From the NCBI GenBank assembly GCA_017557785.1, contig JAFYYA010000031.1, positions 1 through 52,473 of the forward strand: a stretch of 52,473 bases of DNA, written 5' to 3'. Position 1 is the stretch's first letter; each line of letters opens with the position of its first letter. Shown here piece after piece: positions 1 to 52,473 of the stretch. Origin of the DNA: Salinivirgaceae bacterium. GTDB taxonomy: Bacteria; Bacteroidota; Bacteroidia; Bacteroidales; SZUA-534. Position numbers and translations under genes: made by a program. The notes beneath the pieces are model-generated. The model ran no database searches. It was not told the DNA's origin and worked only from the letters and a program-made list of their open reading frames with translations.

Positions 1-1641
1 CGTGCCAACGAGAAGATTTTCAATCTCTTGGCAAAGTCGGGCGATACGCTTGGTATTGCTTTCCGCTTGTCGGACGATGGTTTTGCCTTCCGCTATCAGC
101 TTAACTCGCTGAAAGGCGGGCAAAATATTGTGGCTGATGAGTTTAGCACGTTCCGTTTGGCCGACAGCGCAAGAGCGTGGCTGCAGATAATGGCCATTGC
201 CAAAACTGGCTGGTGCGGCACCAATCCGTCGTATGAGGAAAACTACACGCAAGACGTGCCTGCAGGGACACCGTGCCCGTGGCCGTCAGGTTGGGTTTAT
301 CCAGCACTGTTTCAAAGCAATGGCGCTTGGGTGCTAATCTCGGAAACGGGACTGACAACGCAATATTGCGGCACCCGCCTGACCGAAATCACGGGTACGC
401 CTGAATACAAGGTCCGTTTTCCGATGCCGCAGGAGGTAATCGACACGGCAACACAAAATGTGAAACCGGTGCTTGAGTTCCCGTGGCAGTCGCCGTGGCG
501 CACGGTATCGGTTTCCGACAATCTGAAAGGTATTGTGGAATCGACCATTGGCACCGATTTGGCTGCACCTGCCGTCGATGGCGACTATTCGTGGGTTAAG
601 CCCGGGCACGCGTCGTGGAGCTGGGCCAAACTGAAAGACGAGTCGGTGGTGTACGATGTGCAGAAGAAGTTTGTCGATTACGCCGCCAGAATGAAATGGG
701 AGTACTGCCTTGTTGATGTCAACTGGGACCAAAATATCGGCTACGACCGCATTGCCGAACTGGCGCGTTATGCGGCGCAGAAAGGCGTTGGGCTGATTTT
801 GTGGTACAACTCGTCGGGAGCTTGGAACACAACCGAATACACGCCGAAAAGCCGCCTGCTGACGCCCGAATTGCGCGAGGCAGAGTTCAGCCGTTTGGAG
901 CAGATTGGCATAAAGGGAATCAAAGTCGATTTCTTTGCTGGTGACGGACAGCCCGTTATGCAGTACTACCGCGACATTTTCATCGATGCCGCACGTCACC
1001 ACCTGATGGTGAACTGCCACGGTGCAACCCTTCCGCGCGGTTGGCAGCGCACCTACCCGAATCTGGTCACAATGGAGGCCGTGAAAGGCTTTGAGTATTC
1101 GACATTTACGCAGGAGTATCAGGATATGATTCCAACGCAGTCGTGCTGCTGGCTGTTCACGCGCAACGTGTTCGACCCGATGGATTTCACGCCTATGAGC
1201 CTTGCGGCGATACCGGGCATTGAACGCGCCACCACAAACGCCTTCGAGTTGGCGTTGCCTGTGCTGTTCCTTTCGGGCGTTCAGCATTTTGCCGAAACCG
1301 ATGAAGGAATGGCCACTCAACCCGATTATGTTGTAAGCCTTTTGCAGGATTTCCCGACTACTTGGGACGAAAGTCAGTTTATCGACGGCTATCCTGGCAA
1401 GTATTTTGTAGCGGCTCGCAAGTCGGGCGGCAAGTGGTATGTGGCTGGAATCAACGGCGAGAAAGCTGTGCGTAAGTTATCGCTCGATTTGAGCGCGATT
1501 GCACCCGCGGCAAAAGCAGAAATCTTCACCGACACCGACAACAAATGGCAGATGGCTCATTCGATTGTCGAAAGTCTTGACACAAAAGCATTTGAAGTTG
1601 AAATGCAACCAAATGGAGGTTTTGTGGCAGTGTTTGAATGA
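1..1641 (+). CDS. Glycoside hydrolase family 97 (5' end outside window)
   Basis: C-terminal 546 residues of a GH97 alpha-glycosidase, a secreted or periplasmic enzyme family that cleaves alpha-glucosides or alpha-galactosides. The reading frame is open to base 1, so the start lies upstream. The (beta/alpha)8 barrel is recognisable from WSWAKLKDE, the VDVNWD strand, and GIKVDFF (Asp about 310 of the visible part). TMEAVKGFEY carries Glu about 359, at the usual place of the general acid. An Asp in the KVDF motif is typical of the retaining alpha-galactosidase-like branch rather than inverting SusB; that subgroup call is inference. The last 43 codons (from 1510) occur again at 2847-2978. No SusC/SusD genes are visible beside it. 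Confidence 0.93.
   Translation, partial: RANEKIFNLLAKSGDTLGIAFRLSDDGFAFRYQLNSLKGGQNIVADEFSTFRLADSARAWLQIMAIAKTGWCGTNPSYEENYTQDVPAGTPCPWPSGWVYPALFQSNGAWVLISETGLTTQYCGTRLTEITGTPEYKVRFPMPQEVIDTATQNVKPVLEFPWQSPWRTVSVSDNLKGIVESTIGTDLAAPAVDGDYSWVKPGHASWSWAKLKDESVVYDVQKKFVDYAARMKWEYCLVDVNWDQNIGYDRIAELARYAAQKGVGLILWYNSSGAWNTTEYTPKSRLLTPELREAEFSRLEQIGIKGIKVDFFAGDGQPVMQYYRDIFIDAARHHLMVNCHGATLPRGWQRTYPNLVTMEAVKGFEYSTFTQEYQDMIPTQSCCWLFTRNVFDPMDFTPMSLAAIPGIERATTNAFELALPVLFLSGVQHFAETDEGMATQPDYVVSLLQDFPTTWDESQFIDGYPGKYFVAARKSGGKWYVAGINGEKAVRKLSLDLSAIAPAAKAEIFTDTDNKWQMAHSIVESLDTKAFEVEMQPNGGFVAVFE
1510..1641 (+). repeat. Direct repeat copy 1: 3' end of the GH97 gene
   Basis: 132 bp covering the last 43 codons and stop of the GH97 gene. 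A second copy lies at 2847-2978 in the same orientation. I count about 15 base differences, close to 89% identity, many at third codon positions, with 5 of 43 amino acids changed. The two copies bracket the Hint-domain gene. Copy 1 ends in TGA and copy 2 in TAG. Confidence 0.9.
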
Positions 1642-1669
1642 GATGGTTTAATTGAATAAAAGAATTGCA

Positions 1670-2773
1670 ATGAAAAGATTCGTTTTCATAGTTACCTGCT
1701 TGACAGTTGTTTATACGGCTAAAGCTCAAGATGTGATGGAACTCTATCCTAAAGATGTACATAGCCTTAACTATCTCTCTAACGAGGAAGCCCAAAAATG
1801 GAAACCCGAAGAAAACGAAGCGTATGATAGTTACTGGAGTATTAATGGGTCGGCGTGTAGTTGGTATTGTGGAGGAAGCGGTCCTAAAAAAATCGAGGCA
1901 TCAAGCCATTTGCAAAGCCAAGGCAACAATAATTATGATGAGAAAAATCTTCATGATGATTTATACAATACACCATGGGTAGAAGGTGTAAGTGGATACG
2001 GAGAAGGAGAATGGGTGAAATACACCCTTCGTCCCAACATGCCGAGAATCACAAAATTGCTCATTGTAAATGGATATGTTAAAAGCCAAACCGCATGGAA
2101 AAACAATTCTCGCGTAAAACGGTTGAAGTTTTATGTGAATGATAAACCGATAGCCATTTTAAATCTCGAAGACAGCCGTAGTGAACAAATATTTGAATTC
2201 GAACCTATGTCTGATACCGTGGATTGGACAATGAAATTTGAAATTTTGGAGGTTTACAAGGGAGAAAAGTACGATGACACTGCTTTGTCAGAAATATATT
2301 TCGATGGTATTGACGTTCATTGTTTTGCTGCAGGCACAAAAGTCTTGCTTGCCGACAATTCCCCCAAAAACATAGAAGACATCAAACAAGGCGACAAAAT
2401 AATGACTTACAACAGTATAACTGGGAAGAAAGGAACTGCCATAGTAGAGAAAACTGCGGCAGTAACGCATAAGAATCTTGTGACATACGTTTTTGAAGGT
2501 GGCAATAAAATCACGGCCACCGATGACCATCCGTTTTTGACAGAGCAGGGGTGGGCTTCATCAAATCCCGCAAAAACAGCCAATTATAAGGGTTTCGAAA
2601 AGGTAGAGCAGATAAAAGTTGGTGATAGTTTTGCAACAGCCAACGGATATACCAAACTTGTATCGAAAAGCGTTTCACCCGAATCAGAAATGACATATAC
2701 TATTGTCAAACTTTCAGCGGGAAACACATTTTATGCCAACGACATAATAGTTGGTGTAGAAGAAGTAAAGTGA
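1670..2773 (+). CDS. Secreted NADase-type glycan-binding domain + Hint domain protein
   Basis: 367-residue secreted protein. The ATG at 1670 is preferred over a TTG 18 bases upstream because it begins a clean signal peptide (MKRFVFIVTCLTVVYTAKAQ). Residues about 45-215 match the discoidin-like NADase-type glycan-binding fold: ASSHLQSQGNNNYDEKNLHD, TPWVEGVSGYGEGEW, NGYVKSQTAWKNNSRVK, EVYKGEKYDDTALSEI. Residues 218-367 form a Hint (intein/hedgehog-type) domain starting at Cys218 (CFAAGTKV), with the HPFLTEQGW block at His287 and ending FYANDIIVGVEEVK. The usual terminal His-Asn pair is absent, so splicing is unlikely, although N-terminal Cys-driven thioester chemistry remains possible. The gene is visibly more AT-rich than its neighbours and lies between two copies of the GH97 3' end, which suggests acquisition. 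Function is unknown. Confidence 0.85.
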   Translation: MKRFVFIVTCLTVVYTAKAQDVMELYPKDVHSLNYLSNEEAQKWKPEENEAYDSYWSINGSACSWYCGGSGPKKIEASSHLQSQGNNNYDEKNLHDDLYNTPWVEGVSGYGEGEWVKYTLRPNMPRITKLLIVNGYVKSQTAWKNNSRVKRLKFYVNDKPIAILNLEDSRSEQIFEFEPMSDTVDWTMKFEILEVYKGEKYDDTALSEIYFDGIDVHCFAAGTKVLLADNSPKNIEDIKQGDKIMTYNSITGKKGTAIVEKTAAVTHKNLVTYVFEGGNKITATDDHPFLTEQGWASSNPAKTANYKGFEKVEQIKVGDSFATANGYTKLVSKSVSPESEMTYTIVKLSAGNTFYANDIIVGVEEVK

Positions 2774-2846
2774 GTTGAGGCTGAAAGTATTAGAGTATGT
2801 TGAAGGGCAACAAGAGAGAGTAATAATCACAATCACAAAAAACTCA

Positions 2847-2978
2847 GCAAAAGCCGAAATTTTCACTGACACCGACAACAAATGGCAAATGGCTCATTCG
2901 GTTGTCGAGAATCCTAACACAAAAGCATTTGAAGTTGAAAAGCAGCCGAATGGAGGTTTTGTGGCGGTGTTTGAATAG
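2847..2978 (+). pseudogene. Diverged second copy of the GH97 C-terminal end
   Basis: Repeat copy 2 of the GH97 3' end (see 1510-1641). It keeps an open frame with the same stop position but has no GH97 catalytic domain. The frame extends upstream only to a TTG at 2775, through sequence with no resemblance to GH97, so I read it as a remnant, not a gene. It could be left from a tandem GH97 paralogue or be a target-end duplication made when the Hint gene arrived. Confidence 0.8.
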
Positions 2979-2998
2979 AAGACCGTTTGTAATTCATA

Positions 2999-3029
2999 AA
3001 AAAAGGGGTACAACGCGTACCCCTTTTTA
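2999..3029. terminator. Bidirectional hairpin terminator
   Basis: Stem AAAAGGGGTAC / GTACCCCTTTT around a 5-base loop, with A- and T-runs on both sides. It lies between the GH97 remnant (plus) and the VOC gene (minus), so it can end transcription from both directions. Confidence 0.85.
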
Positions 3030-3052
3030 TTTTGGCTTTTGCCGGATTGATT

Positions 3053-4120
3053 TTACATTTTCACTCTCTTAAGCGAGAACATTTTCAGAAGCCATCGTGG
3101 AAGCGGCTTGTCCATACCACGTTTGTGCAAATCAATCACAAGGCCCAACTTCTTGACAATTGGCACCTTGTGTGTTTCAACAAACTCAATGAGCGTGCCT
3201 TCAGGTGCCTGAATGTAGGCGAAACTACCGGCGGCTTCACCCATATCGAAAGTGTCGCCGGCGCGTGTACTGTCAACTGTAAATGGGAAACCTTTCGATT
3301 TCACAAACTCGCGCAGATCATCCATATTGGCAATGTCGTAGCAGATTTGAATGTAGCCCGGGTCGCCCCAGATGCGGCCGTCGAAAATACCTTTTGGCTC
3401 GCGATCGAGAGCTTGCACTAGCTCAATCTGCGACTTTCCGAATACAGGCGAGAATGCACCGTGACCTTCGCTTGTCTGTGCAAGCAGCATACGGCGATAG
3501 CGGTTGCCGCTACCTGGAACGCCGCCCCAATCAGCAAACACGTCTTCTTGGTCATAAACAACTTTATCGTAACCCAGAATGTCGCGGTAAACGGGCAGAC
3601 TTTCTTCGATGTTCTTAACACCCACAACACCGCCAAACACACCGCCGTTCACAGCTTTTGTGCTTGTGAAAATCGACGATTCCTGAACAAATTCCCAAAG
3701 GTTTCCGTAAAGGTCCTTCATATAGAAATGTTCTGTTCCGGCAGGGTCTTTCTCTATCGATGTTAAAAGTTCCAAGCCTTTGCTGCTAAAGGTGTTGTAT
3801 GCTTTATGGATGTCGGTGGTCTTCATTTTTGCAATGCAGACGCCAAGGTCGCCAATTTGAATTTCGAACTTGGGCATCTCGGGCACTTTGCCTGTGTGCT
3901 GCCAAATCTCGAAACCGCCACCGCCTTGCATATTCAAGGCAAAAATGGCGCGGCGCTCGCGAGTCTGACCGCCAGTGTGCGGCAACATCAGTTTTGCCAC
4001 AGCGGCTTCGTCGAACACCTTCACGTCCATTCCAAAATTCTTGTTGTACCATTCCCAGCCTTCCAGAACGTTCGGAACACCGACGCCCATCTGCTGAATA
4101 CCATTAATTTGATGTGCCAT
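3053..4120 (-). CDS. VOC (glyoxalase/dioxygenase-fold) family protein, two domains
   Basis: 355 residues with two vicinal-oxygen-chelate modules, about residues 6-148 and 160-320. Each contains the paired beta-alpha-beta-beta-beta pattern, for example GVGVPNVLEGWEWYNKNFGM, HFYMKDLYGNLWEFV, GGVVGVKNIEESLPVYRDIL and APEGTLIEFVE. The terminal Glu of each module (NLWEF, TLIEF) fits a metal ligand of this superfamily. There is no signal peptide, so it is probably cytoplasmic. It is the last gene of a three-gene minus-strand unit, 32 bp after the short-chain dehydrogenase, suggesting a shared small-molecule pathway. The substrate cannot be told from sequence. Confidence 0.85.
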   Translation of the reverse strand: MAHQINGIQQMGVGVPNVLEGWEWYNKNFGMDVKVFDEAAVAKLMLPHTGGQTRERRAIFALNMQGGGGFEIWQHTGKVPEMPKFEIQIGDLGVCIAKMKTTDIHKAYNTFSSKGLELLTSIEKDPAGTEHFYMKDLYGNLWEFVQESSIFTSTKAVNGGVFGGVVGVKNIEESLPVYRDILGYDKVVYDQEDVFADWGGVPGSGNRYRRMLLAQTSEGHGAFSPVFGKSQIELVQALDREPKGIFDGRIWGDPGYIQICYDIANMDDLREFVKSKGFPFTVDSTRAGDTFDMGEAAGSFAYIQAPEGTLIEFVETHKVPIVKKLGLVIDLHKRGMDKPLPRWLLKMFSLKRVKM

Positions 4121-4152
4121 ATCTTTATAGTTTTTGATTTTGCGACTTGTCT

Positions 4153-4950
4153 TTACTTTGTCGAATCAACTCTCGAAGCCAAAAAATAGAACAGTCCCGG
4201 CAGCCATTTGCGGATGTGGACCAGCAATGTGGCTTTGCCGCCGTAAAGGACTTCCTTTTTTCCATGACGGACAGCCCGCAGAATAATCCGTGCTGACTCT
4301 TCAGCCGACATTCCCGAAGCTTGGCCCTTGTCCATAATGCCGTATTTCTCGCCCGTCTTGGTGATGGCGTTGAGCGACACGTTTGTGGCAATGCGGCCCG
4401 GTTCAAGAATTGTGATTTGAATATTCTTATCTGCCGTTTCGGCTCGCAAACTCTCGAAGAAGCCGTGCAGAGCGTGTTTCGATGCAGAGTAGGCCGACCT
4501 AAATGTGATGCCGTATTTGCCGACTACGCTTGATGTTACCACAATCAGGCCGCCGCCGTTCGAAATCATATGCGGCAGCAGAGCTTTGGTTATGGCAATT
4601 GTGCCGAAAAAGTTGATTTCCATCACCTTTCGGTCAATTTCAACGGGCGTTTCCACGGCGAGCGAGCGTTGGCTAATGCCGCCAAAGTTCATTAGACCGT
4701 CGATTTTCACGCCATCGGCAAGCACACTGTCAACGGCCGCCTGCATTTTGTCGTAGTCGGTCAGGTCGAAGGCTTCGATGCGAGTTGCTGCGCCAAGTGT
4801 CTGACAACGGTCGGCAACACGGGCGAGAGCTTCTTCGTTCCGTCCCGACAGAATCAACCGGGTACGGTGTTTGGCCAGCTCGTATGCAACACCTTCGCCA
4901 ATTCCCGACGATGCGCCGGTTATCCAAAATGTCTTACCATCGAAATTCAT
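4153..4950 (-). CDS. Short-chain dehydrogenase/reductase (SDR)
   Basis: 265-residue classical SDR, an NAD(P)-dependent oxidoreductase. The Rossmann glycine motif TGASSGIG is at residues 11-18, the catalytic Ser at 140-141 (VVTSSV), and Tyr154 and Lys158 form YSASK. The usual NNAG motif is altered to NFGG (88-91). The C-terminal extension with LLVHIRKWLPGLFYFLASRV is hydrophobic and could associate with membrane, as in SDRs acting on lipids; that is inference. It starts 27 bp after the FKBP lipoprotein gene and precedes the VOC gene. Substrate unknown. Confidence 0.93.
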   Translation of the reverse strand: MNFDGKTFWITGASSGIGEGVAYELAKHRTRLILSGRNEEALARVADRCQTLGAATRIEAFDLTDYDKMQAAVDSVLADGVKIDGLMNFGGISQRSLAVETPVEIDRKVMEINFFGTIAITKALLPHMISNGGGLIVVTSSVVGKYGITFRSAYSASKHALHGFFESLRAETADKNIQITILEPGRIATNVSLNAITKTGEKYGIMDKGQASGMSAEESARIILRAVRHGKKEVLYGGKATLLVHIRKWLPGLFYFLASRVDSTK

Positions 4951-4977
4951 CTTTGCAAAGCGGTGAGAGTGAGTGAT

Positions 4978-5961
4978 TTATTTCTCGATTCCGAGCAATT
5001 CAACTTCAAAAATCAGCATGCTGAAAGGTTTGATCATTTGACCTGCGCCGTTTGCGCCATATGCAAGTTCCTGTGGGATAAACAGTCTCCATTTCGAACC
5101 TACAGGCATAAGCTGCAATGCTTCAACCCAGCCCTGGATTACCTGGCCAACGCCAAATACAGCTGGTTCGCCACGTTCAACGCTGCTGTCGAACACTGTG
5201 CCGTCGAGCAGAGTTCCTGTATAGTGAACCTTAACCGTATTTCTAATAGTCGGTATTGGCCCATTGCCTTCAGTTATAATAGTGTATTGCAGACCTGATT
5301 CGGTAGTGATGACGTCACTGTTTTCCTTGTTTTTGGATAGGAATTCTTCGCCTTCGCGTTTATTGTCGCCAAATTGTGCCATGACTTCCTTCTCGCGTAT
5401 TTCTGCAAAAAAGTCATTAATCATGGTGCCGTATTTGTCAGCGTTGATGCGGCTTTCAGCTTCTTGGATGGATTCACGGAAACCTTCATAATAGAAGCAG
5501 AATTTGATGCCTACCGAGTCGAGCCCCGACTCACGGTAGCCTTCGCCAAGATTTTTGCCGTCGGCAACACCAAGCAGGTAACTAGCTGAATCTATTTCTG
5601 ATTTAGAGAAATAGACTGGTGTTACGTTTCCAGTTGTGTCGGTTATTACCCTTTGGGTTTGTATCTGAACGATATTTGTGAATTTAGAGAGCATCGCTTC
5701 TCCGGCCAAATCGAGATTGTATTTCAGTGATTTTTGATTGCTGGCTCTATAGAAAGCATCAAAATAGGTGTCGAAATCGAGTAAGGTATCGAGCCCGAAA
5801 TGTTTGAAAGTAGCTTTTTGTCTGCCACCATCGATAGAGCCCATCAGGTAGGCAACCGAGTCTGCTCTTGTTTCGATTTTAGTTTGCGATTTGTAAGATG
5901 AGCCGCATGCTGCCAATGATGCTACAAGCGCGCCTGTCAGAAAAATGTTTTTGAAATTCAT
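4978..5961 (-). CDS. FKBP-type peptidyl-prolyl isomerase, lipoprotein
   Basis: 327 residues. The signal peptide ends in the lipobox LAAC with Cys19, so it is a lipid-anchored envelope protein. The region before the catalytic domain holds two FKBP_N-like dimerisation modules (about 30-110, ADSVAYLMGSIDGG; about 120-205, IDSASYLLGVADGK). The FKBP catalytic domain is about 225-327: VKVHYTGTLLDGTVFDSS, VIQGWVEALQLMPVGSKW, ELAYG. It assists folding of exported proteins by Pro isomerisation. It is first of the minus-strand unit with the SDR and VOC genes; a 20-bp perfect palindrome lies 9 bases upstream of its start. Confidence 0.93.
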   Translation of the reverse strand: MNFKNIFLTGALVASLAACGSSYKSQTKIETRADSVAYLMGSIDGGRQKATFKHFGLDTLLDFDTYFDAFYRASNQKSLKYNLDLAGEAMLSKFTNIVQIQTQRVITDTTGNVTPVYFSKSEIDSASYLLGVADGKNLGEGYRESGLDSVGIKFCFYYEGFRESIQEAESRINADKYGTMINDFFAEIREKEVMAQFGDNKREGEEFLSKNKENSDVITTESGLQYTIITEGNGPIPTIRNTVKVHYTGTLLDGTVFDSSVERGEPAVFGVGQVIQGWVEALQLMPVGSKWRLFIPQELAYGANGAGQMIKPFSMLIFEVELLGIEK

Positions 5962-5970
5962 AATTTTATG

Positions 5971-5990
5971 TTTATTAAACGTTTAATAAA
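5971..5990. promoter_or_regulatory. Perfect 20-bp palindrome upstream of the FKBP gene
   Basis: TTTATTAAACGTTTAATAAA is its own reverse complement over all 20 bases. It lies 10-29 bases upstream of the FKBP start codon. It has no GC-rich stem or T-run, so it is more like a dimeric-repressor operator than a terminator. No candidate regulator gene is nearby. Confidence 0.45.
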
Positions 5991-6067
5991 TGTTCTGTAA
6001 AAAAGCGTGCGAATATAGCGAATAAGTGTTAATTTGGTTATTTATTAATTGATGTGATTGACATTTA

Positions 6068-6691
6068 ATGAAATCTGCTATTGGTTTTTCGGGATTGAGT
6101 TTTGCTGCCGTTTGGATACGCATTGTTGTGTGTGTGCTCATATGCGTTTTTTTTGTCCCAGCCGCGGCTCAGGACCGCAACCCCGAGCCTGTTGCACTGC
6201 CTTATGTCATCATCGATGGCGATACGCTGCCAAATGTCAACATCAAAACCGTGACTGTGCGCTCGTTTAAAAAACGCCGACAGCAAATCAAATACAACAA
6301 GTTGATGTACAACGTGAAAAAAGCCTATCCTTTTGCCGTTGCCGCCCGCGACGAATTGGCGAATATGAATTCGCAGCTTGTTGGCGTTGAAGGGAAACGT
6401 GAACGCGAGCGTTACATTAAGGAATACGAGAAGCAGATGTTCAAAAAGTACGAGAAGGACCTGCGCGCGCTCACCATCTCGCAAGGGCGCATTCTGCTCA
6501 AACTTGTCGACCGCGAGATTGACAACACGGCTTACGAACTTGTGAAAGAGTACCGCGGCTCATTTTCGGCGTTTTTTTGGCAAGGCGTTGCGCGTCTCTT
6601 TGGTGAAAACTTGAAAAGCGAGTACGATCCCGACGAAGAAGATATGTATATTGAAGAGATTGTGCAACTTATCGAAGCGGGAGTAATTTAA
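6068..6691 (+). CDS. DUF4294 family exported protein
   Basis: 207 residues with an N-terminal signal-like segment (about 15-34, VWIRIVVCVLICVFFVPAAA). The body matches the Bacteroidota-specific DUF4294 family: DGDTLPNVNIKTVTVRSFKK, a strongly charged helical stretch (KRERERYIKEYEKQMFKKYE), LTISQGRILLKLVDREI and GSFSAFFWQGVARLFGENLK. Its molecular role is not established. It is divergent from the FKBP gene and convergent with the methyltransferase. The stop codon is followed within a few bases by the short-repeat array at 6697-6774. Confidence 0.85.
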   Translation: MKSAIGFSGLSFAAVWIRIVVCVLICVFFVPAAAQDRNPEPVALPYVIIDGDTLPNVNIKTVTVRSFKKRRQQIKYNKLMYNVKKAYPFAVAARDELANMNSQLVGVEGKRERERYIKEYEKQMFKKYEKDLRALTISQGRILLKLVDREIDNTAYELVKEYRGSFSAFFWQGVARLFGENLKSEYDPDEEDMYIEEIVQLIEAGVI

Positions 6692-6696
6692 TGCGT

Positions 6697-6774
6697 GAAT
6701 GATTGATTAATTGAATGCGTGAATTATTTCAGTTATTCAATCAGTCAGTCAATCCTTCAGTCCTTCAATCCTTG
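6697..6774. repeat. Gene-less inverted pair of 8-nt repeat arrays
   Basis: Left half 6697-6728 reads in 8-nt units GAATGATT, GATTAATT, GAATGCGT, GAATTATT. Right half 6735-6774 reads ATTCAATC, AGTCAGTC, AATCCTTC, AGTCCTTC, AATCCTTG, whose complement has the same style (GATTGAAT, GAAGGATT). It starts 5 bases after the DUF4294 stop and runs over the stop of the convergent methyltransferase. It has the same architecture as the arrays around the four-helix-bundle genes at 24.7 and 27.8 kb but no gene inside. Confidence 0.7.
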
Positions 6775-7655
6775 CTCCATCTTCCGCTTGCGCCGCAGGG
6801 CAGCACCAAGCCGTTCGAAGTTACGGGCAAACCAACTTCGCTAGCTTCCACTTTGCCGCCAAAGCGTTTAAGCGCCGTGCTCAGCATATACGATAACACT
6901 GCGGGTTGCAAACCTGTTGTGTATGAATTGATTAAGAAGAAAATCGGCGCGTCGCTCAGCAATTGCGAGCAGAGTTGGATGAGCGGGAAAACATTGTCTT
7001 CAATCTTCCAGATTTCGCCTTTCGGACCGCGGCCATACGACGGCGGGTCCATAATGATGGCGTCGTAGCGGCTGCCACGGCGGATTTCGCGCTCAACAAA
7101 TTTCACGCAGTCATCCACAATCCAGCGGATGGGCGCTTCGGCCAATCCCGACACCGCCGCATTCTCGCGAGCCCAGGCCACCATTCCCTTTGCCGCGTCA
7201 ACGTGCGTGACGTGCGCACCAGCCGCCGCAGCCGCAATGGTAGCGCCGCCCGTGTAGGCGAACATATTCAGCACACTGATTTTGCGGTCGGGATTTTGCT
7301 GCTTTGCCGCGGCAATTATCTGCGAGAACCAGTCCCAGTTTACAGCCTGCTCGGGGAAAACGCCCGTGTGCTTGAAACTGAATGGTTTGAGCCTGAAAGT
7401 CAGTGTTTTGCCGATAATCAGCGGGTAGCGGATGGTCCACTCGTTGGGCAGATTGAAGAATTCCCACTCGCCGCCGCCGCTCTTGCTGCGGTGGTAGTGG
7501 CCGTTCATCCGCGTCCAGCCTTTTTCGGTTTTCGGTGTGTCCCAAATCACCTGTGGGTCGGGGCGGACAAGCGTGTATTTGTCCCAGCGTTCAAGTTTTT
7601 CGCCACAAGAACTGTCAATCACTTGATAATCTTTCCAACGGTCGGCAATCCACAT
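6765..7655 (-). CDS. Class I SAM-dependent methyltransferase (RlmI/RlmK-like)
   Basis: 296 residues. The SAM-binding motif VLNMFAYTGG is at about 128-137, an acidic strand-end motif HVDAAKG at 151-157, and the catalytic-loop motif DPPSYGRGPKG from residue 203. This combination resembles 23S rRNA cytosine methyltransferases of the RlmI/RlmK type, so an RNA target is likely but not shown. It follows porD by 18 bp and is the last gene of the bamD operon. The final residues (SKD and stop) are encoded inside the repeat array at 6735-6774, which may have replaced the original 3' end. Confidence 0.9.
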   Translation of the reverse strand: MWIADRWKDYQVIDSSCGEKLERWDKYTLVRPDPQVIWDTPKTEKGWTRMNGHYHRSKSGGGEWEFFNLPNEWTIRYPLIIGKTLTFRLKPFSFKHTGVFPEQAVNWDWFSQIIAAAKQQNPDRKISVLNMFAYTGGATIAAAAAGAHVTHVDAAKGMVAWARENAAVSGLAEAPIRWIVDDCVKFVEREIRRGSRYDAIIMDPPSYGRGPKGEIWKIEDNVFPLIQLCSQLLSDAPIFFLINSYTTGLQPAVLSYMLSTALKRFGGKVEASEVGLPVTSNGLVLPCGASGRWSKD

Positions 7656-7673
7656 AATCGGGTGGTTATCAGA

Positions 7674-8591
7674 TTATTTCTTTTTGATTTTGTCGTATTT
7701 CGACAGGTTCGAAGCGTCAATCTCTTTCAGAAAATTGTACACTTTGTTCTGCTGCGCCTGGTCCGACGAGTTCGAGAAGATGTTGACAATTTCATCGGCT
7801 TTGGCGTCGAAGAAAATCGACATCAGGTATGAGTCGGACTTCTGACGGTGAACCTTCAGCAGGTCGTTCATTCCTTCGGCAATCGATGCGCAGCCGTCGG
7901 CAAGGCGCGTGCCCATAAGGTCGAGCCCAAGGCGGTGATACTTATAAATATACTCGCGGATGGGCGCGTAAATTGAGTTCATCAGGTTTTCGGCCAGCCA
8001 GTAGCGGTTGCGTTTGTTGGTCTCGAACGACTTCCAACCAGCGTAGTTCGAGCCTTGCGCGTTGTTCACAATCTTCTGCGCCTTCTCAAAATAGGGCGTG
8101 CCGCCCATCTTGCCGAACGAGTCGTAGTCGAAACCGATGATGATGTAAACGTAGTAGGCGATGAGCGATGTCAGTTCGTCGTGACTGTTCTCGTTGAAAA
8201 TCAGCGTCTCACCGTCGGCATATTTGAATTGAATGTTCTTGTCGAGAATGTTCAGCATCGGGCTGTCGTAGCCTGTGCCATACACGGGGCGGCTCGAAAC
8301 CACCTGCAGCGTGCCCTGAAACTCATCGCTGTAGACTTCTTTGGTGATGGTCAGCAGCATATTGCACTTGATGCGCTCTTCGGTCTTGAACACGTTGTTG
8401 GTCCAGATTTGATTGGTAACAAACTCGTTCAGAGCCTTTTGCATATTTTCATATTTCGAATTGTCACCGCCCTGAAGTTGAGAGTGATTCACTTGAATTC
8501 TGATTTCAAGTTCTTGAGCCGCAGCGCTTTGCGCGAATATTGCAACAAACAGTGCCGCAATCAGATATGCACGTTTCATCAGTCGGTTCAT
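7674..8591 (-). CDS. porD: DUF4835 / PorD-like type IX secretion protein
   Basis: 305 residues with a signal peptide (MKRAYLIAALFVAIFAQSAAAQ). The body matches DUF4835, the PorD family needed for type IX secretion in Bacteroidota: LEIRIQVNHSQLQGGDNSKY, IIIGFDYDSFGKMGGTPYF, YREY-like helices near NSIYAPIREYIYKYHRLGLD. The start at 8591 overlaps the coaBC stop in an ATGA arrangement, which implies translational coupling; an internal ATG at 8579 is an alternative. The gene order bamD, omega, coaBC, porD is the usual Bacteroidota arrangement. Confidence 0.92.
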   Translation of the reverse strand: MNRLMKRAYLIAALFVAIFAQSAAAQELEIRIQVNHSQLQGGDNSKYENMQKALNEFVTNQIWTNNVFKTEERIKCNMLLTITKEVYSDEFQGTLQVVSSRPVYGTGYDSPMLNILDKNIQFKYADGETLIFNENSHDELTSLIAYYVYIIIGFDYDSFGKMGGTPYFEKAQKIVNNAQGSNYAGWKSFETNKRNRYWLAENLMNSIYAPIREYIYKYHRLGLDLMGTRLADGCASIAEGMNDLLKVHRQKSDSYLMSIFFDAKADEIVNIFSNSSDQAQQNKVYNFLKEIDASNLSKYDKIKKK

Positions 8592-9802
8592 TGCTGTTTG
8601 TTGTTGAGCAGCGGCACCAGTTGCGCAATAATGTCGCGTGCCACCGCGTGTTTGTCTTTCTTCTGATAGTCAATCTGTTGGCCATCGTTTTTGATGATGG
8701 TCACGCGATTGGTGTCGCAGCAGAATCCAGCGCCCGCTTCGTTTGCGTTGTTGAACACGATGAAGTCAAGATTCTTCTTCTTCAACTTTTCGGCGGCGTT
8801 GGCCAGGCCGTTTTCAGTTTCGAGCGCGAACCCCACAAGCACCTGCCCCGAGCGTTTTGTTTTGCCCAGAGTGGCGGCAATGTCGGGTGTCGATTCAAGA
8901 GTGACGGTCATCTGCGCGTCGCTTTTCTTGATTTTCTGCCCTGCAATGTTGGCGGGGCGGTAGTCGGCCACGGCGGCGGCCATAATTGCCGCGTCGCAGT
9001 TGGCAAAGTTGGCGGTGCAGGCTTCAAACATCTGCTGCGCCGATTCCACATCGATGCGCTTGATTTTGGGGTTGGCGGTTGCCAGATTGACAGGCCCGCT
9101 CACTAGAATCACGCTTGCGCCTGCGTCGGCGGCCGCTTCGGCCAGTGCAAAACCCATCTTTCCCGACGAGTAGTTGCCGATAAACCGCACAGGGTCAATC
9201 TTTTCGTAAGTCGGCCCCGCAGTGACAAGCACCGTGCGGCCTTTGAGCGGTTGGTCGCTCTCAAAATAGTTCGCCAGCACGCCGACAATGGTTTCGGGTT
9301 CAGCCATACGGCCTTTGCCGCTCAGTCCGCTTGCCAGTTCGCCCGCTTCGGCATCAATGATGACGTCGCCTGTGGCTTTCAGTGTCGCGATGTTTCGCTG
9401 CGTGGCGGGATGGGCATACATATCAAGGTCCATCGCAGGTGCAACAAACACCTTGCCGCGCATCGACAGATAGGTTGTTGTGAGCAGGTTATCGGCAATG
9501 CCGTTGGCCATTTTCGCGATGGTGTTGGCTGTGGCGGGCGCCACAATCATCGCATCGGCCCAGAGCCCCAGCTTCACGTGGCTGTGCCAGTCGCCGTTTT
9601 CGGGGTTGAAGAACTCTGTGAGAACGGGGTTCTGCGAGAGCGTGGCAAACGTGAGCGGCGCCACGAACTGCTTTGCCGCGGGCGTCATCACAACCTTCAC
9701 GCTTGCGCCCTCTTTGACAAGCAAACGGGTAAGATTTGCAGCCTTGTATGCCGCAATTCCACCCGTCACGCCAAGTAATATGTTCTTACCCGATAAAGAC
9801 AC
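8588..9802 (-). CDS. coaBC: Bifunctional phosphopantothenoylcysteine decarboxylase/synthetase
   Basis: 404 residues, two-domain coenzyme A biosynthesis enzyme. The N-terminal flavoprotein decarboxylase (CoaC, about 1-180) shows GVTGGIAAYKA, the WHSHVKLGLWADAM catalytic-His region, NTIAKMANGIADNLLTT and PAMDLDMYAHP. The C-terminal synthetase (CoaB, about 188-400) shows TAGPTYEKIDPVRFIGNYSS and the AAVADYRP loop. It converts 4'-phosphopantothenate and cysteine to phosphopantetheine. The start is GTG at 9802, sharing one base with the omega gene stop. Confidence 0.97.
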   Translation of the reverse strand: MSLSGKNILLGVTGGIAAYKAANLTRLLVKEGASVKVVMTPAAKQFVAPLTFATLSQNPVLTEFFNPENGDWHSHVKLGLWADAMIVAPATANTIAKMANGIADNLLTTTYLSMRGKVFVAPAMDLDMYAHPATQRNIATLKATGDVIIDAEAGELASGLSGKGRMAEPETIVGVLANYFESDQPLKGRTVLVTAGPTYEKIDPVRFIGNYSSGKMGFALAEAAADAGASVILVSGPVNLATANPKIKRIDVESAQQMFEACTANFANCDAAIMAAAVADYRPANIAGQKIKKSDAQMTVTLESTPDIAATLGKTKRSGQVLVGFALETENGLANAAEKLKKKNLDFIVFNNANEAGAGFCCDTNRVTIIKNDGQQIDYQKKDKHAVARDIIAQLVPLLNNKQQ

Positions 9803-10128
9803 TATTCAAGTTCCTTCTCTGGTTTGCGCCAGTAAACCTTGTCGTTTACAAACTCGTCGATGGCCATCGATGTTGGTTTCGGCAGAGCCTCGTAGAACTT
9901 CGAAATCTCAATTTGTTCGCGGTTCTCAAAAACCTCTTCAAGGTTGTCGGTGTACGATGCGAACTCTTCGAGTTTCTTCTGCAGTTCTTCTTTAATCTCA
10001 ACAGAGATTTGGTTTGCGCGGCGCGAAAGCACAACGATGCTCTCGTACAGGTTGCCGGTTTCGTTCTCGATTGGTCTAACGTCGCGTGTAATGGTTGTTA
10101 CAGGCGCATTGCTTTTTTTGAAATCCAT
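9802..10128 (-). CDS. rpoZ: RNA polymerase omega-like subunit (RpoZ family)
   Basis: 108 residues matching the Bacteroidota omega-like protein: GNLYESIVVLSRRANQISVE corresponds to the N-terminal helix of omega that contacts the beta-prime subunit. It is expected to stabilise RNA polymerase. It sits 2 bp after bamD and shares one base with coaBC, a conserved context in this phylum, which is the main support for the assignment. Confidence 0.9.
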   Translation of the reverse strand: MDFKKSNAPVTTITRDVRPIENETGNLYESIVVLSRRANQISVEIKEELQKKLEEFASYTDNLEEVFENREQIEISKFYEALPKPTSMAIDEFVNDKVYWRKPEKELE

Positions 10129-10130
10129 TT

Positions 10131-10931
10131 TTATAAATTTTTAATCTTGTCAACTGACTGTTTATACATATTTTCTATTTCCGGAACATATTGTGATTCA
10201 GGATATTCGTCAACAAACGAATAATATTCTGTTACCGTATTCTGATAGCGTTCGGCGCGTTTGCTCTCAATGCTGTTTTCAGCCAGCAGAAAGTTCGATT
10301 TCACAATCATGTACATCACTTCTTCGCGATGCCGTGTGTCGGGATACTCTTTAAGGCAATTCTTCAGAGTGATGGTAGCCGACTGATATTCACCAAGTTT
10401 GTAATACAGTTTTGCAGTCAAGAACGCTTTTTGTTCAAGTTTCTCGCGCATTTCAGTAATAACGGCGTTAGCTTCGTTAATGTGCTCGCCTTGCGGATAT
10501 TTGTTCAGATACACCTGCATGGCGTCGATGGCCTTTTGTGTGCAAGTCTGGTCCAAATCAACGCGCGGCGAATCCTTGTAGTAGCACTCAGCGTTCATGA
10601 AATATGCTTCTTCCGATTTTGTCGAATAGGGGTAGGTGCGGTAGAACGACTCAAAATAGTATGCAGCCATTGTGAAATCGTGCATCTTGTAGTGGCAGTA
10701 GGCGTAGAGCATCTGTGCTTCTTCGGCTTTGTCGGATCCGCGAAGTACGCTCACCACGTCGTCGAGCAGTGCTTTTGCGTGGTAGTAGTCTTCATAATCG
10801 TAATAGTCTTTCGCCTTCTGGTACTTCATCATGTAGTCGCCGCTCTTCTGTATCTTGTAGTATTCGCTACAATTCGTGAACAGCATTCCTGCCATCAGAA
10901 CCATTAAAAACGATATAGCCTTTTTGCTCAT
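10131..10931 (-). CDS. bamD: Outer-membrane assembly lipoprotein BamD
   Basis: 266 residues from the ATG at 10931; a GTG six bases upstream is possible. Lipobox LFTNC with Cys21. The rest is TPR-like helical repeats: AKALLDDVVSVLRGSDKAEEAQML, AAYYFESFYRTYPYSTKSEEA, QKAIDAMQVYLNKYPQGEHINEA, SATITLKNCLKEYPDTRHREE. BamD is the essential partner of BamA that inserts beta-barrel proteins in the outer membrane. It is the first gene of the minus-strand operon bamD-rpoZ-coaBC-porD-methyltransferase. Confidence 0.95.
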   Translation of the reverse strand: MSKKAISFLMVLMAGMLFTNCSEYYKIQKSGDYMMKYQKAKDYYDYEDYYHAKALLDDVVSVLRGSDKAEEAQMLYAYCHYKMHDFTMAAYYFESFYRTYPYSTKSEEAYFMNAECYYKDSPRVDLDQTCTQKAIDAMQVYLNKYPQGEHINEANAVITEMREKLEQKAFLTAKLYYKLGEYQSATITLKNCLKEYPDTRHREEVMYMIVKSNFLLAENSIESKRAERYQNTVTEYYSFVDEYPESQYVPEIENMYKQSVDKIKNL

Positions 10932-10998
10932 AATCACACTAAAACGCCATTATAACGTGAAAATCCCCAGTTTATTGACTGGATTTCACTTAGGGCTG

Positions 10999-11025
10999 CA
11001 AATATAATCAATAGGTTGATACAAA
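10999..11025 (-). promoter_or_regulatory. Putative promoter of the bamD operon
   Basis: On the minus strand a -7 box TATATTTG (11006-10999) fits the Bacteroidota consensus TAnnTTTG, with a TTTG at 11025-11022. The spacer is about 15 bases, shorter than the usual 19-21, so the -33 assignment is weak. The -7 box lies 68 bases upstream of the bamD ATG. Confidence 0.4.
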
Positions 11026-11172
11026 CGTTGATAAAAAACAGGCTATTTTCATATCGTTGCCGATAGGCGTGTATCCAACTTTTTTCCTGAAAAAAACTTG
11101 TGCGCTTGCCCAACTCATCAAAATAAATGTAAATTGCACCTTTAATTTTAATGATCACTAAACAACTTTACA

Positions 11173-13146
11173 ATGGTTAAGAAACTTTTTTCATTGACAC
11201 TGCTTGCCTGCTCGGCGGTGGGGCTTATGGCTCAGCCTGCGGGTGGCAAAAAAATCAGCAATGAGCTGATTGGTATTTTCTTTGAAGACATCAGTTCGTC
11301 GGCCGATGGCGGATTGAGCGCCGAGCTGGTTCAGAACGGCTCGTTTGAGTACAATCCGTCGGAACGCGACGGCTGGGGGCCTGGCACAATGTGGAAGGCC
11401 ATCCGCCCCGGACACTCGCTCGGATATCCCGAAGCACGCCAAATTGAACCGCTGAACGAGAACAACCCCAACTACATGCGCATTCATGTTGAACGCGTTG
11501 GACATTTCCGCGATTTCAATGGCTGGACTGGTACAGGCTTGCAGAACGACGGCTTTGACGGAATACGTATTGCGGCAGATGCCAAGTACGATTTTTCTGC
11601 CTTCATGCGCAACCCCGATGGTGTTGACAAAGACGTGCGCGTGGCAGTTGTACAACCTGGACGCGGCTGGCGCAGCCAACCAACCATCATTCTCGACACC
11701 ACATTCAAGGTATCGGGCAAGGACTGGAAAAAATATGAGTACACGCTCACATCGAAACAGGCCTGCGACAGCGCCTGCCTGCAGATTTTGGCGCTTACAG
11801 TGGGTGATATCGATGTTGACATGATTTCGCTGATGCCGCAGGACACCTACAAAGGTCACGGAATGCGCAAGGATTTGGCACAGGCTCTGGCCGATTTGAA
11901 TCCGAAGTTCATGCGCTTCCCTGGCGGATGCGTAGTGCACGGCGGTGGCGACGGATTCTGGAACACCTATATGTGGAAAAACACTGTTGGTCCGCGCGAG
12001 CAGCGCAAGGCACAGAAGAACACCTGGGGCTACCATCAGTCGCTCACCATCGGCTACTATGAGTATTTCCAATTCTGCGAAGACCTTGGAATGCAGCCGG
12101 TTCCGATTCTGCCATGCGGTGTAAACTGCCAAGGCTCAAATGGCGGTTGGAACATGTATCCCACTCAGGCTCAGGACGCTTGCCCGATGGAAGATATGGA
12201 ACAGTGGACGCAGGACGCACTCGACCTGATTGAGTGGGCCAACGGCGACGCTAGCACAAAATGGGGCAAAGTCCGCGCCGATGCCGGCCACCCGAAACCA
12301 TTCGGCCTTAAGTATTTAGGCTTGGGCAACGAAGAGAAGATTTCGCCCGAGTTCGAAGAGCGTTTTAAATATATGTATAACAAGATTAAGGCAAAATATC
12401 CTGATATTGTGATTGTTGGAACAGCCGGACCTGGTTCGCATCCCGACAATCCCGACTATCAGAATGGCTGGCGCATTGCCGAAGAAGTAGGTCTGCCAAT
12501 CATCGATGAGCATTACTATGAGCCGCGCGACTATTTCCTGAACAAACGCCAATACGACAATTATCCGCGCGACCGCAAGACTAAGGTTTATCTTGGCGAG
12601 TATGCCGCAAAGGACAAAAAACTGATTGACGCTTTGGCTGAAGGACTTTATCTGCTTCACGTTGAGCGCAATGGCGATGTGGTTGTAATGACTTCGTACG
12701 CACCGCTTTTTGCCCGCAAAGGCGCCACCAACTGGAACCCTGATTTGATTTATTTCGACAACGAAAAGCCTTATCTCACTTGCAGTTACTACGTTCAGCA
12801 GTTGTTTGGTCAGTCGAACGGCGATTACTATTATGGTGATTGCGTGAAATTTGACCGCGCCGATGATAACCTGCTTGGTCAGTCGGTTATCTACGACAGC
12901 AAAACAAAGAAACTGTTTGTGAAGGTCTGCAATGCAAGTTCTTCGGCTGCTCAAGCCAATATCGACCTTAGCCGCTTCAAGGTTAAGCCTAACGCAGTGA
13001 AAACAACTCTTTCTGGCAATCCCGACGACGAGAACAACTACGACCGTCAGCCAGTTGTGCCAATGAAGGAAAATGTCAGCATCAAAGGCAAATTTGCAGA
13101 GAAAATCTTGCCTTACTCATTCGTAATGTGGACGATACAGTTGTAA
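11173..13146 (+). CDS. Secreted alpha-L-arabinofuranosidase, GH51
   Basis: 657 residues with signal peptide MVKKLFSLTLLACSAVGLMAQ. N-terminal region includes the GH51-typical GIFFEDISSSADGGLSAELV, followed by a carbohydrate-binding-like beta region, then the barrel. The acid/base is Glu387 in GLGNEE and the nucleophile Glu476 in VYLGEYA. MRFPGGCVVHGG is another family motif. It releases arabinose from arabinan or arabinoxylan side chains. It stands alone: a terminator follows at 13164 and the upstream neighbour is divergent. Confidence 0.95.
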   Translation: MVKKLFSLTLLACSAVGLMAQPAGGKKISNELIGIFFEDISSSADGGLSAELVQNGSFEYNPSERDGWGPGTMWKAIRPGHSLGYPEARQIEPLNENNPNYMRIHVERVGHFRDFNGWTGTGLQNDGFDGIRIAADAKYDFSAFMRNPDGVDKDVRVAVVQPGRGWRSQPTIILDTTFKVSGKDWKKYEYTLTSKQACDSACLQILALTVGDIDVDMISLMPQDTYKGHGMRKDLAQALADLNPKFMRFPGGCVVHGGGDGFWNTYMWKNTVGPREQRKAQKNTWGYHQSLTIGYYEYFQFCEDLGMQPVPILPCGVNCQGSNGGWNMYPTQAQDACPMEDMEQWTQDALDLIEWANGDASTKWGKVRADAGHPKPFGLKYLGLGNEEKISPEFEERFKYMYNKIKAKYPDIVIVGTAGPGSHPDNPDYQNGWRIAEEVGLPIIDEHYYEPRDYFLNKRQYDNYPRDRKTKVYLGEYAAKDKKLIDALAEGLYLLHVERNGDVVVMTSYAPLFARKGATNWNPDLIYFDNEKPYLTCSYYVQQLFGQSNGDYYYGDCVKFDRADDNLLGQSVIYDSKTKKLFVKVCNASSSAAQANIDLSRFKVKPNAVKTTLSGNPDDENNYDRQPVVPMKENVSIKGKFAEKILPYSFVMWTIQL

Positions 13147-13163
13147 GATTTAGTATTAAGAAT

Positions 13164-13193
13164 AAAAAAGGCGGAAAACTTCCGCCTTTTTTT
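13164..13193. terminator. Hairpin terminator after the GH51 gene
   Basis: Stem AAAAAGGCGGAA / TTCCGCCTTTTT with a 4-base loop and a T-run, 17 bp after the GH51 stop. Its A-run on the other side lets it also serve the convergent FKBP gene. Confidence 0.9.
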
Positions 13194-13221
13194 GTGCTTT
13201 TTATTGAGTTCAGAATCAAAG

Positions 13222-14046
13222 TTACTCTTCCGTCCCCACCAGCCACACTTCGAAAATGAGTGTTGCAAATGGCGGAATGGGACCAGCCTGTTGGTCGCCG
13301 TAGGCAAGGGGCGACGGGATGATGAGCGTTGCACGGCCGCCACGGCGCATCCGGGCCACACCTTCTTCCAGTCCTTGAATCACATCCCGGGCGCCAAGTT
13401 TGAATTTTAACGGTTCGCGCCGGCCATACGATGAGTCGAACGTTTGGCCGTTCAGGAAATAACCTTCGTAGTGGATGGCAACCATCTTGCCGGGAATCGG
13501 CGCAGGACCTGTACCTTTCTCGGTTTCAATATAATAAAGGCCGCTCATTGTTGGTTCAATGTCGATATTGTTTTTCTGAAGATACTCGCTGAGCAACTGG
13601 TCTTCTTCTCGTTCGCCGGCAATGCGTGCGGCTTCACGGTCGCGCTCAAACTCTTCGCGGCTAATCACGTCAACCATCTTCACCGAAACCGTCAGCAGAC
13701 TGTCGTTGGTCAGTGTCTGGTTGTTGCCGTAGAACCGCGCTTGCAGGCGGAAGTCGGCGCTGTCGCCCCTGTGCATCATCAGCAGGCCTTCTTCAACCGA
13801 TGGTTGCCCGGCAGGTGTCGCCTTCAGTTGCATCTTGAAAAGCGGTGTTTCGTCAACTATTTGCCCTTGCTGATTACGGCACGTCAGGCGGATGGCCACA
13901 ATATCGCCCACGGCGGGTTGCGGCGCGTCGGTGTTGGCGATGACGATTTTGTACTCAAGTCCCGACGGGGTGGTGTTGAATCCGCTGGTGCAGGCTGCGA
14001 AAACTGTTGCTACAAAGGCGGTTACGATTAAAGATGAATGCTTCAT
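13222..14046 (-). CDS. FKBP-type peptidyl-prolyl isomerase, lipoprotein (second)
   Basis: 274 residues; lipobox VFAAC with Cys19. Residues about 30-125 look like a degenerate FKBP module (PAVGDIVAIRLTCRNQQGQI), and about 170-274 form the catalytic FKBP domain (MVAIHYEGYFLNGQTFDSSY, VIQGLEEGVARMRRGGRATL, PLAYGDQQ, ATLIFEVWLV). It is anchored in the envelope and probably helps fold exported proteins. It resembles the FKBP gene at 4978 in anchoring but has a different N-terminal half. It is a single gene, convergent with GH51. Confidence 0.92.
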   Translation of the reverse strand: MKHSSLIVTAFVATVFAACTSGFNTTPSGLEYKIVIANTDAPQPAVGDIVAIRLTCRNQQGQIVDETPLFKMQLKATPAGQPSVEEGLLMMHRGDSADFRLQARFYGNNQTLTNDSLLTVSVKMVDVISREEFERDREAARIAGEREEDQLLSEYLQKNNIDIEPTMSGLYYIETEKGTGPAPIPGKMVAIHYEGYFLNGQTFDSSYGRREPLKFKLGARDVIQGLEEGVARMRRGGRATLIIPSPLAYGDQQAGPIPPFATLIFEVWLVGTEE

Positions 14047-14063
14047 TATGTTGATTGTTTGCC

Positions 14064-14071
14064 CAAAAATA
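14064..14071 (-). promoter_or_regulatory. Putative -7 box of the second FKBP gene
   Basis: TATTTTTG on the minus strand fits TAnnTTTG and lies 18 bases upstream of the start codon. No convincing -33 box was seen. Confidence 0.35.
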
Positions 14072-14156
14072 AGCGATTTCGGTCAATTATCGCCATTCTT
14101 TATGTGCGGCTGTTGCCGAAAATCGCCATCTTTGAAGTCAAAATTTGCTGAAAAAG

Positions 14157-15107
14157 ATGAAAATAGTTGTTCTCGATGGCTATTGCCTGAACCCTGGCGA
14201 CCTTGATTGGTCTGGCTTTGAGCCGATTGGTCCGATTACGGTTTACGATCGCACGCCGGCCGCGCTCACTGTTGAACGTTCGAAAGATGCCGACGTGCTG
14301 CTCACAAACAAAACGGTTCTGAATGTCGAAAATATGTCGCAAATGCCTAATCTTAAATATGTTGGCGTTTTGGCAACGGGCTACAACGTCGTCGATTTGG
14401 AATATGCCGCAAGTCGTGGAATCACGGTGACAAACATTCCGGCCTACAGCACGGCATCGGTGGCGCAAATGGTTTTTGCTCATATACTTAATATCACCAA
14501 TTCGGTTGAGCATCACTCGCAACTTGTGCGCGACGGTGCGTGGACTCGCAGCATCGATTTCTGCTTTTGGAACCGCCCGCAAGTTGAGTTGGCCGGCAAA
14601 ACCATTGGGCTTGTGGGGCTTGGCAACACAGGAATGGCCACGGCACGCATTGCTCTGGCTTTTGGAATGAAGGTGATTGCCGTAACAACCAAAAAGAACT
14701 TGCCCGATGGCATTAAAAGTGTGTCGTACAGCGATTTATGGCAGCAAAGCGACATTGTCAGTTTGCATTGCCCATTGACCGCCGATACGCGTAATTTGGT
14801 GAGTGCCAACACAATTGCGCAAATGAAGCCGTCGGCGATACTGATAAATACCGGCCGCGGACCGCTCGTTGATGAGCAGGCGCTTGCCGATGCACTCAAC
14901 AGCGGACGCATTGCCGCCGCAGCCGTCGATGTGCTCTCAACCGAACCGCCTGCAGCCAACAATCCACTGCTCACGGCCCGCAACTGCTACATCACCCCGC
15001 ACATTGCGTGGGCCACCCGTGAAGCCCGCCAGCGCCTAATGGATATCGCCGTTGGCAACTTGAAAGCATTTGCTTTTGGGAAGCCAGTGAATGTGGTGAA
15101 GGGGTAG
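14157..15107 (+). CDS. D-2-hydroxyacid dehydrogenase (glycerate dehydrogenase-like)
   Basis: 316 residues from the ATG at 14157 (MKIVVLDGYCLNPGDLDWSG). The NAD-binding motif is GLVGLGNTGMATA. Catalytic residues are recognisable: Arg in INTGRGPLVD, Glu in STEPP, and His in ITPHIAW. The N-terminus VVLDGYCLNPGDL is typical of HprA-like hydroxypyruvate/glycerate dehydrogenases, so reduction of hydroxypyruvate or a related 2-ketoacid is likely. It is monocistronic with its own terminator. Confidence 0.93.
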   Translation: MKIVVLDGYCLNPGDLDWSGFEPIGPITVYDRTPAALTVERSKDADVLLTNKTVLNVENMSQMPNLKYVGVLATGYNVVDLEYAASRGITVTNIPAYSTASVAQMVFAHILNITNSVEHHSQLVRDGAWTRSIDFCFWNRPQVELAGKTIGLVGLGNTGMATARIALAFGMKVIAVTTKKNLPDGIKSVSYSDLWQQSDIVSLHCPLTADTRNLVSANTIAQMKPSAILINTGRGPLVDEQALADALNSGRIAAAAVDVLSTEPPAANNPLLTARNCYITPHIAWATREARQRLMDIAVGNLKAFAFGKPVNVVKG

Positions 15108-15113
15108 ATACCA

Positions 15114-15147
15114 AAAACGCCGCATCTTTACAAGGTGCGGCGTTTGT
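15114..15147. terminator. Hairpin terminator after the hydroxyacid dehydrogenase gene
   Basis: Stem AACGCCGCA / TGCGGCGTT around an 11-base loop, followed by a T-rich stretch, between convergent genes. Confidence 0.85.
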
Positions 15148-15163
15148 TTTGTGTATCAGTATA

Positions 15164-17113
15164 TTATGATTTGCGTTTTCGTTGTTTTTCCAAATCTGTT
15201 TTCAACCAGACGAGTCGCTTGCTCACGAACTCTTTAATCCACGCCACTTCTTCGCTGTAGGTGCGATGCTTGGGCTGCGTGGTGTTAAAGTTGAAGTTTG
15301 CATCAAATCCACCAAACATCGTGGAATCCATTCCAGGCATAGGAAAGGGGAATGCACCAAAGCCACCAGCGGAATCCATACCTGGCATCGGGAATGGAAA
15401 TCCACCAAAACCACCAGCAGAGTCCATTCCTGGCATTGGAAATGGGAATGCACCGAAACCACCAGCAGAGTCCATTCCGGGCATTGGAAACGGGAATTCA
15501 CCAAATCCGCCAGCAGAATCCATTCCAGGCATCGGGAAAGGGAATGCACCGAAACCACCGGTCGAATCCATTCCTGGCATTGGGAAGCCAAAGCCCATAT
15601 CTTCAAAGTCTTCGGGGCTGAAATCCATTGCAGCGGGGTTGTTCATATCGAACCCGGAATCGGTGTAATAGTTCACCGTATCGACCGATGCAGAGAGTGC
15701 CAGTTGTGCTGCCATCGAATCGATGTGAGCCATAATGGTGGCTGAATCGGCAAGCATTGCATTCACTTTTTTCAGCAGAAGGCCGGTGAATTCAGGGTCA
15801 CGCATCATCCGGTCGAACCAGTCGGCTTTGGCAATGTGGTAGCCTTCGGGTTGGTTGTAGAAAGCCATATCGTTCTCGCCGCCGAAGCCCATTGCCAGGC
15901 CGCCCAGACCGCCTTCGTTGCCAAACGGATTGCCGCCAAAGGCAAGGTCGAAATCCCAAATCGGGCCCATCCTGATGATGCCGTCCGCCATAATGTGGCA
16001 GAAGCAACTTGTGAACATATTGCCGTCGAAATCCTTGCTTAACTCTTTGATTAGCAGCCAATCGACAAAACTTTCAAGGTCGATGAGCGTCTTGTAGCCG
16101 GATTCAGGGTCAAGAAAATCGGGGCCGTAGAGCACTGTTTCGAATCGGTCGAGAATGCGCTTGGCTTCGGCCACCACTTCGCGGTCGTTTTTTTTCTTGC
16201 CTTTCAGCGATGTATCTTTGACGTTGAAGATGTTGTTGGTTTTTGCGCCGATAATGTCGCCGCGTCCGGCTTTGCGGTCGGCTTCAATCAGATAGTCGCC
16301 CGGCACGCGCTCTTTGGTGGTTTTAGCCTGCTCGCAAAGGTAGTAGTTGCCGCAGTGGCGGCCATTAAGTACCAGTTCGACGTGCTGCCCGTGGGGTGTC
16401 CAGTCGAGATTAGTATAGTTTTGCCCCAGATAGTTGGCCAACTCGTTGCGCATAAACGACGGGTCATAAAAATTGGCCAGCAGACACCAGCGCTTGCCCT
16501 TCGGCATTCCCAAAAGTCCTGCTTTCTTCTTCAGTTTCAGAGCATAGGGCCGTTTTACCTTGACTGACCACGTTGAGTTGCCGCGTCCCCTGATTTGCAG
16601 GTCGGGCTCGTTGGTTAGGTAGTCAATTTCACCGCTTGCGCGATAGATGGTCATCATGGTGCTGTCCATCCATTTGTGCTTGCTTGTTATTGGTTTTGAG
16701 CCATTGGTGTTGATGTAGATCACCGGAAGGCCGCTGTTGAAAACCATTACAGTGTAGGTGTGCTCATTGCCTTTCGCCACCACTTTATATTGTACTGGCG
16801 CACTGAAATCGACAATGCTCTCGCCGCTTGTCTGCTGCGCGTTGCCAACAAAAACTTTCGCTTTTGGACTTGCGCTGAATGCTGGTTTTAGTTTGAAATC
16901 TACAAGATACGGAATGAGAATTTTAATGGTGTCGCCCGAAACAGAGGCTGAGTAATCACTGAGTAACTGCCTGTTGTCGGCTTGTAACAGACTGAAAGTC
17001 AGTAGTTGGTTATTGGCAGTGTGTTTCTCGGTAGCCGCGGCCGATGTTGGAAGGCAGCGGCTCACAATGAGCACCGCCACAAGCAGTTTTTGCAATGTCC
17101 GTTTATTTTGCAT
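15164..17113 (-). CDS. CotH-like kinase-fold secreted protein with repeat tail
   Basis: 649 residues from the ATG at 17113 (MQNKRTLQKLLVAVLIVSRC signal peptide). After a beta-rich N-terminal region (about 35-130) comes the CotH domain, an atypical protein-kinase fold: LQIRGRGNSTWSV, KRPYALKLKKKAGLLG, WCLLANFYDPSFMRNELA, CGNYYLCEQAK and the metal-loop motif GPIWDFDLAFG. The C-terminal part carries a 16-residue repeat, GGFGAFPFPMPGMDSA and variants, encoded by the 48-bp minisatellite at 15323-15600. CotH proteins in spore formers phosphorylate coat proteins; the substrate here is unknown. Confidence 0.88.
   Translation of the reverse strand: MQNKRTLQKLLVAVLIVSRCLPTSAAATEKHTANNQLLTFSLLQADNRQLLSDYSASVSGDTIKILIPYLVDFKLKPAFSASPKAKVFVGNAQQTSGESIVDFSAPVQYKVVAKGNEHTYTVMVFNSGLPVIYINTNGSKPITSKHKWMDSTMMTIYRASGEIDYLTNEPDLQIRGRGNSTWSVKVKRPYALKLKKKAGLLGMPKGKRWCLLANFYDPSFMRNELANYLGQNYTNLDWTPHGQHVELVLNGRHCGNYYLCEQAKTTKERVPGDYLIEADRKAGRGDIIGAKTNNIFNVKDTSLKGKKKNDREVVAEAKRILDRFETVLYGPDFLDPESGYKTLIDLESFVDWLLIKELSKDFDGNMFTSCFCHIMADGIIRMGPIWDFDLAFGGNPFGNEGGLGGLAMGFGGENDMAFYNQPEGYHIAKADWFDRMMRDPEFTGLLLKKVNAMLADSATIMAHIDSMAAQLALSASVDTVNYYTDSGFDMNNPAAMDFSPEDFEDMGFGFPMPGMDSTGGFGAFPFPMPGMDSAGGFGEFPFPMPGMDSAGGFGAFPFPMPGMDSAGGFGGFPFPMPGMDSAGGFGAFPFPMPGMDSTMFGGFDANFNFNTTQPKHRTYSEEVAWIKEFVSKRLVWLKTDLEKQRKRKS
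15323..15600. repeat. 48-bp coding minisatellite in the CotH-like gene
   Basis: The unit recurs exactly every 48 bases, at 15323, 15371, 15419, 15467, 15515 and 15563. It encodes 16 residues rich in Gly, Phe, Pro and Met. Differences between units are mostly silent, which shows selection on the peptide. Copy number is expected to vary by slippage or recombination. Confidence 0.93.
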
Positions 17114-17343
17114 AATTAATTGTAAATTTGACAATTATAATCTAAAAATGACACTGCAAATGTCGGATTTTTTGTTTCCAATCAAAATTAAGTTCGATAT
17201 TCAATTCAACTTTGCCGCCAATTGGTTGTTTTCGGCGGAAAACACGAAAAACAGGCATTTTTTGCTGACTAATTGCTGCTGCTCGAATACCAAACAACGT
17301 TTATGTCTTGAAAATGATGCATATACGAGCGTCAGCAAACAAG

Positions 17344-17374
17344 AAAAAAGCGTCTCCTTTTGAGAGACGCTTTT
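17344..17374. terminator. Hairpin terminator after the duplicated-domain lipoprotein gene
   Basis: Stem AAAAGCGTCTC / GAGACGCTTTT with a short loop and flanking A and T runs, 64 bp downstream of the minus-strand gene ending at 17438. Confidence 0.85.
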
Positions 17375-17437
17375 GTGTCAATGAGGCTTGATTTTTGCAT
17401 CTCTGCCAATATTTTACATTTTAATTTCAACCATCAG

Positions 17438-18856
17438 TTACGGTTTATAGACTGGTCGAACCGAACTTCCGCAGCAGCGGTAACTTCCCATCATGCCCAC
17501 ATCGCTGTTGGAGAATGCTATCACCACTGCAGACCTTGTAAAGATGTTATCATGCGATTTGCCCCAATAGAAGCCCGTTCCGCTATCCCAGTGAAGAGCG
17601 GGATTGTATTCGCCTGCAGCAGGAAGGAAAATATGGGTGTCGTTCAATGAGTAATTGTTTGATGGAGTCCCCAAAGCATACACTTTTAGTCCTTTATCAG
17701 ATTGGTCTTTAACTTTATATACAATATAACCACACACATTAGTACCATTATAATCGGTGGTCCAAACCCAATAACACTCATTAATCAACTCCCACATTTG
17801 GTCTTCCGTGGGCATTGTCCAATTGCCCCCCCAGTTTGCCTGAGCGGCATCGTCATTCGGCTCAAGCGTTGTTTTGTTGTCGCCAGAATACTCGCTGTTG
17901 TACCAGATGCCGAAATAATCATCGGCAACCTGATATTTGTTGATAGCCAATGAGCTCTCATCCTTTTCTGCCATGTGCTTATAATCAAACCAGTAAAAGT
18001 CAAAAGCATCTGTTTTTGCAGTGGTCTCGCCCCAGGCAAAAAAGCCGCCACTCTCAGCTGGAGTGTTTGCTCCCACATTGCATGTTGCCCACAATTTGCC
18101 CGAAGGCAAGCCAAGGTCAACGGCGTCATGGCCTTGGGTGCTGCCGTTTTTGGGGCATACAGGGCGAATCGTATTACCATCGCAGCGGTCGCAATAATCT
18201 ATTACTGGGTTGCTATCGAAGAAATAGAGCGTTTGGGCATAGTATGTTGCTTGGCCAAGCGTAGCCGACCAATAGCGTCCCGTGCTGTCGGGGAAGTTTC
18301 CACCATTATAGAAACCTGCGGTCGGGAGGAAAATTGAGTTGTCATTGCCGCTAACTACCAGACCAGACTCCCCGGTGTTGTTGTAGTTATCGGTCCAATC
18401 GGTTTTGCATTTGCTGAGTAGTTCTTCAAAGTCGGCGATGGTCGGAATAGTCCAGTCGCCACCCCAGTTTGCGGCAGCGGCATCGTCGTCGGCTTCGAGC
18501 GTTGTTTTGCCATCGCCAATGAAAGTACCTTTGTTCCAGTCGCTCGTCTCACGGTCATTGTTTTGATACTTGTTGATTGACTGCCAGTCGGTTCCGCCTG
18601 GTGCCATGTGGAGATAATTGCTCCAGTCGTAAGTATCTTTCGATTTTGTTTCACCCCATGCGAAGTAGTCGCCGTAGTCCCACGGATTTTTGGCTCCCAC
18701 ATTCATTTTCGCCCATCGGGTTCCGCTTGTGAGCCCTAAATCAACCGAATAGTCGATTGTGTCGAATTTAACTTTGTCATCATCATTGTCGTGACAAGCG
18801 ACAAATGCCGCTGCAACTGTTGCAGCCAACATTACTTTTGAAAAAAGCTTTTTCAT
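17438..18856 (-). CDS. Lipoprotein with two tandem FISUMP/DUF1566-like domains
   Basis: 472 residues; lipobox AAFVAC with Cys21, followed by the acidic spacer HDNDDD. The rest is one domain of about 205 residues present twice. Shared landmarks are VDLGLTSGTRWAKMNVGA / VDLGLPSGKLWATCNVGA, GDYFAWGET / GGFFAWGET, KTTLEADDDAA / KTTLEPNDDAA, WGGDWTIPT / WGGNWTMPT, IFLPTAGFYN / IFLPAAGEYN and GNTIRPVCP / GSSVRPVYK. This resembles the Fibrobacter major-paralogous and DUF1566 families of surface lipoproteins, whose function is not known. The gene is monocistronic. Confidence 0.8.
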   Translation of the reverse strand: MKKLFSKVMLAATVAAAFVACHDNDDDKVKFDTIDYSVDLGLTSGTRWAKMNVGAKNPWDYGDYFAWGETKSKDTYDWSNYLHMAPGGTDWQSINKYQNNDRETSDWNKGTFIGDGKTTLEADDDAAAANWGGDWTIPTIADFEELLSKCKTDWTDNYNNTGESGLVVSGNDNSIFLPTAGFYNGGNFPDSTGRYWSATLGQATYYAQTLYFFDSNPVIDYCDRCDGNTIRPVCPKNGSTQGHDAVDLGLPSGKLWATCNVGANTPAESGGFFAWGETTAKTDAFDFYWFDYKHMAEKDESSLAINKYQVADDYFGIWYNSEYSGDNKTTLEPNDDAAQANWGGNWTMPTEDQMWELINECYWVWTTDYNGTNVCGYIVYKVKDQSDKGLKVYALGTPSNNYSLNDTHIFLPAAGEYNPALHWDSGTGFYWGKSHDNIFTRSAVVIAFSNSDVGMMGSYRCCGSSVRPVYKP

Positions 18857-18964
18857 AGTTGTTAGTTTAAGAATGTTGTCCGAATGTAAGAAATATCAGT
18901 CTAAACCGCGAATTCCAATCGATTTGGGCAATCTTTTTATGGAAGTTTCCCGTTTTTTCCTCGA

Positions 18965-20905
18965 TTACCGCTTTTTTTTCGTTTTTCCGCCGAAATTTCC
19001 CTTTTTCGCATCGAAATTTCCGCCCTTTCGGCCATCGTTCTGCTTGAAATGTCCGTTGCCCGATTTCCCGGTTTTCGGTGTGTAGGCAGGGCCGGAGAGC
19101 AGTCCCATCTGCCGCAGTTCGGAGTCAATCTCGCGGCGGAATTCGGGCTTGTACCAGAAGAAAAATTTGCGCTGCTCGAGTTTCTCGTCTTTGGTTTTGG
19201 CCGTGTACACGGGCTTCATTGTGTAGGGGTCGATGCCCGAATAGTAGATGGTGGTCGACAGCGTCATTGGTGTGGGCGTAAAGTCCTGAACCTGTTCGAG
19301 TTTGAAGTCGAGTTTCTTCGTCTCAAGCATCAGCTGGGCCATATCGCGTTTGGTGCTTGCGGGGTGGCTCGAGATGAAGTATGGGATGAGTTGCTGGCAA
19401 AGTCCGGCATCGCTGTTTTCGGCCTCGAAAATGCGGTTGAACTGCTTGAACAGCGCAAACGGCGGCTTCCGCATCATACGCAGAACATCATCGGAAGTGT
19501 GCTCCGGCGCCACTTTCAGTCGTCCCGACACGTGGTTTCGGATAACCTGACGGATGTATTCCATTTTGTCGGGCGTGGGTTTGTCGTAGTTGAGCAGCAG
19601 GTCGTAGCGGATGCCGCTTCCGATGAAAGCCTTTTTTATGCCGGGCAGACTGCTGATTTTGCGATATAGTTTTGTCAGTGGCTCGTGGTTGGTATTCAGG
19701 TTTTTACAGATGTTCGGGAAGATGCACGACGGTCGTTTGCATTTCTCGCAAATGGTCGTGTCTTGCCCATGCAGATTGTACATATTTGCCGACGGGCCGC
19801 CAATATCCGACAGATAACCCTTGAAATCAGGCATTTGAATCACCTTCTCAATTTCACGTAGAATCGACTCCTCGGAACGGCTCACCACAAACTTGCCCTG
19901 GTGCGCCGATATGGTGCAGAACGAGCAGCCGCCGAAACATCCGCGGTGCAAGTTCACCGAGTGGCGAATCATCTCGTAAGCCGGGATGGGCTTGTCTTTG
20001 TAGCGCGGATGCGGCAACCGGGTGTATGGCAGGTCGAACGAGAAATCGACTTCGGCCTGTGTCCACGGCTCGTATTGCGGATTGACAACCAGCAGTTTGT
20101 CGCCCATAAGTTGCAGAATGCGTCGAGCGTGCCATTTGTTCGACTCTTCTTCAATTGTCTTGAAATCAACGGCATATGCAACCTTGTCTTTCAGACTTTT
20201 TTCGAAGGATGACAGCATAATGTCATCATCGGTCCGGATTTTCGATTCCTCGCTTGCCGGACGCAGATAGCCAATTTGCGGAATGTCAAACATTTGCTCA
20301 ATGCTGTCGCCGCGCTTGAAACGGGTGGCGAGTTCAATGAGTGTTTTTTCGCCCATTCCGTAACTCAAAATATCGGCTTTTGTATCGACTAAAATACTGG
20401 GTTTCAACTCATCGGCCCAATAATCGTAATGCACAAATCGCCGCAGCGACGCCTCAATTCCGCCCAAAACAATTGGCACATCGGGGTAGAGTTCTTTCAG
20501 AATATTGCAATATACAACCGATGCATAATCAGGCCGTTGGCCGGCAATTCCACCGGCGGTGTAGGCATCATCGGAACGACGACGTTTGTTGGCGGTGTAG
20601 TGGTTCACCATTGAGTCCATCGCGCCAGCCGACACACCGAAAAACATCCGCGGACGTCCGAATTTGCGGAAGTCGCGTAGGTCGTCGCGCCAGTTGGGTT
20701 GCGGCACAATGGCCACTTTTAGCCCCTGCGATTCAAGCACGCGCCCAATCACTGCCGCCCCAAACGACGGGTGGTCAACGTAGGCGTCGCCGCTGAACAG
20801 AACCACATCGGGCTGGTCCCAGCCGTGCATGGCCATCTCTTTCACCGATGTCGGAAGCCAGTCGGTGGGGCTGTGGTTGGCGTATAGATTTATTGCTTGT
20901 TGCAT
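18965..20905 (-). CDS. YgiQ-family radical SAM protein
   Basis: 646 residues, no signal peptide. The radical SAM cluster motif GCFGGCSFC places the three cysteines at about 323, 327 and 330. Upstream is the B12-binding-like N-terminal module (DVVLFSGDAYVDHPSFGAAV, PIVLGGIEASLRRFVHYDYW). APEHTSDDVL and PYFISSHPAST are typical of YgiQ. The last 40 residues are Lys/Gly/Asn-rich and probably disordered. The reaction catalysed by YgiQ proteins is not established. It is divergent from the DPP11 gene. Confidence 0.94.
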   Translation of the reverse strand: MQQAINLYANHSPTDWLPTSVKEMAMHGWDQPDVVLFSGDAYVDHPSFGAAVIGRVLESQGLKVAIVPQPNWRDDLRDFRKFGRPRMFFGVSAGAMDSMVNHYTANKRRRSDDAYTAGGIAGQRPDYASVVYCNILKELYPDVPIVLGGIEASLRRFVHYDYWADELKPSILVDTKADILSYGMGEKTLIELATRFKRGDSIEQMFDIPQIGYLRPASEESKIRTDDDIMLSSFEKSLKDKVAYAVDFKTIEEESNKWHARRILQLMGDKLLVVNPQYEPWTQAEVDFSFDLPYTRLPHPRYKDKPIPAYEMIRHSVNLHRGCFGGCSFCTISAHQGKFVVSRSEESILREIEKVIQMPDFKGYLSDIGGPSANMYNLHGQDTTICEKCKRPSCIFPNICKNLNTNHEPLTKLYRKISSLPGIKKAFIGSGIRYDLLLNYDKPTPDKMEYIRQVIRNHVSGRLKVAPEHTSDDVLRMMRKPPFALFKQFNRIFEAENSDAGLCQQLIPYFISSHPASTKRDMAQLMLETKKLDFKLEQVQDFTPTPMTLSTTIYYSGIDPYTMKPVYTAKTKDEKLEQRKFFFWYKPEFRREIDSELRQMGLLSGPAYTPKTGKSGNGHFKQNDGRKGGNFDAKKGNFGGKTKKKR

Positions 20906-21092
20906 AACTGATTATTGCCCCCGCAAAATACTATAGTTTTTGTTTTTTTTCGATGCGAGTTTTTATGAACGTTGATTTTTAGGTTGATTTTCCAATTCAC
21001 CAATTCTGTTATCGGCAAGTTTTGCGTTTTTTTTCGCAAAAAAAGGTCTGTTGCCAAATTTTACTATTTTTCCGAACCAAAAACTATACATT

Positions 21093-23234
21093 ATGAAACG
21101 CTTAATCGTATCGCTGTTAGGAATTTTTGTCGCATTGACAATTCGCGCCAACGAAGGAATGTGGCTGCCTTTTCTGCTCGAAAACAATATCGGTGAAATG
21201 AGCGAGATGGGGCTGCACCTTACGGCTGAAGATATTTACAGCATCAACCAATCGTGCCTGAAAGACGCGGTTGTGGGCTTTGTCGACCTCGACAGGCCAT
21301 TCCATCATTTCTGCTCTGGTTCAGTCATTTCGGCACAGGGACTCGTCATTACCAACCACCATTGCGGACTCGATGTGGTGCAGCAGCATAGTTCACTTCA
21401 AAACGATTATATCACCAACGGATTTTGGGCCATGAATCAGTCAGATGAGCTAGGTGGAAATAAGATTGGAGTCTGCTTTCTGCGACGGATGGAAGATGTG
21501 ACGGCGCAGGTGCTCGATGGTGTGAACGACACAATGCCAAGTGACAAGCGAAGCATATTGATATCAAATAATATATCGAAAATCGAACAAGCAGCTTCGA
21601 CCGACTCAACTCTGAAAGCACATGTTGATGCCTTTTATTGCAGCAATGAATATTATCTGTCAGTGTATGAGATATTTGAAGATATCAGATTAGTAGGTGC
21701 ACCACCTATTTCAATAGGAAAATTCGGCGGCGACACCGACAACTGGGTATGGCCGCGACACACGGGCGATTTCACAATTTTTCGCATCTACGCCGACAGT
21801 TTGAATCGTCCGGCACCCTACTCCATCGAAAATGTGCCGTATCGCGCAAGCAACTATCTGAAAATTAACGCAAAAGAGAAGCATGAAAACGATTTTGTGA
21901 TGCTGATGGGCTATCCGGGAACCACAAATGAGTATCTTCCTTCGTTTGCCGTGGAAGCCACACAAGATGTGTTCGACCCGATTGTTGTGGAAATTCGCGG
22001 TAAATCCATTGATATAATAAAGGAACGGATGCGCAACGACCAATCGGTGATGATAAAATACACTAGCAAAGTCGCAAGTTTGGCCAATGCATGGAAGAAA
22101 CTGCAAGGAGAACGTAACGGTCTGAAAAACAAACATGTGGTTGATCAAAAGCGTGAGCGCGAAAAGCAAATGCTGGCGTGGATTGCCGAATCTGATGAAC
22201 GGAAGCAATTGTACGACAATCTGTTGGATGATTATGAAGCCGACTATATAGAATATGTAAAACACAACCGAGCATGGCTGCTTATGAGCGAAACAATCTA
22301 TAAATCGGAAGCTCTCACAGTTTGCCGCAAAATCAAAACACTGATCAACGAAAATATGGAAGACAGCCTGCGCCGCGCTCAAATTCTTGATTATCTGAAT
22401 GAATTTTATGCCGATTACGATTCGGAAACCGACATATCTGTCACACAGATGTTGATTAACGAATATTTGGCCAACGCCCAACCCGAGCATGTGCCAGCCA
22501 CACTAAAAAAATGGAACAATACAGCATCTTTTGCGGCAGCCTACCATAAATCGATGTTCACAACACCATCAACAGCCATTTCTTTCTTCGAAAAGCACTC
22601 AGTTGTGAACGAAAAAACATTGCTCAAAGACCCGCTTTACAAGCTCGCCAGCGAAACTAACGACATCTACAACACCAAAATCAGCAAGCCGCTTTCTCAG
22701 ATTCAACGCAAAAACAACCACCACCAGCGGCGATTTATGCAGTTGCAGCGCGAATGCTTTGCCGACAAGCGTTTCTTTCCTGACGCAAACTCAACATTCA
22801 GAGTAACATACGGACAGATCCGCGGTTTCCGTCCGTCCGATGCTGTGGTTTACGGTCCGTTCACAACTCTTGGCGGTGTAATGGAGAAATGCGATATGGA
22901 TATTTACGACTACACCGTTCCCGACCGTCTGAAACAACTATTTGCCGCCAATGATTTCGGCACATACTGTAACGCTGACGGTACAATGCCTGTTGGTTTC
23001 ATAACAACATGCCACACCACCGGCGGCAACTCCGGCAGTCCGATTTTCGATGCCGACGGCAATCTTATCGGCCTTAATTTCGACCGAGTGTGGGAAGGAA
23101 CAATGAGCGACCTTCAGTTCGATGCCGACATATGCCGCAATATCGGGCTCGACATCCGCTACGCACTTTTCATCATCGACAAATATGCAGGGGCGCAGCG
23201 ACTGATTGACGAGATGGAAATAATCGGTAACTAA
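21093..23234 (+). CDS. dpp11: Peptidase S46 dipeptidyl-peptidase, DPP11 type
   Basis: 713 residues from the ATG at 21093 (signal peptide MKRLIVSLLGIFVALTIRAN). The catalytic triad of family S46 is visible: His in TNHHCGLD (89/90), Asp216 in DTDNWVWPRH, Ser647 in GGNSGSP. Arg665 in NFDRVWEGTMSD lies 18 residues after the Ser, the spacing of Ser655 and Arg673 in Porphyromonas gingivalis DPP11, where this Arg selects Asp/Glu at P1; DPP7 has Gly there. It is therefore predicted to remove dipeptides with an acidic second residue in the periplasm. Confidence 0.93.
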   Translation: MKRLIVSLLGIFVALTIRANEGMWLPFLLENNIGEMSEMGLHLTAEDIYSINQSCLKDAVVGFVDLDRPFHHFCSGSVISAQGLVITNHHCGLDVVQQHSSLQNDYITNGFWAMNQSDELGGNKIGVCFLRRMEDVTAQVLDGVNDTMPSDKRSILISNNISKIEQAASTDSTLKAHVDAFYCSNEYYLSVYEIFEDIRLVGAPPISIGKFGGDTDNWVWPRHTGDFTIFRIYADSLNRPAPYSIENVPYRASNYLKINAKEKHENDFVMLMGYPGTTNEYLPSFAVEATQDVFDPIVVEIRGKSIDIIKERMRNDQSVMIKYTSKVASLANAWKKLQGERNGLKNKHVVDQKREREKQMLAWIAESDERKQLYDNLLDDYEADYIEYVKHNRAWLLMSETIYKSEALTVCRKIKTLINENMEDSLRRAQILDYLNEFYADYDSETDISVTQMLINEYLANAQPEHVPATLKKWNNTASFAAAYHKSMFTTPSTAISFFEKHSVVNEKTLLKDPLYKLASETNDIYNTKISKPLSQIQRKNNHHQRRFMQLQRECFADKRFFPDANSTFRVTYGQIRGFRPSDAVVYGPFTTLGGVMEKCDMDIYDYTVPDRLKQLFAANDFGTYCNADGTMPVGFITTCHTTGGNSGSPIFDADGNLIGLNFDRVWEGTMSDLQFDADICRNIGLDIRYALFIIDKYAGAQRLIDEMEIIGN

Positions 23235-23359
23235 ATATTTATTGGAAAGCAATGTTTTATATCGAATATCAAAAGCGTATTTTTTTTCGCACACCGATGT
23301 CAAACGAATAAAACTTTCATTTACTTTGAGCCGTTAATTCTTATTTATTGATGGAATAA

Positions 23360-23785
23360 ATGAACCCTATCTTGAAAAAACTAAGTCTTACCAGCGGTAA
23401 GACCGTTTTGATTCTTAATTCCCCCAAAGAATTTCTGCAATTACTTAAAAACGAAGGCATTGATGCACACACAGAAGTGGAAGACTACTATAGTTATGTG
23501 CAGATTTTTGCCGAAAATCGTAATGACGCCGAAAATCTGCTTAACGAAGCGATGAATGCAGTTGAAACTGATGGTAAACTTTGGTTTTGTTATCCCAAAT
23601 CGGGAACTGATTTGAACGAAAAAACCGTGTTTGACCTGCTGAGTGAATACGATTTGTCGGGTGTGGCAAAAGTTCCTCTCAATGAAAAATGGATAGCCAT
23701 ACACATTAGTTATAGCGATGAAGCTGAAGACGATGATTTTGAGCAAGAAAAAGGCGGAAAATTCAGGGGTGGATATGACGAGTAA
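23360..23785 (+). CDS. Small acidic protein, DUF3052-like
   Basis: 141 residues, no signal or membrane segment. The pattern KTVLILNSPKEFLQLL, a central AENLLNEAMNAVETDGKLWF, CYPKSGTDLNE and VPLNEKWIAIHI resembles the short DUF3052-type domain found in many bacteria; function unknown. The C-terminus is acidic (DEAEDDDFEQE) and ends in a Gly-rich tail. The gene follows DPP11 by 125 bp and is closed by its own terminator. I am sure it is a gene but not of the family name. Confidence 0.7.
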   Translation: MNPILKKLSLTSGKTVLILNSPKEFLQLLKNEGIDAHTEVEDYYSYVQIFAENRNDAENLLNEAMNAVETDGKLWFCYPKSGTDLNEKTVFDLLSEYDLSGVAKVPLNEKWIAIHISYSDEAEDDDFEQEKGGKFRGGYDE

Positions 23786-23802
23786 ACTGTCGTTGACAAC
23801 CA

Positions 23803-23838
23803 CAAAAAAGACCCTACGTAACTGTAAGGTCTTTTTTT
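23803..23838. terminator. Hairpin terminator after the 141-residue gene
   Basis: Stem AAAAAGACC(c)TAC / GTA(a)GGTCTTTTT with one mismatch, 6-base loop and a long T-run. Confidence 0.88.
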
Positions 23839-23901
23839 TTGCGCATGCCATCAGTCGGAAATTACTTATAGATACGTACACTTCATATGGCCTGATCATA
23901 A

Positions 23902-23930
23902 AAAAAGGAAGAACCGAAGCCCTTCCTTTT
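23902..23930 (-). terminator. Hairpin terminator of the hexuronate operon
   Basis: Stem AAAAGGAAG / CTTCCTTTT about 10 bases apart, with A-run on the side that becomes the U-run of the minus-strand transcript, 22 bp after the eda stop. Confidence 0.75.
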
Positions 23931-23952
23931 AGTCTAATGCGCTGCTTATTAA

Positions 23953-24621
23953 TTATTTGCGCAGCTCTTTAACAATTGTCAACGACTCTTTCACCTTGTT
24001 CTCAATGAAGGCCCAGTCGCCTTTTTCAATCACGTCTTTCGGTGTCAATTGTGAGCCAAGCCCGACGCAAGCCACACCAGCCTTGAACCAAGCTTCGAGG
24101 CTCTCGCGTTCAGGTGCCACACCACCCGACGGCATAATGTTCGACCACGGGCACGGTGCTTTGATGGCCTTCACAAACGATGGGCCGCCAACTTCCTTGC
24201 CAGGGAAAATCTTCACAATCTCGCAGCCCAACTCTTCGGCCAGATTTATTTCCGAGAGTGTGCCGCAGCCAGGCAACCACGCAATCTTGCGGCGGTTGCA
24301 GGTCTTTGCCATATCAGGATTGAGCGACGGCGAGACGATGAAGTTAGCACCTAACTGAATGTAAAGCGCAGCCGTTGCGGGGTCTACAACAGAGCCCACA
24401 CCCATTGCCATTTCGGGGCAAGCCGTGGCGCACCATTTGTTCACTTCAGCAAACACTTCGTGTGCATAATCGCCGCGGTTGGTGAATTCGAACACCCGCG
24501 CACCGCCTTTGTAGCAAGCCAGAACCACCTGTTTAACTTTTTCAACGTCAGCATTGTAGTACAATGGCACAATGCCAGTCGAAAGCATTGTGTTTAGAAC
24601 GTTCATTCTTGAAAATCTCAT
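23953..24621 (-). CDS. eda: KDPG/KHG aldolase
   Basis: 222-residue 2-dehydro-3-deoxy-6-phosphogluconate aldolase. The Schiff-base Lys137 lies in IVKIFPGKEVGG and the catalytic Glu45 in VFEFTNRG. Phosphate-binding glycines are in MPSGGV. It cleaves KDPG to pyruvate and glyceraldehyde 3-phosphate, the last step of hexuronate breakdown. It is the last gene of the operon, after kdgK and the four-helix-bundle insertion, from whose stop it is 82 bp away. Confidence 0.96.
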   Translation of the reverse strand: MRFSRMNVLNTMLSTGIVPLYYNADVEKVKQVVLACYKGGARVFEFTNRGDYAHEVFAEVNKWCATACPEMAMGVGSVVDPATAALYIQLGANFIVSPSLNPDMAKTCNRRKIAWLPGCGTLSEINLAEELGCEIVKIFPGKEVGGPSFVKAIKAPCPWSNIMPSGGVAPERESLEAWFKAGVACVGLGSQLTPKDVIEKGDWAFIENKVKESLTIVKELRK

Positions 24622-24659
24622 ATGTATTTGTTTTTAGTTAATATTTAATTTTTTTCTTT

Positions 24660-24691
24660 GAGAGTTAGAGAGTTAGAGAAGTAGAGAGTTA
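24660..24691. repeat. 8-nt tandem array, downstream side of four-helix-bundle gene 1
   Basis: Four units GAGAGTTA, GAGAGTTA, GAGAAGTA, GAGAGTTA in perfect 8-nt register. Its complement is the array at 25126-25181. It lies between the four-helix-bundle stop and the eda start. Confidence 0.88.
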
Positions 24692-24703
24692 GAAAATAAA
24701 TGG

Positions 24704-25102
24704 TTAGTGTGAATGGTTATTTTGAGCGTTTTTAGATTTATTTCTTTCTCTAATGCTTACAATAAAACCGCTTAACATTTTCGATAACTCATCGCATTGT
24801 TTTTCAATTGATTCATATTCATCACCAATGTAGTTAAGTCTTTGTGCAATCTCCACTTGTGTTTGTAATTCGCATAGAGACCCTTTTGCTATCTGCAGGA
24901 ATCTGATAAAATCGCCATCGCTGTGTCGACCAAATCCTTCTGCAATATTTGATGGAATTGAAACCACACTTCGGCGCATTTGTGATGATAATGCAAAATT
25001 CTCTTCAGCAGGAAATTTATTCAAGATGGAATAAATACCGATTACCAAATCCATAGATTTTTGCCAAATGCTTAATTCCTTATATGATTTTACATATCCC
25101 AT
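24704..25102 (-). CDS. Four helix bundle protein 1 (23S rRNA-IVS protein family)
   Basis: 132 residues from the ATG at 25102; an upstream in-frame extension is translated repeat array and is rejected. The family signature is clear: SYKELSIWQKSMDLVIGIY, SSQMRRSVVSIPSNIAEGFG, FLQIAKGSLCELQTQV. Members are small four-helix bundles first known from 23S rRNA intervening sequences and related in fold to the Avd protein of diversity-generating retroelements. Basic and helical, it may bind nucleic acid. It has no metabolic link to kdgK and eda, and is about 40% identical to the protein at 27768, so the two are not a recent duplication. Confidence 0.93.
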   Translation of the reverse strand: MGYVKSYKELSIWQKSMDLVIGIYSILNKFPAEENFALSSQMRRSVVSIPSNIAEGFGRHSDGDFIRFLQIAKGSLCELQTQVEIAQRLNYIGDEYESIEKQCDELSKMLSGFIVSIRERNKSKNAQNNHSH

Positions 25103-25125
25103 TTTAATTCGATTCAAATATTTAA

Positions 25126-25181
25126 ACTCTCTGTCTCTCTGTCTCTCTAACTCTCTAACTCTCTCATCTACTAACTCTTCC
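25126..25181. repeat. 8-nt tandem array, upstream side of four-helix-bundle gene 1
   Basis: Seven 8-nt units: ACTCTCTG, TCTCTCTG, TCTCTCTA, ACTCTCTA, ACTCTCTC, ATCTACTA, ACTCTTCC. It is the complement of the array at 24660-24691. It runs over the 3' end of kdgK, whose last residues (GRVSR) and stop codon are written in repeat sequence. Confidence 0.88.
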
Positions 25182-26198
25182 GCTCGCGTCGCCCGACATA
25201 AGTTTCTCAACTTCCTGAACACTCACGCGGTTGTAATCACCGTAAATTGTGTGCTTCAGGCACGATGCGGCAACGGCGAAGTTCAGCGCCTTTTGGTCGT
25301 CGCCAGTGTAGGTTTGCAGGCCGTAGATTAGGCCGCCCATAAACGAGTCGCCGCCACCAACGCGGTCAACAATGTGAGTTATCTGATATTCAGGCGATTT
25401 GAACAGCGTTTTGCCGTCGTACAATACGCCCGCCCAGTTGTTGTGGTTGGCATTGATTGAACTGCGAAGCGTGGTGATAACCTTTTTCGCATTCGGGAAG
25501 CGTTTCATAATCTGTTGTGATACCGACAGATAGGCTTCTGCAACCACTTTGCCGCCTTCGATGTTCACGCCTTCGGGTTTGATGAGAAGGGCTTTTTCAG
25601 CGTCTTCTTCATTTCCTAGAATCACGTCGCAATACTCTACCAACGAGGGCATTACTTCGTCGGCACGCTTGCCGTACTTCCATAGGTTTTTGCGGTAGTT
25701 GAGGTCGCACGAGATGGTGATTCCCAACTCTTTAGCCACTTTCAGCGCTTCAAGGCAGACGTCGGCCGCACCCTGCGAAATGGCAGGCGTGATGCCTGTC
25801 CAGTGGAACCAGCCAGCGCCTTCGAACACCTTCTTCCAATCGACCATACCAGTTTTGATTTCCGAAACCGACGAGTGCGCGCGGTCGTAAATCACTTTCG
25901 ATGCACGGCTAACTGCGCCAGTTTCAAGGTAATAGATACCAATGCGGTCGCCGCCGAAAACCACGTCGTTCACGTCGACACCCAGGCCGCGAAGTTCGCG
26001 CAGGCAGGCTGTGGCAATGTCGTTTTGTGGCAGACGAGTGACGAAACTTACAGGTATACCGTAGTTTGCAAGCGAAACGGCCACGTTGGCTTCACCGCCG
26101 CCGAATGTGGCGTTGAAACTGTTCGATTGCAAAAATCTTTCATAACCAGGGGCGGCGAGCCGTAGCATTATCTCGCCAAATGTTACTGTCTTTTTCAT
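25164..26198 (-). CDS. kdgK: 2-keto-3-deoxygluconate kinase (PfkB family)
   Basis: 344 residues from the ATG at 26198 (MKKTVTFGEIMLRL); a longer upstream start is just the repeat-containing leader. PfkB sugar-kinase marks: FGGGEANVAVSLANYG, the second signature DRVGGGDSFMGGLIYG with the catalytic Asp. It phosphorylates KDG to KDPG, the substrate of Eda encoded downstream. The C-terminal GRVSR overlaps the 8-nt repeat array, suggesting that insertion replaced the end of the gene. Confidence 0.94.
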   Translation of the reverse strand: MKKTVTFGEIMLRLAAPGYERFLQSNSFNATFGGGEANVAVSLANYGIPVSFVTRLPQNDIATACLRELRGLGVDVNDVVFGGDRIGIYYLETGAVSRASKVIYDRAHSSVSEIKTGMVDWKKVFEGAGWFHWTGITPAISQGAADVCLEALKVAKELGITISCDLNYRKNLWKYGKRADEVMPSLVEYCDVILGNEEDAEKALLIKPEGVNIEGGKVVAEAYLSVSQQIMKRFPNAKKVITTLRSSINANHNNWAGVLYDGKTLFKSPEYQITHIVDRVGGGDSFMGGLIYGLQTYTGDDQKALNFAVAASCLKHTIYGDYNRVSVQEVEKLMSGDASGRVSR

Positions 26199-26223
26199 TT
26201 TCGATTTTTGATTTAAAGTTGAA

Positions 26224-26269
26224 CACAGATTACACTGATTCAACAGATTATCACAGATTTAATTGATTT
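26224..26269. repeat. About 9-nt tandem array between uxaC and kdgK, no gene
   Basis: Units CACAGATTA, CACTGATTC, AACAGATTAT, CACAGATTT, AATTGATTT. It occupies the third internal junction of the hexuronate operon, 26 bp upstream of kdgK. No clear complementary half is present and no gene lies within it. The rest of the 137-bp intergenic stretch is AT-rich. Confidence 0.75.
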
Positions 26270-26334
26270 ATAATCAAATTACAATTTTAGTTTATTTTTT
26301 GATAAATGCTGATGCCTAATGGCTTTTGCCTTTC

Positions 26335-27735
26335 CTAAAATTTAAAGTAGTTTTTCGCATTGCGATAGCAGATGTCGGCCACCATATTTCCCAGTAAATC
26401 AATATCGTTTGGCAGTTCGCCGTTTTCGACGTCGGTGCCGATAAGGTTACAGAGAATGCGGCGGAAATAGTCGTGGCGCGGGTACGACAGGAAACTGCGC
26501 GAGTCGGTGAGCATACCCACAAATCGGCTCAACAGACCGTGACACGACAAGCAGTTGAGTTGCTTCTCGATGCCGTCTTTTTGGTCGAGGAACCACCACG
26601 CCGAGCCCCACTGCATTTTGCCCGCCACGGTGCCGTCCTGAAAGTTGCCAATCATTGTCGCAAACACTTCATTGTCAGCAGGGTTGATGTTGTACAAGAT
26701 GGTTTTTGCGAGTTGGTTGGTCGAGTCGAGACGGTTGAGGAACTTGCTCATACTCAAGGCTTGCGAGAAGTCGCCGATTGAGTCGAAACCCGTGTCGGGG
26801 CCGAGAGTGGTGAGCAACCGCGTGTTGTTGTTGCGGATTGGCCCTGCGTGGAACTGTTGCGCCCAGCCTTTGGCGTGAACTTGCAGCGCAAACCTATAGA
26901 GCGCAGCCGAACGGAATTTTAATATCTCGTTGGCGGTCAACTCTTTGCCACTTCTCACTTTCGTGAATATGGCTTCAATTTCAGCGTCGGTGTAATCTTC
27001 GGAATAGAGGAAGTCGAGACCGAAATCGGCCAAACGGCAACCAACTGAGTGGAAATAGTCGATGCGGCGGTCGAGCGCGTCAAACAACGCTTTGAAACTG
27101 TTTATCTCAATGCCCGACACTTCGGCCAGACGGTCGATGTAGGCGTTCCAGGCAGCGGCGTTGGTCACGTCGGCAGCCTTGTCGGGACGCCAGGTTGGCA
27201 GAATCTTCGCGGGGCAGTCCGATGCGGCTATTTGCTTGTGATATTGCAGATTGTCAATCGGGTCGTCGGTGGTGCAAGCCGTCTCAACCTTCATTTTTCG
27301 CAACATTCCCCATACGCTGAACTCGTCCGACTTGAGCATTTCCGATGTACGGTTCCAAATCTCGTCGGCCGATTCGGGGTTGAGCAGTGTGTCGATACCG
27401 AAGTAGAGTTTCAACTCGAGGTGAGTCCAGTGGTAGAGCGGGTTTCGCAGCGTGTACGGAACCGTCTGCGCCCACGCGTCGAACTTCTCGCGGTCGGTGG
27501 CGTTGCCCGTCACAAATCGCTCGTTGATGCCGTTGGCGCGCATTGCCCGCCATTTGTAGTGGTCGCCCGAGAGCCAGATTTGCGCAATGTTGTCGAACTT
27601 GCGGTTCTCGGCAATCTGCTGCGGAATCAGGTGCGAGTGGTAATCGATAATCGGCTGATTTTTAGCAAAGTTGTGATAGAGTTCCTGCGCTGTTTTCGCC
27701 TTCAGCAAGAAATTATCAGTAATGAAAGTTTTCAT
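26335..27735 (-). CDS. uxaC: Glucuronate (uronate) isomerase
   Basis: 466 residues, the normal family length. Marks include IIDYHSHLIPQQIAENRKF (metal-binding His pair), TDDPIDNL, CRLADFGLDF and SYPRHDYFRRILC. It isomerises glucuronate to fructuronate and galacturonate to tagaturonate, the first step after uptake. Its ATG lies 14 bases after the 7-nt repeat array of element 2. The later reductases and dehydratases (UxaB/UxuB, UxaA/UxuA) are not in this window. Confidence 0.97.
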   Translation of the reverse strand: MKTFITDNFLLKAKTAQELYHNFAKNQPIIDYHSHLIPQQIAENRKFDNIAQIWLSGDHYKWRAMRANGINERFVTGNATDREKFDAWAQTVPYTLRNPLYHWTHLELKLYFGIDTLLNPESADEIWNRTSEMLKSDEFSVWGMLRKMKVETACTTDDPIDNLQYHKQIAASDCPAKILPTWRPDKAADVTNAAAWNAYIDRLAEVSGIEINSFKALFDALDRRIDYFHSVGCRLADFGLDFLYSEDYTDAEIEAIFTKVRSGKELTANEILKFRSAALYRFALQVHAKGWAQQFHAGPIRNNNTRLLTTLGPDTGFDSIGDFSQALSMSKFLNRLDSTNQLAKTILYNINPADNEVFATMIGNFQDGTVAGKMQWGSAWWFLDQKDGIEKQLNCLSCHGLLSRFVGMLTDSRSFLSYPRHDYFRRILCNLIGTDVENGELPNDIDLLGNMVADICYRNAKNYFKF

Positions 27736-27749
27736 ATCTCTTTGTTTTT

Positions 27750-27784
27750 GGTGTTAGGTGTTGGGTGTCAGGTGTTAGGTGTTT
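27750..27784. repeat. 7-nt tandem array, downstream side of four-helix-bundle gene 2
   Basis: Five exact-register 7-nt units: GGTGTTA, GGTGTTG, GGTGTCA, GGTGTTA, GGTGTTT. It includes the stop codon and last codons (TPNT) of the four-helix-bundle gene and ends 14 bases from the uxaC start. Complement of the array at 28199-28226. Confidence 0.9.
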
Positions 27785-28172
27785 CATTTTGGTTCGACTT
27801 GTTTTTGGCCGAATCTTTAAGTTTGCTAATCAGATTGTTAAGTTTTCTACCTATAACTTGACACTGTGCGGAAATCGTATTTTTGTCGGTATCCGATATG
27901 TATTGAAAGGAAGCGGCAAGTTGAACTTGTGTTTCCAACTCAAAAAGCGAACCGCGTGCTATCTGCAAAAAGTGGCAATAATCGTTCAGACTGTCTCGAC
28001 CAAAACCTTCAGCAATGTTTGATGGTACTGATATTGCGCTGCGTCGGATTTGTGAGTTGAGCGCATACAATTCTTCTTTTGGAAAATCTTTCAAAAGTAT
28101 ATGAATGACTTTTGCCAAATCCATAGACAAATTCCAAACTTCTAAATCTTTGTAAGAATTTATTTTACCCAT
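27768..28172 (-). CDS. Four helix bundle protein 2 (23S rRNA-IVS protein family)
   Basis: 134 residues from the ATG at 28172 (MGKINSYKDLEVWNLSMDL). The family core is SQIRRSAISVPSNIAEGFG and FLQIARGSLFELETQV. Its Lys/Asn-rich C-terminus (NKSNQNETPNT) ends in codons drawn from the 7-nt repeat. It sits between the transporter and uxaC genes on the same strand and so is very likely co-transcribed with hexuronate genes without a metabolic role. See element 2. Confidence 0.93.
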   Translation of the reverse strand: MGKINSYKDLEVWNLSMDLAKVIHILLKDFPKEELYALNSQIRRSAISVPSNIAEGFGRDSLNDYCHFLQIARGSLFELETQVQLAASFQYISDTDKNTISAQCQVIGRKLNNLISKLKDSAKNKSNQNETPNT

Positions 28173-28198
28173 AATTTTGAACCTATTTGTCCTTAATC

Positions 28199-28226
28199 CA
28201 ACACCCAATACCCAACACCCAATACC
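28199..28226. repeat. 7-nt tandem array, upstream side of four-helix-bundle gene 2
   Basis: Four perfect-register units CAACACC, CAATACC, CAACACC, CAATACC. It begins directly after the stop codon of the MFS gene (in transcript direction) and lies 26 bases upstream of the four-helix-bundle ATG. Confidence 0.9.
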
Positions 28227-28227
28227 A

Positions 28228-29673
28228 TTATTTAACTATCGGTTTATACTGAGGCACAAGCACCTTCATAATTGTCCACGCAAGCAGGTAGGCCACGGCG
28301 CAGTAGCAGAACACCATCATATATCCCGCAGGTTTGCCTGTGGTGCCAAAGAAGGTGAAGGCGTCGCCAAGTTCTTCGGCGTGAGTGAACAGCATACCCG
28401 AGCCCTTGTTGATGGCGAACGAGCAGAGGCCGCCAAACATTGTGCCGATGCCTGTTATGGTGGCTATGGCCGATTTCGGGAACATATCGCCGATGGTTGA
28501 GTAGAGGTTAGCCGACCAAGCCTGATGTCCCGCGCCAGCCAAGCCAATGATGACGCACGGCCACCACGGTGAGATGCCTGCCAGCGGCTGCGCGAACATT
28601 GCAAATATCGGCAGAAAGGCGAAAATCAGCATTGCCCGCATACGTCCTGCGTAGGGGTGCATTCCCATTTTTTCGACAAATAGTTTCGGCAGATATCCGC
28701 CATAGATAGATACCACAGTTACAATCAGATAGAGCACAAAAATGAGCAGTTGTCCCATTCCCGACGACGATGGATAGCCCAGTTCGGAAAAATAGGCGGG
28801 TGCCCAGAAGAGGAAGAACCACCACACACCGTCGGTCATTAGTTTACCAACGATGAACGCCCACGTCTGACGGTATTTGAAGCAGTCGAGAATTGAGAAT
28901 TTCGGTTCGTCGGCAGTGCTTGTCGATACTGATTTTTCGGCAGTTTCTTCTTTATCCGACTCAATATAAGCAAGTTCCGCTTCGTTTACAAACTTGTTCT
29001 GCGCAGGTGCCGAATAGAGGAACAACCACGCGCCAGCCCACACAAAACCGATGGCACCAATCACGATGAACGCCATTTCCCAGCCCATATGTTTTGCCAG
29101 AATCGGGATTGTCAGCGGGGCTGCAAGCGCACCCACCGAGGCACCCGCATTGAAGATTGATGTGGCGTAGGCGCGGTCCTTTTTCGGGAAATATTCCGCC
29201 GTAACCTTGATTGCTGCGGGGAAGTTGCCCGACTCGCCTGTGGCAAGAATTATGCGGCAGGCAAGGAATAGCCAAACGCTTATGGTTGAGATTGTTAACG
29301 CCAATTCAGAACCTTTTGTCACAGCGCGCAGCGCTTCAATGTCGGCAATGCCCGTGAGCCGCATTGTGGCCCAGCCGCAAGCCGCGTGCAGACAGGCGCC
29401 AAACGACCAGATGACAATGGCCCAGATGTAGCCTTTTTTGGTGCCCATCCAGTCGATGAATTTGCCAGCAAACAGCGATATGAATGCATAGAAAATTGAG
29501 AATGTGGCGGTTATGTTGCCATAATCGTTGTCGTTCCAATGGAAATCGAGTGCGATAAAATCCTTCCACGTGAGTGAAAGTACTTGACGGTCGAGGTAGT
29601 TGACCGTGGTTGCCAAAAACAGCAGGCCGCATATCGCCCACCTGAAATTGGTCATTTTCTGATTTGTGGTCAT
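28228..29673 (-). CDS. MFS transporter, hexuronate (ExuT-like) family
   Basis: 481 residues with about 12 membrane segments. The start FRWAICGLLFLATTVNYLDRQ and the GESGNFPAAIKVTAEYFPKKDRA loop are typical of the anion:cation symporter/hexuronate branch. It should import galacturonate or glucuronate with protons. It is the first gene of the operon followed by uxaC, kdgK and eda, which supports the substrate. The N-terminus begins next to a small 15-nt direct repeat (29674-29703). Confidence 0.92.
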   Translation of the reverse strand: MTTNQKMTNFRWAICGLLFLATTVNYLDRQVLSLTWKDFIALDFHWNDNDYGNITATFSIFYAFISLFAGKFIDWMGTKKGYIWAIVIWSFGACLHAACGWATMRLTGIADIEALRAVTKGSELALTISTISVWLFLACRIILATGESGNFPAAIKVTAEYFPKKDRAYATSIFNAGASVGALAAPLTIPILAKHMGWEMAFIVIGAIGFVWAGAWLFLYSAPAQNKFVNEAELAYIESDKEETAEKSVSTSTADEPKFSILDCFKYRQTWAFIVGKLMTDGVWWFFLFWAPAYFSELGYPSSSGMGQLLIFVLYLIVTVVSIYGGYLPKLFVEKMGMHPYAGRMRAMLIFAFLPIFAMFAQPLAGISPWWPCVIIGLAGAGHQAWSANLYSTIGDMFPKSAIATITGIGTMFGGLCSFAINKGSGMLFTHAEELGDAFTFFGTTGKPAGYMMVFCYCAVAYLLAWTIMKVLVPQYKPIVK

Positions 29674-29744
29674 AGTTTAGTGTTTAAAAGTTTAGTGTGA
29701 ATTATTTTATCGTTGCATTTGCATTCGTGCTCATTTACAAATTG

Positions 29745-29775
29745 CGAAGGTAAGACAAAATTTGCTTTGTGCAAC
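29745..29775 (-). promoter_or_regulatory. Putative promoter of the hexuronate operon
   Basis: Minus strand: GTTG (29775-29772), 19-base spacer, then TACCTTCG (29752-29745), close to the Bacteroidota pattern TTTG-N19-TAnnTTTG. It is 72 bases upstream of the transporter start. Confidence 0.42.
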
Positions 29776-29781
29776 TTTTTA

Positions 29782-29795
29782 TGCAATCGGTTTCA
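29782..29795. promoter_or_regulatory. LacI-family operator-like site
   Basis: TGCAATCGGTTTCA fits the general LacI/GalR operator pattern TGnAAnCGnTTnCA at every fixed base. It sits directly upstream of the putative -33 box of the hexuronate operon, a position suited to control by a uronate-responsive LacI-family regulator. The regulator gene is not in the window. Confidence 0.55.
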
Positions 29796-29797
29796 TA

Positions 29798-29816
29798 AAA
29801 TGTTTTTGAAACATTT
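29798..29816. promoter_or_regulatory. 19-bp inverted repeat
   Basis: AAATGTTT-TTG-AAACATTT, perfect 8-bp arms with a 3-bp centre, adjacent to the LacI-like site. It could be a second operator for either divergent transcript. Confidence 0.42.
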
Positions 29817-29879
29817 CCAGTCATCTTTCCAGCCATTAACATTATTGCTCAAAGCCCGTAACACGAATTATAAAAAACT

Positions 29880-29887
29880 TATCTTTG
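29880..29887 (+). promoter_or_regulatory. Putative -7 box of the BspA-like gene
   Basis: TATCTTTG, an exact fit to TAnnTTTG. It implies a 5' leader of about 165 nt before the ATG at 30061. No good -33 box 19 bases upstream. Confidence 0.4.
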
Positions 29888-30060
29888 CATCCGCTATGAA
29901 ATTTATACCAAATAATAATGTGGCTCATCCATACGATTATTGCGGGTTGGTGAATGGTTTTGTTTATGCAGGACTAAATGCTTGTTATACAAATAGAAGA
30001 AAACAACAATAACATACAATTTAAAAGTTGCGCACGACACGGATTCAGTGTATCGATTCT

Positions 30061-33000
30061 ATGAAAAAAATATTTTTATCAATGCTGATGAGCCTGAGTG
30101 TAGGCTTGTGTGTGGCTCAAAGTGTGCCTTACGAGTACACAATCACTAACAGCCACACAATCAGTCTTCACAGGTACACAGGTACCGAAACATCTATCGT
30201 GATTCCGGACAGTATCAACGTCAATGGTACAAAATACCCGGTTATGGCGATTGATACTGCTTACCTGAGTTTCAAACCGTTGATGTCGGTTACCGTGCCA
30301 AGTACTATCACCGAGATTGCCTACGATGCTTTCGCAGGTGTGAAAAATGTCATTTACAATGGCACGGCAGAAGGTAGCCCGTGGGGCGCCAATGTGGTGA
30401 ACGGTGTGGTTGATGGTGATTTTGTATATACAAATACTTATAAGCATTTCCTTGCTGCCTACATCGGCACCGATACCCTTGTTAGAATTCCTGATAATGT
30501 GAGTGTTATATGCGAAAAGGCTTTAGCCGACAATCAGAATGTTTCCACGGTGGTAATGACGTCTGTCGACAGCATTGAGAACAACGCGTTTTCAAGTTGC
30601 TCGAGCCTTAAATATATAACTATACCAAACTCTGTACGCAAGATTGGTGACTACGCTTTTTATATGTGCAACAGTCTGAAAACTATTAGTGTCCCAAATT
30701 CGGTTTTCGTCATTGGCAATAATGCATTTAAAGGTGTAAAGAACGTTGTTTACTCAGGTAGCGTTTCAGGTAGCCCGTGGGGTGCAATGATTGTGAATGG
30801 TGTGGTTGACGGTGATTTCGTTTTTTCTGATGCCGAAAAGGAAAATCTTGTTGCCTATGCCGGTAGCAGTGCCAATGTTGAAATTCCTGTAAGCGTCAAA
30901 AATATTGGCAAATCGGCTTTCGGAAATAATGAAAACCTTCAGACAGTAACAATGACAGGTCCGGTTGTCAGCATCGGTGAGTCAGCATTCTCTTATAGTA
31001 AAAATCTGACATCGATTAACATCCCTAATACAGTCGAAAGTATTGGTTTTGCGGCGTTTTCGGGTTGCAGCAGTCTTGAAACCATCACAATCCCCAATTC
31101 GGTTTCATCCATAGACATGTCGGCATTCAACGGTTGCAGCAGTCTGACAATCTATTGCGATTTTGCTTCGAAACCTGACGGGTGGCACGATAATTGGAAT
31201 CCGTCATGGAATCCGTGCCCGGTTGTGTGGCTCAAGTCGCCGGCAAACTTGTTCGACTGCACAGTCAACGAAAATACCCAAACGGCCGGTATTCGCTATT
31301 ACAAGGGAAATGAAAAGGACATCGTGATACCGGACACTATTACCATCAATGGTGTTGACTATAGAGTTACATCAATTGACACAACTATTCACTATGATTT
31401 GAATTCTGTAACCGTACCAAGATCAGTTACAAGTATTTACCGTGACGCTTTTAGATGCGTGAAAAATGTCATCTATTCGGGCACGGCAACAGGCAGCCCG
31501 TGGGGCGCATTGGTTGCCAATGGCGTGGTTGACGGCGATTTCATCTATTACGATAATTGGAAAGATTATGTTTGCGGCTTCATCGGTACCGATACCCTAG
31601 CAAGAATTCCTGACAATGTGCGCATTATCGGCCAAAATGCTTTTGCCGACAATAGGACAGTTTCCACGGTGGTGATGACGTCGGTTGACAGCATTGAGAA
31701 CAGTGCATTTTCAGGTTGCACGAACCTTAAATATATAACTATCCCCAACTCTGTAGACAAGATTGGCGATTATGCATTCGGATGGTGCAGTAGCCTTAAG
31801 AGCATCACCATCCCGACTTCGGTATTTGGTATGGGCAGTTATGTGTTCACTGGCTGCAGCAAACTGACAATTCACTGCGACGCCGCTTCAAAACCTGCAA
31901 GTTGGCCGGACAATTGGGTTGCATCGTGGAATCCGTGCACGGTTGTTTGGAACACACCCGCACCGGCAAAATACACACTGACAGTTTTGGCCAACAACGC
32001 GGCATTCGGTACGGTTACGGGGTCAGGTACATACAATGTCAATGACAGCATAACAATAACTGCTACGCCTAACGAAGGCTATGAGTTTATCGGTTGGAAC
32101 GATGGCGACAAACGTGCCGAGCGCATTGTTGGTGTTTGGAAGGATTTGACGTTCACCGCAAACTTCCGTAAGATGTTCAATCCGAACCGCAATGTCGACA
32201 ATATGAAATATCTCATTACCGATACTCTGACAAAAACAGTTGAACTTCAAGGTTTTGTCATTGATACCATCTATGCGGTTATTCCTGCCAAGATTGTTTC
32301 TGAAGGCGTGCAATACACCGTTACGAGCATTGGCAACTCAGCGTTCAACGGTTGCGTGAAACTTGATTCTGTCGGAATCCCGAGTACGGTTACTACAATT
32401 GGTGCCAATGCGTTTGCGGGCTGCACCGGCATGGTGTCGCTCTATGTTCCTGACTGTGTGACGACCATCGGCAGCAACGCATTCTTGAAGGTCAAAAATG
32501 TGGTTTACCACGGCTCAGCAACAGGCGAGCCTTGGGGTGCACTGACCGTCAACGGAACTTTCGATGGCGATTTCATCTATTCAACTGATAACCTGACAGT
32601 TTACACAGGAACCGATTCGGTGGTTGCCATTCCCGATTCAATTTCGAGCATTGGCAACAACGCTTTCGAAGGCTGCACAACAGTTACTGAAGTGATTATT
32701 CCAGAAACTGTTACAGAGATCGGCAGCAACGCCTTCTCAGGTTGCGAAAACCTGACTTCGGTCAACATTCCGACATCGGTTACAACCATCAGCGAAGGTG
32801 CGTTTGCCAACTGTGCAAGCCTTGATTCGGTTGTTCTGCCTGAAAATCTGACAGAAATCGGCCATGGCGCATTCAACGGCTGCTCAAGCCTGTCGACTAT
32901 CGACATCCCGGAAACGGTTACAACCATTGGTAACGGTGCCTTTGCCGACTGCTCGAAACTTGATACTGTGGTCATTCCGGAATCGGTGACTGAGTTGGGC

Positions 33001-34050
33001 AGCAATGCGTTCTCGGGTTGCACCAACCTTACTTCGGTCAACATTCCAAGTTCGATTGAGAGCATCCGCGACAGCGCGTTTGCCAACTGCACAAGCCTTG
33101 ACGCTGTGGTTCTGCCTGAAAACCTTACGGAAATCGGAAGCGGTGCTTTCACAAGTTGCACAAGCCTGAGTACCATTGAGATACCACAAACGGTAGCGAA
33201 CATTGGCGCGGCAGCGTTTGCCGGTTGCACCAAACTCGATTCGGTGGCCATTCCGGTATCGGTAACAACCATCGGCGACAGCGCGTTCAGCGGCTGCACA
33301 AGCCTTACAAGCATCGGTATCCCGACATCGATAACAACCATTGGCGCAAGCACATTCAGCGGCTGCGTGAGTCTCGATTCAGTGGCCATTCCGGCATCGG
33401 TGACCGAGATTGGCAGCAGCGCGTTCAGCGGTTGCGCAAGCCTGTCGACTATCGACATTCCAAGTTCGGTAACTCAGATTGGTGATGGTGCATTTGCCTT
33501 CTGCAGCAGCCTTGAGACAGTTCAGATTGGCGAGATAGATAGTGTGGAAAATACTTTGAAATCGAAAACCATTGTGATTATGGCGGGTGAAGACGATGTT
33601 GTTGTTGGCGCCCGTGCGTTCTATGGCTGCGAAGGCCTGAAATCGGTGTTCATTCCATCGAACGTGACTGTGATTGGCGATTCGGCCTTTGCCGGATGCA
33701 AGAATCTGACCATTTATTGCGAAGCAGCATCGCAGCCTGCCGGATGGGCTGAGAATTGGAATCCTGAAAACTGCAAGGTTGTTTGGGGCTACAAGGCTGC
33801 TGTTGATAATGGTGGCGAAGTTACTGCTGTCGCCGAATCGGCCGCCTGCGCAGTCAACATCTACGCTCACCACAATGTTATTGTGGTTGAGAACGCCGAT
33901 GCCGAGATTCTCATCTACAATGCCATGGGCCGTTTGGTTGTTAGTAGAGACGCGGCGAGCCACGTCTCTACAGAGATTCGCATGAACACCGCGGGTGTTT
34001 ACATTGTCAAGGTTGGCAATGTGGCGAAACGTGTTATGATTAATGATTGA
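30061..34050 (+). CDS. BspA-like leucine-rich-repeat surface protein with type IX sorting tail
   Basis: 1329 residues from the ATG at 30061 (MKKIFLSMLMSLSVGLCVAQ). It consists of BspA/LRR_5 repeats of 23 residues (VTTIGDSAFSGCTSLTSIGI and relatives), densest at about residues 760-1240. Four longer modules begin with VKNVxYxG and continue xGxPWGA...NGxxDGDFxY at about residues 94, 226, 467 and 811. An InlB B-repeat-like domain is at about 637-705 (FGTVTGSGTYNVNDSITITA). The last 85 residues form a type IX secretion C-terminal signal (ILIYNAMGRLVV, MNTAGVYIVKVG). Such proteins are cell-surface adhesins. A 28-nt hairpin repeat is inserted in frame near the end (33944-33971). Confidence 0.92.
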   Translation: MKKIFLSMLMSLSVGLCVAQSVPYEYTITNSHTISLHRYTGTETSIVIPDSINVNGTKYPVMAIDTAYLSFKPLMSVTVPSTITEIAYDAFAGVKNVIYNGTAEGSPWGANVVNGVVDGDFVYTNTYKHFLAAYIGTDTLVRIPDNVSVICEKALADNQNVSTVVMTSVDSIENNAFSSCSSLKYITIPNSVRKIGDYAFYMCNSLKTISVPNSVFVIGNNAFKGVKNVVYSGSVSGSPWGAMIVNGVVDGDFVFSDAEKENLVAYAGSSANVEIPVSVKNIGKSAFGNNENLQTVTMTGPVVSIGESAFSYSKNLTSINIPNTVESIGFAAFSGCSSLETITIPNSVSSIDMSAFNGCSSLTIYCDFASKPDGWHDNWNPSWNPCPVVWLKSPANLFDCTVNENTQTAGIRYYKGNEKDIVIPDTITINGVDYRVTSIDTTIHYDLNSVTVPRSVTSIYRDAFRCVKNVIYSGTATGSPWGALVANGVVDGDFIYYDNWKDYVCGFIGTDTLARIPDNVRIIGQNAFADNRTVSTVVMTSVDSIENSAFSGCTNLKYITIPNSVDKIGDYAFGWCSSLKSITIPTSVFGMGSYVFTGCSKLTIHCDAASKPASWPDNWVASWNPCTVVWNTPAPAKYTLTVLANNAAFGTVTGSGTYNVNDSITITATPNEGYEFIGWNDGDKRAERIVGVWKDLTFTANFRKMFNPNRNVDNMKYLITDTLTKTVELQGFVIDTIYAVIPAKIVSEGVQYTVTSIGNSAFNGCVKLDSVGIPSTVTTIGANAFAGCTGMVSLYVPDCVTTIGSNAFLKVKNVVYHGSATGEPWGALTVNGTFDGDFIYSTDNLTVYTGTDSVVAIPDSISSIGNNAFEGCTTVTEVIIPETVTEIGSNAFSGCENLTSVNIPTSVTTISEGAFANCASLDSVVLPENLTEIGHGAFNGCSSLSTIDIPETVTTIGNGAFADCSKLDTVVIPESVTELGSNAFSGCTNLTSVNIPSSIESIRDSAFANCTSLDAVVLPENLTEIGSGAFTSCTSLSTIEIPQTVANIGAAAFAGCTKLDSVAIPVSVTTIGDSAFSGCTSLTSIGIPTSITTIGASTFSGCVSLDSVAIPASVTEIGSSAFSGCASLSTIDIPSSVTQIGDGAFAFCSSLETVQIGEIDSVENTLKSKTIVIMAGEDDVVVGARAFYGCEGLKSVFIPSNVTVIGDSAFAGCKNLTIYCEAASQPAGWAENWNPENCKVVWGYKAAVDNGGEVTAVAESAACAVNIYAHHNVIVVENADAEILIYNAMGRLVVSRDAASHVSTEIRMNTAGVYIVKVGNVAKRVMIND
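33944..33971. repeat. 28-nt hairpin repeat inside the BspA-like coding region
   Basis: Starts GTAGAGACG and ends CGTCTCTAC, a 9-bp perfect stem continued by GGC/GCC after one mismatch. It encodes RDAASHVST within the sorting domain, where related tails have a short turn. It has the same length and GTAG...CTAC ends as the hairpin at 34096-34123. Confidence 0.75.
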
Positions 34051-34095
34051 TAAAGAAGATGCGTCGCACACGGCGCGTCCGCACGATTTAAAAGG

Positions 34096-34130
34096 GTAGG
34101 GGCGAAAAGATTTTCGCCCCTACTTTTTTG
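34096..34130 (+). terminator. 28-nt hairpin plus T-run after the BspA-like gene
   Basis: Stem GTAGGGGCGAAAA / TTTTCGCCCCTAC with a 2-base centre, followed by TTTTTT. It works as a terminator 46 bp after the stop, but also looks like a member of the same 28-nt repeat type found at 33944. Confidence 0.8.
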
Positions 34131-34235
34131 CTTTCACCACCTGAAACAAGCCGGTTTTTGTCGCGAGAATTTCTGCGCCCCGTGTTTCGAAAACAAAAAA
34201 TACTATCTTTACAACGCAACTAATATCAAAAAACA

Positions 34236-34676
34236 ATGAGACAAATAGCCTTAATATCGCTCTGCATAGCGCTTTGCAGCAGTTTGTTCGCGCAAGAGCC
34301 CATTGTCAAGCAGATGTCGAAAGCCGATTTCCTGACGAAAGTGATGAATTACGAAGAGAACCCGACACAGTGGGTTTATCTCGGCGACAAGCCGTGCATT
34401 GTCGATTTCTATGCCGATTGGTGTGGACCTTGCCGCATTGCATCGCCCATTCTTGAAGATTTGGCCAATGAGTACAAAGGCAGGATTGATGTTTATAAGG
34501 TGAACACCGATCAAGAACCGGCTCTGTCAGCCGCTTTCGGCATTAAAGGCATTCCTGCGTTTTTGTACTGCCCGCTCAACGGCAAGCCGCAGATGACATC
34601 GGGTATTGCTCATTCGACCGATGAGACAAAGGCGTTCTTCAAGCGAATTATCGAAGAGTTTCTGCTGAAAAAATAG
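34236..34676 (+). CDS. Exported thioredoxin-family protein
   Basis: 146 residues with signal peptide MRQIALISLCIALCSSLFAQ. The thioredoxin fold is clear: CIVDFYADWCGPCRIASPIL with the active-site WCGPC, and the cis-Pro in IKGIPAF. It is likely a periplasmic thiol-disulfide oxidoreductase. A TATCTTTA -7-like box lies about 30 bp upstream. It is convergent with the DUF4249 gene, whose stop is 1 base away. Confidence 0.94.
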   Translation: MRQIALISLCIALCSSLFAQEPIVKQMSKADFLTKVMNYEENPTQWVYLGDKPCIVDFYADWCGPCRIASPILEDLANEYKGRIDVYKVNTDQEPALSAAFGIKGIPAFLYCPLNGKPQMTSGIAHSTDETKAFFKRIIEEFLLKK

Positions 34677-34677
34677 T

Positions 34678-35529
34678 CTATTTCCCGACCATCACCACCC
34701 TGCGGCGGGCGTTCCCAATCACAAAACGGGTTCTGATGACTGATGATGCCTGAAAACATCCCAAAGCCGATGGCTGTATGTTCGTTTCAGGATTTGTCAG
34801 GGGGGGCTGTATGTTGCTATAGATGGTTGAGAATTGCTTCGATAGCCCCGAAAAATACTCAAACACATTTGGCGACAGCGAATAGACGCCAACCACCACC
34901 GAATCGCCAATGAAGAAAGTGTGCGGGATGGTCATTTTGTAGACGTCGGTCAGGTGCGAGTCTTCATAAAGCCAAAGCGAAAGTCCGTCGTTAAGCAAAG
35001 TGCCGTTTTTTTCAATTTCAACACGATAGAACTGAGCCGAATCGTTGTTACGCCTTGTGTAAATCGACACGTAGTAGCCGATGGTGTCGAAAATTGTGTA
35101 GTTGTCGCGGTACTCAACCACTATTGAGTCGATCAGCACCTGTGGCGGCATTTTGTCGATTGAACTGTAATGGTCGCCATCCACTTCAACTGTAAGCAGA
35201 TAGCGGTTGCCGATGGCGCCGTCAATTTCGGTGGTCCGATAAACGCCGTTGCCTTCACTCTGAAGTTGCGCGGAATTGCCAAGGTCGTCGCGCAGATAGA
35301 CGATGGCGTCGTTGACAAATTCGCAATCAGTGTCGCTCAGAGCGTCAACCGTCCGCGTCACAACAACCGTCGAAACCGAATCAGCATTGGTCACGCGCCC
35401 TTCGATGACCACCACGCGTTCGCCTTTGCCAAAGGCATTGAAGTCCGAAGGCTCGTAGCAGCCGGTGGCGACAACAATTGCCAAAATGCTCACAGCCAAT
35501 ATCGATATGATTTCGCGAAACTTGCCCAT
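34678..35529 (-). CDS. DUF4249 family lipoprotein
   Basis: 283 residues from the ATG at 35529; the frame continues upstream but there only translates repeat arrays. Lipobox VATGC with Cys24. Beta-rich body typical of DUF4249: VVVIEGRVTNADSVSTVVVT, AIVYLRDDLGNSAQL, GNRYLLTVEVDGDHYSS, YRVEIEKNGTLLNDG. DUF4249 proteins usually accompany TonB-dependent receptors as outer-membrane lipoproteins; no receptor gene is adjacent here. Function unknown. Confidence 0.85.
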   Translation of the reverse strand: MGKFREIISILAVSILAIVVATGCYEPSDFNAFGKGERVVVIEGRVTNADSVSTVVVTRTVDALSDTDCEFVNDAIVYLRDDLGNSAQLQSEGNGVYRTTEIDGAIGNRYLLTVEVDGDHYSSIDKMPPQVLIDSIVVEYRDNYTIFDTIGYYVSIYTRRNNDSAQFYRVEIEKNGTLLNDGLSLWLYEDSHLTDVYKMTIPHTFFIGDSVVVGVYSLSPNVFEYFSGLSKQFSTIYSNIQPPLTNPETNIQPSALGCFQASSVIRTRFVIGNARRRVVMVGK

Positions 35530-35549
35530 AACTGCTGCAAATATACATT

Positions 35550-35680
35550 GGTGAATCGGATAATTTGATAATCGGTGAATTGAAAAGTTGAGATGCCACA
35601 TTAGGAATAGTGCGACTGTTGTCTGTAGTCTGAAGTCCGATGTCAAAATAAATCTGTTCAATCTGCGTCATCCGCGTTCT
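35550..35680. repeat. Three short tandem arrays side by side, no gene
   Basis: Array a, 35550-35589, 8-nt units GGTGAATC, GGATAATT, TGATAATC, GGTGAATT, GAAAAGTT. Array b, 35617-35644, 7-nt units TGTTGTC, TGTAGTC, TGAAGTC, CGATGTC. Array c, 35651-35679, units AATCTGTTC, AATCTGCGTC, ATCCGCGTTC. Together they fill most of the gap between the divergent DUF4249 and rRNA methyltransferase genes. Array c resembles the uxaC-kdgK array in reverse complement (AATCTGTG style). Confidence 0.75.
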
Positions 35681-35688
35681 AATCGGAC

Positions 35689-35696
35689 TATTTTTG
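35689..35696 (+). promoter_or_regulatory. Putative -7 box of the rRNA methyltransferase gene
   Basis: TATTTTTG fits TAnnTTTG and lies 16 bases upstream of the ATG, directly after the repeat arrays. Confidence 0.38.
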
Positions 35697-35712
35697 CGGA
35701 AAATAATCGCTG

Positions 35713-37071
35713 ATGGGAATTGCTTTGCCAAACGATTTTGAAGCGCGGATGCGCGGGCAGATTGGTGCCGATTACGACCGTTTTACGACGGCGCTCGAAC
35801 AGCCCTTGCCGACAAGCGTTCGTCTCAACCCGCACAAAAACAGTACGTTGGCAGATGCCGAAGATGTTGTTGGGTGGGAACCGCAGGGACGATATCTTGC
35901 CGAGCGTCCGGTTTTTACGCTCGATCCGCTGCTGCATGCCGGCGCTTACTACGTGCAGGAAGCAAGTTCGATGTTTGTCGGACATGTGCTGCGGCAAATT
36001 GCAGGCAATGAGCCAGATATCCGTATTCTCGACCTTTGCGCCGCGCCCGGTGGCAAAAGCACGCACTACGCGTCGCTCATTGGCAACGGCGGCCTGCTTG
36101 TGAGCAACGAAGTGATTTCGAGCCGTGTTCCCGTGTTGGCCGAAAACCTGACCAAGTGGGGCTGCCCCAACGCCATTGTCACCAGCAACGACCCGTCAGA
36201 TTTCAGCCGCCTGACCGGATTCTTCGACGTTGTGGCCGTTGATGCACCATGCTCGGGCGAAGGAATGTTCCGTCGCGACCAGATTGCCATCAACGAGTGG
36301 AACACCGCCAACACCCGCATCTGCGCCCAGCGCCAGCAACGCATTGTGGCCGACGTGTGGGACGCGCTCAAACCCGGCGGCTACCTGATTTACAGCACTT
36401 GCACCTTCTGTCCCGACGAAGACGAGAACAATATGGCGTGGATAAAATCGACGTTTGCCGCCGAGCCAGTCGAAATAAGCATTGCACCCGAATGGGGCAT
36501 CACACCGATTGAGAAAGAAGGCTGCACCGGCTACCGTTTCATCCAGCACCTGACACGCGGCGAAGGCTTTTTCTGCTGCGTCTTCCGCAAAACTGACGGT
36601 GATTCAGCATCGTCGAAAAAACTGAAAACCAAACTCACACCCGTTTCCAAAAAGTTGATTCCGCGCCTGAACGAGATGACCGATGGCACCGCATTCGACT
36701 ATTACCTGAAAAACGACACCGCCATTGCCGTGCCGCAAGCCATTGCCATCGATGTACTGACTGTTGCCGATAACCTGAATGTAAGGAAGTTGGGGATAGC
36801 CATGGCTCATATCTTTGGCGACAAGTTAGCACCCGAACACGATTTGGCTCTGTCGTGGGCGCTCAACCGGCAGGCATTCGCCGCAGTGGAACTTTCGCAG
36901 CAAGACGCCTTGCGCTATCTGCACCGCGACAATGTCTTTGTCGCCGATGCACCAGTGGGTTTCAACCTTGTAACATTCAGCGGATTACCGCTTGGTTGGA
37001 TTAAGAATATCGGTAATCGTTGGAACAATCTGTATCCGCAGAATTGGAAAATCAGGATGAATGTGGAATAA
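35713..37071 (+). CDS. rRNA cytosine-C5 methyltransferase (RsmF/NSUN family)
   Basis: 452 residues. The SAM motif is LDLCAAPGGKSTH. Two catalytic-site cysteines are Cys180 in DAPCSGEGMF and Cys230 in STCTF, the usual pair of RNA m5C methyltransferases. YVQEASSMFVGHVL precedes the SAM site as in RsmF. The C-terminal 150 residues form the RNA-binding tail of RsmF-like proteins. It is expected to modify 16S rRNA. Monocistronic, terminator at 37074. Confidence 0.94.
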   Translation: MGIALPNDFEARMRGQIGADYDRFTTALEQPLPTSVRLNPHKNSTLADAEDVVGWEPQGRYLAERPVFTLDPLLHAGAYYVQEASSMFVGHVLRQIAGNEPDIRILDLCAAPGGKSTHYASLIGNGGLLVSNEVISSRVPVLAENLTKWGCPNAIVTSNDPSDFSRLTGFFDVVAVDAPCSGEGMFRRDQIAINEWNTANTRICAQRQQRIVADVWDALKPGGYLIYSTCTFCPDEDENNMAWIKSTFAAEPVEISIAPEWGITPIEKEGCTGYRFIQHLTRGEGFFCCVFRKTDGDSASSKKLKTKLTPVSKKLIPRLNEMTDGTAFDYYLKNDTAIAVPQAIAIDVLTVADNLNVRKLGIAMAHIFGDKLAPEHDLALSWALNRQAFAAVELSQQDALRYLHRDNVFVADAPVGFNLVTFSGLPLGWIKNIGNRWNNLYPQNWKIRMNVE

Positions 37072-37073
37072 AA

Positions 37074-37104
37074 AAAGCCAGCCCTCATGGGTTGGCTTCT
37101 TTCG
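37074..37104. terminator. Hairpin terminator between rRNA methyltransferase and Hsp20 genes
   Basis: Stem AAGCCAgCCC / GGGtTGGCTT with a 4-base loop and flanking A and T runs; serves both convergent genes. Confidence 0.82.
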
Positions 37105-37121
37105 TTTATGCTGCTAAAACG

Positions 37122-37556
37122 TTAAGCAATAGCGATTTGGCGCATTGGTTTCGGTTTGGCTTCTTCGCGTTTCGGAATCTCAACGTTCAGGATGCCGTTG
37201 TCGTACTTAGCCGAAATCTTGTCGCCATTGGCGGCCTCAGGCAGCGTGAACGAGCGGCTGAACGATTGATAACTATACTCGTGGCGTGTGAAGCGCTCAC
37301 CTTCTTTGGTCTCATTCTCAACCTTTTTCTCTGACGAGATGGTCAGAACATTGTGGTCGAGAGCAATCTTGAAGTCCTTTTTGTCGAACCCAGGAACGGC
37401 CATTTCAACATTGAACGCGTCGGCGTTCTCTTTAATGTTCACTGAAGGCACCGTGGTGTTGGTTTCAGAGTAATTGCGGTTCGACCAGTCAAACAGGTCA
37501 GTGTCAAACAGTTGGTCGAACAACGACGGATAATTGTTAAATCTTGCGAGTGTCAT
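37122..37556 (-). CDS. Hsp20 small heat-shock protein, downstream copy
   Basis: 144 residues with the alpha-crystallin domain (PSVNIKENADAFNVEMAVPG to NGILNVEIPKREE) and a C-terminal IXI-like tail (MRQIAIA). An ATP-independent holdase. It is nearly identical to the copy at 37602-38039, with differences mainly at the N-terminus and around ETKEGERFTRHEY. The start is preceded by GGAGGATTT, a strong Shine-Dalgarno sequence that is unusual for Bacteroidota and is shared by both copies. Confidence 0.96.
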   Translation of the reverse strand: MTLARFNNYPSLFDQLFDTDLFDWSNRNYSETNTTVPSVNIKENADAFNVEMAVPGFDKKDFKIALDHNVLTISSEKKVENETKEGERFTRHEYSYQSFSRSFTLPEAANGDKISAKYDNGILNVEIPKREEAKPKPMRQIAIA

Positions 37557-37601
37557 AGTTCAAATCCTCCATTTATTTGTTAGACATTAATTTTCAATTT
37601 T

Positions 37602-38039
37602 TTAAGCAATAGCGATTTGGCGCATTGGTTTTGGTTTGGCTTCTTCGCGTTTCGGAATTTCAACGTTCAGGATGCCGTTCTCATATTTTGCCGAAATCTT
37701 GTCGCCGTTGGCAGCCTCAGGCAGCGTGAACGAGCGGCTGAACGATTGATAACTGAACTCGCGACGGGTGAAATACTCGCCGTTTTTGTGCTCATTCTCA
37801 ACTTTTTTCTCTGACGAGATGGTCAGAACATTGTGGTCGAGAGCAATCTTGAAGTCCTTTTTGTCGAACCCAGGAACGGCCATTTCAACGTTGAACGCGT
37901 CGGCGTTCTCTTTAATATTCACTGAAGGCACTGTGGTGTTGGTTTCAGAGTAGTTGCGGTTTGCCCAATCAAACAAATCGGTGTCGAAGAATGGGTCGAA
38001 TACCGACGGTTGGTAATTGTTAAATCTTGCGAGTTTCAT
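37602..38039 (-). CDS. Hsp20 small heat-shock protein, upstream copy
   Basis: 145 residues from the ATG at 38039; the upstream in-frame ATG at 38054 overlaps the Shine-Dalgarno GGAGGATTT and is rejected, because the second copy begins at the equivalent place. Alpha-crystallin domain as in the neighbour. The pair is a tandem duplication with 45 bp between genes, the duplication including the leader with the ribosome-binding site. Probably one transcript. Confidence 0.96.
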   Translation of the reverse strand: MKLARFNNYQPSVFDPFFDTDLFDWANRNYSETNTTVPSVNIKENADAFNVEMAVPGFDKKDFKIALDHNVLTISSEKKVENEHKNGEYFTRREFSYQSFSRSFTLPEAANGDKISAKYENGILNVEIPKREEAKPKPMRQIAIA

Positions 38040-38040
38040 G

Positions 38041-38053
38041 ATTAAATCCTCCA
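38041..38053 (-). promoter_or_regulatory. Shine-Dalgarno sequence of the upstream Hsp20 gene
   Basis: GGAGGATTTAATC immediately before the ATG at 38039; the downstream copy has GGAGGATTT before its ATG. Most other genes in the window lack such a site, so these two are probably translated at high level. Confidence 0.7.
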
Positions 38054-38443
38054 TATTTTAGTTATACATTGTTTCTAAATCGAAAACGCCCATACATTTT
38101 CAATTTTTGTGCCAATGCCCAAATATGGAATTATTGTCCACTTTTTGCAGCATCTTTAATGACAATTTGTCTTATTTGTACTTGGTTTATTTTATAATAG
38201 TATTAATCTACAGGATGTTGTGATTGTTTAATCCTATGTCATTTTGTCTGATGCACTATCGCGGCTTTACAGAGATTATTTTTTCTGGTGGCATGTGCTG
38301 AACAATAAACCAATCTGGGCTGCGTATATTATTGTGTGCCAAAAATTCCCAACAATGGCGGAAAATTGATGGCGGTTTAATTTATTATTATAGTTTTGCA
38401 GCGGCTTTCGGGTAATCCTGCAAGTCATACAAAAAATAAACGG
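38054..38443. other. 390-bp AT-rich intergenic region, Hsp20 pair / outer-membrane protein
   Basis: Divergent promoter region. A CATATTTG at 38127-38120 (minus) is a weak -7 candidate for the Hsp20 pair. A better one, TAGTTTTG at 38391-38398 (plus), serves the outer-membrane protein. No CIRCE-like inverted repeat, ORF or RNA gene was recognised. Confidence 0.5.
38391..38398 (+). promoter_or_regulatory. Putative -7 box of the outer-membrane protein gene
   Basis: TAGTTTTG fits TAnnTTTG and lies 45 bases upstream of the ATG at 38444. An ATTG about 22 bases further upstream could be the -33 element. Confidence 0.38.
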
Positions 38444-39151
38444 ATGAAAAGACTATCATTACTTGTATTGCTATTTGTCACAGCAATTTCGGCTGCAAAC
38501 GCGCAGACTGAAGAGTACATAACTTTGGGTATCAACGGTGGTGTTTTGCATAACATCAATGGTTATAGGAAGGACACCAATTACTATGGCCACACCTTCA
38601 AGAACGGTATCCCGGGCTACAATGTGGCTATCGATCTTGGTATCCGTACATCAGCCAGAACGCGTTTCCGTTTAGAAATTGAGCACGAAGAATTCCACTA
38701 TAAGGCATTGTGGGACACTGCAAAAATGACCTACAAAATCAAAAGTAAAATCTACGAAACCCGTGCTAAAATATGGAATATGGGTGTCAATTTAAGGTTC
38801 GACTATTTGTTGAGCTCAAGCGAAAAATGGAAGATTTTTGTATCGCCAGGTCTGTTGTGGGAATTCAATATTGCCCGTGAATCGAAGAACGTTAAGGTTC
38901 CGTACGTGAATCCGCTGGAACACCATATCCGCGAAAAAAGTTATTACAACTATGACGAGATCGCTTACGAAAACCCGAACCACATTTTGGGCGGCAATGT
39001 GCAGTTACTTTGCAAATATAAGATTGCCAAACATATAGCCATTACGCTTACGCCGGAATACTACATCTATTTCCGCGGAATTGTCAAAACCAACTACGGG
39101 AAGCCTTACCAGCGCCTGACGCTGAATGGCGGTCTCGAGTTCAACTTCTAA
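38444..39151 (+). CDS. Outer-membrane beta-barrel protein
   Basis: 235 residues from the ATG at 38444 (signal peptide MKRLSLLVLLFVTAISAANAQ). Alternating strands such as YNVAIDLGIRTSARTRFRLE, NMGVNLRFDYLLSS, HIAITLTPEYYIYF, with the terminal GLEFNF ending in an aromatic residue as recognised by BamA. An OmpA/PorT-like eight-stranded barrel is the best guess. Ligand unknown. Monocistronic with terminator at 39175. Confidence 0.82.
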   Translation: MKRLSLLVLLFVTAISAANAQTEEYITLGINGGVLHNINGYRKDTNYYGHTFKNGIPGYNVAIDLGIRTSARTRFRLEIEHEEFHYKALWDTAKMTYKIKSKIYETRAKIWNMGVNLRFDYLLSSSEKWKIFVSPGLLWEFNIARESKNVKVPYVNPLEHHIREKSYYNYDEIAYENPNHILGGNVQLLCKYKIAKHIAITLTPEYYIYFRGIVKTNYGKPYQRLTLNGGLEFNF

Positions 39152-39174
39152 GCATTAACGTACACAACATAAAT

Positions 39175-39202
39175 GCCTGTCGGATTTCGATGGGCTTTTT
39201 TT
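39175..39202 (+). terminator. Hairpin terminator after the outer-membrane protein gene
   Basis: Stem GCCTGTCG / CGATGGGC (two wobble pairs) with a 5-base loop and a seven-T run. Confidence 0.75.
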
Positions 39203-39331
39203 ATGCCTGCGAACGATGTAGGAATTATGATTGATGTGATATGCGTCTGTTGGATGTCGGCTCCGTAACTTTCTCGACAATTTCGACCTATTCACCGATT
39301 CGCAGACTCGGTTTTTCCGCGATTTAATCCT

Positions 39332-39339
39332 TACTTTTG
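39332..39339 (+). promoter_or_regulatory. Putative -7 box of the DUF3078 gene
   Basis: TACTTTTG fits TAnnTTTG. A T-rich GTTTTT sits about 19 bases upstream where a -33 box would be. It is 18 bases from the ATG. Confidence 0.4.
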
Positions 39340-39356
39340 CGAAAACAACACGAACA

Positions 39357-41027
39357 ATGTCTATGCGGAAATTGATATTGCTGCTGCTATGTATATGCCC
39401 GATGCTTCTGTCGGCACAGCGGCGTAGTGCGCGGCGTCCGGTTCGTGAGAGTTGGGATCGTGAGTTGATAAATAACTATTTTCGGCAGAACCGTCCCGCA
39501 AATATCATCGACTCTGCGTTTTATGAAGCCTATCGGTACTTGAACTATCAGCTTCCGGTCGATACGGCAAATCTGAATTTTACTGATTTCACGAAGATTG
39601 TCGACGATAATCGGCCTGAGATTGAACTAGCCTGGATGCGTGCTTTTTATGACACGGTGCGGGTACGCAACGAGCGATTCGAGCGCGAGATGACCGATAA
39701 CCGTATGAAATGGCACTTGCGGCGTACGCTGGACACGATGGATGTATCGACTGCCGACTCTGTTTTCAGCGAGATTCTCGACCTTGTGTCGGATAACAGC
39801 GTTAATTACGATAGTCTTGTTTCCCTCACCACGCCCTACACCGATACGCTGGTAAAAGCCATCCGTAAGAATCTTTCCGATATCAGAAAAATGCCGGTAA
39901 TCAGTCAGATACGGCGATTGCGCAACGATACAACAATCTTTTATCTGGTTAATTTGAACGGCGACTCACTGCGGTTCCGCCTTTTCAATGGCAGTCCGCG
40001 CGTTATCCGTACAACAATTAAAGACCTTGCCGGGAACGATGAACCGGTGCTTATCCGCGACATCCAGCGCAACTCGTTCCGCATCCTCATCAACGATTCG
40101 CCTGAAATTGAGACTGATGATATTGAGAAAACCCGCCAACTGTTGCTCGACATTCTGTCGGAATCGCGAAAACGGCAACTGGTCCGCGTCAAACTGCAGC
40201 AGCCTGAAGACCCGAACTACTGGCGGCTAGGCGGAAAAATTGCCATTGATGCTACGCAAATGGCTCTGCACAACTGGGTGAAAGGCGGCGAGAACACCAT
40301 CACATTGCTTTCAACTCTCGAACTTTACGCCAACTACAAACGTGGCGCGCAATCGTGGGAAAATAAAGGCGTGTTTAAATATGGCGCAATCCGTCAGGGC
40401 AAGAAATCGATGCGCACCAACGAAGACAAAATCAACATTACTTCGAACTACGGCTACCGCGCGTTCAAGAAATTCTACTACAGTGCTCAGTTGGAATTCA
40501 AGTCACAGTTTGGCACTATCTACGAGTATAATGGCAATGTCAGAACACGGCTCGCTTCGCGGTTTATGGCACCAGCAACGCTTACCATCGGTACCGGTCT
40601 CGAGTATAAAGCAAACGAGCACAACAGCATAACGGTATCGCCGCTCACATCGAAAAACACCTTCGTGGTGAGCGATTCTGTGAGTCACTCACGCTACAAT
40701 GTCGATGATGACCGATATGTGCGCAGCGAGACTGGCTTGTATCTTAAGTGGGTGTATAAGAATAAGTTCTGGAAAAATATCGAAGTGAATTCTGTCGCTG
40801 AATTTTTCTCAAACTACTTTCATAAGCCGCAAAATGTCGATGTTGACTGGAACCTTGAAATGATTTTCCCCATCAATTATAATGTGCGTGCCACCATCTC
40901 CACCGAAATGATATACGACGATGATCAGGAAATTCCCGTGAAAGATGACGACGGAAAACAGATTGGCACGACCAAAGGCTTGCAGTTCAAAGAGTTGCTC
41001 AAGTTGGGTATTATTTTCAGATTCTGA
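39357..41027 (+). CDS. DUF3078 family outer-membrane protein
   Basis: 556 residues with signal peptide (LILLLLCICPMLLSAQ). The N-terminal 260 residues are charged and helical; from about 285 the DUF3078 barrel begins with NYWRLGGKIAIDATQMALHNWVKGG, then repeated amphipathic strands (YANYKRGAQSWENKGVFKYG, KFYYSAQLEFKSQFG) and terminal LGIIFRF. It is a Bacteroidota outer-membrane protein of unknown role. ATG at 39357 or the second one at 39363 are both possible. Its stop abuts the stop of the convergent EFR1 gene with no gap. Confidence 0.86.
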   Translation: MSMRKLILLLLCICPMLLSAQRRSARRPVRESWDRELINNYFRQNRPANIIDSAFYEAYRYLNYQLPVDTANLNFTDFTKIVDDNRPEIELAWMRAFYDTVRVRNERFEREMTDNRMKWHLRRTLDTMDVSTADSVFSEILDLVSDNSVNYDSLVSLTTPYTDTLVKAIRKNLSDIRKMPVISQIRRLRNDTTIFYLVNLNGDSLRFRLFNGSPRVIRTTIKDLAGNDEPVLIRDIQRNSFRILINDSPEIETDDIEKTRQLLLDILSESRKRQLVRVKLQQPEDPNYWRLGGKIAIDATQMALHNWVKGGENTITLLSTLELYANYKRGAQSWENKGVFKYGAIRQGKKSMRTNEDKINITSNYGYRAFKKFYYSAQLEFKSQFGTIYEYNGNVRTRLASRFMAPATLTIGTGLEYKANEHNSITVSPLTSKNTFVVSDSVSHSRYNVDDDRYVRSETGLYLKWVYKNKFWKNIEVNSVAEFFSNYFHKPQNVDVDWNLEMIFPINYNVRATISTEMIYDDDQEIPVKDDDGKQIGTTKGLQFKELLKLGIIFRF

Positions 41028-41804
41028 TCACTCTTTCCGCTTCCCATAATAGTAACGTCCTTTTCCAACCGACTGCTTGCCGTATTCGATGGCTGTTTGC
41101 GGGCAGCGGTGCAGGCAACTCAGGCATTGTGTGCAGTTGTTGGCCCAGACTGGGTGGCCGTTATCGAGCCTGATGTTGTGGGTAGGGCAGTTTTTGACGC
41201 AAATGCCGCAGCCAATGCATTTGTCGGTGTAGTAGAACGGCTTGCTGCTCATTTTGAACTTGCAGAAAAGCGGGTATATGATGCGCGATTTCAGAAACTG
41301 CTGGCCTTTTTGCAGATAGCAGTCGATGGGCGAGTCCGACTCGATGGCCGCCATAATTTTATCAAGCGTGCCAACGGCTTCGGTCGTTTTTTTCTGCTCA
41401 AGTTCGGCGGGGTCGGTGTCGAAGCCAGGGAAAACCACGTAGGTGTTGGGCATTTGCACCGAATAGATGTGGTGGCATTGCCAGCCCTTGCGGCGGAACA
41501 GTTTCTGTAGCATCCGGTTTGTCAGGCCGCAGTCATCACCGCATGTCAGAATGCAGTATATCAGGTTGCTGCTGTAGTTTTCTATTTTCATTCGGCTGAT
41601 GAATTTGCGCACAATCCACGGAATTCCCCAAGAGTGGACGGGAAACACAAATCCCAATCGCTCGCCTTCCGAAAGGCTGAAAGTCAAACTGTTGCCGCTT
41701 ACCACGGCGTCGGCCATATCGGTCAGGCGGTTGTCGCCAAAGCGTGCCGCCACTGTTTGCGCAACCCACATTGAGTTGCCCGTTCCCGAAAAATAGCAAA
41801 TCAT
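41028..41804 (-). CDS. EFR1-family ferredoxin (flavodoxin-like + 2[4Fe-4S])
   Basis: 258 residues. The N-terminal flavodoxin-like domain has the FMN phosphate loop YFSGTGNS (4-11). The C-terminal ferredoxin domain has two clusters: CIGCGICVKNCPTH and CTQCLSCLHRCPQTA. It is a cytoplasmic electron carrier whose partner is not known. Last gene of the long minus-strand run from wza, 29 bp after the previous gene. Confidence 0.93.
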   Translation of the reverse strand: MICYFSGTGNSMWVAQTVAARFGDNRLTDMADAVVSGNSLTFSLSEGERLGFVFPVHSWGIPWIVRKFISRMKIENYSSNLIYCILTCGDDCGLTNRMLQKLFRRKGWQCHHIYSVQMPNTYVVFPGFDTDPAELEQKKTTEAVGTLDKIMAAIESDSPIDCYLQKGQQFLKSRIIYPLFCKFKMSSKPFYYTDKCIGCGICVKNCPTHNIRLDNGHPVWANNCTQCLSCLHRCPQTAIEYGKQSVGKGRYYYGKRKE

Positions 41805-41833
41805 TCTATGTTGAAAATGAGTGGTTTGCGCGC

Positions 41834-42304
41834 TTAAATCATATCAATGTTGCGCTCAAGGCAGTTGTCCACAATCTGTTTGTGCAGCACGTTGTAATCG
41901 TCGTACGACACGCTCATAATGTCATAAACCTTGGTTTTGCTCGAGTAGTCGGTTGTGATTTTCAGGTGCTCGCGGGTGATTTCGATTTTCTCGATGTCTT
42001 CCCAACAGAATTTGTGGCGCGGAATGAACCAGTGGTTTTTGATTTTCACCGAACTTTCTGACAGGCGGATGAATTTCTTTGCGAAATTCGGCATATGCCT
42101 GAAAGAGAATATGAAAGCCGTTGCACCAACAAGTGCGTTCACCACGCCGCTAGCCAGCGCCGCATAGTTGCCCGCACTTTGGGTCAGGCACCAGGCGCCC
42201 ACGCCGCAGATGCTGATTCCCAAACACATTGTCACTACACGTGTTTTCGGCGACAACACGTGATGAATGTAATTCAAGTTTACGTAAAGAAGTTCTTTTG
42301 CCAT
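41834..42304 (-). CDS. Membrane protein with PH-like C-terminal domain
   Basis: 156 residues. Two hydrophobic segments (about 24-42, VTMCLGISICGVGAWCL; 47-68, ALASGVVNALVGATAFIFSF) are followed by a soluble beta-rich domain (IRLSESSVKIKNHWFIPRHK, DIEKIEITREHLKITT) resembling bacterial PH domains. No known function. It lies between the GH5 and EFR1 genes in the co-directional run. Confidence 0.7.
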   Translation of the reverse strand: MAKELLYVNLNYIHHVLSPKTRVVTMCLGISICGVGAWCLTQSAGNYAALASGVVNALVGATAFIFSFRHMPNFAKKFIRLSESSVKIKNHWFIPRHKFCWEDIEKIEITREHLKITTDYSSKTKVYDIMSVSYDDYNVLHKQIVDNCLERNIDMI

Positions 42305-42332
42305 AGTTTTATTGGTTTAAAATTTTTATTTT

Positions 42333-43292
42333 TCAATTATTTAGTTCTCTAATTTTATCTCTTGTTAGTTTGCCGCTTTCGCGAAGATCGGCGTCGGTCC
42401 AGTTGCCAGTGTTGCTTGCCGCTGGTAGCAGCATTGAGCACGTTTCCTCTTTCGACGAAATCGACCACGTTACCCAACTAATCTTATTGGTTTCGCACCA
42501 GTTAAGCCAAGTGTTCCACTCGTCAAGGTCGATTACACCGTTGCCGTTGGCCTCGCAGCAGGCCGATTCCGAGACAAATATCGGCAGACCTGCCGTCAGC
42601 GCACTGTCGTAGCGGTTTCGCAGGCTATCTTTGTGGGTGGCGGCGTAAAAGTGCATTGTGTACATAATGTTTTCGCGATCGGTAATCGGGTTTTCAGCAA
42701 CCAGATGGATGTCCTGATCCCAATGCGGACAGCCAACCAGAATCACGTTGGGGTTGTGGACGCGTATGGTGTCGATAATTTGGATCGAATAGTCGCGCAC
42801 AGCGTCCCACGATTGGAAAACAGGCTCGTTGTAAATCTCCCAAATGATGTTGGGGCAGTCAGCATATTTTTTTGCCATTGTGCCGAAGAATTGTTTTGCT
42901 TCAGCGGTATGAATACCATGGCTGTGCCAATCGACAATCACGTATATACCTGATTTTATTGCACCTTCGATAATGGCTTCAACCAATTTCACCGATTCTT
43001 CGGTATTGGTCATATAGCCTCCAAATGGCTCAACTCCCATTGCAGCCCGTACCACTGTGCAGTGCCAGTCGCTGCTGAGCCATTGAGCGCTTTCCACGTT
43101 GTAGTACTGCGACCACCAGTTCGACCATCCGTAGCTTACGCCGCGTAGTACCACAGTGTCACCATTTGCGTTTGTTAGGAACTTCCCATTTACGGAAAGT
43201 GGTTGGCAAACGGGTGTTTGCGGTTGCTTGGCGCAGCCTGCCAACGAAATTGAAAAAGCAATGATTGCCAATATTTTGATTGTCAGTTTCAT
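42333..43292 (-). CDS. Glycoside hydrolase family 5, lipoprotein (endoglucanase-like)
   Basis: 319 residues; lipobox LAGC with Cys20, so it is membrane-anchored. GH5 barrel marks: LRGVSYGWSNWWSQYYN, VIVDWHSHG, acid/base Glu156 in WEIYNEP, YTMHFYAATH, nucleophile Glu242 in VSESA. The pattern resembles GH5 subfamily 2 cellulases. It overlaps lgt by 4 bases (ATGA), so the two are translationally coupled, which is an odd pairing of a polysaccharide hydrolase with a lipoprotein-maturation enzyme that the hydrolase itself needs. Confidence 0.93.
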   Translation of the reverse strand: MKLTIKILAIIAFSISLAGCAKQPQTPVCQPLSVNGKFLTNANGDTVVLRGVSYGWSNWWSQYYNVESAQWLSSDWHCTVVRAAMGVEPFGGYMTNTEESVKLVEAIIEGAIKSGIYVIVDWHSHGIHTAEAKQFFGTMAKKYADCPNIIWEIYNEPVFQSWDAVRDYSIQIIDTIRVHNPNVILVGCPHWDQDIHLVAENPITDRENIMYTMHFYAATHKDSLRNRYDSALTAGLPIFVSESACCEANGNGVIDLDEWNTWLNWCETNKISWVTWSISSKEETCSMLLPAASNTGNWTDADLRESGKLTRDKIRELNN

Positions 43293-44149
43293 TTCTTTGC
43301 CGATGGATTATTGGTGTCCGAAGCAGGTTTTGTGTCGGCTTTCGGCTTTCTGAAAAAGAACAGCCAAACGCCAAGCGCAATGAACGGCAGACTCAGCAAT
43401 TGCCCCATGTCGAGCAGCATAGCTTCTTCAAATTCTTCTTGCACTTCTTTGCCAAACTCGATGATGAACCGTGAAGTGAAAACGAGCATCAGGAACAGAC
43501 CGAAAATCTTGCCGTTAAGCAAGTTGGGGTAATTTTTGTGGTAGTACCACAGCAGCACGCCAAATATTATAAGGTAGCAGATAGCTTCGTAGAGTTGCGA
43601 CGGATGTCGCGGAAGCATATCAACATGCTCAAACACAATGCCAAAATCGCTTTGAGTTGGGCGTCCGATGATTTCGGAATTCATAAAATTTCCGAACCTG
43701 ATGAACACGCCAACAAGTGGAACGGGCATAACCAGACGGTCGGCCATCCAAAGGTAATCGACTTTGTAGTGGCGGCAGAACAGGTAGAGCCCAATCAGAA
43801 TACCGATGGCACCACCGTGGCTGGCAAGTCCTTGGTAGCCTATAAATTTCCAACCATTAGCGGTTTCTTTTATCGGTAGAAGCATTTCAGCAATGTGGTG
43901 AATGTAGTAGCCTGGCTCATAAAACAGGCAGTGGCCCACACGTGCGCCAATAATCAGTCCAATGATGATGAACCAAGTGAACTTATCAATGAAATCGCGC
44001 GGTTTGCCATCACGCATCACCAGCTTGTTGATTATGAAATAGGCTGCAACCAATCCGGCCACATACAGAATAGAGTAGTAGCGGAAACTGATGCTCCCTA
44101 TGGTGAACCAAATAGGGTCGGGGTTCCAGATAATTGACAGAAGGCTCAT
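43289..44149 (-). CDS. lgt: Prolipoprotein diacylglyceryl transferase
   Basis: 286 residues, about 7 membrane segments. Family marks: GARVGHCLFYEP, GLASHGGAIGILIGL with the essential His, and LPRHPSQLYEA. It transfers diacylglycerol from phosphatidylglycerol to the lipobox Cys in the inner membrane, serving the many lipoproteins in this window. It follows the C1 peptidase gene by 1 base. Confidence 0.97.
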   Translation of the reverse strand: MSLLSIIWNPDPIWFTIGSISFRYYSILYVAGLVAAYFIINKLVMRDGKPRDFIDKFTWFIIIGLIIGARVGHCLFYEPGYYIHHIAEMLLPIKETANGWKFIGYQGLASHGGAIGILIGLYLFCRHYKVDYLWMADRLVMPVPLVGVFIRFGNFMNSEIIGRPTQSDFGIVFEHVDMLPRHPSQLYEAICYLIIFGVLLWYYHKNYPNLLNGKIFGLFLMLVFTSRFIIEFGKEVQEEFEEAMLLDMGQLLSLPFIALGVWLFFFRKPKADTKPASDTNNPSAKK

Positions 44150-44150
44150 A

Positions 44151-45350
44151 TTAGAGTTTCAGCTTTTTCTTTATGCTTGATGGAACAGCGTTTTTGTGCA
44201 CAATCACGGACAGCGTTTTGTAGCGGTAGAAATTTTCCGACATATAAATGTAGCCATCGAACGGATTTGTGGTGTCCCACGAGTTTTTCACCTTGAAGTA
44301 ACGTGCACCGTTTTTGTCTGTCAAATATCCAGTTATGTGCATTCCGTGGTCGTCGGTGGTCTCAAAATTGTCGAAAGCCGCCTGACGCATTTCTGCGGTG
44401 ATGGCCTTTTCGGGCACCACTTCGTTGAACAGTTTCGATTTTTTCTTCTTGCCGTCCTGATTGAATCTCTTGCGGTCGGTGCCCTGCATATCTTCCTCGC
44501 TCAAGTCGGGCACAATGGCGATTCCGTCGTTCCACGAGAATCCTTTTTCCGAAACGTCGCCGCCCCAGAGCACGGTGTAGCCGTTGTCAAGAGCGCTGAA
44601 CGCGATGTCGGTCAGTTCGTCGAGCGACACGTTGTAAACCTCGCCCAGTTCCCAGTTGTCCTCAACTTCCATTATGAACCGCGAGTAAAGCGGGTGGTGC
44701 GTGAGCGATGTAAACTCGATGTAATCTTCCGATTTGATTCCCAACTTGTCGCGGAATTCAATCGGGGTGTATTTTTTGCCCTCATATTCAAACGATTCGG
44801 GAATCTCGCCAAGGTAGGCGGTCAGAATGCCGTCGAAGCCTGACAGCCAGGCAGTTGAGAGTTTGCCGTTCGGATTCTCGATGATGGCCTCGATGTAAGC
44901 CTTCAGCGCCGCGTCCATTTCGTTGTTCATATGCTTTTCCGACCCGTAGTTCAGCCCGTTGTAGGCCGATTGCGGCATAATTCCGTACTCGCGGATGCGG
45001 TTGAAAACGTTGCACCCTTCGGCGCCCGCCCCGAATTTCTTCGAGCCGTTCCAACGCACAAAGTCGATGGCGCGGTTGTGGTAGTCGCGGTTCACAATGA
45101 ACATTTCGGCCAGGTCGTGCTCGCCTTTGCCCGTCCGTAGCAGTTCCGACTCGATGAATGACAATCCCGAAAACGACCAGCAAGTGCCTGATTTATATTG
45201 GTTTTTCACCGATGTTGTCGGCAGGTCAACCTTCAGCTCGAATTGATAAATCGAGTCCATTTTTGCCTTTTCCTGTGCCGATGCCGTTGTGGCCAACATT
45301 CCAGCAGCTATTGTCAGAATGGCTGTTGCACAAATTTGTATTGATTTCAT
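44151..45350 (-). CDS. C1-family cysteine peptidase (aminopeptidase C/bleomycin hydrolase-like), exported
   Basis: 399 residues with signal peptide (ILTIAAGMLATTASAQ). Papain-fold catalytic residues: Cys57 in SGTCWSF, His in DHGMHITGY, Asn in KVKNSWDTT. The arrangement is that of bleomycin-hydrolase-type aminopeptidases, but exported. It probably trims peptides in the periplasm. 15 bp downstream of the small membrane protein gene. Confidence 0.93.
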   Translation of the reverse strand: MKSIQICATAILTIAAGMLATTASAQEKAKMDSIYQFELKVDLPTTSVKNQYKSGTCWSFSGLSFIESELLRTGKGEHDLAEMFIVNRDYHNRAIDFVRWNGSKKFGAGAEGCNVFNRIREYGIMPQSAYNGLNYGSEKHMNNEMDAALKAYIEAIIENPNGKLSTAWLSGFDGILTAYLGEIPESFEYEGKKYTPIEFRDKLGIKSEDYIEFTSLTHHPLYSRFIMEVEDNWELGEVYNVSLDELTDIAFSALDNGYTVLWGGDVSEKGFSWNDGIAIVPDLSEEDMQGTDRKRFNQDGKKKKSKLFNEVVPEKAITAEMRQAAFDNFETTDDHGMHITGYLTDKNGARYFKVKNSWDTTNPFDGYIYMSENFYRYKTLSVIVHKNAVPSSIKKKLKL

Positions 45351-45365
45351 TTCGTGATATTTAGT

Positions 45366-45602
45366 TTAGATTGTTGTGTTGTCAATTTTAAGGTTTGAGA
45401 ATTTACTGTTCTCTTTTTCCCACGCCTTTTTCTGCTCGAGCGCGTCCATCGCTTTCACGCACATAATGCCGCGTTTTTTCATTTCCTTGTTGTGTCCCAC
45501 GTGTGTTTCGGGGAATGGTTTCTTTCTGAAAATAAGATTAAAACACAATCCAATCAAGGCAATTCCAACAACGACCGCAGTAAGTGCTAAAGTGGCTAAC
45601 AT
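45366..45602 (-). CDS. Small membrane-anchored protein
   Basis: 78 residues: one N-terminal membrane segment (about 3-25, ATLALTAVVVGIALIGLCFNLIF) and a conserved-looking stretch FPETHVGHNKEMKKRGIMCVKAMDA. I recall similar short proteins in other Bacteroidales but no function. It lies 5 bp after the BY-kinase gene and 15 bp before the C1 peptidase, so it is part of the run. Confidence 0.7.
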   Translation of the reverse strand: MLATLALTAVVVGIALIGLCFNLIFRKKPFPETHVGHNKEMKKRGIMCVKAMDALEQKKAWEKENSKFSNLKIDNTTI

Positions 45603-45607
45603 CTTTT

Positions 45608-48112
45608 TTATGCTTTAAAAATGTTGTTTGGTGTAATGAATTCGATAAACCGCTTGATAACCGACGGCTTTTTGTGGCGGCGCGAGTCGGTGTAGTAGCC
45701 GTCGCCGTAATAACTGTTACCATAGCCATAACCGTAGCCATAGCCGTACCCGTAACCATAACCGTAGCCATAGCCGTACCCGTAGCGGCGGCCGTATCCG
45801 TAACCGCTGTAGCCGTATTTGCCGTTGATTTTGGCATCGTTGAGCAGAATGTTGTAGTCGGGCACGTTCTTGTTTTTGTTCAAGTCGTTCACAATCTCGA
45901 TTGAATTCAAGAAACTATATCCCTGACGCAGTACGAAAATATTGGTGTCGGCGTATTTAGCCAGCAGCATAGCATCAGCCACAAGCCCGATAGGCGGTGT
46001 GTCGATGATAATGTAGTCGAAGCGTTTTTTCGCTTCCTCAAATAAGTGCGCCAAAGCGTCCGACTCAATCAGTTGCGCAGGGTTGGGCGGAACGGGACCT
46101 GGAAGGATTATCCACAGGTTGTCGAATCTTGTCTTGATAATTATGTCGTCGATTTTGCTTTTGCCAATCAGGTATGTCGATATACCAACGCTGTTGTCCA
46201 TCTTGAAAATCTTCTGAATCTGCGGTTTGCGAAGGTCGAGACCCATCAGCAATGTTTTTTTGTTGGTCATTGCCAAAACCGATGCCAAGTTACTTGTACA
46301 GAACGATTTACCTTCGCCACTGAATGTCGATGTTACAAGAATTGTTTTCGATTCCTTGTCAGGCACTAAGTATTGCACGTTGGTTTTTATGGTGCGGAAC
46401 GATTCAGAAATTACCGAACGCGGATTATCGAAAATCACAAGGTCGTTGTCTTCTGTGTTATGTCCAACAATGCCGATAATCGGTGTTTTGGTCCGCTTTT
46501 CAATGTCCTCGCGACTTCTGATTCGGTTGTTGAAGAAGTTGACGAGAATGATTATTCCGATAGGAATGGCCAAGCCTAACAGCAAGGCAACCATATAGTT
46601 GAAACTTGTTTTAGGTTTTATGCGGGCGGCCATATCGGGGCGTGCGTAGTCGAGCACTTGCGCATCGGCAGTGTTGGCTGCGCGTTTCAGTCCCGCTTCG
46701 GCGCGTTTCTCAAGCAAATAGGTGTAAATCTTATCGTTAACATTGAACATACGGTTGATGTTCATCAACTTGCGCTCGTTCGACGGCAGTTTCTCAATCT
46801 GCTGGCTGACTTCGGCAATGCGTTCATCGATGTCTTTGATTGCTATATTGTTGGTCTTCGATAAGTTAACCACGTTTTCCGAAATGAGCAGTTTCAAAGC
46901 GTCAATCTGCGACTCAATCAAATCGAGTTTCGGGTTCGATTTCACCGATTGCGCTTTCAGTCCCATCTGCTCTTCGTTAAGAGAGTTAAGACGCATAATG
47001 AAGTTTATCAGCAGTTGGTCGCGGATGCCAACGGCCGTCGGCACAATCACACTTTGTGTGTTCTGCTTATCTTTAAGATATTCAGTGATATAATCATAAT
47101 ATTTCTGCTCAACAAGAAGTTCCGCCTTTTGAGTGTTCAGGTCTTCGTATTGTTTGTAAAGCAACTGACCCTCTTGCGTGATGTTGATAATCATATTTTT
47201 GGTACGGAAATCCTGCAAGTGGCTGCCCGTAACGTCGAGCGAGTCCATCACCGATTCAATCTGCTCATCGATAAATGCGATGGTGTTGGCCACCACATCG
47301 TTTTTCTTGTTCAGTCCGTAGCGGATGTACACTTCGGTCAGTTTGTTTAGGTAGTCGCAAACCTCGTCGGGCATAAAGCCTGTTGCAGTCAGAATCAGAA
47401 TGGTGCTTTTTTGGTCCGACTGCTCAATGGCCACGCCGTTGCGGTATTTGTTAACCAACGCGCTGTGGCTGTTGATGGTGACATCATACTCGCCTGGATT
47501 TTCGTCATAGAATCGTTCGGGGTTGCGAATCAGTACTTTAAACTTGAAATTCTCGTTTTCGAATGTGTCACCGAAATTAACCACTGTGTCAATTTCGCGT
47601 GGTTCGTAGTTGAAGGTGTACTCACATCTCAAACGATATTTTTGGTCCGATAAAATCTTGATGTTCAGCGGAATATTGTAGCCTTGTGCATGCGATGTGT
47701 CGGGAATCAGATTCAGTTGGTCTGGCAGATACCGCTGTATGGTGTGGATGCGTCCGTGACGGTGGTAACTGACACCGAAATCGAGTTCCGAAATCACTTC
47801 ATCGTTAATCAGATACGACTTTAGGATACCAATCTGGTTTTGGATGTTCACGCCCGTGTTGAGCGTGTTCATTGTCTGGATGATATCTTTTGCATCGACA
47901 CGATTCGATTTCTTATCCTCTTCGTTTACCAAAATTGTCGAACTAACTCTGTAAACGGGTGTGGTATAACGGTTTACCAAGTATGCGACGCAGATGCTCA
48001 AAAAGCACGAAATGACAAACCACTGCCAATTGGCCAAGCCAATCATCAGGTACCGCTTGATGTCGGCACCATTGTCATCTTGCTGATTTATATTATTTTG
48101 CTTGTTATCCAT
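45608..48112 (-). CDS. wzc: Polysaccharide co-polymerase / tyrosine autokinase (Wzc, BY-kinase)
   Basis: 834 residues. Wzz-type N-terminal domain with a membrane segment at about 27-47, long coiled-coil periplasmic part, second membrane segment at about 505-528, then the cytoplasmic BY-kinase. Walker A is TSTFSGEGKSF (about 600), Walker A' LLMGLDLRKP, Walker B IIIDTPPIGL (about 700). The tail (about 758-804) is a run of GY dipeptides with 20-odd tyrosines, encoded by repeats at 45719-45800. Tyrosine-cluster phosphorylation controls polysaccharide export with Wza. 5 bp after wza. Confidence 0.95.
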   Translation of the reverse strand: MDNKQNNINQQDDNGADIKRYLMIGLANWQWFVISCFLSICVAYLVNRYTTPVYRVSSTILVNEEDKKSNRVDAKDIIQTMNTLNTGVNIQNQIGILKSYLINDEVISELDFGVSYHRHGRIHTIQRYLPDQLNLIPDTSHAQGYNIPLNIKILSDQKYRLRCEYTFNYEPREIDTVVNFGDTFENENFKFKVLIRNPERFYDENPGEYDVTINSHSALVNKYRNGVAIEQSDQKSTILILTATGFMPDEVCDYLNKLTEVYIRYGLNKKNDVVANTIAFIDEQIESVMDSLDVTGSHLQDFRTKNMIINITQEGQLLYKQYEDLNTQKAELLVEQKYYDYITEYLKDKQNTQSVIVPTAVGIRDQLLINFIMRLNSLNEEQMGLKAQSVKSNPKLDLIESQIDALKLLISENVVNLSKTNNIAIKDIDERIAEVSQQIEKLPSNERKLMNINRMFNVNDKIYTYLLEKRAEAGLKRAANTADAQVLDYARPDMAARIKPKTSFNYMVALLLGLAIPIGIIILVNFFNNRIRSREDIEKRTKTPIIGIVGHNTEDNDLVIFDNPRSVISESFRTIKTNVQYLVPDKESKTILVTSTFSGEGKSFCTSNLASVLAMTNKKTLLMGLDLRKPQIQKIFKMDNSVGISTYLIGKSKIDDIIIKTRFDNLWIILPGPVPPNPAQLIESDALAHLFEEAKKRFDYIIIDTPPIGLVADAMLLAKYADTNIFVLRQGYSFLNSIEIVNDLNKNKNVPDYNILLNDAKINGKYGYSGYGYGRRYGYGYGYGYGYGYGYGYGYGYGNSYYGDGYYTDSRRHKKPSVIKRFIEFITPNNIFKA
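45719..45800. repeat. GY-dipeptide coding repeat in the BY-kinase tail
   Basis: 6-nt base unit (Gly-Tyr) with a higher-order 30-bp unit repeated at 45726-45755 and 45756-45785. Synonymous choices (CCGTAG, CCATAG, CCGTAC, CCATAA on the plus strand) repeat in the same order, showing recent 30-bp duplication. Confidence 0.85.
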
Positions 48113-48117
48113 AAGCG

Positions 48118-48891
48118 CTATTTTTTCAGATAACTGATGTACAGAATAAGTGTTGCGGTAACCGACAACGACGACAGAATCACGCTTAACAGCGGTGAGT
48201 TGGCTGCAACAGTCTTAGAGCGGGTCGGTTTCACGTAGATTACATCGTTGGGCTTGAGCCAAAAATATGGATTGGCCACAAAGTCGGAATGCAGCAGGTT
48301 AAGTGTCTCTGCCTTAGTATTTTCGGCTTCTTTGCGAAGGACTATCACGTGTTGGCGGTCAGCATTCGGGGTGCAGTCGCCTGCCATACCCAAGGCGTCG
48401 AAAAGATTCACCTCACGTTGGGTAAACGTGTAGGTTCCTGGCCTTGCCACTTCGCCCAACACTGTGATGTCGTAGTTCAGCAGTCTGACTGCCACTACCA
48501 CATTCGCAATGTATTCGTCTATCTTGCTTTGAATCAAATCTCTGGCTTCGTTCAGTGTAAGCCCTGCCAATTTCACATCGCCAATCATCGGGAACTTTAT
48601 GTTTCCTTCGGGGTCAATCATATAGCCCTGCAGCGCAAGAAATTCGCGGGTTGAGCCCATACGGTCGTCGCGATAGTAAATGCCCAAATCGCTGATATTG
48701 GCACCTATCAGATTGATATACAGGTTGTCGCCTGTGCGCAGGACAATTTCCTGATTTTTCGATGTCGAAATGGTGTCGGAAGTTTTTTCGTACTTATCCT
48801 GAATGTAGACGAGATTTTTGTATTTTACGCAACAACTTGACATAAAGAATGTTGCCGATATGATTGCCGCAAATGATAGTATTCGTCGCAC
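48118..48891 (-). CDS. wza: Polysaccharide export lipoprotein (Wza family)
   Basis: 257 residues from a GTG at 48891 (VRRILSFAAIISATFFMSSC). The lipobox is MSSC. A TTG at 48927 would be upstream of the probable transcription start and is rejected. Poly_export domain: VLRTGDNLYINLIGA, IDPEGNIKFPMIGDVKLAGL, then SLBB domain NYDITVLGEVARPGTYTF. C-terminal membrane segment (LLSVILSSLSVTATLILYISY). It forms the outer-membrane channel with Wzc. No glycosyltransferase, flippase or polymerase gene follows. Confidence 0.93.
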   Translation of the reverse strand: MRRILSFAAIISATFFMSSCCVKYKNLVYIQDKYEKTSDTISTSKNQEIVLRTGDNLYINLIGANISDLGIYYRDDRMGSTREFLALQGYMIDPEGNIKFPMIGDVKLAGLTLNEARDLIQSKIDEYIANVVVAVRLLNYDITVLGEVARPGTYTFTQREVNLFDALGMAGDCTPNADRQHVIVLRKEAENTKAETLNLLHSDFVANPYFWLKPNDVIYVKPTRSKTVAANSPLLSVILSSLSVTATLILYISYLKK

Positions 48892-48916
48892 GTCTTTAAA
48901 TTCTATAGTTAACCTA

Positions 48917-48924
48917 CAAAGATA
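48917..48924 (-). promoter_or_regulatory. Putative -7 box of the wza-wzc operon
   Basis: TATCTTTG on the minus strand, an exact TAnnTTTG, 26 bases upstream of the GTG at 48891. No good -33 box seen. Confidence 0.45.
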
Positions 48925-48974
48925 CAATTTCTTTTGTTTGGTAAAGTGCGCGAAGGCGGCTTATTGGCGAGTTT

Positions 48975-49832
48975 TCAAACTTTTTTGTCGATGAACTGAA
49001 AATTGTTGGTGAACAGTATATGGTTTACGGCTTCGTTCAGTGCGCTGGACACTTTGTGGATGTAGCGGTGGTTTCGGTAGGCCGCAACCCATTGCAACCC
49101 TTTGGCAGTGCTAAACAGGAAAATCTCATCGGCTTCGTTTATGTCTTCCTGCATTATAAGCGCTTCATCGTCAATATTATATCCCGCTAGTTCGGCAGCG
49201 TTGGCAAGCACGTTGCGCATCACGTCAAGGCGTGCGCCAATCTCAAGCGGCGGTGTCAGTATTTTCCCGTTTTGCACGACGGCCACAGCAGTGTCGGTTG
49301 CGCTAACAATGAATCCCATATCGGTTAAGAGCAGCATATCGTCGAATTTGCGGCTTGCGGCTGCGGATTTTGCCATACCGTTCACAAGTTGGCAGAACTG
49401 GTTGAGTTGGTATGGGCTGTGGACGGTGACGTAGGCTTCGTCGAAAACATCGACAAGCAGACCTTTGCGGTTCAGTTCATACGGTCCTGGTCCGGCCGGT
49501 TGGCTAGTGATAATGGTTTCGGTTGCGCCATTTTCGGGGTTGCGCGCAAGAATCAGCCTCACGTTGGCGGCTTGAAACAGTTTGTTGCGAGTCAGCAGGC
49601 TGCTGATTTGTGCCATGACAAAACCGACATTCAGATAATCTGGCAGTTTGATTTTCAGCAGATTGGCATTCTGTGTCAAAATCTCAAGGTGTTTGTCAAC
49701 CAAGACGGGGTTGGCGGCATTTGCACGAATATCCTCACTCAAAGTCCCGCCTTGTGGCGACAACAGCCACGGCATTGAACCGAAATGCACATCTTCTTCT
49801 TTGACAAAATTTTGATTGACTGATATATACAT
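48975..49832 (-). CDS. Class IV aminotransferase-like protein lacking the PLP lysine
   Basis: 285 residues with the class IV (D-amino-acid aminotransferase/BCAT-like) fold: LVDKHLEILTQNANLLKIKL, VRLILARN, FDDMLLLTDMGFIVSATDTAVAVV, TPPLEIGARLDVMRNVL. When the region LNQFCQLVNGMAKSAAASRK is aligned to IlvE, the position of the PLP-binding Lys is Leu, and the Glu of the usual VTE motif is Ser/Ala. It may be a non-PLP or non-catalytic member. Last gene of the pheT run, 18 bp after gmhB. Confidence 0.78.
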   Translation of the reverse strand: MYISVNQNFVKEEDVHFGSMPWLLSPQGGTLSEDIRANAANPVLVDKHLEILTQNANLLKIKLPDYLNVGFVMAQISSLLTRNKLFQAANVRLILARNPENGATETIITSQPAGPGPYELNRKGLLVDVFDEAYVTVHSPYQLNQFCQLVNGMAKSAAASRKFDDMLLLTDMGFIVSATDTAVAVVQNGKILTPPLEIGARLDVMRNVLANAAELAGYNIDDEALIMQEDINEADEIFLFSTAKGLQWVAAYRNHRYIHKVSSALNEAVNHILFTNNFQFIDKKV

Positions 49833-49850
49833 TCCCGTTTGGTTTGAGTG

Positions 49851-50363
49851 TCAAATATCGCCCATTGCCTTCAGACAATTGTCGACGGCGATAAGCAAAT
49901 TGCTGTTTTTATCCATCTTAAATCCGCGCACGCCGGCGTTTTCTGCGGTGAGCACGTCGTTGTCGCGGTCACCCAACATAAACGATTTTGCAGGATCGAT
50001 GTCGAACCGTGCCAATGCCTTCTCAATCATCAGCGGTTGTGGCTTGCGGCAAAGGCAATTACCGGCTTCGGGGTGGTGCGGACAGTAATATATCTCACTG
50101 ATTGGCACACCGTTGGCAGCCATAATATCAGTAAATTTCCGATGAACGGCATCGGTGTCGGCGGTGGTGAACTGCCCGCGGGCAATTCCGCCTTGATTCG
50201 ATATGATGATTATCAGATAACCGCGTTCGTGAACTTTTTTCAAACCCTCGACAACGCCCGGACAAAGCACAAAATCGTCGGGGCGGAAGACGTAGTAATG
50301 ACCTGTGTCATCGTTAATTACGCCGTCACGATCAAAAAAAGCCGCTTTGTTTTTCCCTGCCAT
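49851..50363 (-). CDS. gmhB: D-glycero-D-manno-heptose 1,7-bisphosphate 7-phosphatase (HAD-IIIA)
   Basis: 170 residues. HAD motif I FFDRDGVIND (nucleophile and acid/base Asp), motif II SNQGGIARGQ, Lys in CRKPQP, motif IV LGDRDNDV. The zinc-binding loop CPHHPEAGNCLC is diagnostic for GmhB/HisB-N. It dephosphorylates heptose bisphosphate for lipopolysaccharide core precursor synthesis. Its ATG overlaps the rhomboid stop (TAATG). Confidence 0.93.
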   Translation of the reverse strand: MAGKNKAAFFDRDGVINDDTGHYYVFRPDDFVLCPGVVEGLKKVHERGYLIIIISNQGGIARGQFTTADTDAVHRKFTDIMAANGVPISEIYYCPHHPEAGNCLCRKPQPLMIEKALARFDIDPAKSFMLGDRDNDVLTAENAGVRGFKMDKNSNLLIAVDNCLKAMGDI

Positions 50364-50965
50364 TACTGAATGATTTTTTCAATGAACCGGCCAATCAAAT
50401 CAGGCCTGAAAATCAGCGGATAGACGAGTCCGTAAACGGCACCGTAGAAGTGCGCGTCGTGTGCCACGTTGTCCATTCCGCGCTTGCCCATATAGTAAGA
50501 GTAGGCAAGGTAGAGTATGCCGAAAAGCACGCCCGGAATGGGTATCACACCGAAAAACAGAATCTTGCCAAGCGGCTCGAACAGTATGCAGGTGAACGTT
50601 ACGGCTGCCACGCCGCCCGATGCGCCTATCGCGCTATAATTATAGTTATCGCGTTGTTTTACAAGTGAGTACAGGCAAGAAACTATTATTCCGCCGAAAT
50701 AAAGTCCAAGGAAAAGCAGGATTGCGTTTTGTGCGAAAAGCGCATGAAAATAGAGCATCGCCACATCGGCAAACGAATAGAAAACCAACATGTTGACAAT
50801 CAGATGCATCCAATCGGCATGCAGAAAGGCATGAGTTACAAGCCTATACCACTGGTTGCGATGGATAATCTGATATGGATTGAAATCGTACTTGAATAGC
50901 AGTTCCTGTCTCTGGAATGCCACATACGATACAAGAAAGGTTACTGCAATTATCAGCAGAGTCAT
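50363..50965 (-). CDS. Rhomboid intramembrane serine protease
   Basis: 200 residues, about 6 membrane segments. Catalytic Ser116 in IGASGGVA and His172 in HDAHFYGAVYG; the L1-loop region RNQWYRLVTHAFLHADWMHL contains the conserved WR and H-x-x-x-N (HLIVN). It cleaves membrane proteins within the bilayer; substrate unknown. It lies 6 bp after the SiaC gene. Confidence 0.95.
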   Translation of the reverse strand: MTLLIIAVTFLVSYVAFQRQELLFKYDFNPYQIIHRNQWYRLVTHAFLHADWMHLIVNMLVFYSFADVAMLYFHALFAQNAILLFLGLYFGGIIVSCLYSLVKQRDNYNYSAIGASGGVAAVTFTCILFEPLGKILFFGVIPIPGVLFGILYLAYSYYMGKRGMDNVAHDAHFYGAVYGLVYPLIFRPDLIGRFIEKIIQ

Positions 50966-50971
50966 TGGTTA

Positions 50972-51346
50972 TCAGCCTTTTGGACAAAACTCAAACGGGA
51001 TGCTCAAAATGGATGCAAAATCGAGTCCCAACCGCAACATATCTTCGTCGATTTTCTCGTACGACCATTCAACAGACAGGTTGCGCCCCGACTTGTAGAG
51101 TTTGTCGAGTTGTGTCATGATCTCGAAAACCAAATGATGCGATGCCGAACTCAAGTACTTGAAGAAGAACTTGCACTGGCAGTTGTTCAACGCGCAATCG
51201 GACGCCTTAATCCACTCAATCACAGGCGTGTAGGTGGCTAACGCGTTTTCGGGCGTAGAGTTACCGCTGATGATGAAAATTGACAGATCAGAGTCAATCA
51301 TCACCTCAGGGGTGTCATCCGTACTATCAAATTTCAAGTAGTTCAA
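50972..51346 (-). CDS. SiaC-family regulatory phosphoprotein (DUF1987)
   Basis: 124 residues matching SiaC/DUF1987: TPEVMIDSDLSIFIISGNST, the helix ENALATYTPVIEWIKA, FKYLSSASHHLVFEI. The phosphorylatable Thr/Ser of SiaC lies in the segment corresponding to SGNSTPEN. In Pseudomonas SiaC is controlled by a kinase and a phosphatase and tunes a diguanylate cyclase; no such partner is adjacent here. Confidence 0.85.
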   Translation of the reverse strand: MNYLKFDSTDDTPEVMIDSDLSIFIISGNSTPENALATYTPVIEWIKASDCALNNCQCKFFFKYLSSASHHLVFEIMTQLDKLYKSGRNLSVEWSYEKIDEDMLRLGLDFASILSIPFEFCPKG

Positions 51347-51352
51347 GTGTTC

Positions 51353-51874
51353 TTATTTTAGTTTCGACAAAATTGATGTGTAAATATCGTAATTTTCTAA
51401 ACCAAAAAGCACAAATGTTACATTTTTTATTTCAGGCATTCTGTCAAGGCACGTCAACACCTGATTGATAGCAATTTGTGCGGCTTCTTTTTTCGGATAT
51501 CCGTAAACACCTGTACTGATGGCAGGGAAAGCGATGGTTTGAACACCATTTGCAACTGCCACTTCCATTGATTTTCGGTAACAGCTTGCAAGTTTTTCCG
51601 GTTCGCCGTTGTTGCCGCCGCGCCAAATGGGGCCGACGGTGTGAATCACGTGCCGTGCCGGCAGATTGTAGCCGCCGGTAATCTTCGCATCGCCTGTTTC
51701 ACAGCCATTTAGCGTAATGCATTCGTCGAGCAGTTTCGGTCCGGCAGCACGATGGATTGCCCCGTCAACGCCGCCACCGCCCAAAAGCGAGTTATTGGCC
51801 GCGTTCACAATGGCATCGACATCGAGTTTTGTGATGTCACCCTCAATTACGCTAATCCGCTCTTTTGCAGACAT
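51353..51874 (-). CDS. Macro-domain protein (O-acetyl-ADP-ribose deacetylase-like)
   Basis: 173 residues. ADP-ribose-binding marks: [34 protein letters not shown] and [10 protein letters not shown]. The Asn/Asp pair of the MacroD type is present ([12 protein letters not shown]). It removes ADP-ribose or deacetylates O-acetyl-ADP-ribose. 3 bp after pheT, 6 bp before SiaC. Confidence 0.95.
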
Positions 51875-51877
51875 TTT

Positions 51878-52473
51878 CTATCTGATTTTTGCGCCGATTT
51901 CAGTGTCGAGCGATTTCATAATCTGTTCCATAATGCGGTCTATCTGCTTGTCGTTGAGAGTTTTCTCTTCGTCTTGCAGAATGATGCTGATTGCGTACGA
52001 TTTTTTGCCATCGGCAATCTTGTCGCCCTCGTACACATCGAACAGTGAGACGCTCTTGATGAGTCGTTTTTCGGTTTTCACAACCACTTTCTTGATGGCG
52101 TCGAACGTTACGCCCTTGTCGATAAGCAGCGACAAGTCGCGGCGAACTTCGGGGTATTTCGAGATGTCGCTGAACGTTACCTTGTGGTTTCTGATGGCTT
52201 TCATCAGCACGGTCCACTCAAGTTCGGCGAAGTACACATCTGCCTTGATATCAAACTCTTTTCGGATTTTCTTCGATACGATTCCGATTGTGGCAATTGG
52301 CTTGTTTGCGTAGATGAGCCGCAGGCCTTCGCTGTAGATTGAGTTTGAGAATGTTTCCTGGCTCACTTTTGCCAAATCGATGCCCAAACGGCTGATAATC
52401 TGTTCGGTTGCGCTCTTAACGCCGTAGAAACTTGCCGGTTTCTGTTTGGCTGTCCACGACTCGCTTGTGGCGA
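51878..52473 (-). CDS. pheT: Phenylalanyl-tRNA synthetase beta subunit, C-terminal part
   Basis: Last 197 residues; the frame is open to the window edge, so the start lies beyond 52473. Visible are the end of the catalytic-like core (ESWTAKQKPASFYGVKSATE, FSNSIYSEGLRLIYANKP) and the anticodon-binding FDX-ACB domain (FSDISKYPEVRRDLSLLID, VSLFDVYEGDKIADGKKSYA, TLNDKQIDRIMEQI). It charges tRNA-Phe with the alpha subunit. It heads the minus-strand run to the class IV aminotransferase-like gene. Confidence 0.96.
   Translation of the reverse strand, partial: ATSESWTAKQKPASFYGVKSATEQIISRLGIDLAKVSQETFSNSIYSEGLRLIYANKPIATIGIVSKKIRKEFDIKADVYFAELEWTVLMKAIRNHKVTFSDISKYPEVRRDLSLLIDKGVTFDAIKKVVVKTEKRLIKSVSLFDVYEGDKIADGKKSYAISIILQDEEKTLNDKQIDRIMEQIMKSLDTEIGAKIR

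Follow-up and report, generated by a model that had tools for sequence, protein, structure and literature searches.

The hexuronate operon of a Salinivirgaceae bacterium carries two short insertions, here named element A and element B, which are probably small, selfish DNA mobile elements of a REPIN/RAYT-like kind, adapted to the stop-start junctions between genes and served by a four-helix-bundle (4HB) protein as the cognate factor that would bind their ends. They lie in a window of 52,473 nt, which is the whole stretch of DNA analysed, from a MAG (94.1% complete, 7.05% contaminated). Directly observed are the anatomy of the elements with the inverted complementarity of their ends, the sense orientation, the position at stop codons and the insertion polymorphism, together with target duplications at two sites (a clean one of 5 bp, another of 3 bp), a correlation between protein and repeat unit, purifying selection and dispersed solo arrays. 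PF05635 proteins are widespread yet unexplained, and intergenic heptamers have been a puzzle to several authors (PMC4692102, PMC4679880). In our data the arrays and the PF05635 proteins seem to belong together as parts of a single system, and hence both become testable.

Anatomy of the elements in the hexuronate operon

The order of the operon is exuT - 4HB - uxaC - kdgK - 4HB - eda, and every gene is on the minus strand. Its features, in window coordinates, are as follows.

28228..29673, minus strand: exuT-like MFS transporter (PF07690), host gene upstream of element B; stop codon at 28228-28230
28198..28226, minus strand: 5' arm of element B, 7-nt unit TGGGTGT/TGGGTAT in mRNA sense, directly after the exuT stop
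27768..28172, minus strand: four-helix-bundle gene B (PF05635, 23S_rRNA_IVP, E 4.4e-37; weak bAvd match)
27750..27783, minus strand: 3' arm of element B, inverted complement of its 5' arm, ending short of the uxaC start
26335..27735, minus strand: uxaC, glucuronate isomerase (PF02614, E 7e-204)
26310..26334, minus strand: degenerate TAGGCAY-type array after the uxaC stop, read by eye
26223..26259, minus strand: solo CACAGATTA array, unit about 9 nt, at the uxaC/kdgK junction
25164..26198, minus strand: kdgK, PfkB kinase (PF00294), start taken as the ATG at 26198
25125..25178, minus strand: 5' arm of element A, 8-nt unit GAGAGTTA in mRNA sense, overlapping the kdgK stop
24704..25102, minus strand: four-helix-bundle gene A (PF05635, E 1.8e-41; PDB relatives 2gsc and 2rld)
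24660..24693, minus strand: 3' arm of element A, inverted complement of its 5' arm
23953..24621, minus strand: eda, KDPG/KHG aldolase (PF01081), host gene downstream of element A

A preliminary description had reported short tandem arrays at all three junctions, two of them enclosing a four-helix-bundle gene, and both statements are borne out: the arrays are present in the sequence, 14 real arrays stand against 0 in three block-shuffled repeats of a 222-kb sample, and both genes are PF05635 by profile match (141.1 and 127 bits, with a curated cut-off of 33.8). The same placement, which had been given to all three arrays, holds at two junctions and fails for the CACAGATTA array at uxaC/kdgK, which begins 75 nt past the uxaC stop (26335) and ends 24 nt ahead of the kdgK start, with neither a gene nor an inverted partner seen at that junction. 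At exuT/uxaC and kdgK/eda there are two arrays each, one per side of the PF05635 gene, and they are inverted complements of each other (24660-24693 with 25125-25178 in element A, 27750-27783 with 28198-28226 in element B); the complementarity at the two junctions covers 41 nt at 78% and 28 nt at 82%. The arrays had been taken as insertions standing alone, the enclosed gene being incidental. Instead, array and gene form a single element of about 480-520 nt that has a unit of its own (7 or 8 nt), in which terminal inverted repeats flank the ORF, and between the arms the PF05635 gene alone is encoded, with no transposase. Neither element is inside a 23S rRNA gene; both are between protein genes. 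The kdgK stop (TGA) is formed with the first bases of the array (AGAT-GAGAGAG here; AGATAA or CGATAA at empty sites), and the 3' end of gene B extends into the 3' arm of element B. The solved PF05635 relatives in the PDB have five chains per entry.

Inverted arms in a survey of PF05635 genes

The hexuronate operon, which had been presented as special, is one case among many. Inverted arms are present at each of the 6 PF05635 genes that were found in the window's genome, and at 147 of the 216 distinct PF05635 genes surveyed in many phyla, mostly at top profile matches rather than random draws, with ORFs called by a simple script. An arm was called at an inverted alignment score of at least 30, and at this threshold 69 of the 216 are without arms. 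Set by set, the armed ORFs were 53/68, 12/32, 61/85, 22/35 and 28/30, the set of 68 having been kept from 84 hits (73 unique, 68 with flanks). Mismatched upstream and downstream flanks reached the same score in 3.1% (set of 68), 2.1% (set of 32) and 1.5% (set of 85) of pairs, and in 17.6% for the 28/30 set, where units are shared. Among other genes in the named loci, arms were found at just 2 of 118. This control, like the single unit carried inverted on both sides, speaks against plain polymerase slippage at intergenic junctions with the 4HB genes incidental; slippage would fit the copy number of the arrays, which differs from species to species, and has been named as a possible cause of heptamer excess (PMC4692102), but empty sites without the arrays already contradict it, and we regard it as scarcely credible.

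In the phylum of the window, 232 of 296 genomes have a PF05635 match, 220 of them above the cut-off. Plasmid records numbered 40 in all, with arms scored at 8 loci and those of L351 read by eye; the operon DNA gave just one short match to plasmids, in the MFS gene, and a search of phage records for the 4HB protein gave zero matches.

Position and orientation in operons

Position and orientation were counted for the 134 of 147 elements which have both neighbours callable. The neighbours are arranged ++ in 111, -- in 10, -+ in 8 and +- in 5 cases; co-directional neighbours thus flank 121/134 elements, as against 229/311 control pairs, and 111 of these 121 are in sense orientation. The distance from the upstream stop to the arm start has a median of 1 nt and is at most 30 nt in 98 of 116 elements. 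Antisense elements exist as well (L326, L327). The host operons include those for hexuronate use, cas, conjugation and RNR genes.

The mostly sense orientation within operons would also be expected of an intervening sequence acting on RNA: its arms would fold the polycistronic mRNA into a hairpin of about 30 bp whose loop contains the 4HB gene, RNase III would excise it, and selection for the stem would keep the arms complementary. The protein family and the anatomy are those of the Coxiella burnetii IVS, with a 28-bp stem cleaved by RNase III in vitro, and variable GACAGAT heptamers precede the ORF there (PMC4990558). Yet stem mismatches in our elements are 104 of G-U type and 148 of A-C type, so that G-U is not in excess (p 0.007 the opposite way) and selection on an RNA stem is not supported; the antisense elements also speak against it, as does the target duplication at site J1 described below, which is a DNA event. 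We consider this account unlikely, and RNA processing could occur in addition to DNA movement.

Filled and empty sites

Comparison of the operon in relatives, which had been proposed as a check, did find empty junctions: exuT/uxaC and kdgK/eda are occupied, empty, or hold an unrelated element in congeners (states read by eye; G005, in which uxaC is present twice, is apparently a mixture). Near-identical cyanobacterial plasmids likewise give filled and empty pairs, in regions about 97% identical. Of five filled/empty sites, J1 is the only clean case, with a 5-bp duplication GTAAT which has the stop codon inside; J4 has an exact duplication of 3 bp, J2 an unclear one of about 4 bp at a flank identity of 85%, J3 is likewise unclear, since TTCTA there coincides in part with the arm unit and the script gave no exact overlap, and J5 has none. 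At the window's own insertion sites no target duplication was readable in the congener comparison. The empty congener junctions, the arms near stop codons and the J1 duplication together uphold the earlier suggestion of an element family tolerated at stop-start junctions and probably targeting them. Long conservation of the same arrays at orthologous junctions had been named as an argument to the contrary, and it is seen in part, some insertions being common to several congeners and others having empty counterparts. No recent locus-to-locus transposition was seen by eye in the genus and its relatives, where each cluster of at least 75% protein identity is one junction across genomes. A derivation of the unit from the target sequence was also considered by eye and is not supported, because the unit at one and the same junction varies with the species.

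Selection on the protein and its correlation with the unit

The 4HB genes are under strong purifying selection, with a median dN/dS of 0.067 over 45 pairs of at least 70% identity. This is compatible, as are the shared insertions, with a domesticated host device in which arrays and 4HB protein tune the expression or stability of operon segments as a translational or termination regulator; the location between stop and start fits too, and translational regulation has been proposed for TAACTGA heptamers (MacGregor 2015, PMC4679880). Against this stand the occupancy of a junction, which varies among close species (another element or none), and the diversity of the host operons listed above, and we hold such a device to be quite improbable.

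Units grow more alike as the proteins do. Units are alike in 3.4% of pairs below 30% 4HB identity, in 14.8% at 55-60%, in 20% at 60-65%, and in 52% of 21 pairs at 65-75%, while the opposite-strand control stays at or below 0.9% whatever the identity bin. A residue code tying protein to unit was not obtained, the best columns (positions 102, 52, 55, 57 and 60 of the L001 domain) reaching 1.70 against a permutation threshold of 1.94.

The target of a diversity-generating retroelement, like that of the elements here, lies near the 3' end of genes, and Avd of these retroelements belongs to a four-helix-bundle family, to which the two window proteins have weak profile similarity (bAvd, E 5.4e-7 and 4e-5). 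It is on these grounds that an Avd-like 4HB protein might recruit a reverse transcriptase in trans. Many carriers, though, are without an RVT_1 match (17 of 28 4HB-carrying genomes, including single-contig ones with 9 to 15 4HB genes, and also the genome of the window); reverse-transcriptase dependence is not supported, and retro-mobility is very improbable.

Proposed mechanism and known systems

On the reading preferred here, both elements belong to a large family of DNA elements about 430-520 nt long, with a single PF05635 gene between two inverted arrays, whose arm unit of 6-9 nt, mostly 7, is characteristic of each element lineage. Such elements lie at or beside stop codons within operons in sense orientation, and thanks to the array, or to a brief duplication of the target, neither the stop of the gene before them nor the start of the gene after them is lost. 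The 4HB protein most probably binds its own tandem unit at either end of the DNA, where it would act as the cognate end-recognition factor, and it may be needed for movement, the mode of which we likewise infer. We know of no catalytic domain in PF05635. Arrays of the same units without a gene would be to these elements what REPINs are to RAYTs, namely derivatives that were either mobilised in trans or have decayed.

REPIN/RAYT systems have a cognate repeat, an inverted arrangement and vertical inheritance. They also combine dispersed non-autonomous derivatives with a distinctive single-copy gene seemingly unable to mobilise itself (PMC3116915), and dispersed non-autonomous copies of the arm repeat are found here too. 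In contrast, RAYT is derived from an IS200-like transposase and its repeats are REP palindromes, whereas the gene here is PF05635, with no known catalytic site, and the units are 7-8-nt tandem repeats. In foldback (FB) transposons, too, the terminal inverted repeats are composite and include tandem repeats, and there are MITE-like forms; they differ in being eukaryotic, in Tm1 units of about 14 bp with a 9-bp duplication, and in the putative transposase of some members (PMC3169594).

The Coxiella IVS is 428 nt long, with an S23p/IVP ORF, a 28-bp stem of terminal inverted repeats and heptameric tandem repeats of variable number adjoining the ORF; it has been called selfish (PMC4990558). The same source suggests that its S23p is not made in vivo, which counts against the reading preferred here, and cites two earlier hypotheses on such sequences, one making them relics of transposition (Burgin 1990), the other mobile elements that move with the help of their ORF (Ralph and McClelland 1993). 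In CPR, insertions in 16S and 23S likewise carry IVP ORFs (PMC11270868). The 23S intervening sequences are in rRNA genes, whereas the present elements are at protein-gene stops, have many different units and, at one site, show a target duplication. In cas loci 18 IVP genes were reported, the main text having 0 occurrences of "tandem repeat" (PMC3936711), and searches of open-licence PMC listed no title or abstract that links 4HB, S23 or IVP genes to flanking short tandem repeats.

Solo arrays, heptamers and a wider reading

Arrays of three units are dispersed in the congener genomes, with 0 in the reversed-pattern control, and there are non-autonomous mini-elements (L266:6136-6223, L347, L392). 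Among 9 solo arrays outside the window in a genome sample, 4 match 4HB arms of the genus clearly above the reversed control, and the other 5 give no match above it. The TAGGCAY array at the uxaC stop has clear 7-nt repeats in two congeners (G003, G007); in four others (G004, G008, G009, G010) TAGGCAY arrays are abundant, and the C element was not seen at their exuT/uxaC. The abundance of solo arrays is thus no simple function of the cognate gene.

The published heptamers GGGAATC (Xanthomonas), GGGGA(T/C)T (Nostoc) and TAACTGA (Beggiatoaceae) are likewise intergenic and 7 nt long (PMC4692102, PMC4679880), and "helix bundle" and "S23" have 0 occurrences in the main texts of these two papers, which thus draw no 4HB link there. 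G-rich heptamers are on the sense strand near stop codons, with inverted pairs in Xanthomonas, few in Nostoc, and none of the repeats on plasmids; the adjoining loci are more stable than controls, and association with mobile elements was generally not found (PMC4692102). These findings speak against mobile elements as the source of the arrays. In our survey, GGGAATC arms flank a PF05635 match in a genome which also holds dispersed GGGAATC arrays, and in the G777 family 11 of 30 PF05635 loci have GGGA[ATC]TC on both flank strands by strict count. The Xanthomonas heptamer is the arm unit in a family that is probably xanthomonad; the window elements have other units.

More tentatively, and with rather less than even confidence, these elements might make up a hitherto unrecognised class, spread over many bacterial phyla, whose sole protein, a pentameric 4HB, would read a private tandem address of 7-8 nt repeated at the two DNA ends and co-evolve with it as lock with key, insertion being aimed at stop codons. 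Most orphan intergenic heptamer arrays, and likewise the 23S rRNA intervening sequences, would then be debris or captured members, stop-codon targeting would let operons survive the insertion, and the PD-(D/E)XK family PDDEXK_3 would be a second lineage on the same plan. On the main reading, the elements may account for the origin of many puzzling 7-nt bacterial repeats; if that reading is true, an operon-friendly insertion strategy is added to those known, and the 23S rRNA intervening sequences are given a home. By eye, the CACAGATTA array of the window resembles the arms of PDDEXK_3 (GxxExxY) genes, for which 28 of 30 loci were used.

Paired arrays in the hexuronate operon

The hexuronate operon is read from the minus strand in the order exuT-like transporter, four-helix-bundle (4HB) gene B, uxaC, kdgK, 4HB gene A and eda. 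Profile searches place both 4HB genes in PF05635 (E 4.4e-37 for B, 1.8e-41 for A), a family named after proteins encoded in 23S rRNA intervening sequences (IVS), and match both weakly to the bAvd profile. The arrays are as follows:

25125-25178 and 24660-24693: arms of element A, GAGAGTTA units, inverted complements around gene A
28198-28226 and 27750-27783: arms of element B, TGGGTGT/TGGGTAT units, inverted complements around gene B
26223-26259: third array, CACAGATTA, solitary, between uxaC and kdgK

The preliminary description had reported a short-tandem array at each of these junctions. The arrays are real; however, since they stand inverted on both sides of genes A and B, it had caught half of two symmetrical elements, and the common placement it proposed fails for the CACAGATTA array, which lies 75 nt past the uxaC stop and 24 nt ahead of the kdgK start. 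Empty junctions, which it suggested seeking in relatives, are present at both sites compared.

Junction states in the window's genome (G000) and its congeners (G001-G010)
exuT/uxaC, element B: G000, G006, one G005 contig
exuT/uxaC, different PF05635 element with TAGGCAY arms: G002, G003, G007, another G005 contig
exuT/uxaC, empty: G004, G009, G010
exuT/uxaC, remnant: G008
kdgK/eda, element A: G000, G001, one G005 contig
kdgK/eda, another element: G009 (kdgK 99.7% identical to the window's)
kdgK/eda, third element: G010 (incomplete at contig end, by eye)
kdgK/eda, empty: G003, G007, second G005 contig
kdgK/eda, unrelated gene-less repeat: G002, G004, G008

Among the congeners, uxaC was not found in G001 and the kdgK/eda junction was not seen in G006. 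G005 has two uxaC copies with differing junction states, so its bin probably combines two species. Empty kdgK genes end in AGATAA or CGATAA; in G000 the array begins after AGAT and its first bases form a new stop, TGA. The gene-less filler (loci L011, L012 and L014) is a repeat family of TATGCAGA and inverted GGTCCATA motifs.

Inverted arms across the PF05635 family

All six PF05635 genes found in G000 have inverted arms, each with a different unit. The search for arms covered the 200-260 nt nearest the gene, and arms were called at an inverted alignment score of at least 30, reached as well by 2 of 118 genes of other kinds in the named loci. Armed PF05635 ORFs numbered 53/68 in the genus and relatives (3.1% of mismatched upstream/downstream pairs), 12/32 in a phylum draw (2.1%), 61/85 in 80 named loci (1.5%) and 22/35 among additional phylum genes; after deduplication, 147 of 216 distinct genes are armed. 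Inverted arms are the rule of this gene family. Armed named loci include a cyanobacterium, Clostridia, Planctomycetes, Acidobacteria, Verrucomicrobia, Lentisphaerae, Cloacimonadota and Betaproteobacteria, and the single archaeal MAG scored 29. The best unit period is 7 nt in 101 armed genes, 8 in 34, 6 in 6, 9 in 4 and another value in 2. Read in mRNA sense, G exceeds C in the 5' arm of 108/125 elements (G<C in 14), and stop codons are frequent in this arm, at 0.088 per nt compared with 0.053 for the opposite strand. One Saprospiraceae MAG (L211, 1877-2839) carries a tandem pair of PF05635 genes, 75% identical, with related arrays.

The protein and its unit belong together. When 156 elements were compared in 12,012 non-orthologous pairs, same-strand units were similar in 3.4% of pairs with less than 30% protein identity, 1.7-3.3% at 30-50%, 6.3% at 50-55%, 14.8% at 55-60%, 20% at 60-65% and 52% at 65-75% (n=21), whereas the opposite-strand control stayed at or below 0.9%. 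Purifying selection on the gene is strong: the median dN/dS is 0.067 over 45 pairs sharing 70% identity or more, most of them one insertion seen in different genomes and hence non-independent. The related structures 2gsc and 2rld have five chains per deposition, and five four-helix bundles are named in the title of the 2gsc paper.

Position in host operons

Where both neighbours were callable, they shared the strand of the PF05635 gene in 111/134 elements, opposed it in 10 and were mixed in 13; neighbours were co-directional in 121/134, against 229/311 control pairs (Fisher p 4.7e-5). The median distance between the upstream stop and the start of the 5' arm is 1 nt (at most 30 nt in 98/116), and that between the end of the 3' arm and the next start is 8 nt (at most 30 nt in 94/119). 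Arms lie close to their own gene by design because of the confined search; closeness to host stops and starts was not so imposed, but operon spacers are short anyway. In a 222-kb G000 sample, 8 of the 14 arrays were both outside genes and no more than 30 nt from a stop, compared with 5.7% under random placement (5 of 9, counted from the listing, without the window's own).

The solitary third array

PDDEXK_3 (GxxExxY) genes were matched in 41/60 genomes of the class. Their loci have inverted arrays in 16/28 cases at score 30 (5.2% of mismatched pairs) and in 20/28 at score 24 (17%), many of CACAGAnnn type, which the CACAGATTA array resembles by eye. The array is most plausibly a solo remnant of a second, PDDEXK_3 kind of element; the PDDEXK_3 gene of G000 itself lies between degenerate inverted arms with a different sequence (by eye). 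In G010 (L010), a small 4Fe-4S ferredoxin-like ORF, recognised by eye between uxaC and kdgK, directly follows a CACAGATTA-type array and is possibly another cargo.

Filled and empty sites on cyanobacterial plasmids

Eight PF05635 loci were scored among 40 matching cyanobacterial plasmid records, and all have inverted arms (scores 38-63). The element of the Trichormus variabilis plasmid C region is absent from six listed records of about 97% identity, three of which were inspected. The empty site reads AAAAA-GTAAT-TAACAAATAA and the filled one AAAAA-GTAAT-[element]-GTAAT-TAACAAATAA, a 5-bp duplication with the stop codon TAA inside. An exact-overlap script recovered GTAAT against the Scytonema copy (L338) and no overlap against L329, which differs by one base beside the ATG. 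By eye, this site holds a gene-less mini-element of about 100 nt in Brasilonema and an internally deleted copy in Nostoc C052. In a second operon, on Nostoc plasmids, different elements flank one small gene upstream and downstream, and sister plasmids have no insertion at these positions. One of the two insertions lies in an overlapping TAATG and duplicated ATG (3 bp, exact by script). The other shows TTCTA twice, but this overlaps the arm unit and the script found no exact overlap. CTAA may be duplicated at a fourth site, in an RNR-gene region of 85% identity, and at a fifth no duplication was seen. At L330, L331 and L351, also on cyanobacterial plasmids, PF05635 genes lie between cas6/cas4 and between cmr2/cmr3; the IVP genes of cas loci are therefore possibly such insertions rather than Cas components.

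Mechanism and dispersed arrays

We propose that elements of the A/B type would be DNA mobile elements, the four-helix bundle acting as a factor that may recognise its own repeated unit at both ends, with a presumably REPIN/RAYT-like population structure. Mobility of the IVS was proposed already in 1990 and 1993, according to PMC4990558, where the Coxiella IVS is described with a 28-bp stem and GACAGAT heptamers. This description would suit arms acting in RNA, as a hairpin cut by RNase III; that reading is made less likely by the arm mismatches, in which G-U types are not in excess (104, vs 148 A-C types), and such cutting is maybe an additional step to DNA mobility. Profile search gave no RVT_1 match in 17/28 carrier genomes, so the elements apparently do without a resident reverse transcriptase.

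Pattern searches, counting overlapping hits, gave 9-132 positions per congener genome for TAGGCAY, 0-21 for GAGAGTTA and 2-57 for the AATTACG type, and zero for the reversed patterns. With 2-10 PF05635 genes per congener, gene-less arrays are thus probably commoner, as REPINs outnumber the RAYT gene. Several of 20 dispersed-array places (L275-L279, L283-L285) are many-unit mosaics, G-rich left and C-rich right of a spacer; the others include places with a single unit type.

The published GGGAATC heptamer

Rehm et al. 2015 (PMC4692102) describe GGGAATC heptamers in Xanthomonas that lie between aligned ORFs, on the sense strand close to stops, and often form inverted pairs, with higher stability near repeats and mobile elements generally absent; four-helix-bundle or S23 genes go unmentioned in the main text. 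We read this heptamer as the arm unit of PF05635 elements in a probable xanthomonad family. A class-wide pattern search found it in 1 of 369 genomes (G777), whose one PF05635 match (profile positions 1-64) has GGGAATC arms in inverted orientation and, in our reading, accB- and accC-like neighbours. In the family of G777, probably that of the xanthomonads, 28/30 fetched PF05635 loci have inverted arms and 11/30 have at least two GGGA[ATC]TC per strand; mismatched pairs score in 17.6% because units are common to many loci there.

Other repeats in the window

Three further repeats lie within predicted ORFs:

15324-15587: 48-nt tandem repeat, 5.5 copies, the unit a multiple of three
30028-34050: 69- and 276-nt repeats in a 1340-aa ORF with the appearance of a leucine-rich-repeat surface protein, which we take to resemble BspA-like proteins
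45720-45806: hexamer/30-nt repeat of TAGCCG type, within ORF 45608-48112
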